From an uncultured Ureaplasma sp. (GTDB lineage Bacteria > Bacillota_I > Bacilli_A > Mycoplasmatales > Mycoplasmoidaceae): 64,000 bases of DNA. A model generated the notes under the pieces. The model made no database searches. It was not told the origin of the DNA and saw nothing but the letters and a program-made list of their open reading frames with translations. Where the stretch lies: positions 1-64,000 of the forward strand of contig CAMQYY010000004.1 of the NCBI GenBank assembly GCA_947039515.1, in the 5' to 3' direction. The position numbers and the translations under genes were made by a program. This document shows positions 1-64,000 of the stretch, in pieces (positions within the stretch are counted from its first letter, which is position 1; each line of letters begins with the position of its first letter).

Positions 1-943
1 TAGTTTCTTCTAATCTAGCTTCTTCTTCTGCTAATCTAGTTTCTTCTTTAGCTTTTTCTTCTGCTAATCTATTTTCTTCTAATTCAGATTTTTCTTTTTC
101 TAATTTAGCTTTTTCTTTAGCTTCTTTTTTTTCTAATTTAGATTTCTCTTTTGCTTCTTCTTTTTCTAATTTAGCTTCTTCTTTAGCTTTTTCTTCTGCT
201 AATCTAGCTTCTTCTAATTCAGATTTTTCTTTATCTTTTTCTTCAATTAGTTCATCTTTTTTTATAATAGCATCAAGCATTAATGATCCATTATTATCTA
301 TTCAATATTTTTTTGATTCAATATTATTAAAAATATTTGGATCACTTACGGTTGATATTAAAATTATTTTATTTTTTTTCAAATATTTTATTAAAAATTT
401 GATTGCTTTAGTTGATGTAATAAGTGGAAAATTTTCAAAAACAATAATTTGTTTACATTTCAAAATTGCTTCTAATAACAGAATAATATTTTTCTTATTT
501 TCACTAATTTTATTTTCATTAAACTCATCAGTCTTTTTTTCAATTAATGTTTTAATTTGAAAATTCTCATAAAAAGAATTTAATCTTTCTTTTGATAATT
601 TTTCATTTCTTTCATTAGCATCATTAGCTGTTTCAAGAACATCTTTAATTGTAATATTTGGCATTAAATTAGTGTTAAATGATGAAGCATAGTAAATACT
701 ATCTTTTAATTCTTTTTCACCAACTTCAATTCCATCCAAAAGAATTGATCCACTATCAATCGTTTCATTACCAGTTAAAATTTTAGGAAGAAAATTAACT
801 ATCTCTTTATTTTCTGAACAAATAAATGTTAATTTTTCAAAGGGAAAATCAATTGATAGATTATCAAATATAACTTTATTTGTTGATTTATCGCTATGTT
901 TAATGTTTTTTATTTCAAATGATTTGATATTGATTGAATTCAT
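1..943 (-). CDS. ABC ATPase-like domain (degenerate) fused to a repetitive E/K/A/L coiled coil; C-terminus runs off the window
   Basis: ORF 302..943 ends at TGA (Trp here) and continues in frame as ...KKYWIDNNGSLMLDAIIKKDELIEEKDKEKSELEEARLAEEKAKEEAKLEKEE... to position 1. ABC-like layout (FDNLSIDF...LTG...SGSILLDG). Confidence 0.7.
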
Positions 944-995
944 TTAGAACCTTTTTTCTTTCTCTAATTAATAATTTCTTTAAATACTATTTAAA

Positions 996-1823
996 TTATA
1001 TTTTATTTTTAACAATATCAATATATTTCTTAATTAAATTTTTTAAATCAGGGATTGATTTAGCTTTTATAATATCTGCTATTTTACTATTAAAAATAAT
1101 TGTTATTTGTTGATTATAGATATTTTCATCAAAATTTAAAATATAATTTTCAATTCGATAATTATTATCAACAACTGTTTTTGGTTTTCCTATAAAGGTT
1201 AATGAAGGATAATTTTTCTCATTATGGATTGTTTTTGTATAATAAACACCATATTTAATATGAATACAGTTCACATCAATTTCCAAGTTAGCTGTAGGAT
1301 AAAGAAACTTAGTACCAAATTTATTTCCTTCTTTTACTTCATTAGAATAAGAATATTTTTTAACTAGAAGTTCATTAGCACTTTCAATTTTACCTTCAAG
1401 TATTAATTCTTTAATATGAGTTGATGAATGATTTTTTAATAAACTTATAATATTAACATTGAAATATTTTTTTAAATATTCAGCATGAATATGGTCATTA
1501 CCAAAATAAAAATTATCGCCAACAACAATTTCTTTTGGTTTATTTTTAATCAAAAATTCATCAATGAATTTTTGAGCAGAATAATTTTTAAGATTAAAAT
1601 CAAGACAAATAACTTCTTTAATACCATTCTCTTCTAGATTTTTAATTCTTTTATCAAAATTATAAAGTGGTTTCGTTTTTGAAAAAATACTTTTAAAAGT
1701 TAAAACTACGATTGGATATTTAGCACTTTTCATTATTTTTAAATGACCAAAATGAAAAGCATCAAAAAAACCAATAATTAATGTTTTATCTTTTAAATCA
1801 ATCATCTCATTATAAATTTTCAT
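996..1823 (-). CDS. ribF: Bifunctional riboflavin kinase/FAD synthetase
   Basis: GFFDAFHFGH nucleotidyltransferase motif; FGTKFLYPTANLEI and GVYYT flavokinase motifs. Confidence 0.9.
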   Translation of the reverse strand: MKIYNEMIDLKDKTLIIGFFDAFHFGHLKIMKSAKYPIVVLTFKSIFSKTKPLYNFDKRIKNLEENGIKEVICLDFNLKNYSAQKFIDEFLIKNKPKEIVVGDNFYFGNDHIHAEYLKKYFNVNIISLLKNHSSTHIKELILEGKIESANELLVKKYSYSNEVKEGNKFGTKFLYPTANLEIDVNCIHIKYGVYYTKTIHNEKNYPSLTFIGKPKTVVDNNYRIENYILNFDENIYNQQITIIFNSKIADIIKAKSIPDLKNLIKKYIDIVKNKI

Positions 1824-2454
1824 TAATTAAACTTTCTATATCAACAGCATCTTCAATTTTAAAATCACCACTTTTTGTTCTTATTAAACCAATTAAAGTA
1901 GCATATGTATCTAATTTAATACCAATATCATTACTAAAACTTCTAATATAAAAACCTTTTGGAACAGTCATTTTTATTTCTAAAATATTATCTTTAAAAT
2001 CTAATATTTCATATTTTATAACTTTCATTATTCTAGGTTGTATTTCAACATTAATATTTTTTCTAGCATAATCATAAAGTGGTTTACCATTTTTTTTGAT
2101 AGCTGAATAAATTGGAGGGTATTGGTTATGACTGTTTAAATAGTATCCTAAAATCTTTCTTATATTATCAATTTCAATGATTTTATCACTTCTATTAATT
2201 ACATCACCTTCTAAATCATAAGTTGTTGTACTAAAGCCAAATTCTATTTTTGCAATATATTCTTTTTCATCAACTAGAAATTTTGATAATAATTTCGTTC
2301 CATTGTTAATTCCAAGAACTAAAACACCAGTAGCTAATGGATCAAGAGTTCCTCCATGACCTACTTTTTTTACTTTAAGAATTTTCTTCACTTTTTGAAC
2401 AACATCATTACTTGTTCAATTTTTAGGTTTATTAATTATTAAAATTTCTTTCAT
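1810..2454 (-). CDS. truB: tRNA pseudouridine(55) synthase
   Basis: GHGGTLDPLATGVLVLG motif; merged across TGA, N-terminus MKEILIINKPKNWTSNDVVQKVKK. Confidence 0.93.
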
Positions 2455-2473
2455 TAAAATATTTTATCCCTTA

Positions 2474-3442
2474 TTATTTTTTGTTTTTGAATTTATTTCA
2501 TTCATCAAAATTATTTTTAATTCCTGAACTAATACTATTTAAAAGGTCTGGATCAAAATTTTCAATTTCCATATCTTTAATAAAATCAATTGTTTCTTCA
2601 TCATATTTTCTTTTACTTAAAAGCAAAAGAACTAAATTATTATATTCACTAATTTTATTAACAATGTTATATTTTTCAATTAAATTATTAACAATAATAA
2701 AATTATCTTGATTTTCATTTTCAAGTAAATATAAATTAATTAATGTTTGACCTATTCAAAAATAATTTTCAAAACAAATAAATATTTCATAAAAGTTAGT
2801 AACATTATTCTCAATACTTTTTATTAAAGAATTAAAATCAAATTCAAAATTTAAAAAATTATCATTAACTTCATCATGATATTTACTATCAATATTATTG
2901 ATAATATGAACTTGAGCATTGTTTAATAAAGTTTTATTAAAATTAAATAACTTAGAAAATTCAACTATATCTCCTTCTAAATCTTCATTAAATAAAATAT
3001 CACCATAATAATATTCACCTTTTAATCTAATTAAAAGATTGTCTATGATTAAATCAAGAATAGCAAAATACTTTTTAATATCAAATTGATTTTCATCATT
3101 AAAACTTTTAGTATCAAGAAATTTTTCAAATTGCTGAATCTTTTCATTTTGAATTTTATTCAATTCGTTAATTTTTAAAATAGTTGTTAAAACTTCATTT
3201 TGATTTAAAACTAAATTAATTGAATCAATAAATTTTTTATCTTCAGAATATATTAAGTCATATCCATTTAGATAAATAAAAGTTTTAAGCTCATTATTAA
3301 ATGTTTTATTACTGTAGTCACCTAGAAAAAAATCTTTAAATATTTTTTTTAAAATCTCATCAATAGTTATTAAATTTAATTTTTGATTTTTATCAATAAT
3401 AAGAACATATTCATTATTTGAAATATTATTTATATTAGACAT
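2474..3442 (-). CDS. Hypothetical protein
   Basis: Merged ORF (2756..3460 plus extension through TGA to TAA at 2474); GGAG Shine-Dalgarno before ATG at 3442. Confidence 0.6.
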
Positions 3443-3555
3443 TTTTCTACTCCAAATCACTCTCTTAATAATTAAATAAAACTATCAAAGTAATATAAAA
3501 TACATTATATAAAATATAAAGAAAAGGCTATTAAAAATATGTTAATATTTCATAT

Positions 3556-4350
3556 ATGAGAAAATTAGTTGGTAACATAATCAAAGCCGATAAAATCTTC
3601 AATATGATTGAAGATGGCGATAGAATATGCATTGGAATTAGTGGTGGTAAAGATTCAATGGCTTTATTATTTGCTATGAATTTATATAAAAATATTTTAG
3701 CTAAGGAAAATATTTTTATTGAAGTAATAGGTGTTCATTTAAAAATGAATTTATGTGCTCTTGATTATACTGAGATTACTGAATTTTGAAAAAAACAAAA
3801 TATTGAATTTTATATTGAAGATACTCATATGGGAGAAATCCTTAGAAATAATATGAAAAATAATCGACTTCAATGTTCACTTTGTTCTAAAATGAAAAAA
3901 GCGATTTTAATTGATGCTGCAAGAAAATATAATTGTAATAAAATAGCAATGGGGCATCATGCTGATGATGCTATTGAAACAATGTTCTTAAATTTAATTA
4001 ATGAAGGAAGAATAAGCACATTTAAACCAAAGATGTACTTAGACAGATCTGAAATTTGATTTATAAGACCCTTTATTACTTGTAGAGAAAAAGATATAAT
4101 AAAAGAAGTAAAACAAACTGATTTACCAATTCTACCTTGTAGTTGCCCAATGGAAGGTTTTACACAAAGAGATAAAATTAAAGATTTTTTACAAAAAGAA
4201 TTTTATAATGATAGAAAATGAAAAACAGCTTATAAAAGTTTTTATATTAGTTTATTTAATGGAAAAGAAGCTGATTTATGATTTATTGATGATGATAGAA
4301 AAATCATTGATGAGGATATAAGACAAAATGGCTTGAAAGGTAAAAAATAA
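3556..4350 (+). CDS. ttcA: TtcA-like tRNA 2-thiocytidine biosynthesis protein (PP-loop ATPase)
   Basis: [12 protein letters not shown]-loop, [43 protein letters not shown]; merged across TGA codons. Confidence 0.82.
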
Positions 4351-4352
4351 TT

Positions 4353-4700
4353 ATGAAAAAAATATATGATAGTATCAATGAAATAATCAATAGAAAATTT
4401 AGTTCTAAGAATAATGGATATGATCCTGGTGAAGTTGATAAAACACTAGATGAAATTTTTGATATGTTTGCTAAATATGAAAATGATATAAATTTAAAAT
4501 TTAGTGAATATGATGAGATTTCAAGTGAAAATGAAAAGCAAAAAAAGAAAATTATTGAACTTGAACATCATGTTAAGAACTTGAAAGAAGAATTACACTA
4601 TTTAAATGATTCTGGTGTTGGTTTTCATAAACTAAAAGAAGATATTAATAGTTTAAGAAAACAAGTTGATGATAAAGATTTACAGAAAAAAAGAAAATAA
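4353..4700 (+). CDS. DivIVA/GpsB-like coiled-coil protein
   Basis: NNGYDPGEVDKTLDEIFDMFAKYE resembles the DivIVA N-terminal motif, followed by a coiled coil. Confidence 0.5.
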   Translation: MKKIYDSINEIINRKFSSKNNGYDPGEVDKTLDEIFDMFAKYENDINLKFSEYDEISSENEKQKKKIIELEHHVKNLKEELHYLNDSGVGFHKLKEDINSLRKQVDDKDLQKKRK

Positions 4701-4705
4701 AAGTA

Positions 4706-5038
4706 ATGATTATCAAACACGGAATAGACATCACTTCTATTAATAGGAGTGAATTTAGAAATGAAAAATTATCTAAAAAAATATTACATAAAAATGAATT
4801 AGATTTATTCTTATTAATTGAAGAAGAAAAACTAAAAATTAGATTTTTAGCAGCTCGATGAGCTTTAAAAGAAGCAATATTTAAATGTTTTGAAGGTGAA
4901 ATAACTTCTTTTAAAGATCTTAATATTGAAAAAACAAAGTCAAATAAACCATTTTGTTTTTTTAATAATATTTATATTGATCTTTCTTTATCATATGAAA
5001 ATGAATATGTATTAGCATCTGCTATAAGGATTGAATAA
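4706..5038 (+). CDS. acpS: Holo-[acyl-carrier-protein] synthase
   Basis: MIIKHGIDITSINRSEF...RFLAARWALKEAIFK: GIDI and the (A/G)R(W/F)A(A/L)KEA motif; missing from the ORF track because of an internal TGA. Confidence 0.8.
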
Positions 5039-5811
5039 TGATTAATATATCTAGCTTAAAAAATGATTTAATAAAATCTATTTATAAATCAACAAGAAAT
5101 ACTTTTAGTAAAGAAATTGTTATAGAATCTCATAAAATGATTAAAGAGGCTTTAAATAACTCTAATGTTAAGATTAAACATGTTTTATTAACTCAAGAAC
5201 TATATGATAAAGATAAAGGGAAATATAATACTGATTTTTATGAAAAAATAATTATTTGTCCTTATCATGTTATTGAAAAGATTGCTTTTTCAATAACACC
5301 TCAAGAAATAATAGCTATTGGTGAAGTTAATTTTGAATCGTTTGAAATTAATAGTGAACAAAACTATTTAATTTTAGAAAATATCTCAGACCCTGGGAAT
5401 TTAGGTAATATTATTAGAACTAGTGTAGGTTTTAATATTAATAAAATTTTTATTTCAAATAATTCTACAAGTTTGTATAATAATAAAACAATTAGAAGTT
5501 CAATGGGGGCTTTATTTAAAATAAAAGTTAATTATTTTTCTTCATTTAATGAAATTGATAAATTACTAAAATCAAATAATATTACTTCAATAGCTAGTTT
5601 AGTTAATGAAAAATCTGAAAGTATTGATGATTTTAAAATTGAAAAAAATAAGTCATATGCACTTATCTTAGGTAATGAAACAAATGGTGTTGAATTAAAA
5701 ACTCAAAAATTAGTTGATAAAAATATTTATATTCCAATTTCAAAAAATATTAATTCATTGAATGTTAATTCTGCTGCTGCTATCTTAATTTACCAAATTT
5801 TAAAAAAATAA
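5038..5811 (+). CDS. SpoU/TrmH-family RNA 2'-O-methyltransferase
   Basis: DPGNLGNIIRTSVGF, LILGNETNGV and ISKNINSLNVNSAAAILIYQ motifs. Confidence 0.9.
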   Translation: MINISSLKNDLIKSIYKSTRNTFSKEIVIESHKMIKEALNNSNVKIKHVLLTQELYDKDKGKYNTDFYEKIIICPYHVIEKIAFSITPQEIIAIGEVNFESFEINSEQNYLILENISDPGNLGNIIRTSVGFNINKIFISNNSTSLYNNKTIRSSMGALFKIKVNYFSSFNEIDKLLKSNNITSIASLVNEKSESIDDFKIEKNKSYALILGNETNGVELKTQKLVDKNIYIPISKNINSLNVNSAAAILIYQILKK

Positions 5812-5860
5812 AAGTATTTTTCTAAATCTTTTCTCTATTTAATTTCTAAGGAGATTAAAA

Positions 5861-6148
5861 ATGAAAAGAATAATTAATAAAGAGAATATATTTGCTGGAG
5901 CTGCTGCTAAAAAACCAAAACCACCACCAGCAATGTTTTCGCAACAAAAAATGTTGGACACAGCTATTGCTGGAAGTTTAATTGGAACTGGTATTGATGG
6001 AATGATGAATTTGTATGCACAATCTGTATATTACAATAATCAATATGCTCCAGATAAATTAAATCCATATACAGGTGGTGCTAATTCATATGCTAGAATT
6101 GGTGCTTATAAAGGTAGATCTAATATGAGTTTTGGTGGTGTTTACTAA
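5861..6148 (+). CDS. Small Gly/Ala/Tyr-rich orphan protein
   Basis: AAGGAG ribosome-binding site, ATG, 95 codons, stop overlapping the next start. Confidence 0.65.
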   Translation: MKRIINKENIFAGAAAKKPKPPPAMFSQQKMLDTAIAGSLIGTGIDGMMNLYAQSVYYNNQYAPDKLNPYTGGANSYARIGAYKGRSNMSFGGVY

Positions 6149-6363
6149 TGATTAAGTTATCAGGTATTAGTAAAATACTTAAAGGTATAACTCCATTAGG
6201 AACTGCTACAGTTGTGGGTTCTGCTTTAAGTATTCTAACTAGTGTTGTTAGTTCGAGTATGAATATTAGTTATAATTCAAAGATTTCTAAAAATATTTTA
6301 TATGGTTCTAAAAAAAGAGTTGATACTTATTTCAATCAACAAGGTGAACAAATGAATCATTAG
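6148..6363 (+). CDS. Small hydrophobic orphan protein
   Basis: TAATG stop/start overlap with the previous gene; terminator directly downstream. Confidence 0.6.
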   Translation: MIKLSGISKILKGITPLGTATVVGSALSILTSVVSSSMNISYNSKISKNILYGSKKRVDTYFNQQGEQMNH

Positions 6364-6370
6364 TAATGAT

Positions 6371-6403
6371 AAAAAAAATAACAGGTTAACTGTTATTTTT
6401 TTT
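6371..6403. terminator. Bidirectional intrinsic terminator
   Basis: AAAAAAAATAACAG-GTTAA-CTGTTATTTTTTTT between convergent genes. Confidence 0.85.
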
Positions 6404-6413
6404 ATTAATATTT

Positions 6414-7838
6414 TTATTCAGCAACCATAACTAATGTATGTTTAATAACTTTACCATCTTTTTTAAAGCCCTTCATCATAACTTTAGCTACAGTGTCACG
6501 AGGGAATCCACTTCCTGGCATAAACCCAAAAGCTTCCATTAAATCAGGATTTAACACATCACCCTCTTTAACATCAATAGATTCAACACCTAGTGATATT
6601 AATAAATCATAAAACATTTGACTAATCATATCAAAACCACTTAAATAAGATTGAATAGCTGGATCATCTGGAGAATTTAAAATTGTTGATTCTAATAATG
6701 CTGCTGGTTCTAAAAATTGAAGAACAATATCCTCAAATATTTTTCTTTTAGCTTTTGCAATTTCAGCTTTAGAAGTTTCTTCAAATTTAACAATTTTTTC
6801 TTTAATTGCTTCTTCAATAGCTGAATTTTTAGAAGATAACATTTCTCTTAATTCTTCATTTTGTCTTGATAATTCAGCAGCTTCTTCTCCACCACCAGAT
6901 TCATTACTATTTTGAAGTTCTTTAATATTAGCTTGTAAAGCTGATATTAATTGTGAATTCTCAGAATTAATAGATTCTAAACGCAATTTATCTTCTTTTA
7001 CTGCAGTAAGTTCAATACTAGCTCCAGCATGAACTTTTAAAAGTTCAATAATACTTTTACTATTTTCTAATTGAATATTAGCATTATCTAATTCTAAATT
7101 AGTATCTTCAAGTTCTTCTTTTAAAGATTTGATATCATCATTTTGATCATTGTTTGCAATACTTTGTTTTTGCAATTCTTTGTATTTATTTTCTAAATCT
7201 TTATTACTTTGTTCTAATTTTTCATTTTCTTGTTTTAAATAATCGTCACTACTACCTGATTCTTGTAGTTTTTTAATCATTTTAACAGATTCAAGTAATT
7301 TACTTTTATAAAGATTTTCATTTTCAGATCATAATTTATTATTTTTTTCTTTTTCAAGATTAACTTTTTCTAAAGATATTTTTTGTTTTTCAACATCTTT
7401 TTGAGATTTACTTAAATCTTTTGCAGCTTGTAAAATATCTTTATTTTTTTGTTCAAGATCAAATTTCATCTCTTCAAAAGTTTTTAATTGTTTTTGTAAA
7501 ATTTCTTTTTCTGATATAAGTTTATTAATTTCAGTTTGTAACGCATCATCTCTTTTTTCTGTTTTTTCAATTGTTTTAGAAGATGAAACAGTTTTTTTAG
7601 GAGTTGTTGCCTTTTTAACTGGGGCTTTTTTCTGAGGAATAGGAGCAAGATTTAAAATACTATCTAATTCATCAAGAATTGATGTCATAGCTGATGAACT
7701 TTTATCATCTTCAAAGCCACTTTCTTTATTTCCTTCTATTTTTTTTGATTTTATTGCATCAACTAGGTTAATGCCTGTTAAATCATTAGATATATCGGCA
7801 CTTCTTCCAGATTTACTAAGTATTTTAGGTTTAGCCAT
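6414..7838 (-). CDS. grpE: GrpE-like nucleotide exchange factor with a very long N-terminal coiled coil
   Basis: Two track ORFs joined through TGA; C-terminus VLNPDLMEAFGFMPGSGFPRDTVAKVMMKGFKKDGKVIKHTLVMVAE matches the GrpE beta-domain pattern; overlaps dnaJ. Confidence 0.75.
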
Positions 7839-8946
7839 TGTTTTTAAATTCCTTTAACATTTCAATATTATGTTTAATTATTTCATTTGAATCAAGATTA
7901 CTAAGTTTTTTCAACATTTCTTTTTCCTGAGAATTATATTTCCTTGTAACAAATTTAATACTTGAATATAAGTTTCCATTTTTAAACTGGAGTAGTTTAT
8001 TATTATTCATTCTAATACCATGATTAGGAATTTTTATTTTATCACCATACTGAGTGTATGGAGATAAATTATAATCAATTAAACCGTATGGAGTTGGAAT
8101 TTCAATTTTCCCACCAAGAATAGCTTTAATAGGATCAACATATATTATATTATACAAATCTAAATTATGACGTTGATAATTTTCACTTGGTTTTACTTCA
8201 ATTAATATATCAACTTTAACATTCTCATTATTATATGAAATGATATCTTCATTATTAACACCAGAAGGTATTTTTAATATAATATTTTCATTTTTATTAA
8301 CTGTTCCCTTGCCAACACAAGTAGAACATTTATTTAAAATTATTCTTCCATTACCAGAACATTTATCACAAATTACTTGTGTTTTTATTGTTCCTATTAA
8401 AGACCTAACATGTTTAAATATCGAACCATTACCATGGCATTGATTACAAACAATCACATCATTAGGCGTTTTAGCACATGAACCATTACATGTTTCACAT
8501 TTTAAAACTTTTGTAACATCTATGCTTTTTTCACATCCTAAGATAGATTCAGCAAATGTGATTGTTGTTTTTATTAAATTATTTCGACTTTGTTTCTTAT
8601 TACCAAAATTAAAGATATCAAATATATTTGATGTCTCAAAATTATCAAAATTCAAACCAATATTATCAAATAAATCTTTAAATACATCAAATGATTCGAA
8701 ATTATTAAAATCAAATCCTTGATTATTTAATCCATCAACACCACCTCTATCATAAGTTCTTCTTGTTTCAGGATTTTTTAGAACCTCATAGGCTTCATAT
8801 ATTTCTTTGAATTTTTCAGAACTACCTAATTCTTGATTTTTATCAGGATGATATTTCATTGCCAATGCTCTAAAAGATTTCTTAATCTCTTCAAGTGAAG
8901 CGTTCTTAGAAATACCTAATATTTCATAATAGTCTTTACTATTCAT
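7831..8946 (-). CDS. dnaJ: Chaperone DnaJ
   Basis: J-domain with HPDK; four CxxCxGxG-type motifs (CETCNGSC, CNQCHGNG, CDKCSGNG, CSTCVGKG). Confidence 0.95.
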   Translation of the reverse strand: MNSKDYYEILGISKNASLEEIKKSFRALAMKYHPDKNQELGSSEKFKEIYEAYEVLKNPETRRTYDRGGVDGLNNQGFDFNNFESFDVFKDLFDNIGLNFDNFETSNIFDIFNFGNKKQSRNNLIKTTITFAESILGCEKSIDVTKVLKCETCNGSCAKTPNDVIVCNQCHGNGSIFKHVRSLIGTIKTQVICDKCSGNGRIILNKCSTCVGKGTVNKNENIILKIPSGVNNEDIISYNNENVKVDILIEVKPSENYQRHNLDLYNIIYVDPIKAILGGKIEIPTPYGLIDYNLSPYTQYGDKIKIPNHGIRMNNNKLLQFKNGNLYSSIKFVTRKYNSQEKEMLKKLSNLDSNEIIKHNIEMLKEFKNNG

Positions 8947-8965
8947 TATTTCCCTTAATTAAAAA

Positions 8966-9802
8966 TTAAAATAGATTTTTTTTCTCTGCTTTATTAAATG
9001 TTTTTAATTGTTTTTTAGCATTTTTTGATGCTTTTCTAGAATTCTTAACTAATTTTAACTCAATTATTAAATCACCAATTTTTAAAGGTGTACTATTACC
9101 TCTACCAGAAATTTTAACAATTTTATCAATTGGATGATTTGCTGGAACTACAATATAAACGAAAGTTTTTTCACTTTCAATTCCATAACCTTTACAATTA
9201 TAACAAATATCATTATCAAGTGCATCAGTACCTAATAAACCTTTTCCTCTACAAACACCACATGTTTTGTATTTATATAAAGGAGAAGCAAGTCTAAAAC
9301 CATTTTCTAATTGTTCTTGTGTTATTTCTAAAATTGCTTTTATATTACATTTTTTATTAAAATCCAATTTTTCTTCTTGAGTTAAAAGACTATTTTTTAC
9401 AGATTCTCAAGTATTTTCAACGATAATACCAACAGAAATAGTCCCACCTAATAATTCATCAACATAAGTATTTAATCTAAAACTAGGATCTTCAACATAG
9501 AATTGAAAAGCTAATAATTTACTAGACTTAGATTCGTTACCATATTCTCAATCATAATAAGCTCTTATTTCACGATCACCCAAAATTTGATAACCATCAT
9601 TTAATAAATAGAATTTTTTAATTAATTCTGGATCACTAGTTTTGTCTGGATGTCATTCTCTAGCTAGCTTTTTATATTGATTTTTAATCTCTACTTCTGA
9701 AGCATCTTTTCCAACTTGAAGAATTTTATATCAGTCATATTCAAAAATATCTTTTAAACCACTAAATTTACTAGTTTCATTAAAATCTTTTTCTTTTTCC
9801 AT
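8966..9802 (-). CDS. DnaJ-like protein with a single Cys-motif pair
   Basis: Merged ORF starting MEKEKDFNETSKFSGLKDIFEYDWYKILQVGKDASEVEIKNQYKKLAREWHPDK; only CGVCRGKG and CYNCKGYG. Confidence 0.85.
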
Positions 9803-9879
9803 AACATTTTCCTTAATTATTACCTTTAGTATAACTATGATAATACCATATTATTATTTTTATTTTTAGTAGAGTATAT

Positions 9880-12204
9880 CTAAATAACAAAATTTATAAC
9901 TTTTTTGTCTTTTATGATAATTTCTTTAACTTTTTTGTCCTTTATAATGGCTTTTACTGTTGTATTTTCAATAGCAAGTTTTTTTAATTCTGCTAATTCA
10001 TAATTGTTTTTAACAATTAAAATCGTTTTAAATTTTCCATTTATTTGAATCGGGATCTTTATTTCATCTGATAAAATAATCATATCATTATCAAAATTTG
10101 GAATTTTTTTTAAACAAATAGAATCAGAATTTTTTAGGATAACCTGATTAATTTCTTCTGCTAAATGAGGAGAAAATAACGAAAATAATATTAAAAAACC
10201 TTCTAATATTTCAAATGAAATTTTTTCAATTTTATAAATATTATTAATAAAAATCATCATTTGCGAAATAGCTAAATTAAATTGCATATTTTCAATATGC
10301 TCACTAAAAGTTTTTATAAATAAATTTCAATCAGAAATTAATTTTAAATCTAAATTCTTATGATCAATAATTTCTTTTTCTATTTCAAAATAATATCGAT
10401 AAACTCTATCAAGTCATTTTCTAGTTCCCGTTAATCCATTATTATTTCAAGGTAAAGATGAAGTAATTGGACCCATGAACATTTCATATAATCTTAAAGC
10501 ATCTGCTCCATGTGTTTCAATAATGTCATTAGGATTAATTATATTACCTTTGGATTTTGACATTTTTTCACCATTTTCACCAATAATCATACCTTGATTA
10601 ATTATTTTTTGAAAAGGTTCTTTTGTAGGAACAACTTTAATATCATATAAAAATCGATGTCAAAATCTTGCATATAATAAATGTAAAACAGCGTGTTCTT
10701 GTCCACCAATATAAATATCTACTGGTAATCATTTCTCAAAAAGTTCAAATGCTTCCTTTGAATCCAAATCAATATATTCACCATTATTTTTTTTTAAAAT
10801 ATAAGCTAAATAATATCAACTACTACCTGCTCATTGTGGCATTGTATTAACTTCTCTAGTTAATTTATTATTATTTTCATCAATAACAAATTTTCAATCA
10901 TCACATTTATCAAGAGGACTTATCCCTAAATTAATTTCCTTAAAGTTATCCACTTCAGGCAAAATTAAAGGTAGTGATTTTTCTAAAATAATTTGATTAT
11001 TTTCATCAAATAAAATTGGGAATGGTTCACCTCAATACCTCTGCCTTGAAAATGTTCAATCTTTTAAATTGTATCGATGCTTTTGACATAGATTATTTTT
11101 ACTAATAATATTTTTAGAATCAATTTGAGGATTTTGATGAGTATCTAACTTATTATGTCTAATGAAATCTGATTGTCAATTCTTTTTATCTGTTAATATA
11201 ACTAAATTAAAATCATCTTCATCATCAAGAATATAGTCAGAAACAAAAATTGGTATTTTTTCATTATTAATTAAATTGGTAATTGAAATTTTAGGATCAA
11301 ACATTTCAAAATTGTTAGTCTTTTTTCTTTCCCTATCAGATTTTTTTTCAGTTTTTTTAATAAAAATATTAAATTTTTCATCATCTAAGAATGGTTTTAA
11401 TAAATCGTTATTAGGACCTATTAATATAGCCTTAATATTATTAATATTTGAAACATCTTTTTCTTCAATAAAGATATTGGTTTTATTATTATTAATTAAA
11501 AATTCTAATTCATAACCATTTTTCTTACCAATTCATTTTCTTTGAATTTCCTTTAATGATTCTGGTCAATCTAATTCATCTAATCCGTCAAGGAGTTTAT
11601 CAGCATATTCAGTTATTTTTAAAACTCATTGTTTCATAGGTTTTTTAATAACTGGAAATCCTCCTCTTTCTGAAACAGGATTATTTTCATTATCAAATAT
11701 AACTTCTTCATTCGAAAGAGTTGTATTTAATTTTTCACATCAATTAACATTAATGTCTCTTATTTCGGCCAAATTATTTTCATATATTTTAGAAAATATT
11801 CATTGAGTTCATTTATAATACTTGGGGTCAGTTGTATCTACTTCTTTATCATAATCATAATCAAAACCTAATTTAATTAATTGATCTCTAAAAATTTCAA
11901 TATTTTGTTTTGTAAAATCTTTTGGGTGATTATTGGTATCAATAGCATATTGTTCAGCAGGTAAACCAAATGCATCTCATCCTATTGGATGAAGTACATT
12001 AAAACCTTTTTGTCTCTTGTATCTACTAATTATGTCTGTAGCAGTATATCCTTTTGGATGACCAACATGTAACCCTTTTCCCGAAGGATAAGGAAACATA
12101 TCTAAGATATAAAATTTTTCTGAGTTATCATCGATAAATCGGTATGTCTTATTTTCCAATCAATATTTTTGTCATTTCTTTTCAAAAAGATTATGATTAT
12201 ACAT
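9880..12204 (-). CDS. leuS: Leucyl-tRNA synthetase
   Basis: [41 protein letters not shown]; merged across many TGA codons. Confidence 0.93.
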
Positions 12205-12210
12205 TTTTAA

Positions 12211-14580
12211 TTAGTCCCTAAATAATCTTTGATAAATATCATCATAATTTTTAATTAAATGAACATCAATATCTTTACTTATTTCATGTGGTACTTCATC
12301 AAGAAATCTTTCATCATCAATAGGAATATAAATTTCTCTAATACCTGCTCTATATGCTGATATTATTTTTTCTTTAACTCCACCAATAATACCAACTTTA
12401 CCTCTTAGTGTTATTTCGCCAGTCATTGATAAACTTGTTTTAATAGGTTTATTTTTCAACAATGATAAAATAGCAGTAGTAATAGCAACACCTGCACTAG
12501 GACCATCTTTAGGAATTCCACCAGAAGGTACGTGAACATGAATATCTATTTCTTGGAAATTAATATCTTTTAATCCAAATTTTTCAGCATTAGATTTAAC
12601 AAAACCAACAGCAACACTTACTGATTCACTCATTGTTTTTTCCAAGTTACCAGTAATTATTATTTTGCCTTTACCTTTTGAAAATGAAGCTTCAATTGGT
12701 AAAAGATCACCACCAAAAGATGTATAAGCCATACCATTAACAATACCTGGTAAAGAAACATCATCTTTATTAGTATTGTCATACAGAATTTTGCCTAAGT
12801 AAGTTTGAACAGCTTTTATATCTATTTTCTTTGGTAGAGGTAAACTTTTAAGTTCATCAACAACATATTTTCTTGCAATAGTTGATATTTGACGTTCAAG
12901 TTCTCTAACTCCTGCTTCTCTTGTATAATGATTAATAACATACTCAATAGCTTCATCATCTCAAATTAAATCTTCAGATAATAATGCATCTTCTCTTATT
13001 TTTTTAATTAAATATTTTTTAGCTATTTCTTTTTTCTCAAATGGAGTATATGAATTTAATTCAATAATTTCTAATCTGTCTAATAAAGCATATGGTATTT
13101 GTTTAAAATAGTTAGCTGTCGCAATGAACATAACCTGATTAAGGTTATATTCTTCTTCAATATAATTATCACTAAATTTAGAATTTTGTTCAGAATCAAG
13201 TACTTCAAGCATTGCTGAGCTAGGGTCACCTTTTTGATCATTTGACATTTTATCAATTTCATCTAATAAGAATAATGGATTGATGACACCTGCTGATTTC
13301 ATCCCTTTAATAATTCTTCCAGGCATTGAACCAATATAGGTTTTTCTATGTCCTCTAATTTCACTTTCATCTTTAACACCACCAAGTGAAACTTTAACAA
13401 ATTTCTTATTCAAAGCTTCTGCTATTGAATTTGCTAATGATGTTTTTCCAACTCCAGGAGGACCAACTAAACAAAGAATAGGACCTCTTAAATTTTTATT
13501 TTTTGTTCTAAGAGCTAAATATTCTAAAATTCTTGATTTTACCTTTTCTAAACCAAAATGATTTTCATCTAAAACTCTTGCAACTTCAATTAAATTATCA
13601 TTGTCTTCTTGAACTTGTCATCACGGAATATCTAATAATCAATCAATATAAGTTATTATTATTGTGTTTTCATTAGAACTCATAGATGATTCATATTTTG
13701 CTAATTCTGATAGAATTTTATCTTTAATAATTTGTGGATATGGATTTTCACTAACTCTTCTTTTTATTTTTTCAATTTCATCATCTTTTGAGTTAATTTC
13801 ACCTAAATCTTCTCTAATTACTCTAAGTTTTTCACGAAGATAAAACTCTTTTTGTTGTCTAGCTAAATTTTTATTAATCTTTTCATTAATTTCTGCATCG
13901 ACCTCTGAAGATATTACACCATTAGGATCTAATAATCTTAAAATTTCATTATAAATAACTTTTAATAAATCAACAGCGCTATTTGTTTCTAATAATTGTT
14001 GTTTAACAATTAAAGGAATAGAACTATCATTATTTTCAATAAAAATAGCTAATCTATTAGCAAGAACAGCAGGATTCATTTTTTGAATAGGATTATTTGC
14101 TAAATCCATAGATTTATATAATTTTCTAAATCTATAATCTATTTTTAATAATTCTTCAAATGCTTCATTTAAATTCATGATAATTTCAATTAATTCGTTA
14201 GCAGTATCAGTTGAATCATCTTCAATAATTTCATAATCACATTCATATCCAAAAAAGTTACTAAAATTTTGATTAAAAATTTTAACTCTATTTTTTCCTA
14301 TTAATTCAAGAGAATATTCTATTTCACCATTCTCTTCTTTTTTAATGCTCTTTTTAATTGAACATAATGTACCTATTGAAAATACTTCAGAAAGTACATC
14401 AGGATCTTCATCATCATCATCAATTTGTGAAACTAAAATTATATTATCATTTTTTATATTTTCGATATTCTGAATTGTTAAAATTGATTGAGGTCTAGCA
14501 AACTCAATTATTTTCTTATCATTTGGAAGAATTACAATACCTCTTGATATTAATAAGTTTGTTTTTTTATCTTTTTTCAT
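12211..14580 (-). CDS. lon: ATP-dependent protease Lon
   Basis: [11 protein letters not shown] catalytic Ser motif, [27 protein letters not shown]+ LLDEIDK; merged from three ORFs. Confidence 0.95.
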
Positions 14581-14610
14581 ATGACCTCTTTTATATAAAT
14601 AAAAAGTAAT

Positions 14611-14655
14611 AGTAATATGTTAGCAAAATATATTTTTTTTGCTAACATATTACTA
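14611..14655. terminator. Long hairpin between tig and lon
   Basis: AGTAATATGTTAGCAAAA...TTTTGCTAACATATTACT, near-perfect stem. Confidence 0.6.
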
Positions 14656-14662
14656 CATAAAT

Positions 14663-16171
14663 TTACTTTTTATTTTTTTTATTACTAACTTTTTTTTCTT
14701 CAATATTTTTTTTGTCTAAAGAACTCTCAACATTTTCAACTTTTTTAGTTGTCTTTTTAGTTTTTTCTTTTGTTACTTCAACTTTTTCAATTTTTTCAGT
14801 AACTTCTTTTTTAACTTTTTCAGTTTTATTAGATTCTTTTTTAGTAACTTTAGATTTTTTTGACTTGTTATTTTCAAATAGTAAATCCATAATAATTTTT
14901 TCAGTTTCTACTGATTCAATATTATTTCTAATTAACTCAATTTTTTCTTCGTCATTAGCATCAATATACTTAGCATCAATAAGTTCTTTAACTTTTTCAT
15001 CTAATACTTTTTTAGAAACTGATATTTTTTCAAGTTTTTTTATTTCATCTATTAATAAAGAAACCTTAATGATGTCTTCAGCACTTCTAACAAAATTAAC
15101 TTCAAATGATTCTTCTTTTTGATTTGTCAATTCTAAGAATTTTTTAAAAGTTAAATTTTGTTCTTTTAAAGTATTATGAAATTGTTCTTTTATCTTTTTA
15201 ATTTCATCAGATAACATTGGTGTTGGAATTTTAGTAAATTTATTATTTTCAAGTAAAGCTTTAATTAACATTGATTTATTTTTATTTTCAACATCACCAA
15301 ATTTATTTTGTTTAATTATATCTCTAATAAAATCACGTAATTCTTTTACAGTTTCAACTTTAACAAAAGATAATGATTTAACAAATTCATCATTTAATTT
15401 AGGTTTAACTTCTTCTTTTATTTCATGTAATTTCACTTTAAAAGTAACATTTTTACCTGCAAAATCTTTAGCATGATAGTCTTCAGGAAAAGAAAGTTCT
15501 AAATCTTTTTCTTCATCAATTTTCAAACCAATCATTTTATCTTCAAATCCTGGAATAAATTGATTTGAACCTATTAGTAATTCATATTTTTCAGCTTTTC
15601 CACCAGGAAATTCTTTTTCATCAATAAATCCATTGAAATCAAAAATTGCAATATGTCCTTTTTTAAGATCTTTATCTTTTGAATCTTTTTTAACTGATTC
15701 TTTTGAAATGATAAATTCAATTTCATCATCAATATCTTTTTCATCTATATTAATATCTAAAAAATCTAATTCAAGATTTTTATATTTTTTTATTTCCACT
15801 TTTGGATATTCAAAATAAGTAATTTGAAATTCAATACTTGCATCATCAACATTACTGATTTTAATATCAGGAACTGAAAATATTTCAAGTTCTTTTTTAC
15901 TTTTATATTCATTTGAATTTTCAGTAAAATCAATTACTTTTTTTAAAAGAGTATCTGCTGCTGAATTAAAAATACTAGATTGAACTCACGGATTCATATT
16001 CTTTTTAATAAGATCTAAAGGAGCTCTTTCAGATCTACTAAAACCTTTAATTTTAAGAGATTTAGCTCCTTGTTTATAAGATAGAGCTAAAGGTTTTGCT
16101 CATTCTTCTCCATCAACAGTTACAGTAAAAATATTTTCTTCTTTTATTTGTTCATATTTAGTTAATTTCAT
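14663..16171 (-). CDS. tig: Trigger factor with Lys-rich C-terminal extension
   Basis: GHIAIFDFNGFIDEKEFPGGKAEKYELLIGSNQFIPGFEDKMIGLK (FKBP-type domain); merged N-terminus MKLTKYEQIKEENIFTVTVDGEEW. Confidence 0.9.
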
Positions 16172-16226
16172 TTTATTCCTTATGTTAAATTAATATTATT
16201 AATAGTATCATTATTTATTTATTTCT

Positions 16227-16406
16227 TTATATAAATACAGATAATAATAAAGTTATAAAAACCACTAAAAGCGAACATAAAACCATTGCTCATAATCTCA
16301 TTTTTAAAGATTTTTCTTTTGATTTTAAAATATTCATCTTTTCTTCATTTTCTAGATTTATCTCTTCACTATTATCAACTGGAAGTATTACATCTGTTTC
16401 AGTCAT
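16227..16406 (-). CDS. Small single-TM hypothetical protein
   Basis: MTETDVILPVDNSEEINLENEEKMNILKSKEKSLKMRLWAMVLCSLLVVFITLLLSVFI; internal TGA; overlaps the upstream gene. Confidence 0.5.
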
Positions 16407-17167
16407 TAATTGCTCATTTCTAGTTTCTTTTCAATAATTTTAATAATCATTTCCACTTCTTCATTTTTGTTTGTTTTATCATTATTATCAATATTTAAAT
16501 ATTGATAAATTAATATTTTAATTGCTAGTAAAATATTAGCAAAATCAAAATCAACTTTTTTAGGAAAGAAATAAATAATTAATATATTATACATTGAATA
16601 ACTTAATTCCAAATACGTTGTATTTTTAAAAAATTCTTTTTCAAATAAATTAATTTTCATTCTAAAGTCATCAAAAATATCTTTAATTTCAATTGTATTA
16701 ATTTCAAATATTTGATCTAAATCACAATTATAATATTCAATATCAAAGGCTAATTTTTGGTGAAATACTTTTGATATGATTAAAAATTTTTGAGCATTAG
16801 TAACAAATTTACTCAGCATAATTTTTTTAAAAATTAAAAAATTAAAGTCATCAAATTCACCAATAACATTGTCTAATAAATAAAATAGAGTATTAATATC
16901 AAAAGTTTTTTTTGTTTCACTATAGCAATTAAATCAAAGTTCTTCATTTGTTAGATTAGTATATTTTTTTTCATAAATTTCTTCGTTAATCAAATCAGAA
17001 ATTTCATTTTTAAGATCAGAAAAAAGAAAGAAAAATTCATTAGGAATATATGGTTGTTCTAGTTCTTCATCAACTTTTTTTAAAGCTGATAAATATTTTT
17101 TTTCACTAATTTCTTTTTTAATTTCTTTAATTAGTTTATTGTAAAAAATCTTTTCACTATTTATCAT
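16406..17167 (-). CDS. DUF3196-like mycoplasma protein
   Basis: N-terminus INSEKIFYNKLIKEIKKEISEKKYLSALKKVDEELEQPYIPNEF; merged across TGA. Confidence 0.5.
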
Positions 17168-17218
17168 TAATGCTCACTATCAATATTATTATATTACAAT
17201 TTATAAAAGGTTTAGTAT

Positions 17219-18052
17219 ATGAAATATAAATTATTTGCAATTGATTTAGATGGCACATTATTATCAAAAAATAAAAAAATTAAAAAAGAAAATCTAATTG
17301 CACTTAAAAAATATCAAGATTCAGGTGGTGAGCCTGTTATTATCACTGGTAAAGAAGTTAGTTCAGCTAAATACTATATTAATATTATTAATGGATATAC
17401 TGGTCATAAAATTAAGTACTTAGGTGCTTTAAATGGAAATATTATTATTGATTTATTAACTGATGAAATTATTTATTCACAAAAATTAGAAAATGATATT
17501 TGTAAAAAAATATATGATATTGTTGAAAGAAATAAAATTTGCTTTTGACCTTATATTGTAGGTCTTATTGAAAAAAATATTATTCCTATTACTGGTTTTA
17601 AAGTTTATAAAATAATCACAAAATTTAATCTAAAAAATAAAATAATTAAATTAAAAAAATATGAAAATATGACATGCTATAAAATAAATATCATTTCAAC
17701 TTCTTTTTTTCAAAGAAAAATAAAAAATACCTATCAAGAAATTATTGATACATTTACAAAAAATGAAATTGATGTTTCAAAAACATCAACCTTAATGCTT
17801 GAAGTTGTTAAACATGGTTCAAACAAAGGTAATGCACTTGAAATTATTTGTGAAAAATTAAATATTGATTTAAAGGAAACAGCAACAATCGGAGATTCAT
17901 TTAATGATGTTCCTATGTTTATAAAATCTGGAATGGCTATTGGTGCTAAAATTCATAAATCATATCGTGTTAAAGAATATGTTGATGAAATAATGCAAAC
18001 AAAAAAACATGATGGTGTTGCTATGGCAATAAATAATATTTTATTAAAATAA
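17219..18052 (+). CDS. Cof-type HAD hydrolase
   Basis: FAIDLDGTLLSKNKK motif I; ATIGDSFNDVPMF motif IV; merged across TGA. Confidence 0.9.
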
Positions 18053-18079
18053 AAAAGATCATTTTACGATCTTTTTTTT
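18051..18079. terminator. Bidirectional intrinsic terminator
   Basis: AAAAAAGATC-attttac-GATCTTTTTT between convergent genes. Confidence 0.8.
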
Positions 18080-19512
18080 GAATTATAAATATTTGTTTCA
18101 AAAGATATTTTTGATTCTCTCAAGAAAGTAACTTTTACTTTGAATGTTTTTAATTTTTCACTATTTTCAATTAATCTCTTAATTTTTTGAGAAATTAAAA
18201 ACATATTTTCATCACTACATATATTAGGATTAATGATTATTCTTAAATGTCTACCATGTTTCACTACAAAAGCTTTTTCGATTTCTTCAAATTCTTCACA
18301 AAGTTTTTCAAGTTCTGTTACTCTTTCAATAAATTTAGCATGATTTTCTAACCTAGCACCTGGTCTTGATGCTGAAATCATATCTACTATTTTAGTAATA
18401 TCAGAATAAATATTATTAGTAATAACATCATTGTGATGCGATTCTATTGAATTAATAATATAATCATCAAAATTACATTCTTCAGCGATTCTTATTCCTG
18501 CATTCACATGATTTTCATTAATTTCATAGTCTATACTTTTGCCTATATCATGAAAAAAAGCTGCTTTGGCCGCTTTTTCAGAATCAAGGTTCAATAAAAT
18601 AGCAATATGTGAAGCTAGATTAGCTACCTCAATGCTGTGGTTTAAAATATTTTGTCCAAAACTAGATCTGTACTTTAATTTACCAACATATGGATAAATT
18701 TTTGGATCCATATCTTTAAATTTAAGTTTATTGAGAATAGTTTCTTCACCAAGTGTTGTAATATTATTTTCAAATTCCATCAAAGATTTATTATATAAAA
18801 GTTCAATTTTATCTGGGTCAATATTCTTATGTTTAATCATTTCATTGAAAAGAATTCTAGCTATCTCTCTTCTAACAGAATTTAGAGAAGAAAGCATAAT
18901 ATGTTTTGAATTTTTTTCAATGATTAAATCAACACCAGTCAGAAGTTCAAAACTATTTTTATTTCTTCCTTCTTTACCTATTATTCTCCCTTTGAAATCT
19001 TCATTATCAAAATCAATAATTGTTATTGTTTTTTCAATTACTAAATTTTCTGAGATATTTTCTATTGTTTCAAGTAAAATATTTGCTGCAATTTGATCTT
19101 TTGTTTCAGAAATCATTTTTTTTGCTTGATTAATTTCAAATTCAGTTTCTTTTTTTAAATCTTTTTTTAAGATATTCATTAATTCTTTTTTTAAAAAATC
19201 TTTATCTTCATTCAAAGTTTCTGCTATTTTATTTGAATATGTATTAATTTTAGTTTTTAAAATAAAGTTATTTTCTTCATATTCTTTAATATTTTTTTCT
19301 AATCTTTTTTGTAAAAAAATGTTTGATTTTTCTAATTTATTCAAATTATTTTCATCGATGAAAGATTCATTTTCTGGATTATTTTTTGTATTAATTGTTT
19401 CAGAATTAGCTTCTTTTTTCTTTTTAATAGAAAAAAGATATTTTATAATACCAAATAAGAAAATAATTGATAATAAAATTAAAATTACTATTAAAATTGC
19501 GCCGTTATTCAT
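18064..19512 (-). CDS. rny: Ribonuclease Y
   Basis: N-terminal TM and coiled coil, KH GRIIGKEGRN, HD AFFHDIGKSID. Confidence 0.95.
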   Translation of the reverse strand: MNNGAILIVILILLSIIFLFGIIKYLFSIKKKKEANSETINTKNNPENESFIDENNLNKLEKSNIFLQKRLEKNIKEYEENNFILKTKINTYSNKIAETLNEDKDFLKKELMNILKKDLKKETEFEINQAKKMISETKDQIAANILLETIENISENLVIEKTITIIDFDNEDFKGRIIGKEGRNKNSFELLTGVDLIIEKNSKHIMLSSLNSVRREIARILFNEMIKHKNIDPDKIELLYNKSLMEFENNITTLGEETILNKLKFKDMDPKIYPYVGKLKYRSSFGQNILNHSIEVANLASHIAILLNLDSEKAAKAAFFHDIGKSIDYEINENHVNAGIRIAEECNFDDYIINSIESHHNDVITNNIYSDITKIVDMISASRPGARLENHAKFIERVTELEKLCEEFEEIEKAFVVKHGRHLRIIINPNICSDENMFLISQKIKRLIENSEKLKTFKVKVTFLRESKISFETNIYNSKKRS

Positions 19513-19589
19513 ATTTGTTTTTGTATAATAATCCGCTAGTGGATTATTGTTTTTCTCATAAATGATTCATTAAGTAGAATCTAAAATGA

Positions 19590-20567
19590 TTATATATTAT
19601 TTTTATATTTATTAGTAATTATAGCAATACCTAATGCATTTTTTCTAGTATGAATTGAAATAGAAGATGGTACAAGTTTTAGTTTTATTTTATTAGGTTC
19701 TATATGAAAATAATTAACTAAAGATGTTAATAAAAAATCAATATATTTACGTTCAGCTTGAGCATGAACAACAGCAATATCAATAATATTTTCTAATAAT
19801 AATCCATCAAATTTTTTCGTAACTAATTCAATTATTTTTTTACTAATTTCTTCTCAATTTGTTGTAAAACCTGCACTTTTATTTTTAAAATCAAGTTCAA
19901 CTATTGGTGATACTTTAGCTAATTTCAAAATCTTTGTAAATGATTTCGGAATTCTTCCGCCTCCACTTCCTGAAATGTCTTTAATACCAAAAAATGTAGC
20001 AGATCTTAATCTAATATCATTAACTAAATTTTTAATTTGTTCAATTAATTCAATTGAATTAATATTTTTTGATTTTTTAATTAATTCATGAACTTGTACA
20101 ATAATATATTCATTAATATATGCTGAAGATTCAGAATTTAGAATAATTAAATTAGGATAAACTTTAGTTAATGCTTCTAATTGCTCAAATTGGTTTGATA
20201 AACCTTTTGAAACTGGTAGAAATAAAACATACTCATGTTTTAGAAAAAGTCTTTGAAGTTCTTTTTCAACAATTCCAAGAGGAATTGTACTTGTATTATA
20301 TTTATAACCATTATCTATGTAATTGAAAATTTCTGAAAGAACTTTATCATTCGTTTCGTCTTCAAAAACATCTATTTCTGCACCTCTTGATCTTGTTACT
20401 GAAAAATTAAGAATAGATATATCCATTTTTTTTGCATCTTCTGGTGAAAGACTATTACTAGAATCTGTTACTAAAGCAATTTTATTTTTACTATGTGTTT
20501 TTGATCCCGTTTTATTTTTGGTTTCTTCAATTATAGATGTTTCTGATTTTATTTTTGTAGTAGCCAT
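19590..20567 (-). CDS. DegV family protein (FakB-like fatty-acid-binding)
   Basis: ALVTDSSNSLSPEDAKKMDI...NTSTIPLG...PVSKGLSNQFEQ. Confidence 0.88.
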
Positions 20568-20684
20568 ACTAAAAATATCCCTTATATTTGTTAAAATTAT
20601 AAATATATTTATTAAAAATAAATATATTTATAATTATTTTTTTTAATTATATTATTATAATAGCATTATTAATTAGGATGCTTT

Positions 20685-22412
20685 ATGATTTTTAAAATTT
20701 TAGAAAATATTTCAATAAATTTATTTTTTCAAACAATTTCAAAACTTTATCCTTTTTCTAAACCTATATCTAGTGGAATAAATGATGAATTAGCTTATTG
20801 TGAGTTCGATAATTGTAATATTAGTGATAAAGATTTTAGAAAAATAGAAAAGGCTTTTTTAAAGCTATCAAACGCTGCTTATAATCTTTCTTTAGAAAAT
20901 AAAAATCCTGATTCAATTAAAAGAATAAAAGAAACTTATAGTGAATTAGCACTTAATGATGTTTTAAGAAATGAAAATTTTTTAAAAATTAATGATTTTT
21001 ATATACCAATAGATAAAGATATTTCAGAGAATGAAATAAAGAACATTAAATCAAATTTAGTTAAAGGTATTTATGTCTTTAGTGTTGGTGGTTCTTATTG
21101 AAAAAATAATTGTAAAAATAAACAATTAATTAGAATTTATTTCTCTTGTAAAAGAACTCAAAAAGAAATGGATGATTTTGTTTTAGAATTTAACGAAAAA
21201 CAAAATAATGATCATAGAAAAATTGGTAAAGATTTAAAAATGTTTACTTTTGATATGTTATCTGGTAAAGGTTTGCCTATTTGATTAAACAATGGTTATA
21301 TTGTTAAAAGTCAAGTGAGAAAACTTTTAAATGAAATAGAGTTTCAACACGATTTTAAATTAGTATCAACACCTATTTTAGGAAATGTAGAATTATATAA
21401 AACATCAGGACATTGAAGTCATTATCAAGAAAACATGTTCCCAATCCTTGATTTTGGAGATGAAGAATTGGTTCTAAGACCTATGACTTGTCCTCACCAT
21501 GTTTTAATTTATAAAAATGAAATTCAATCATATCGAGATTTGCCAATTAGACTAGCAGAAGAATCAATGCTTCATAGATATGAATCATCAGGAAGTTTAA
21601 CTGGTTTTGAAAGAGTTAGAGAAATGACACTTGAAGATGCTCATATTTTTTGTTCTGAAGATCAAATAAAAGATGAAGTTTTGAATTGCTATCAAATGAT
21701 TATTAAAGCTCATAAAAATTTTGATACTAAAATATTACAAGTGGATTTAGCACTTCATAATCCAGATAACAAAGAAAAATTTCATAATGATAATGAACTA
21801 TGAATAAAATCTGAAAATCTATTAAGAAAATTATTAAAAGAAAATAATATTGATTTTGTAGAAAAAGTAGGTGATGCTGCTTTTTACGGTCCTAAAATTG
21901 ATTTTCAAGTTAAAACAAATTTAAATAGAATTGTTACAATGTCTACAATTCAATTAGATTTTCTTTTACCAAAAAAATTCGATTTGGAATTTAAAGATCA
22001 TGATAGCAAAATGAAAACACCAATAATGATTCATTTAAGTACAATTGGTACTTATGAAAGATTGTTATCAATTCTTTTAGAACAAAGTAAGGGAGCTCTA
22101 AAAACTTGACTTTCACCAAGACAAGTTGTTATTATTCCTGTTAATAAAAATAATGAAGAATATGCAAATATGATTCACAATAAATTAAAAATGAATTTTA
22201 TTAGAAGTGAAGTTGATTTAAGAAATGAAAGAATTTCTAAAAAAATCAGAGAAGGACAGATTTCAAAAACACCTTATTTGCTTATTCTTGGTGATAATGA
22301 ACAAAATGAACAAACAATATCATATAGAGAATACGGTCAGGAAAATACTAATATTTTAAAAATTAATGATTTTTTAGAAAAAATTGAAAAAATAATTAGG
22401 CTAAGAGAATAA
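20685..22412 (+). CDS. thrS: Threonyl-tRNA synthetase, N-terminally reduced
   Basis: [55 protein letters not shown]-binding and anticodon domains; merged across TGA codons. Confidence 0.93.
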
Positions 22413-22414
22413 TC

Positions 22415-23284
22415 ATGAAAATATCTAATATGATTATTACAATTGATATGAATTCTTCTGATATTCAAAGAAAATTAGTAAATAATAATCGAGAATATTT
22501 TGGTAATTTTCTTAGTGAAATAGCTATGAATAATTACTTAATTTTTATTACTAATGATTCTTTAAAAGATATTTATGATTTAATGAAAAAATGAAACATT
22601 AAAAGAGGCAATGTTATTGCTTGTAATGGTGCTATTGTTTATGATATTCAATCAAATAACATAATATTAAATAAACCTATAAATATTGATTCACTAAAAT
22701 ATTTAGTTCATTTTTCAACATTAACAAATGCTTTATTACAATTAAAATCAATAAATAAAACAGTTATCTATTCTTCAGATAAATGATCTAAAAATGATTT
22801 TAAAAAATTTATTTCAATTAATGAAAAAACAGTTACTAACTATAACAAATTTATTGATTACATTGGTCAAAAACCATTTCATTCAATGGAATTATATAGT
22901 CCAAATGATGATATTAATTTTAATATTAAATTAAATGATGTTCTAAGTTTTTTTAAAGAAAAAACAATTAATTATCAAGATGTAGGTAATAATTTACATA
23001 TTTTTAATGAGTATAAATGTTCAAAATCATCAGCATTAAAATTTGTATTGAAAAAAATAAGCCCTTACCAAACTATTAAAAGTGATATTTATGTTGCTTT
23101 TAATGATATTGATAATAAGATTATTAAAAATTTATCTAGTCAAAATTTAATAAATAAAATATTTAAATCAAATATTGATCCTAATGCTAATCATTTTTAT
23201 ATAGAAAATGATAATGGTGAAAAAGATTCTCTACCTTTTTTATCATTTTATTTAAAGATTATGAAATTATTGAATATGGAATAA
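22415..23284 (+). CDS. Cof-like HAD protein with degenerate catalytic motifs
   Basis: ITIDMNSSDIQ instead of DxD; overall Cof-like layout. Confidence 0.6.
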
Positions 23285-23287
23285 AAA

Positions 23288-23372
23288 TGGTGCTGAAAAA
23301 GGGACTTGAACCCTTAAGATATAAATCGGTAGATTTTGAGTCTACTGCGTCTGCCATTCCGCCATTTCAGCA
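23288..23372 (-). tRNA. tRNA-Leu(CAA)
   Basis: Acceptor TGCTGAA/TTCAGCA, anticodon arm GTAGA-CTCAAAA-TCTAC, encoded CCA. Confidence 0.95.
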
Positions 23373-23464
23373 AATTTAAAAAATTTATCTCAGATATATC
23401 AATATAAATAATATCAAACTAATTTAGTTTATTTATCTTAAAATAAATAGTAATAGTGATTATT

Positions 23465-24463
23465 TTATTTAATTCTTTTTTTTACTAATAAAATTTTTCA
23501 AATTTCATCAATAAAATTATCACTAGAAATTTCTTCATCAATTAAATCAATTAAAGTTTTTAAAAAAGGATATTCGTCATTTTTAAAAAAACATTCTCTT
23601 AAATTATTGATAGTTGTAAATCCTTCTATAACTTTGGTGTTATCATTAAGAGCTTTTTTAATTCCAAATTTAGCCACATTATAACCAAAATTAAAATTCC
23701 TTGATTTAATGCTAACACATGTTAAAAATACATCACCAAGAGCTGAATGTGATATTAAATTATCGGTATTAATATCTTTACTCATTAAGTATTTTTTTAT
23801 CTCATTCATTATTTCAATGAAAAAGCATGCTTGAGTATTAATAGATTTTTCTTTAAAACTTAAAAAACCCATAAAAATTGCAAAAATATTTTTCATTGCT
23901 GAAATATATAATAAACTCTCAATATTTTCAGTTACATTTTCGCAAATAAAATAATCATTATCTGAAAAAATCAAATTTGCTTTATTACAAATATCTATGT
24001 TCTTTCCAATTATATTAACAATAGTTCTATTTTTTTCCACAAGTTCAGTTGCAAAAGATGGCCCTATTAATGTCACAATATCTCTATTTAATATTCTTTC
24101 AATTAAATAACTTATTGGTTTATTGCTCTTCAAATCAAAACCTTTTGAAGTATTAACAATAATTGTATTCTTATTAATTTTGTTCTTATTCAAAATTAAA
24201 AATTCTTCGATTTTATCAGTTGGAATCGCTATTATTATAAAATTCATATCATTAATAATTTCATCAAAATTACTAATAGCATTTATAATAGGTTTAAAAG
24301 TTAATTTTTTTAAAACTTTAGAGTTATAACCTTTTTTAATTTCTTCTAATTGTTCAATATTAATTCCATATATTCAAACTTCATTATTGCTTGAATTATC
24401 TAAAACTGTGGCAAGAGCAGTTCCTCAAGCTCCAGAACCAATTACTAATATTTTATTTTTCAT
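23465..24463 (-). CDS. gpsA: Glycerol-3-phosphate dehydrogenase [NAD(P)+]
   Basis: VIGSGAWGTALATVL, LIGPSFATELV, AMKNIFAI, HSALGDVFLTC. Confidence 0.92.
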
Positions 24464-25793
24464 CAGATTTTTGTCTCTTTCTAGCATTTTTATTTTTTCA
24501 ATAAAGTGTAATTGGAACATCATTTAAATCAAAAGCATCTCTAATTTTATTTTCAATATATCTAGCATATGAAAAATGTAATAAATCTGGATTATTACAA
24601 AAAATAGCAATTGAAGGGATTTGAGATTTAAATTGTGTTGCATATGAAATTAATAATCTAGAAGAGCCTTTAAAAATAGGCGCTTGTTGAGTCATTTGTG
24701 CTTTTAGAATAACATCATTTAAAAGTGATGTTGATATTTGAATATTTTTCTTTTCATTAATTTTAGTAATCATATTAAATATGTGATCAATTTTTTTATT
24801 ATTCAGAGCGCTAATAAATATTATTGGTGCTCATGATAAATATTTGAATCTATCTCTAACTTTAAGAGTTAATTCATTTTTAGTTTTATTATTAAAATCC
24901 ATTAAATCAATTTTATTAATAATAATTATTGTCGGTATATTAGCATCAAATGCTAATCCGCCTACAACTTCATCTTGTTCAGTGATATCAATAGAACCAT
25001 CTATTAATAATAAGATTAAATCTGATTTTTCAATTGATTTTTGGGTTCTAAAATTTGAAAATTTTTCAATTTGATCGTACTGATATTTTCCTTTTCTTCT
25101 AATTCCAGCGGTATCTATTAATGTATATGCTTGTTTATTATAATTAAATTGAACATCTACTGAATCTCTAGTTGTACCTGGAATTTCACTAACAATTAAT
25201 CTCTCTTCATTTAAAATAGTATTTGCTAAAGAACTTTTACCTGCATTAGGTTTTCCAATAATACAAAAATCAATAGATTTTTTTACTTTAATTTCTTCTT
25301 TAGGAAAATTTCTACAAACTTCATCTAATAAATCACCAGTACCAATACCATGTTCTGATGACAAAATAATCGGTTTACCAAAACCTAAAGCATAAAATGA
25401 ATTTAAATCTTTATCATTTTTAAAATTTTCAGCTTTATTAGCTGCTAAAATAATTTTTTTATCTTTTTTATTCTTTCTTAAAAGTTGAGAAATATAAATA
25501 TCATCTCTATCAATCCCATTTTTATAAGAAGTTAAAAAAATTATAATATCAGCTTCATTAATAGCACAATCAACTTGCATATTGATATTTTGTTGAAAAT
25601 CATTTTTAGAAAGAGTCAAGCCTCCTGTATCTATGATGTTAAATCTTCTAGTTAATCATTCACCTTCATCATAAATTCTATCTCTAGTAACACCTGGAGT
25701 ATCAAAAATAATTGATTTTCTTTTATTAATAATCCTATTAAATAAGGTAGATTTTCCAACATTAGGTTTCCCAATGATAGCTACTGTTTTCAC
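24453..25793 (-). CDS. der: GTPase Der (EngA)
   Basis: Two G domains ([18 protein letters not shown]), [14 protein letters not shown] start with AAGGAG. Confidence 0.95.
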
Positions 25794-25926
25794 ATATCTC
25801 CTTAAATCTAAATTAATATAATTATAATATTTTAAATATAAAATTACCAAATATCTTAATATTAAAATTAGAAATATTAAGATTAAATTTTGTTATTATT
25901 TAGTTATCTATTTATCAAGAGGTATT

Positions 25927-27876
25927 ATGAATTCAAAATATATAAATGCGATGAAATCTTTAAGTGTTCAAGCAATTAAAAATGCAAAACAAGGACACAC
26001 CGGAATGGCTATATCAGCTACTAGTTTGAATTATAATTTATATACAAATTTTATTAACATTACAACTAAAGATCCTAAATGAATTAATCGTGACAGATTT
26101 ATATTAAGTGCTGGACATGGAAGTTTGTCTTTATATACTTTATTACATTTTTCATCAATTTTATCATTAGATGAAATTAAAAATTATCGACAAGAGAATT
26201 CTCAAACTCCAGGACATCCTGAATATGAAAAAGATAATTTTATAGATGCATCAACTGGTCCATTAGGACAAGGATTAGCTATGGGTATTGGAATGGCTTT
26301 TGCTGAAAAATATTTAAGAGAAAAATATTCTCAATTACCAGGATTGATTGATCATTATACATATATTGTTGTTGGTGATGGTGATATTCAAGAAGGTATT
26401 AGCTACGAAAGTATGAACATTGCTAGTTTATTAAAATTAAACAAAGTAATAGTTATTCATGACTCTAATGATTATCAACTTGATAGTTCTGTTGAATTAG
26501 TAAATAAAGAAAATCTAAAATTAAGATTAGAATCGCAAAATTGATTTTATCAAAAATGTTCAAATGATCAAAATGAAATAACTGAATGTATTGAAAAAGC
26601 TAAAAAATCTAAAGTTCCTTCATATATTGAAGTTAAAACTATTATTGGTGAAGGAACAACTAAACAAGCTTCTCACTTTGCACATGGGTTATCTATTGAT
26701 GATAATGAAATAAAAAGTGTTAATAATTATTTCAATATGAATCATGATAATTGAAATTTTGATCAAGATATCTATAACCACTTTAAGGAAAAAGTTGTTG
26801 ATAGAGGAAATAAGAAATACTTGGAATGAAAAGATCTTTTTCATAAATATGAAAAAGAACAACCAGAATTAATTAAAAAAATGATTAATGAAATGGAAGA
26901 TAATATTGATTATCGTGATATTTTATCAATTGATAAAATAGAAAATAATCAAGATGCTTCTAAAACATATTTAAAACATTTCTTTGACCAACTAAATCAA
27001 AAAGAGATGTCAAATATAATAACCTTGTCAGCTGATTTAGCTTCTACAACAAATTGTAAAATTGGTAATGAAAATTTTAATACTGACTTTAAATCTCAAT
27101 ATGTAATGTTAGGTATTAGAGAATTTGCTATGAGTGCTTTTCAAAATGGAATTTTATTACATAAAGGCCTTAAATCTTTTTCAGGAACATTTTTATCTTT
27201 TTCAGATTATATGAAATCATCAATTAGAATTGGTGCATTAATGAAATTAAATACTAACTATATCCTTACTCACGATTCTTATCTAATTGGCGCTGATGGA
27301 CCTACTCATCAACCATTTGATCAAATCCCGATGTTAAGAGCAATTGAAAATGTTTATGTTTTAAGACCGAGTAGTTTAATGGAAACAAAAGTAGCAATTG
27401 AATCAAGTCTTAACTCTAAAGATAAAGTTAATTGTATTATTCTTACAAGACAAAGTATTAAAAATAATTATGTCGCTGAATATGATGATATTTTAAAAGG
27501 TGCTTATATTATTAAGGATAATAAAGAAACTGATATTACATTAATAGCAACTGGTAGTGAAATTGATTTAGCAATTGATGCTAGTGAACTAATTGAAAGA
27601 GAAACTAATAAAAAAGTAAAAGTTGTTTCTTGTTTTAGTTTGAAATTATTTTTAGAACAAGATGAAAAATATATTAAAAATATTATTAATTCAAAATCTC
27701 AATTAATTTCTATTGAAGCTAGTAGTGATTATATGTGATACAAACTTTCAGATTATACTAATGCTAAATTTAAAATGCTAGGTGCATTTAAATTTGGAAA
27801 AAGCATGGATGGAAACAAGTTATATAAAGATATGAATTTTAATAAAGAGTATCTTTTAAATATGATTAAAAAATAA
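25927..27876 (+). CDS. tkt: Transketolase
   Basis: LSAGHGSLSLYTLLH, ASTGPLGQGLAMGIGMA, VGDGDIQEGISYE, DGPTHQPFDQ. Confidence 0.95.
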
Positions 27877-27893
27877 AATTAGAAAGGTTTTTA

Positions 27894-28892
27894 ATGAATA
27901 CAATTAAAAAAATTGCTGTTTTAACATCAGGAGGTGATGCTCCTGGAATGAATAAAGCAGTTCATAAATTAGTTCAACTAGCGATGAATAATAATATGAA
28001 ACCTTTTGTTGTCTTAGGTGGTTATAAAGGTTTATATGAAGATCAAATTAAAGAAGCTAACATTAAAAAAGTAGAAACTTTTTCAAATGTTTCTGGAACT
28101 TCAATATTAACTTCAAGATTCCCTGAATTTGAAAACGAAGAAATTAGAAAAGTTTGTGCTGATAATTTAAAGAAAAAAAATATTGATGTTTTATTTGTTA
28201 TTGGTGGAAATGGTTCATATCTTGGAGCTGAAAAACTATCAGAATTAGGAATAAAAGTTATTTGTCTTCCTGGAACTATTGATAATGATATTTGTTCAAG
28301 CAATACAACAATTGGTTTTAATTCAGCTCTTGAAGTAATCATTGATACTATTGATAATTTAAAAACAACATCTTTTTCTCATCAAAATATTATGATTATC
28401 GAAACAATGGGTAGAGATTGTCCTGATTTAACATTAATGGCAGCTTATGCAACTAAAGTTGATTATATTGTTACTAAAAACAATATCATTACAACTGAAA
28501 AATTTATTGAAATAGCTAAAAAATTATTAGAAAAAGGTAAAAGATCAATTACTTTTCTTGTTTCAGAAAAAATATATGGCAAAGATGGTTTAGATTCAAT
28601 TGAAAAAATTGCTGAACTAATTGAAAAAGAAACAAGTAAGAAAACAAAATTTCATCTAACAGGTTTTACTCAAAGAGGAGCTAATACTATTCCTTTTGAC
28701 AGAATTTTAGCAACCAGATTATCAATTTTTGCATTCAAATGTATGATGGATAATATTTTTAATATATCTGTTGGAATTAGAGAAGATCAACTCGGCTTCA
28801 TGGATATTTATGAAGCCAATTCTTTATGTGATATCAAAAAAAGTAACACTATTATTGAAATTGATCAAATTAATGAAATTAATAGTATTTAA
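27894..28892 (+). CDS. pfkA: 6-phosphofructokinase-like protein (divergent)
   Basis: LTSGGDAPGMNKAV, PGTIDNDI, ETMGRDCPDL, GFTQRGANTIPFDRILATR. Confidence 0.88.
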   Translation: MNTIKKIAVLTSGGDAPGMNKAVHKLVQLAMNNNMKPFVVLGGYKGLYEDQIKEANIKKVETFSNVSGTSILTSRFPEFENEEIRKVCADNLKKKNIDVLFVIGGNGSYLGAEKLSELGIKVICLPGTIDNDICSSNTTIGFNSALEVIIDTIDNLKTTSFSHQNIMIIETMGRDCPDLTLMAAYATKVDYIVTKNNIITTEKFIEIAKKLLEKGKRSITFLVSEKIYGKDGLDSIEKIAELIEKETSKKTKFHLTGFTQRGANTIPFDRILATRLSIFAFKCMMDNIFNISVGIREDQLGFMDIYEANSLCDIKKSNTIIEIDQINEINSI

Positions 28893-28898
28893 ATTAAA

Positions 28899-29777
28899 AT
28901 GATCACATTTAGTAATAAAGTTAAAAATGAAATTTGCAATATAGATTTTGAAGATGGTTTTAATGATTCAATATTTTTGCTTTTCTATTTTAATAATTCT
29001 CAAGTGAAAATAGATAAAAATTATTATTATATTTTAATCAATAATAAAAACATTCTTTTTCTATTAAAGAAAAAAATTAAAATAGAGAGAAAAGATTTAA
29101 AAATAAAAATTTTAGTCTCAAAAAATAATGAAAAATCAAAATTGTATTTCAATAAATTATTTTTAGAAGGCATTGATTTTAAAAAAATAAATATTGATGA
29201 TGATGTTATTAATAGAAGTATTATTATTGGTGCTTTCTTAAGTAATGGTAGTATTCAAATTTCAGATTTAACGAGCTCATATCATTTTGAAATAAGATCT
29301 AAAAATAAAAAATATTTAGATTTCATTAAAAAAATATTTGAAAAATATTCTATTTTTAGCAAAATAATCAAAAGAAGAAATAATTTTATTTTGTACATTA
29401 AAAAAGCTGAAAGCATTAGTGATATTTTAAAAATAATGAAGTGTATTAAATCTATGTATGAATTAGAAGATTCAAGAATTAGTAAAGACTTTAATAATTC
29501 TTTACAAAGAACAAATAATCTTGATGTTTCAAATATTAATAAAACAATAAAAGCTTCAGCCATTCATATAAAAATGATTAACAAAATAATTGAAAGAAAT
29601 GAGTATGAATATTTAGATGAAAACATTAAATTATTTTGCCAAAAAAGATTAGAAGAACCTGAAGCATCATTACAACAAATATCTGAAATTATGAATACTA
29701 ATCATAATTTAAACTTATCAAAAAGTAATATTTCAAATTACCTTAGAAAAATAAAAAGTATTTATTCTAAATTGTAA
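28899..29777 (+). CDS. whiA: DNA-binding protein WhiA
   Basis: FSNKVKNEICN N-terminus, IGAFLSNGSI LAGLIDADG-like domain, C-terminal HTH RLEEPEASLQQISEIMN. Confidence 0.9.
   Translation: MITFSNKVKNEICNIDFEDGFNDSIFLLFYFNNSQVKIDKNYYYILINNKNILFLLKKKIKIERKDLKIKILVSKNNEKSKLYFNKLFLEGIDFKKINIDDDVINRSIIIGAFLSNGSIQISDLTSSYHFEIRSKNKKYLDFIKKIFEKYSIFSKIIKRRNNFILYIKKAESISDILKIMKCIKSMYELEDSRISKDFNNSLQRTNNLDVSNINKTIKASAIHIKMINKIIERNEYEYLDENIKLFCQKRLEEPEASLQQISEIMNTNHNLNLSKSNISNYLRKIKSIYSKL
29743..29777. repeat. 35-bp direct repeat, left copy (whiA 3' end)
   Basis: TTAGAAAAATAAAAAGTATTTATTCTAAATTGTAA. Confidence 0.97.
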
Positions 29778-30041
29778 AAAATAAATAATTCTATTACTTT
29801 ACATATACTCATTCTGATAATAAGTTAAGGAAGAATATATTTATAAAAAATATTAGGAAATAATTTATTTAGCATATATTAAAGATTAAAGATAAAGTTA
29901 TTTATTCAATAGAATTAGAGAAATTAAAATATACTGGATTTGATTTTAATATTATGTTAATTTTAAATATTAAATAACTAAAAAATAAGATAAAAAAATA
30001 TTTTATAATAAAAATTAAAAGTGATTTAAATTAATTTAAGG

Positions 30042-30707
30042 ATGTATAAAAATATGAATAAAAAATTTTATGAATCTTACAAGTCATTAAATATAAAGGG
30101 AGTAAATTATTTAGAATTATTATCAATAAATTTGCTTAATTGTTTATCAGAAATGAAAGATAAAAGATTAAAATTTTATGAAATTTTTGAATTAGCTAAT
30201 GTTGAAGAAAAAGAATTGGTTGTTCTTTCTTTTAATCATCTACATGAATTATTTTGAGATAATTTTTGTAATTTAATGAGAGATTATTCAAATATTTTAT
30301 ATCAATTATTAAATAAAATAGAAGGTAAAAAAATAATTCCAGTTGAAAAACATTTAAAAATAAAAGAATATATTGATTCAACAAAATTTATTTCTGTTTT
30401 TATGGGAAGTAAAGAATTTACTGCTTTATCTTTAAGTCTACATAATCATAATATATTAGATTATGGTAACTTAAAATATGATGAATCATTTTCTAAATAT
30501 AAGGAATTTGATAATGTTATTCATTATGATATTGATGATATTAGACATGAATTTGAAAACATATTTTTTTTATTTCAAATTATTGATGATAGTAATTATA
30601 ATAATGATTTATCCAATTTCATTAATAATGGTAAACATATTTTTAATATTGAATATTCACCTATATTTAAGATGTTCGATTTCTTATTAAATAAAATTAA
30701 AAAATAA
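30042..30707 (+). CDS. Orphan hypothetical protein within the repeat-bounded unit
   Basis: Continuous frame with one TGA(Trp); MNKKFYESYKSLNIKGVNYLELLSINLLNCL...; no recognised family. Confidence 0.65.
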
Positions 30708-30788
30708 ATTATTATCATAACTTATAATTATTGTTAATTAATATTAAAATAATCTTTAAAATTTTTTAAAAATAATGAAATTTAAAAT

Positions 30789-30823
30789 TTAGAAAAATAA
30801 AAAGTATTTATTCTAAATTGTAA
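30789..30823. repeat. 35-bp direct repeat, right copy (upstream of serS)
   Basis: Identical to 29743..29777. Confidence 0.97.
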
Positions 30824-30849
30824 TATAATCCAATTAGGAGATTTTTAAA

Positions 30850-32127
<1,278 letters not shown>

Positions 32128-32161
32128 AAATTGTGTTAAAATGAAAATAGGAGAATAAAAA

Positions 32162-32578
32162 TTGTTTAAATTAATATCTAAATTATCTAAATGAGCTTTA
32201 ATGTTAATTGGAATTGCAATAGTTTTAGCATTCTTTGCTCTTTCTATTGTTGGAGTAATGGATAATGCTGGTACTATTGCATTTATTGATAGTTTAATGT
32301 TTCCGATTGAAACACCCCCAGTTGAACCAATAGCAATATTACCTGTAATAGATGGTCCTGATTTATGAAATCAATTAGTTGGTCATTTTCGTTGATTACT
32401 TACTGACCCTCAAAATATAACATTTGTAACTTCTATGAGTATAGTTGTTGGGATAATATTTATAATTGCACCTATAGCATATAGACTAAATTATAAAAGA
32501 GATATGAAAAAAATTCATGCTTTGATTGGTAGATCAAATACAGCTGTTAGTAAAGTTGTTAGATCTTCAAAATTATAA
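32162..32578 (+). CDS. Small two-TM hypothetical membrane protein (TTG start)
   Basis: GGAG before TTG; frame with three TGA(Trp): LFKLISKLSKWALMLIGIAIVLAFFALSIVGVMDNAG... Confidence 0.55.
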
Positions 32579-32595
32579 ATTCATTTAGATAAAAT

Positions 32596-32628
32596 AAAAA
32601 AACTCCCTATAACTAGGAAGTTTTTTTT
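32596..32628. terminator. Intrinsic terminator between convergent genes
   Basis: AAAAAACTCCCTATAACTAGGAAGTTTTTTTT. Confidence 0.8.
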
Positions 32629-32636
32629 ATATATAA

Positions 32637-33341
32637 TTAATTTTCATTATTTGAAACCATTCATTGAATATCGTCATCATCTTCACAATTAGAAATAAAA
32701 CGTTCTCATTTTTCAGCATAACTACTACCAATATCAATATATGATTCAGGAATGTATTTTATTGAATGATCAATAATTTCAATTTGATTATTATCTAAAA
32801 CAGTTTTTATATTATAAAAATCATTAGGTTTTGTATAAATAACAAAGTATTCTTCTTCATGAACTAAATCTAAAAATTCTGATTCAATAATAATATTCAT
32901 TAGCTTGTCTTCATCATATTTATTAGCATCAATAATAAATTCACCCATTTCTTTGAATAAAATTTTAACACTATTAGGTTTTGCTAATTGTCCATTAATT
33001 TTTGAAAAATAACCTCTAATAGCACTAACAGCTCTTTGTTCATTATCTGTTAGAACTTTAATTAAGATAGCAACTCCATTAGGTCCATATCCTTCATAAA
33101 AAAGTTCTTTAAAATTAGTTTTATCAGTACTAGCACCTTTGATATTTTTATCAATTGATTCACGACTTAAATTATTACTTAGTCCTCTAATAATAGCGGC
33201 TTTTAATCTTGGATTAGCTTCTGGATTAACACCTCCAACTTTTGCAGCTGCTTTAATTTCTTTAGCACACTTCATTCATATCTTTGCTTGATGTTGTTGT
33301 TTTTTATTAATTCCAGATGCTATTAAATGTTTTCTTGGCAT
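32637..33341 (-). CDS. YebC/PmpR (TACO1) family protein
   Basis: IKAAAKVGGVNPEANPRLKAAI, YEGYGPNGVAILIKVLTDNEQR. Confidence 0.92.
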
Positions 33342-33363
33342 TGTTATTTATTTACTTTTCTAT

Positions 33364-36032
<2,669 letters not shown>

Positions 36033-36040
<8 letters not shown>

Positions 36041-36640
36041 TAGGATAACCTCTTCTTTTTTATTAAACATTTTTCTAATTATTATAATATCACTAGGAAA
36101 AACTATAAATATTAAAAGTAATGGTATTAAAATTGTAAATAATATTCCAGATCAATTTAAAGAAAGGTTAATTATTTTTATTCCACTAATTTCTGATATT
36201 GAATAATTATAAATATTGTTAAGTTTTTTCATTACAGATGAAATTTCACTTGAAAATGTTGGTGTCATAAAACTAAAAGATGAAATAATAATAAAACAAA
36301 TAAAATTAATTAAAAACATCTTCAAATAATTAATCTTAATAAATCGATCTTTTTCATAGAAATAATTAATGACAAAAATTAAACTAAAGAGTATTACAAA
36401 AACAAATATCACAATTGCAAATGAATTTATTTCTCAATAAAAGATATTATCTTGAGTAATTTTTGAAATAAACATCCCAATTTGAATTGAATCAAAATTC
36501 ATAGCAAATGGTTGACTAGTTGGTAATACTAATAATAAAAACATAAAAAAATTAGTTAGAGAAAAAAAGATTATTGAAAAAATCATTAATAATCTAAAAA
36601 TGTGAAATGTTTTGATATCTCTTAAATTAATTTTAATCAT
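36033..36640 (-). CDS. Hypothetical multi-TM membrane protein
   Basis: Merged across TGA codons; several hydrophobic segments; stop overlaps ileS start. Confidence 0.55.
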
Positions 36641-36715
36641 ATTAATATATTATATAACAATTATAATAATTAAAATAATAGAAAAAAAATAGCATTGATT
36701 AGAATGCTAATTAAA

Positions 36716-37018
36716 TTATTTTTCTATTGCAATAACAGAAACTTTTGTTTTTTGATTATGAAATTTTGTGTATTTAACAATACCTTCAATTTTAGCAAAT
36801 AAAGTGTGATCTTTTCCTTGACCAACATTTTTACCTGGATAAATTCTATTACCTCTTTGACGATAAATAATGTTACCAGGAATTGCTTTTTGTCCATCAG
36901 CTAATTTAGCGCCTAAAAATTTAGGATTCGAATCTCTACCATTTTTAGTTGAACCAGTCCCTTTTTTAGAAGCAAATAATTGCAAATCCGTTTTATTTCA
37001 TATTTTGTTATTATTCAT
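36716..37018 (-). CDS. rpmA: 50S ribosomal protein L27 with cleavable N-terminal extension
   Basis: [38 protein letters not shown]. Confidence 0.95.
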
Positions 37019-37019
37019 T

Positions 37020-37319
37020 TTAAAGTACTTCCTCACGTTTATCTATAATTTCAATATGCTTTTTATATTCACTATGGTAAATAGCATTTAATTGAATTCA
37101 TAATAACTCTAATTTATATATATAATCATCATTAATATTTGTGACTATTAACTTAATTAATCCTTCTTTTTTTTCTAAAAAAATATCATTTTTAATAAAT
37201 CAATTTAAAGAACCTTCTACAATTGCACTTATTCCGGCACAAACAATATCATTTTGTTCTTTATAATTAGCATGACCTAAAATATTAAAAGCATTTTTGT
37301 AAAAAATTATTTTAATCAT
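37020..37319 (-). CDS. prp: Ribosomal-processing cysteine protease Prp
   Basis: LGHANYKEQNDIVCAGISAIV (His/Cys motif); located between rplU and rpmA. Confidence 0.85.
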
Positions 37320-37321
37320 AA

Positions 37322-37621
37322 TTATTCTTTAATTTTTTTAATTAATAATTTTGTATAAGGTTGTCTATGACCTTGTCTTTTCATATGATGTTTTTTAGAT
37401 TGAAATTTAATAATTCTAATTTTTTTCTGTTTTCCATGATTTTCAACAATTGCTTTAACTGTTGCATCTTTTAAATATGGTGTACCAACTTTTGTATCAA
37501 TCATCATAATTTCTTTAAAAACGATTTCAGAACCTATCTCATTTTTTAGTTTTTCAACATAAATAGTATCACCTTCTGATACTTTATATTGTTTACCACC
37601 TGTTTGGAATATAGCAAACAT
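37322..37621 (-). CDS. rplU: 50S ribosomal protein L21
   Basis: MFAIFQTGGKQYKVSEGDTIYVEKL. Confidence 0.96.
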   Translation of the reverse strand: MFAIFQTGGKQYKVSEGDTIYVEKLKNEIGSEIVFKEIMMIDTKVGTPYLKDATVKAIVENHGKQKKIRIIKFQSKKHHMKRQGHRQPYTKLLIKKIKE

Positions 37622-37740
37622 TTTTTCTCCTATTAGAACTTAGACTCGCTAATATTGGGGTTTATCTTTCAAAACACTTAAACCAAATATTTTATGCGGT
37701 TGAAGCAGGATATTTTTAATAAGCACTGCTAATATATTTT
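37622..37740 (-). promoter_or_regulatory. Probable L21-type ribosomal protein leader (5'UTR of rplU)
   Basis: Structured, relatively GC-rich leader (ATATTAGCAGTGC...CCTGCTTCAACCGCA...ACCCCAATATTAGCGAGTC) directly upstream of rplU. Confidence 0.45.
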
Positions 37741-37820
37741 AGCATAAAATAGCAAAAATCTATCTATATTATAAAAAGTAATATTTTTAAAAAAATTAAA
37801 AATATTACTTAATATAATTC

Positions 37821-38669
37821 TTATTTACAACAAGAACATTCTGGAGCTTTAAATCTTAGTGATGTACAAGATAAACCACCATCAACTTTAGCAATTTCGC
37901 TAGTAGCACATTTATGGAAAGTATAATCTCCTCCATCTGGTCCTTTACCTTTAAGTTCAGTTTTAAGTTGATCATAAACTTCAGGAAATTCAGCTGGGAC
38001 AATAATATGTTCATTAATTCAAATACTATTTGTAGCATAAGCTGATTTTTTTGGCACAATTATTTTATTAAATGAATCAAAAACATTATTTTTAACACTT
38101 ATTAAATAATCATTGAATGTTTCTTCAATCAATAAATTATTATGTTCTAAATATGATACGCTACTTTTTAAATGAAGACCAGCATCAATTTTAACACCAA
38201 TAACTTTATAACCATATGGTTCATAAATTTTTGTTAATTGATCAATACCTTCTTGATTAGTTCTTGAAGTAATACCTACATAAAAAGTATCATCAACCAT
38301 CATAACATCGCCAGCATCCATTGTTCCTGGTCCTTGAATATAATGAATTTTTTCAATTGGGTAAAATTGAGCTACATGAGCTGCCATTTCAGTTTTTTCA
38401 CCTTGTCTGGTTGGATGTCCTGGATTAGTAATAACAGCACATTTATCAGCTAATAAAGCTGCATCTTCAACAAAAGTTGAATCAGGGTAAAATTCATCTG
38501 GTTCAATAACATAAGTTTTCATTCCAATTTTTTCTAATAATTTAATGTAATCAGCATGTTGTGTTTTTGCTAAATCAATAATAATTCCTGAAGGTTTTCC
38601 TTCCATATTTTGACCATTAACTAAATTGTTGCATGATTTTCTTGAAATAGTATTTGTAAATTTGTTCAT
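37821..38669 (-). CDS. Pentein-superfamily amidinohydrolase, dimethylargininase (DDAH)-like
   Basis: DSTFVEDAALL, GPGTMDAGDVMMVDDTFYVGITSRTN, LHLKSSVSYL, DGGLSCTSLRF; merged across TGA; about 280 aa. Confidence 0.75.
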
Positions 38670-38818
38670 AATTATCCTTAAAGTATCCTACACTTTAATA
38701 TTACTCTTATTTCATAGAAAAAATAAAATAATTTATATACAAAAAAAGCACATAAAATGTACTTTTTTTATTTATATAAAATTAAAATTCTTATTTATAT
38801 TAATTTGAAAATTAAATT

Positions 38819-38893
38819 TGGAGCAGGTGATGGGAATCGAACCCACACTAATAGCTTGGAAGGCTATAGTTCTACCATTGAACTACACCTGCT
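38819..38893 (-). tRNA. tRNA-Gly(UCC)
   Basis: Acceptor AGCAGGT/ACCTGCT, anticodon loop CTTCCAA, CCA encoded. Confidence 0.95.
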
Positions 38894-38897
38894 TAAA

Positions 38898-38984
38898 TGG
38901 TGCTGGAAGAGGGACTTGAACCCTCACGTCCTTACAGACACAGGATTTTAAGTCCTGTGCGTCTACCATTCCGCCACTCCAGCA
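38898..38984 (-). tRNA. tRNA-Leu(UAA)
   Basis: Anticodon arm CAGGA-CTTAAAA-TCCTG, long variable arm, CCA encoded. Confidence 0.95.
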
Positions 38985-39017
38985 ATTTTTCTCCAAAAGG
39001 AGAAATTATATATAAAT

Positions 39018-39093
39018 TGGTGCCCCACGAAGGAATTGAACCTTCGACCCCTTCATTAAAAGTGAAATGCTCTACCTCTGAGCTAGTGGGGCA
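39018..39093 (-). tRNA. tRNA-Lys(UUU)
   Basis: Anticodon arm TTTCA-CTTTTAA-TGAAG, CCA encoded. Confidence 0.95.
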
Positions 39094-39135
39094 AAAATAT
39101 TAATAAAAGAAATAATATTCTTCATTAATTAAAAA

Positions 39136-39210
39136 TGGCTGGCCTGGGAGGAATCGAACCTACGCGTGGAAGAATCAAAATCTTCTGCCTTACCGCTTGG
39201 CTACAGGCCA
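39136..39210 (-). tRNA. tRNA-Gln(UUG)
   Basis: Acceptor TGGCCTG/CAGGCCA, anticodon loop TTTTGAT, CCA encoded. Confidence 0.92.
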
Positions 39211-39216
39211 ATAAAA

Positions 39217-39301
39217 TGGTGGACAGAGACGGATTCGAACCATCGAAACTTTCGTGGCTGAGTTACAGTCAGCTGCGTTTGGCCACTTCGCTATCTGTCC
39301 A
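39217..39301 (-). tRNA. tRNA-Tyr(GUA)
   Basis: Anticodon arm GCTGA-CTGTAAC-TCAGC, long variable arm, CCA encoded. Confidence 0.95.
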
Positions 39302-39390
39302 TTTAAAAAGGTATTGTATAAATATACCTTTTATTATTGTATTACAATTAACAGTAAAATGCAATAATAATTGCATTTAAAAAAATTAAT

Positions 39391-39858
39391 TTAAGAAATT
39401 GACAAAATTTCTAATTTATAAGGCTTTTCAATTGATTTTACTTCCACAATATCACCTTTTTTCTTTTTAAGAACACTAATAGCTAAGGGACAGTCAATTG
39501 AAATATAATTTTTGTCAAGATCTATTTCTAATGAACCAACTATTTTATAAGTTATTTCTTCTTTTTCTTGAAAATCAAAAACTGTAATTGTGTTATTAAT
39601 TGAAACAACATCTTTTTCATCTTCAATGCTATCAGTAAGAATATGATTATCAATAATTTCTTGAATTTCATTTATTCTGCTTTGAATAGCAACTTGTTTT
39701 TCTTTAGCAGCGGTATAATCAGCATTTTCAGAAAGATCCCCTTGTTCTCTTGCTTCTTGAAGCTCTATTAAAACTTTTGGTCTATCTTCGCTAATTAAAG
39801 TATCTATTTCTATTTTATACTTTTCAAGGGCTATTTTTGAAATATAATTTTTATTCAT
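39391..39858 (-). CDS. greA: Transcription elongation factor GreA
   Basis: EAREQGDLSENADYTAAKEKQ. Confidence 0.96.
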   Translation of the reverse strand: MNKNYISKIALEKYKIEIDTLISEDRPKVLIELQEAREQGDLSENADYTAAKEKQVAIQSRINEIQEIIDNHILTDSIEDEKDVVSINNTITVFDFQEKEEITYKIVGSLEIDLDKNYISIDCPLAISVLKKKKGDIVEVKSIEKPYKLEILSIS

Positions 39859-39901
39859 ATTTTCTCCTATTTCTTTTATATTATAATGATATTTTATTAA
39901 A

Positions 39902-41269
39902 TTAATTAATAACTCTTAATCCACCATCAAAATCATCGATAATAGTTGTTGATATTAAAGCTTCATCATCAATTTTTCTAATCTCGCTAATTATTTTAGA
40001 AAGTTCTATATAATTACAGATTATTTCAATATTTTGCTTTTTTAATAAAGAATAACCACCAATAGTATTATTAATAGTTAAAGAATAATGGTAATTACCA
40101 TCAATAAAATGATTTCTAATACTTAAAATATTTTCTTTATTTGTATATACTTGGATTTTGATTTTTTTATGTTTTGGAAAAATAGTATCTATTATTACAG
40201 AACTAATTATTGTTGTAGCTAATGAAATTATTAAATTTGGTGAAAAGAATAAACTCACAGCATGAGCATTTTTGGAATTAGCTAAAAATTCTTCAATTCC
40301 AGGAGTTGTGATAATTGGAATAAAAATACCAATTGTTGTTGAAAGCATTAAGAATGTAATATTAAAATAAATTAATGTTTTTCCAATCTCTTTATTTTTC
40401 TTTTTTGAAAAATAAAGAGAAACAATATCAGTTCCACCAGTTGATCCATTTAATATATATAAAATTGAAATAGGAAATCCAATTAACATTATAGAAAAAA
40501 TAGAATACATTGTTAAACTAACTACTTTAGCAACATCATTAGGTTCTCATGTTAAAAATGTTAATCCTTTGTCCTTAAGCTCACTAAATGGTGGAACTAT
40601 TGATTGGACTTGACCAAAAATAAAAATATTATCTATTCCTGGAATAAAACTTAAAGCTAAACCAAATAATTGGGTTCAAAGAATATAAATAATCGTAATA
40701 ATAGCAAATTGTTTTGAAATCTTCTTATAAGCAAAAATAACAAGTGGGATATTGATAACTGCTGTTAATCCCCAAAACAAAACATTAAAGACGGCATCAG
40801 CAGTGGTGGGATTTACACCTGAATCTAGTAATGAATTATTAACAAGTCTTGCAATACCTTGTAAAACACCACTAATTCCAGCTGAAAATAATCCAGAATT
40901 TTTAATAAAGAAAATAGTGGCAACACTTACAAATGTAGCAAGTAAAATTGTTAGAAAAATTTTTCTAAAACGATATTCTTCATTGTAAAGAACAGAAAAT
41001 TTTAACATCGAAGATTTGAATTTAACTAATTTTACTTCATGAGGATTATCTAAACTAACCAATCTCTGAGAAAAATTATTAATTGAATTTGCATGTTTCT
41101 TTTTTAAGGAATTTAGCTCATTTCTCAATTCTAAAATTTGAGCATCAATCTCTTCTTTTTCTATTTCTGTCTGGGATTTATTTCTTTTATTAAGTAAATC
41201 ATCAATTGAAATATTAATTTTCTTAATAAATTCAAAACTTTCTTTTTTACTTTTTTTATTTTCTTTCAT
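39902..41269 (-). CDS. YitT/DUF2179-family membrane protein with N-terminal coiled coil
   Basis: FSAGISGVLQGIARL, LNGSTGGTDIVSLYFSKKK, C-terminal DEALISTTIIDDFDGGLRVIN; merged across TGA codons. Confidence 0.75.
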
Positions 41270-41291
41270 AAAGGGATTTTAAAAAATATAT

Positions 41292-41666
41292 TTATTTTTT
41301 CTTTCTTTTATCTTCTTTAATTCTAGCTGATTTACCAGATCTCTCTCTCATATATGAAATATAAGATCTTCTAACTTTACCATATCTTTTAACTTCTATA
41401 GCTTCAATTAATGGTGAATTGATTTGAAAATTTTCTTCAACTCAAACTCCACTAGATTCTTTTCTTACTAAGAAAGTTTCAGAAACTCCTGAACCTTTTC
41501 TTCTTAAAACAATACCTTCAAATTTTTGGATTCTAGTTTTATTATTTTCAATAATTCTTAAATGTACAACAACAGTATCACCTGAACTAAAATTAGGAAT
41601 ATCTTTTTTTAAATATTGTAATTCGACGTTTTTAATAATTTCGCCTCTATTTATTTTATTCATCAT
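41292..41666 (-). CDS. rplS: 50S ribosomal protein L19
   Basis: [41 protein letters not shown]; merged across TGA. Confidence 0.96.
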
Positions 41667-42363
41667 TATTTTCTCTTTCTTTATTTTTATTAATAAATTT
41701 TAAATATAAATCATTTCTTTTTAGTTTTGTTAATTCAATTCGTTCATTTTCTCTAAAATCTTTAATTTTTTGATGATTGCCTGATAAAAGAATTTCAGGA
41801 ACAGAATGATTTTCAAAAATTAAAGGTTTTGTATAAACTGAATGATCTAATAAATCATTTTCAAAAGATTCTGAAATTAAACTTTCAGATTTAATCACAT
41901 TATCAACTAATCTAGTAACTGCATCAATAATCACTAAAGAAGGTATTTCACCTCCTGTTAGGATAAAATCTCCAATAGAAATTTCATCATCAATATAATA
42001 TTTTATTCTAGCATCAAAACCTTCGTAATGACCTGATATTAAAATAATATGTTCATTTGTTTTAGCGATGTTTTTAGCAATTCTTTGATTAAATACTTTA
42101 CCTGTCGGTGTTAATAGATAAACTTTAGAATTTTCTTTTTTATAAAACATAATTGCTTCAACGATTGGTTCTATACTTAAAACCATACCAGGGCCACCAC
42201 CGAATGGTGTGTCATCTACACTTTTATGTTTTGATTTGGAAAAATTTCTAAAGTTAATAACCTCTATTTCAACCAATTTCTTTTCAATCGCTTTTTTCAA
42301 AATTGAAGAATTCAAAAAGGGTTCATATATTTTATCAAATAAAGTTAAAACAGTAATTTTCAT
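41656..42363 (-). CDS. trmD: tRNA (guanine-N1)-methyltransferase
   Basis: VDDTPFGGGPGMVLSIEPI, GHYEGFDARI, DEISIGDFILTGGEIPSLVIIDAVTRLV. Confidence 0.96.
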   Translation of the reverse strand: MKITVLTLFDKIYEPFLNSSILKKAIEKKLVEIEVINFRNFSKSKHKSVDDTPFGGGPGMVLSIEPIVEAIMFYKKENSKVYLLTPTGKVFNQRIAKNIAKTNEHIILISGHYEGFDARIKYYIDDEISIGDFILTGGEIPSLVIIDAVTRLVDNVIKSESLISESFENDLLDHSVYTKPLIFENHSVPEILLSGNHQKIKDFRENERIELTKLKRNDLYLKFINKNKERENNDE

Positions 42364-42368
42364 TTATA

Positions 42369-43046
42369 TTATTTAACTTTTATTTTACTTTTTATTTTTT
42401 CAATTTTAGTTACTTTAACTTTTTCTACTTTAGAAACTTCTTTTGTTTTAACTTTAGATGCCTTAGTATCTTTTGTTGATTCACCTTTTTCAACTTTAGT
42501 TGTTTTAGTAGTTTTTGGTGATTCAATTTTTTCAACTCTAGGTGCTTTAGCAACTTTTGCTGATTCACCTTTTTCAACTTTAGTTGTTTTAGTAACCTTT
42601 GGTGGTTCAATTTTTTCAACTCTAGTTATTTCAGGAACTTTTATTGTTTCTTTTTTAACATTTTCAGTTTTTTCAACTTTAACATTATCTGTTTTTGCAA
42701 CTTTAGTTGTTTTAGTTTTATCAGCTTTAGGTTTAGTTTCTTTTTTAATCTTAACTACCTTTTCAATTTTAGGTTTATTAGCTATGTTATCATTTTTTGC
42801 TTTAATATATTCAGCTCAAATGCCTTCCTTACTAAATAAATTTTTAACAGTTTCTGTTGGAACAGCCCCATTTAATAAAAGTTTTAAAATAGATTCTCTA
42901 TCGAATTTTGAAACTTTTGAAATTGGGTCATAATGTCCTAATTGTTCAATAAATTTTCCATTAGCTTTTGATCTAGCATCTGCTGCTATTAATCTATAAA
43001 ATGGTCTTTTATGTCTACCAATTCTTGTTAGTCTTAATTTTACCAA
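42369..43046 (-). CDS. rpsP: 30S ribosomal protein S16 with long Lys-rich repetitive C-terminal tail
   Basis: TTG start after AAGGAGG: VKLRLTRIGRHKRPFYRLIAADARSK...; reads through TGA into AEYIKAKNDN...KVEKGES tail. Confidence 0.9.
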
Positions 43047-43086
43047 AATATCCTCCTTAATTAATCTATAAAATAATACCATAAAT

Positions 43087-43128
43087 TTTATTAGGTGTTA
43101 AGTAAATTTACTTAACACCTAATAAAAA
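43087..43128. terminator. Perfect long hairpin upstream of rpsP
   Basis: TTTTATTAGGTGTTAAGTAAATTTACTTAACACCTAATAAAA. Confidence 0.6.
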
Positions 43129-43207
43129 AATTTTCATTTTATTATTTAGGACATTAATAAATTATTTGTCATCTTTAGAATCGATATAAAAATTATGAAA
43201 TATGTTA

Positions 43208-43260
43208 AAGATTTATAAAAAAAAAATAGAGTTATCTCAAAAAGATAACTCTATTTTTAT
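43208..43260. terminator. Intrinsic terminator downstream of ylxM
   Basis: AAAAATAGAGTTATCT...AGATAACTCTATTTTT. Confidence 0.8.
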
Positions 43261-43274
43261 AAATTGTTATTATT

Positions 43275-43583
43275 TTAGCTATATTCTATTTTTAAAAGTT
43301 CATTACTAATTGAAGCATCATCGATTTTTTCATATAATTTTATTCTCTGTCAAAATTTTTTATGAAGGTTTAATTTCTTTTCATAACTTTTTAAAATAAG
43401 AACAGTCTTTTTTAAAGAATCATTAATAGCGATTTTAGATACTTCATTATTTTTAGCTATTTCATTTAAAGATAAATCATCAAAATAATGCAATATGAAA
43501 TATTTTTTTTGCTTATCTGTTAAAAGATTTTGATAAAAATCAAACAATTCAATTATTTCATTTATTTCTTTAATTTCATTCAT
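43275..43583 (-). CDS. ylxM: YlxM-like (UPF0122) HTH protein
   Basis: LLTDKQKKYFILHYFDDLSLNEIAKNNEVSKIAINDSLKKT next to ftsY. Confidence 0.85.
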
Positions 43584-43585
43584 TT

Positions 43586-44623
43586 TTATTCACCAAATGA
43601 TTGACTCATTCCTATAATAAAAGATTCCAAGTCAAAAGGATGTAGATCATCAATTTTTTCACCAAGACCTATAAATTTAACAGGAATCTTAAAGATATCA
43701 TTAATACTAATAATAATCCCACCTTTTGAAGTTGAATCCATTTTAGTTAAAACAATTCCTGTAACTTTTGTTGCTTCAAAAAAACCTTTAGCTTGTAAAA
43801 GCCCTGACTGACCCGTTGTAGCATCTAAAACAAGTAAAACTTCATGCGGAGCTGAATCATCAAATTTTTTAATAATATTTCTTATTTTAGTTAACTCATT
43901 CATTAAATTAGTTTTATTTTGAAGTCTACCTGAAGTATCACATATGACTAAATCATAATCTTCTTCGGTGCCTTTTTTCACGCCTTGAAAAATCACACTA
44001 GCAGGGTCTTGATTTAACTTTTGAGGAACAACAATATCTACTTCTAATTTTTCAGCTCAAACTTTTAATTGTTCAACAGCACCAGCTCTAAAAGTATCAC
44101 CTGCAACCAATAATATTTTTTTATTTTGATCTTTAAATTTTTTAGATATCTTGGCAATAGAAGTTGTTTTACCAACGCCATTAGCTCCAACTAATAAAAC
44201 AATATTTGTTCTATTTTCTTCTAAATTAATATTAGTATCAATATCAGAATTTTGAATATAATGAATTAATAATTTATCAATAAAAATTTCTTTAATCAAT
44301 TTAATATCTTTAATATTTTGAAATTTAACTTCTTCTTTTATTTGTTCAATAATAATATCAACAACACTATAACCAATATCATAAGAAAGAAGAACTTCTT
44401 CTAAATGTTCAAAAAATTTATTATCTACTTTAGTATTTTCTATTGTTAAGTCTTCAATTAATTTAGCTAGACCTTTAGATGAATTTCTTAAACCTTTATT
44501 AAAAACATCTTGTTTTTTAATTTTCTTCTTATCAAAAAGAGATTTTTTTTCTTGTTCTTGATTAATTTTTTTAGAAATCTTTTTTTGGTCTAAGTTTTTA
44601 AAAACATTTTTAAAAATACTCAT
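43586..44623 (-). CDS. ftsY: Signal recognition particle receptor FtsY
   Basis: [56 protein letters not shown]. Confidence 0.95.
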
Positions 44624-47562
44624 TAAGATTCCTCTTCAGAATTCTTAATTGCTTTTTCTAATTCAACAGAAATCATTTTTGTTATTCCAGGTGTTTGCAT
44701 AGTAGCACCTAATAAAGTATCACATTCTTTCATAGTACCAGGTCTATGTGTTATTACTAAGAATTGAGTATTTTCACCTGATCTTTTAATAATTTTAGCA
44801 AATCTTTCAACATTAGCTAAATCAAGAGCAGCTTCAGCTTCATCTAAAATAACCATAGGAAAAGAAGAAATTTTTAAGATTGTAAACAAAACAGAAATTG
44901 CTACTAAAGTTTTTTCACCACCTGAAAGTAATTTTAAATTACTAATTCTTTTACCAGGAGGATTAGCCATAATTTCTATTCCTGATTCAAGAACATTTTC
45001 TTCATCACTTAATGTGATAGCACAAGTTCCTCCACCAAATAGAAATCTAAATATTTCAGATAAATTTTTATTCACATCAGAAATAATTTTTAAAAATTTC
45101 GATTTAGCAGCTTTATCTAAACTCAAAATAGATTGCCTAATATCATTAACACTTTTTTCGATTTCTTCTCTTGATTGAGTTATTTCAGAACATTTATTTT
45201 CTTTTTCAGTTAGTTCATCAATAGCATTAAAATTAATAGCTCCAAGAGTATCTATTTCAGAATTTAATTGTCTAATTATTTCTCTAGCTTGAACTTCAGT
45301 CATTGGAAGTTCACTTAAATAATTTTCCATTACAAATTCTAATGTTAATTTATATTTTTCATTAATTTTATTTTTAATAGAGTCAATTATTCCATTGGCC
45401 TTAATTAAATTTCTTTCTTCAGAATATAATTCTTCTTTAATTGAATCTATTTTTTTTCTTAAATCTTCAAGTTTACCTTCAGAATCTCTTAATTCAGATT
45501 GATATTTATTTTTAGCACTGATTGCAATTGTATTATTCTCTTTAGCTTTAAATAAAAGTGATTTAAATTTATTGATTTCTTCTTTTAAATCATTAGAATC
45601 AATGTTACTTTTTTCATATTTCTTTTCAGAAAGAATTTCAAATTCAATAACATAATGTTCTCTTTTAGTTTTATTAGAATCATGGATAGTTGATCAAATT
45701 GATAAAGTATGATTTTTTTCATTAATTTTTTCATTAACATCATTGATGTCATATTTCAATTTATCAATAATAGCTTGATTATTTATTTTTTGTTTTTCTA
45801 AAATAACAATTTTTTCATTTAATTCTTTTTTATTATTTTCAACATTTAAAATAGAGAAATTACTTTTTTTATCATAACCTCCAGCAATAGCCCCTCCAGC
45901 AAATACAACATCTCCATCCAAGGTTATTATTTTATACATTTTGTTAATAAATTTAGAAATTCTTAAAGCATTTTCTATATTATCGCTAATAATAACTTGA
46001 CCAACTAATGAATTGATGATGTTTGAATATTTTTCATTTGTTTTTACTAAATTACCAGCAATACCTTCATAACCTTCTAAACTATTTAAAAGATTAAGGT
46101 CATCTCTTTTGATGAAACGAGATTTGATATCTGAAATTGGTAAGAAAGTTGCTTTTCCTGCTTTATTATTTTTTAAAAATTTAATAGCATTTTTAGCATT
46201 TTCACTATTATCAACAATAAGATTATTAATTGTTGAACCAAAAGCTTTCATAATAGCCTTTTCATATTTTTCATCAACTTTAATTAAATTTAAAATAGTG
46301 TCATGAACACCACTTATTCCAGCTTTATTATTCAATATTGCATTAACACCAAAATTTTGATTATTAGAAGTATTTAGTTGGTCTAAAATAAATTTTAATG
46401 TTGTCCTAGATTCTGTTAAAGTATTGATAACATCAGATTGTTTTAAGTTGATATGATAATCTTTCTCTTGTAATTCATTTAAGATATCAGTGAAAGTTTC
46501 AATTTGAAGTTTTGATTCTTTTATTTTTAGATCGCTATTATTAATGTCAATAGTTAATCCATCTATTAATTGTTTATAAGAATTAATTCTGGTATTAACA
46601 TCTGAAGCATTTAAATTATTTTCAAGATTAGAATCTATTAAAAGTTGTTTTTTCTCTAATGAATTTATTTTTTCATTATGTTCAAAAACTTTTTCATTAT
46701 ATAGGTGATTATCTTTATCAGCTTCTGATAATTTTTCTTTAATAATTAAAATTTTTGCTCTTAATTCTTCTAATTGAGGTTCAAAAATTACTTTATCTTC
46801 TTGATAAATTTTGACTGTCTCATTAAGTTTATTTATATTCTCATTTAACTTTTTAATATCTCTAACAAAAATAGTAAGTTCAATATCTTTTAATTTTTTT
46901 GATTTTTCTAAATATATTTTTGCAGTTTCAGCTTGTCTGTTTAACTTCTTTAAATCTTTTAATAATTCATTTTCTACTGTTTGAATAGCAATTAAATTTG
47001 TTTCAGCTTTTTCTAAGTTTCTTAATGATTCAGCTTTTTTGGTTGAATACATACCAATTCCAGCAGCATCTTCAAAAAGTTTTCTTCTAGCTTCTGGTTT
47101 TGAATCACTAAAAGTATTAACAGTTCCTTGGGAAATTATCCCTAAAGAACCTTTACTAAGACCTGTATCAGTAAAAATTAATTGAATATCTTTTAATCTA
47201 GCGATTTGATTATTGATTTTGTATTCACTTTCACCACTTTCTCTAAAAAGTTTTCTTGATATAGAAACAGTTGTTTCATCAGAGTGAAGTACTTTTAGTG
47301 AATTATCAAATGTTAAAACTACATGAGCAAATTTAGATTCATCACGATTAGTTGAACCTTTGAATATTAAATCAAATTTTGAATTACCCCGCATATCTTT
47401 TATTGATTGCTCACCTAAAACTCATTTAAATGCATCAACAATATTAGATTTACCAGCACCATTAGGACCAACTATTCCAGTCATTGGTTTAGTAAATTCA
47501 ATCTCAATTGGATCTGCAAATGATTTAAAACCTGAAGCATAGAATTTTTTTAAAAAGATCAT
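44623..47562 (-). CDS. smc: Chromosome segregation protein SMC
   Basis: N-terminal GPNGAGKSN, hinge region, C-terminal [15 protein letters not shown]...[10 protein letters not shown]; merged across TGA codons. Confidence 0.95.
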
Positions 47563-47727
47563 TAAATTTACCTCAATTTTTTATATTTTACTATTTTTAA
47601 TTAAAAAGCTTACATATTAATGAAGCATTTTTTTATTAGTTATTATTATTAATAATAATATTATATTTACTAGTTTAAAAAACATTTTATTTATTTTTTA
47701 TTCATTAACTATTATTAGAAAAAAAGG

Positions 47728-48525
47728 CTACTTATTTTCTTTCTTCTTTATTTTTTGGGTTTGTTTATTATCTACATTATTTTCTTCATCAGAAAGTCAA
47801 CTTTCATTTTTAGATAAAGCATCACTAGCTGCGTTTTGCTGAGCTATTTGTTTGTTTTTACCACTACCAAATCCAAATAATAAAACATTATTACCTTTTC
47901 AATTTGGCATTCTTACATATAACTCAGATGTATAGGTTTTATCTTCATTAATATATTCTCTATAAAAAAACTCAAGATCTTTATGCTTTTGAATTTTAAT
48001 TTGAAAATCACTTTTAGGATCAATATTAAATTTATTTGCATCAAAATTAACAAATAAAATTTTCTTTAGTAAATTATTAACTATTGTAAAATTTTGATTA
48101 TTATCAAGCATAATAGCTGCTATTAATGCCTCAAAAATATCTGCATAAATATTGTCATTATCTTTTGATTCTTCTTGACCTTTTCCCAAAAGAGCAAATT
48201 TATCAATTTCATATTTTTTAACTACTTTACTTAAAGTTTCGCCTTTAACTAATTCAGCTCGATACAATGTAAGTTTATCTTCTTTATAATTATTATTAGT
48301 TTTGAAAAGAAATATTGAAACTAAGTATTGAATGATGCTATCACCAATAAATTCAAAACGTTCATAATCATAATTAATATTATTTTCATTCTTATATGTT
48401 TTATGAGTAAAAGCTTGAAGATAAAGAGATTTATTCTTTATTTTTATTCCATATGTTTCTAAAAATAATTCAAGTGATTCAAATCATTCTATTTCAGAAT
48501 TGAAATACTTATTGAATCTCTTCAC
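47728..48525 (-). CDS. rnc: Ribonuclease III
   Basis: YERFEFIGDSIIQY, DNIYADIFEALIAAIMLD, C-terminal dsRBD; GTG start with AAGGAG. Confidence 0.9.
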
Positions 48526-49495
48526 TTATTGTCTCCTTAATTTTTTCAAGAATATTTCCATCAATTGTTTCTTTTAACATTCTAAGAGAACTATAAAATT
48601 CTTTATAACCAGCGTTACCATGAGTTTTTACTGCTATTTTATTTAAGCCGATAACAAAAGCACCAGCATAATTTTTATAATCAAATCTTTTTTTCATTGA
48701 TAAAAGAATTGGTGATGAAACTAGTAAAGAAAATAAATTTCACGGTTTTTTATATCGTTCAAGTAATTTTGAAAAAATAGTTTTAGTACTACCTTCAATA
48801 CTTTTTAAAACTAGATTACCAGCATAACCATCAGTTACAATAACATCTGGTGCTGAATTTAATATACCTTTAGGTTCTACATAACCTACATAATTAATAT
48901 TGCTATTTTTCTTCAATTTTTCATGCACTTCTCAATGGTATTCAAATCCTTTTTTTTCTTCTGTTCCAATATTTAAAACAGCTACAGTTGGATTTGGAAT
49001 ACCTCTACCTTTGGCATATATATTTGCCATAATTGCAAAATTATATAGATCTTCAGCATCACAAGTAATTGATGCACCTACATCAATTAAATTAAATCCT
49101 GATTTTTTTGATTCAAAAGTAGGAATAAAAGGCATAAATCCTGGTTTTTTAATTCCTGGAATTAGACCAAATGTTTTGTACATTAAAAAAATAAAAATAG
49201 AAGATTGACCTGCACTTAATAGGCCATCACCTTCATTATTTTTTACTAAATTAGCTGCAATTTCCATTGAAGAATTCTTTTTTCTTCTAGTATCAATTAT
49301 TTTATCTGTTTGTTCTATTTGAACATTAGAATGAACTATTTCGAATTTATCAGTTGATAAGATATATGTTTTAATTAGATTTTCATCACCCACAAGAGTA
49401 ATATCTATTTTATTTTTTTTCATAAAATCTCTAGAAGCATCTATAGCGTCCTTAAGATTTCCTTCAAAACCCATAACATCTACAATTAATTTCAT
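48509..49495 (-). CDS. plsX: Phosphate acyltransferase PlsX
   Basis: VDVMGFEGN, LIDVGASITCDAEDL, VLNIGTEEKKG, VTDGYAGNLVLKSIEG. Confidence 0.92.
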
Positions 49496-49504
49496 AAAAA
49501 ACCT

Positions 49505-51205
49505 CTATTGCACTAATATATAGTAATTAAAAGTTTTTTGGCCACCATCTTTAAAGTCACAGAAACAATTATATTTTTCACTAATATATTCCCTAATTTC
49601 TTCGATAGCATCTGAATCAACATTTTCACCTGTAAAGAAGAAAATTAAATCAGGTTTTTTGATTTTTAAAAATAACTTATCAACAGAAAATTTTAAAATA
49701 TCTATTTCATTTTTTTCAGCCTTAATAATATCTTTATCTAAAACTAAAATAAAATCATTTTCTTCAATTTTAACTTTACCAAAAGTTACATCTTTAATAG
49801 ATTTAGAAATCGTTGCTGTTGCACAATTTTTAACTTCTTTAATCATGTTTTTTATATTACTTTTAATATTTCTAGTAGAGTTAAATGCAATAGCTGCTAC
49901 TAATGATTCTGCTATATTTTTACCTTTAATTATTTCAATATTAATTCTTTCTCTAACAAGTTCTTTTGCCTCTTGTGCAGCAAGAAAAATATTTGAATCA
50001 TCTATTATTAGAATAATATTTTTTGAATTTGTTTGTTGAACTAAATTTAATAATTCACTAACTGATGGATTACCATTAATTGATGTATCAATTACATATT
50101 TAATTCCATATTCTTCATTTAAAATTTCTTTTATTTTGATACTTGGAGCTGTCATTATTATTGAAATATCTTCATTTAAAACATTTTGTTTATCCATTTT
50201 TTCAATAACTTTTTTGTTACCTAAAATTTCGATTCCATCTTTTTTTAGTTTTTCATAATATTGGTTAGTCATGTTTTCAAACTTTGTTTTTATAAATTCA
50301 CCATATTTTTGAGAAATATCTAAAAAAGTTCCTGGGAAAAAAGTATGAATATGAACCTTAACAAGACCATAATCTTCTACACAAACTAAACTATCTCCTA
50401 TTTTTGATAGCTCTTTTCTAAATTTTGTAATTGAAAATTGTTTTTTATCAAGAGAATTAGGAGAAATTTTTGTTCCTACTTCCATAATAATTTCAGAACA
50501 ATAACCAAAATCAGTTTCACCTTCTTCATTATGAAAACCATTGCTATCATAAGCATCAAAATCAATTTCAGCTAATTTTTCATCAATATCTTTACCAGTT
50601 ATTGCTGAATTAAAACCTTTTAAAAAAGTAAGAAGACCATATCCACCAGAATCAACAACACCTGCATCTTTTAAAACAGGTAAAAGATTAGGTGTATTAT
50701 CAAGTGAAACTTTTCCAAAATCAATAACATCATCGAATAGACTTTCAACAGTTTCATATTTTGATTGATTAAGCAACAATTTCTTTGAAATATCACTAAT
50801 TACAGTTAAAATTGTTCCCTCAACAGGGTTTTTAATGGAAATATAAGCAATTTTTGCTGCATTTTGAAATGATTTTATTAAATCAGCTATTGATAAAAAT
50901 GTTTGATCTTCCTTAATATCAATAATGAAACCCTTCAAAATTTGACTCAAAATAACACCGGAATTACCCCTAGCATTCATTAGTAATCCTCTTGAAAATT
51001 TATGAGATAATTGAAACATACTTTCAAATTTTTCACTTGCTATATCTTTTAAAGCTCCAGAAACAGTTAAACTCATATTAGTACCTGTATCGCCATCAGG
51101 GACTGGGAAAACATTCAATTTATTAATGTATTCAAACTCATTTTTAATTGATTGTGCACCTGAAATAAACATTTTATAAAATAAACTTAGATCAATTGTT
51201 GTCAT
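49505..51205 (-). CDS. fakA: DAK2/YloV-type fatty acid kinase subunit FakA
   Basis: NVFPVPDGDTGTNMSLT, RGNSGVILSQILKGF, DAGVVDSGGYGLLTFLKGF. Confidence 0.92.
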   Translation of the reverse strand: MTTIDLSLFYKMFISGAQSIKNEFEYINKLNVFPVPDGDTGTNMSLTVSGALKDIASEKFESMFQLSHKFSRGLLMNARGNSGVILSQILKGFIIDIKEDQTFLSIADLIKSFQNAAKIAYISIKNPVEGTILTVISDISKKLLLNQSKYETVESLFDDVIDFGKVSLDNTPNLLPVLKDAGVVDSGGYGLLTFLKGFNSAITGKDIDEKLAEIDFDAYDSNGFHNEEGETDFGYCSEIIMEVGTKISPNSLDKKQFSITKFRKELSKIGDSLVCVEDYGLVKVHIHTFFPGTFLDISQKYGEFIKTKFENMTNQYYEKLKKDGIEILGNKKVIEKMDKQNVLNEDISIIMTAPSIKIKEILNEEYGIKYVIDTSINGNPSVSELLNLVQQTNSKNIILIIDDSNIFLAAQEAKELVRERINIEIIKGKNIAESLVAAIAFNSTRNIKSNIKNMIKEVKNCATATISKSIKDVTFGKVKIEENDFILVLDKDIIKAEKNEIDILKFSVDKLFLKIKKPDLIFFFTGENVDSDAIEEIREYISEKYNCFCDFKDGGQKTFNYYILVQ

Positions 51206-51475
51206 ATATAATCTCCATTGTTACTTTTTCTACATATTATGAAAATAATAAACATCTATTTAAATAATAACACAATAATTTATAAAAAAATATGTTAAAA
51301 TATTTTTGTAAATTATTGATTAATTAAATTTATTATTATTATTAAATTGTTAATTGAAGTATCTTAACTTCTTTTAAATTAATGTTTCATTTTTTTATCA
51401 ATTTTAGTTTACAAAAGTTAATTTTATTTTTTTTCAATAATGAATGAGATCAAGATTTAATTTACATTAAAAAAA

Positions 51476-51507
51476 GATTTACATACCTTCGGGTGTGTAT
51501 TTTTTTA
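51476..51507 (+). terminator. Intrinsic terminator with UUCG tetraloop
   Basis: ACATACC-TTCG-GGTGTGTATTTTTTT. Confidence 0.65.
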
Positions 51508-51556
51508 TATAAAATTATATAATAAAATATAGGTATCCAAATATAGGTGGTTTTAC

Positions 51557-52135
51557 ATGAGTTTAAAAATTTCTGATTTTTTATATATTGATGAAGTTCA
51601 AAAAAAAGCAAGTTTTGATGATGTAATAAATCAATTTTTTTTAGAAATTCAAGATATTAGTAAAAATTTATGAATTCAATATGTTACTTTGAGATTAGCA
51701 AATGATACATTCCCAAATACACTAAATTCATATCAAGCTTGTTGATATAAAAAAATTTTTATAGCAGCTTTATTAATTAAAAATAAAATTTTAAAAATTG
51801 AATATAGTAATAATATTATTAATGAAGTTTTTAATGAAAAAGAAACTTGTGATTTTTTAGTTTTACTAAAAAATACTTCTGAAATTATTTCATTAGTTAA
51901 AAAATCTATTCCATCAAAAGAATGAATGATAATGAATAAAAAATATGAAATTGACTCTTCAATTGAGAAATTAAATAATTTAGCAAATGAACCTATTAAA
52001 TTCAATTTAGAAAAACTAAAAGAACTTTCTTGAGATTTATCAGATTATGAAAATGATGACATGGAAATTGATTTTGAGGGTGATGAAAATATTACAAAAC
52101 TTTTTGAAATGTTTAATGATCAAACAAAGAATTAG
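51557..52135 (+). CDS. Hypothetical protein upstream of tsaD
   Basis: MSLKISDFLYIDEVQKKASFDDVINQF...; frame with several TGA(Trp); followed by tsaD 3 nt later. Confidence 0.65.
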
Positions 52136-52137
52136 TA

Positions 52138-53088
52138 ATGTTAATAGAAAATGGAAAATATTTATTAGCAATAGAAACTAGTTGTGATGAAACTAGTTTT
52201 GCTTTTATAGATAATAATAACAAAATTGTTGAAAAAACATTTTCATCAATAGATGAGCAAAAAAAATATAATGGTGTTGTTCCTGAATTAGCATCAAGAA
52301 TGCATGAAAAATATTCCAAAATAATATTTGATGAATTAATGAATGAAAACAATATTGATATAGAAGATATCCAAGCAATTGGATATACTTCAGAGCCGGG
52401 ACTTATAGGTTGTATTCACATTGGAAAAGTTTTTGCTAAAACATTGGGTTATATTCTTAATGTTGAAGTTTTTAAATTGAATCATATGGAAGGTCATATT
52501 TTTTCTTTTGCCATTGAGAACAAAGAAATAATCAAATTTCCTTTTTTATCATTAGTAATTTCTGGTGGTAATACAATTTTATATCAAGTTAATTCTTTGG
52601 ATGACATTAAAGTTTTAAATGAAACATCTGATATTGCTGTTGGTGAGGCATATGATAAAGTAGGTATTGCACTTGGATTTAAATATCCATGTGGAAAAGA
52701 TATTGATAATCTATATGATGAAGCTAAAGCAAATATAGTTTTTACTAAAAAAACATCTCCTGAAGATAATAATTTTAGTTTTAGTGGGTTTAAAACCGCT
52801 GTTCTAAATTATATTATTAAAGAAAAAAATAAAAATACATTAGATATTGAGTCAATAGCTTCATCATTTCAAAAATCAATTATTGATAGTGTTATTAGAA
52901 AAATAAAATATTATGCTGAAATAACAAATATTGACACTATTGTAATTGGTGGAGGAGTTGCTAGTAATACTTATTTAAAAAAAGAAATAAGTTTGCTAAA
53001 AATGAACTCTTTTCTAACAAGTAATAAGTATACTAATGATAATGCTAGTATGATGGCTTTTGTTATGAAGTTAAAATACTTTTCTTAA
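52138..53088 (+). CDS. tsaD: tRNA N6-adenosine threonylcarbamoyltransferase
   Basis: LAIETSCDETSFAF, LNHMEGHIFS, LVISGGNT, VIGGGVASNTYLKK. Confidence 0.96.
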   Translation: MLIENGKYLLAIETSCDETSFAFIDNNNKIVEKTFSSIDEQKKYNGVVPELASRMHEKYSKIIFDELMNENNIDIEDIQAIGYTSEPGLIGCIHIGKVFAKTLGYILNVEVFKLNHMEGHIFSFAIENKEIIKFPFLSLVISGGNTILYQVNSLDDIKVLNETSDIAVGEAYDKVGIALGFKYPCGKDIDNLYDEAKANIVFTKKTSPEDNNFSFSGFKTAVLNYIIKEKNKNTLDIESIASSFQKSIIDSVIRKIKYYAEITNIDTIVIGGGVASNTYLKKEISLLKMNSFLTSNKYTNDNASMMAFVMKLKYFS

Positions 53089-53231
53089 AAAAGGATTTAT
53101 ATATAAAAAAAAACTACTTGCGTAGCTTAAAAAAAGATTTAAAATTTGTGCCATACTTCAACAAAGAGCTATAAAATAGTCATCTCCCCCTAATATAACA
53201 CATTTTATTTATAGCATGATAAAATAAAAAA

Positions 53232-53957
53232 TTAATAAATAACATCAAATAAATATAAACCACAACCAGGAGCTTTATAAGTTGATTTACCCTTTTGAGG
53301 AAAATCAAATAAATTATTCAGTTCCTCTTTAGTTATTTTATTTTCATTAATAGCTAAAAATGAACCAATAATCATTCTAACCATATTTCTTAAAAAACCT
53401 TTACCGGTAATATAAAATTCAATTAAATCATCTTTTTTAATAATTTCAATTTTTTTTATTTCTCTAATAGTATTTTTAACTTCCGTTGTTGAAAATGATA
53501 AGAAATCCTTATTACCAATAAAAAGATCAATAATCTCTTTAATTTTATCAATATCAATTTTTTTATTATATTGATAAATATAATCAGAAGTAAATACATC
53601 ATAATTTTCATTTTCATTTATTTTATAAAGATAAGTTTTTTCTTTAACATCATATCTAGCATGAAATTCTTCTTTTACAATTTCTATTTCATTAATAAAA
53701 ATATCATATCTTAATTTATGATTAAGATATTTTTTTAATTCTATTAAATTTACTATTTTTTCATTATGAAAATTAAAAACTTGTTTCAATGCATGAACTT
53801 TAGCATCAGTTCTTCCTGATCCTATGATAATAATATTTTCATTAAAGAAAATACTTAAAGCTTCTTGAACAACATATTGAATAGTTCTTTGTTCATTTTG
53901 AATTGCTCAACCATGAAAATTAGATCCATTATATTTAAGAGTTATTTTATAATTCAT
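53232..53957 (-). CDS. truA: tRNA pseudouridine synthase A
   Basis: ITLKYNGSNFHGWAIQNEQRTIQ, GSGRTDAKVHAL. Confidence 0.94.
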
Positions 53958-53964
53958 ATTAACC

Positions 53965-55131
53965 TTATCCTAATAAAACAGCATCTCAAATATTGAAATA
54001 ACTAAAATATACATTCATTATATTCATTATTAAAGCAAATGTAAATAACAATAAAGTTAATGAAAGAGAAATTAAATCATAATATCTAACTTTATAAGTT
54101 AGATATTTAGTTCTTTTGTTTCTAGGGACATAACCTCTTGTTTCCATTGCATTTGAAATATCTTCTGATTTTTGAAAAACAGAGACAAATAATGGAATTA
54201 TTAAACTATTTAATGATTTTATTTTTATAATAATATTTTTACTTTTAAAATCAGATCCTCTACTTGCTTGTGCCTGAAGAATTTTTTTACTTTCATAATA
54301 TAAAATAGGAATAAAAGTAATACTCATTGAAAGAATCATACTTATTTCATTTGTTGGTATTTTTAAATATTTCAATGGTGAAAGAAATCCTTCAATACCT
54401 CTTGTTATTTGAATATTATTAGTAGTAGCAATAAAAATAGTTGAACATAATAATATTAAAAAAATTCTAATAGAAACATATGTTGCCAGTATTATTGCTT
54501 TTGGTGATAGAGAATATCAATTAGACGTATAAAAAAGAACATTTTCTCATTTTATATTAATGTTATTTTCTAAAAAAATATTATCAAAAATCTTATGCTG
54601 ATAATAAATATTATTTATTGTAAAATTATTATTTAAAACATATAATAATTTTCTATTATATTCATTATCTCCTCCGAGTTCTATTAATAAACTATCTAAT
54701 ATATTTTGATCTAGATTAGCTAAATATTTATCCATACCAGGAAATGTATTGTTATTAATTAAAAATTCAATTTGAAATTTTTCTAAAATAGAACCTCCAA
54801 AAATATTAGAAAAAATATATTCATTTCCATATCCAATAGTATTAAAATCACCTGTAAAAATAGCAATTGGATCTTTATAACTAATTCAATTAATTAATAA
54901 TAAAAAGAGAAATAAAATAAAGATATAACCTAGTCTTTTAAAAAAACTTTTTATTGATATTTTACTAACAAAAAAGATAGTTATAATAACTGTAAATATA
55001 ATTAATAAAACAAAAAAAGTTTTTGAAATAAGAATAATAGTTATGAAAAAAAGAACTAAAATAAATTTAATTGTTGGATTTAATTTATGAATAATTGATT
55101 TATTTTCTTCATTTAAATTATTAAATAACAT
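53965..55131 (-). CDS. ecfT: ECF transporter transmembrane subunit EcfT, with large insertion
   Basis: LNPTIKFI N-terminus, QAQASRG and AMETRGY coupling-helix motifs; about 388 aa. Confidence 0.88.
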
Positions 55132-56272
55132 TTATTCCCTCTCTAAAATCATTAATTAATTTTGTTAATTCATTAATATTTTTCGGCTTCTTTTCTCATA
55201 AAAAATTATACTCATGATTTTTATCAGTTAGTTTAGAAACAAAATTAATAACATTTGGTAATTTAATATTATTTTTTTCTAGAATTTCCTCTTCTCTAAA
55301 AAAACTATATGGTTCAGCATCAAATATAATTTTATTGTTATCAAATAAAATAATTTTATCAGCAATATCTAAAATACTATTCATATCATGACTAATAATA
55401 ATTATTATCTTATTTTGTTTTTTTAAATCATTAATAATATTAAAAATACTTAATTTTGTTTGATAATCAAGGCCAACAGTTGGTTCATCAAAAATAACAA
55501 CTTCTGAATCTATAATTAAAATTCCAGCAATAGCTACTTTTCTTTTTTCACCTCCACTAAGATGAATTCAACTTTCATTAAATTGTTCATTTTTAATATA
55601 TAATCTTTCAAGTAAAGAATGAGCATTTTTAAGTGCTATATTTTTATCTATTTTAAAATTTAATGGTCCAAAAATAACATCTTTTTCAACTGTATCTTTG
55701 AAGAGTTGTTCTTCTGGAAATTGAAATACTACTGAAATTTTTTTTCTTAATTCATTTAAATTTTTTATTTCTTTTTTTTTAGAAAATAATTCACTAGTAG
55801 AAAAATTATTAATAATATTAAGATTATTTATGCACTTTAAATTAAAAAATATCTCATAAGAATTTTTATTCTCTGTTTGATTTATCTTTATTTTTTTTAG
55901 AGATATTAGTTGATTATTAATTTTAGAGTTAATATAAAGACTTAAAAATTTTTCATTGATTTTCTTATCAACATTAATTATTATTGATTTAGTGTTAACT
56001 CTAATTATTTCTACATTGATATTATTTAAATCTATCTTTGTTTTATAAACTAAATCATTAAATATTAATGAACCTGAAATAGGTTTATTAATTAAATTTA
56101 GAGAATTAATAAAAGTTGATTTGCCACTACCTGATTTACCAATAATTGCATAAACATTATTTGGTTTGAATTCATAATTAATATTAGAGATATTACTAGC
56201 TAATTGTTTTTTATATTTATCGTAAGTAAAAAACAAATTTTTAACTACCAAATGATTATCTATTTTTTGCAT
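55121..56272 (-). CDS. ecfA2: ECF transporter ATPase EcfA2, with internal insertion
   Basis: GKSGSGKST, VVFQFPEEQLF, LSGGEKRKVAIA, VIFDEPTVGLD. Confidence 0.9.
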
Positions 56273-57072
56273 AAGTCACCTATTATAGAATCAAAACTAG
56301 AGTCATTACTATTACTAATATTAAGTTTTGATTCCAAATCATAGAGAAAAGGAATTTCAATTTTGTTAGATTTTAAAATATTGATATTTCTTGCAATTTC
56401 ATTCTTTTTGAAAATTATTAATTCTTTATTTTCATCTATTAAAAAAACTCTATCAGCTTGATTAATGTCTTCAATATCATGTGAAATACTAATAATTGTT
56501 TTATTTAATTCCTTTTTAATCTTAAAAATATAATCCTTAATTTTCTCCTTATTTCAGTGATCTAACATTGAAAAAGCTTCATCAAAAATAATGATATCTG
56601 GATCATAAGCTAAAATAGAACTAATTGCTATTTTTTGCTTTTCTCCACCTGAAAGAAAAAATGATTTTTTCTTTAGTAAATCAGTAATATTCATAAACCT
56701 AGCAATATTATCAATAATTGGTTGCATTTGGCTTTGTTCAATATTTTTATTTTCTAGACTAAAAGCAATATCCAATTCAGCAGTATCAGCAATAAATTGA
56801 TTATTAGGGTTTTGAAAAATAATACCTATTTTATTATAAAGATTCTTATAAGTATCATTGTTAACTAATTCATCACAAATATAAATTTCACCACTACTAT
56901 TTTTTAATAATAAACCTATTAAACTTCCGAGTGTTGATTTACCTGAACCATTATTACCAATAATTACAATGTATTCATTTTCAAAAATATCAAAACTAAT
57001 ATTTTTGAAAATTATTTTATCTTCATAATAAAATCCAACATTTTTAAAACTTATAATCTTTTTTCTATTCAT
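56260..57072 (-). CDS. ecfA1: ECF transporter ATPase EcfA1
   Basis: GNNGSGKSTL, IIFQNPNNQF, LSGGEKQKIAIS, IIFDEAFSMLD. Confidence 0.92.
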
Positions 57073-57102
57073 ATATTAGTACCATTATTAAATAATAATA
57101 AC

Positions 57103-57162
57103 ATTAAAAACAAAAAGAATAATTTAATCATAAATGATTAAATTATTCTTTTTGTTTTTAAT
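57103..57162 (-). terminator. rRNA operon terminator, perfect 29-bp stem
   Basis: ATTAAAAACAAAAAGAATAATTTAATCAT-AA-ATGATTAAATTATTCTTTTTGTTTTTAAT. Confidence 0.85.
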
Positions 57163-57166
57163 AATT

Positions 57167-57275
57167 AAGAGGCAATTTCCTACTCTCACCTAAAAGGCTA
57201 CAATCGGCCCAACAATGCTTGACTTCTGTGTTCGGTATGGGAACAGGTATTTCCATTGCGATATCGTCACCACAT
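57167..57275 (-). rRNA. rrf: 5S ribosomal RNA
   Basis: Antisense of CGATATCGCAATGGAAATACCTGTTCCCATACCGAACACAGAAGTCAAGC...; follows 23S. Confidence 0.93.
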
Positions 57276-57339
57276 TAATTTTTTTTTCAGATAAATCTCT
57301 GAAAACTGAATATTATCTCAATTTCTTTCCTTACAAGGT

Positions 57340-60245
<2,906 letters not shown>

Positions 60246-60545
60246 TATGAATCCTACTTCTTTTTATTTGTGATCATTTTTGATGATTACTTATTCTTTT
60301 TGTAATTGTTATACATTTTCTTCAAATGTATGACTAGAAAGATTTGTTGATAATATTCAGTTTTCAAAGATCTATCTCTTTATAAAAATTCATTTATAAA
60401 GGAGAGATTTCTCTCTCAAAACTAAATACAACCCGACCTTAACAATATTTTTAAAATTTTTATTAAAACATCTTGATTAAGGATTTTTTTTCTTGTTTAA
60501 GTACACTGTTAAATTTCTGTGTTTGTAAAATTAATTACTCCGTAG

Positions 60546-62050
<1,505 letters not shown>

Positions 62051-62175
62051 TTAATTGACGGGTTGTATTTAGTTTTCAAAGAACAATCGGTACTTTTTGA
62101 ATTAATATAAATATTAATGCTCCAAAAAGATACTTTTTAATTATACATAAAATTTTGAAAAATAAAATAAAAAAA

Positions 62176-63471
62176 TTATTTATTATTTTTTTTTAAAATT
62201 AATGTTTTTAAAAAAACCTTATCAACTAAAAAATTATGAATATTATTTGGTGTAATTTTTTCATCTGAACGATAACTGCATTTTAAATATTCAGATGTTT
62301 TTCCTTCATAAATATCATTATTATTTGATTCAAAAATAACATTTACTTCCTTATTAATAAATGTTTTTAAATATTCTTTTTCCAATTCATCAGAAAGTTT
62401 TATTAATTCATCAGTTCTATTTTTTTTAGTTTTACTATCAATTTCAATATAAGTACTTGCTCTTGTATTTTTTCTAGATGAAAAAGGAAATACATGCAAT
62501 GAAGAAAATTTCATTTCCTTAATAAAGTTAATTGTATCAAGATGGTCATTTTCTGTTTCTGTTGGAAATGATGAAATAACATCTGTTGAAATAGAAACAT
62601 CAGGTGATTTTTCTCTTATTTTATTAAATAAGATTCTAATATCATCAGTTGTATATTTCCTATTCATTTTTTCTAAAATATTATTAGAACCAGATTGAAG
62701 ACAAATATGTCAGTGATTTGCAAACCTATTTTTATTACTACTAATCAAATTAATCATTTCATCAGTTATTTGAAAAGGTTCAATTGAAGAAATTCTAATT
62801 CTAAAATTACCATCTATATTATTAATTGCTAATAAAAAATCATAAAAATTATGATTGTTATTTTCATATCCAGCAATATTAACACCAGTTAAAACAATTT
62901 CTTGATAGCCTTTTTCAACTAAAAGTTGAACTTCGTTAATAATTGTTTCAAAATTTTGAGAACGTTGTTTTCCTCTTGTAAAAGGAATAATACAATATGA
63001 ACACATAAAATTACAACCATCTTGAATTTTAATATAGGCTCTTGTTTTATTTTGATTAATAACAAAATCATTTTTTTCAAATTCTTTTTCAATTAGTAAA
63101 TTACTAATTTTAACAATTGTCTTTTTTTCAAGTTGGTATTCATTTATTAAATTTATTAAATTATTTTTATGTTTATTGCCTATGATAATATCTGCTAATT
63201 TTTGTTCTAAAATTTCTTTGCTACTAACTTGAGAATAGCAACCCATAACAATAACTAAAGCATTGGGATTATTTCTTCTAGCCTTTGAAATCATATTTCT
63301 TGATTTTGAATCAGCATTATTTGTAACTGAACACGTGTTAATAATATAGATATCTGCAATATTACTAAAATCATGTTCTATATATCCAAAGGATAATAGA
63401 TCATTTCTAATTGCTTCAGATTCATAAGAATTAACTTTACAACCTAAAGTTTTTATAGCAAAACTATTCAT
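62176..63471 (-). CDS. mtaB: MiaB-like tRNA methylthiotransferase MtaB
   Basis: TLGCKVNSYESEAI, INTCSVTNNADSKSR, radical SAM CNFMCSYCIIPFTRGKQRS, LQSGSNNILEKMNRKYT; merged across TGA. Confidence 0.93.
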
Positions 63472-64000
63472 TATCAACTTCTCTTTTATCATCCATGTCA
63501 TTATATTTATCTGAATGTTGATAAATTTCTTCACTATTTTCAATAATTTCTTCGTTATGTATATCAACTTCTCTAGAAATAGATTTTCTTCTCTCTTCAT
63601 CAAAAGAAATTCGATAATTTATATAAGTAAAAAAAGTTGTAGTTAAGATTCCAAAAAATCCAGAAATAACTAAAGCTGAAATAAGAAAACTTAATCTCAT
63701 TATATAAACATCATGAGGGCTATGTCCAGGAATTATTAAAGAAGCTGCAAAAATAACAAATAGGATTGGAAAAAAATTATTAAATAAAGAAACATAACCA
63801 ATATTTTTAACCATATTAAAAAGTTTGGGATTAGTATGAAAAATTCTATGCTTTAAATCAGAATAGACTCTGATTTGAAATCAAGCAATAATTAAACCTG
63901 AAAAAACCATAGCAACTAATGGTGCTATTAATAATATTTCAGGTTTTAAATCATTACTAGAACTATTAATTAATATAAATAAAGAAATAGCAATACCAAT
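63464..64000 (-). CDS. Hypothetical membrane protein, truncated by window end
   Basis: Frame continues upstream of 63814 to the window edge (...GIAISLFILINSSSNDLKPEILLIAPLVAMVFSGLIIAWFQIRVYSDLKHRIFHTNPKLFNMVKN...). Confidence 0.6.

Follow-up and report, generated by a model that had tools for sequence, protein, structure and literature searches.

The window analysed here covers the first 64 kb of a contig of 84 kb, which belongs to the 687-kb assembly of a Ureaplasma-like mollicute, in which TGA is read as Trp (table 4). On its plus strand, whiA (28899..29777; 292 aa; Pfam HTH_WhiA and LAGLIDADG_WhiA) is followed by a noncoding stretch of 12.5% GC (29778..30041) that opens a lineage-specific unit, then by an orphan ORF (30042..30707; 221 aa, or 217 aa from the ATG at 30054, with one TGA-encoded Trp) and finally by serS (30850..32127; 425 aa). 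An earlier note on this DNA had made the same three gene assignments, which are right under table 4. The noncoding stretch has no convincing counterpart in the sister species (G003, the nearest genome compared) and no Rfam match; it contains an open stretch of about 32-34 codons upstream of the orphan (29878-29979, LKIKDKVIYSIELEKLKYTGFDFNIMLILNIK), perhaps the degraded terminus of a former gene. Considered for an integron gene cassette, the region gave nothing in a general Rfam scan. A T-box or other RNA leader of serS was discarded as there was no Rfam match, and no tRNA lies nearby as an insertion target.

The orphan reading frame is, by a rough estimate for 17% GC with TAA and TAG as the only stops, far longer than expected by chance. 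Its start is likelier at ATG 30054 than at 30042, since AAGGAT lies 10 nt upstream of the former. Homologues were found neither in 41 close relatives nor in phages, plasmids and viral contigs, while the best match in 395 genomes of the class (E 0.005) consists of short weak stretches and is not credible. In particular, the gene is missing from the entire genome of G003 and from the other genomes searched. Family searches, including Pfam, gave no assignment.

The whiA end recurs downstream of the orphan, as the earlier note had claimed: the left copy (29743..29777) comprises the last 11 codons of whiA, minus a base or so, and the stop, and the right copy (30789..30823, within the serS leader) is identical to it over all 35 bp. 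Two matches to the 35-mer at up to three mismatches occur in the 64 kb and none in 100 dinucleotide shuffles, and the pair is a real, non-chance structure. On its left side the repeat breaks off sharply, for the 20 nt preceding the two copies are 20% identical, below the 36% background; at the right edge the copies diverge immediately past the TAA. A longer decayed copy of whiA to the left of the repeat was considered and rejected, since ungapped identity is at or below background and the gapped signal is marginal; indeed, a BLAST extension of the repeat to 87 bp at 79% needs gaps and is only marginally above the AT-rich background. The search for the same 35-mer proposed in the earlier note disclosed no further copy in the host genome or in five congeners, and the inner 28-mer (at most three mismatches, six genomes) has no other site except whiA of G003 itself. 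In the 262 kb of host genome sampled for repeats, the two members of any other exact repeat of at least 35 bp are at most a few hundred bases apart and resemble internal tandem or coding repeats, and dispersed repeats reach 22-25 bp at most. As had been described, the right copy leads straight into serS leader sequence (TATAATCCAATTAGGAG), and collapsing the two copies leaves a short junction, with 26 nt from the whiA stop to the serS ATG.

Comparison with G003, whose whiA and serS are each 92% identical to those of the host (for whiA at the amino-acid level), shows how narrowly the difference is confined. Window positions 227-57159 (57 kb) align collinearly to a single contig of G003, with a nucleotide identity of about 91% (90.6-92.5%), and the whiA-serS junction is the sole gene-level break in this alignment (window 29797-30723 versus G003:C3 30025-30804). 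Elsewhere there are small indels alone, the largest within aligned blocks being 34 bp, and G003 carries about 90 bp extra between aligned blocks near window 20535. At the junction, G003 has 908 bp where the host has 1072 bp, and in place of the orphan it holds an unrelated gene, 236 aa and cytidine-deaminase-like, whose internal ATG lies 40 nt past whiA. As the orphan is replaced by this unrelated gene, the junction is a variable one-gene slot. The earlier note had read the DNA between the repeats as an acquired module and had suggested a comparison of the junction in relatives. The variability of the DNA stands, with the orphan absent from G003 and the flanks collinear over 57 kb. An empty-site allele was not found among the genomes compared, only two of which have this junction. 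In four other congeners and several family members serS does not lie directly behind whiA, which indicates that the adjacency is derived and leaves no outgroup allele.

The deaminase-like protein of G003 (P0004) carries HAE and PPCSNC, which agree with the HxE and PCxxC zinc motif that is the signature of the cytidine deaminase fold. Pfam PF00383 matches it weakly (E 0.0018, below cut-off) and matches a 43%-identical paralogue in the host above cut-off (E 9e-7). This paralogue lies elsewhere in the genome, in an island that also holds a pair of type III restriction-modification genes, so the family is mobile on this time scale. No remnant of the deaminase was found in the host slot and none of the orphan in the G003 slot. 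Neither cargo has a PADLOC match, and their assignment to a defence system was dropped; a phage or plasmid origin was also rejected, as the orphan has no match in phages, plasmids or viral contigs and the deaminase none in phages. Single-sequence structure models of the two cargo proteins (pLDDT 42 and 41) are unusable.

The serS leader is common to both species from about 30776, where similarity begins in the host with ATGAAATTTAAAA (30776..30788), whereas host DNA from about 29797 to about 30776 is replaced in G003; upstream of 30776 similarity falls to 67%, roughly the gapped AT-rich background. Along the leader, 27 identical bases that end in the 13-mer TTAGAAAAATAAA come first, and a gap of 11 bases in G003 separates them from ATTATAATATAATCC and the ribosome-binding site; the last part of the leader (30824..30849, TATAAT and AATTAGGAG) is identical in G003. 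Of the right copy, G003 thus retains TTAGAAAAATAAA at one end and ATTATAA at the other, whereas 11 bp in between are missing. Near the stop, a single variable position reads G in the host and A in G003, and in either genome the two copies agree at it, which suggests later copying.

Since the right copy is represented in the G003 leader by its two ends but not by its middle, two histories of the duplication come into question: it probably either predates the species split and was rehomogenised in the host, or was extended recently by local copying. The former is favoured. Foreign DNA would first have entered at the whiA stop codon before the split, leaving a copy of the whiA end at its right edge while whiA stayed intact. 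That right copy would then have become part of the serS leader, and the cargo would later have been exchanged, giving the orphan in the host and the deaminase-like gene in G003; recombination between the two host copies would have maintained or brought about their identity. We hold this whole sequence of events, inferred from two genomes in which turnover is seen once, at about even chances. An old duplication explains both conserved ends. Perfect identity, in turn, calls for conversion, constraint or a recent event (or luck), as only about 6-8% of 35-mers stay identical between the two species and an old, untouched duplication would do so at that rate. The regeneration of the whiA 3' end by insertion, proposed in the earlier note, is plausible, and the right-copy ends in G003 also fit later local copying.

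Such copying, as a recent event unrelated to the cargo, is a possible but clearly less probable explanation. On this view, a 13-bp match (TTAGAAAAATAAA) already present in the serS leader would have primed a short template switch or gene conversion, by which about 20 bp were copied there from the end of whiA. This accounts for the perfect identity; the sharp left edge of the repeat coincides with the 13-mer, and the G003 leader has the 13-mer followed by TAATATAATCC without the middle of the right copy. However, for 13 bp to match by chance at just this position would itself be improbable (the 13-mer is expected 0.26 times per 64 kb), and the 7-nt ATTATAA by the stop also matches whiA in G003. 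On balance, recent copying explains the identity and the old duplication both conserved ends, and the latter with homogenisation is preferred.

The repeat could instead mark the breakpoint of a rearrangement that placed serS behind whiA, with the whiA end carried or copied along and the cargo arriving later. The derived adjacency speaks for it, and in G005, another of the genomes compared, whiA and serS are convergent with about 2 kb between them; yet a breakpoint alone leaves the copy beyond the cargo, next to serS, unexplained, and we consider it unlikely.

Slightly more doubtful still is integration by a tyrosine recombinase (the chromosomal Xer in trans, or an integrase since lost) with the whiA 3' end as attachment site. 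A duplicated 3' end is the usual outcome of such integration, each sister genome encodes one tyrosine recombinase, and the outer 6 bp of the 28-bp core of the repeat are inverted repeats. In Ureaplasma, recombinases of this class are suspected to act at short flexible sites, and Xer-type DNA inversions are suspected at surface-antigen loci of Ureaplasma and Mycoplasma (PMC3047005). The slot shares with those inversions short AT-rich repeats and a genome with an Xer-like recombinase, but its repeat is direct, lies at a locus that is not a surface antigen and is unrepeated elsewhere. The unit contains no integrase, as the earlier note had observed, and the sole Xer-like tyrosine recombinase found in the host is on another contig. 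Moreover, no other site was found in six genomes at up to three mismatches, and the dyad is weak, its 9 of 14 pairs being reached by 1.4% of window 28-mers. A site-specific recombinase at the slot is possible but unsupported.

The difference in cargo could also have arisen if an ancestor held both genes and the two lineages each lost a different one. Misassembly at the short repeat is conceivable, but the independent assembly of the sister has the same slot architecture. Replacement of a long homologous stretch as the source of the cargo was rejected on the ordinary identity of the flanks, and a transposon or insertion sequence because no transposase is present and no terminal inverted repeats, the latter having likewise not been seen in the earlier note.

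Among known systems, the slot is plausibly ordinary in kind, an accessory-gene hotspot at a gene 3' end. As in such genomic islets, its flanks are conserved and collinear while the single gene between them differs from one sister species to the other; it differs in the perfect 35-bp copy of the upstream gene end at its far edge, and two genomes represent it. With integrative elements at gene 3' ends it shares a direct, att-like repeat of the target 3' end and regenerated last codons, but the unit is 1 kb with one gene, which has no similarity to integrases, and has no excision functions or second site. Few mobile elements are known from the reduced genomes of mollicutes, and little is understood of the way in which these acquire single genes; the slot offers a modest, testable example of gene exchange in which no recombinase is visible.

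Elsewhere in both sisters, defence-like islands (G000:C1, L105:7991-18001, and L116 of G003:C19) combine type III restriction-modification with DUF262-like genes, and their gene content between a GyrI-like gene and the restriction genes differs between the sisters; two genes of the host island are presumably DUF262 proteins, as read by eye. A direct repeat (L105:6733-6770 and 9772-9809; 25 bp exact, 38 bp at 89%), with no other copy in the sampled DNA, repeats the leader and first codons of the GyrI-like gene at the start of a 231-aa ORF and brackets a unit of 3 kb with the deaminase paralogue in it (about 236742-239806 of G000:C1). Recombinase-free single genes might generally enter mollicute genomes at gene ends, where 25-35 bp of the target end would be duplicated and different genes swapped through the same repeat, a generalisation that is improbable as it stands; the 3-kb unit with its 25-bp gene-start copy is a second candidate for it.

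Two further features of the window may be recorded. An rRNA operon (5S, 23S and 16S, identified by eye) occupies the minus strand at 57170-62050, and the G003 contig stops just short of it. At 42477-42594 lie imperfect coding repeats whose copy number and register differ from those of G003.
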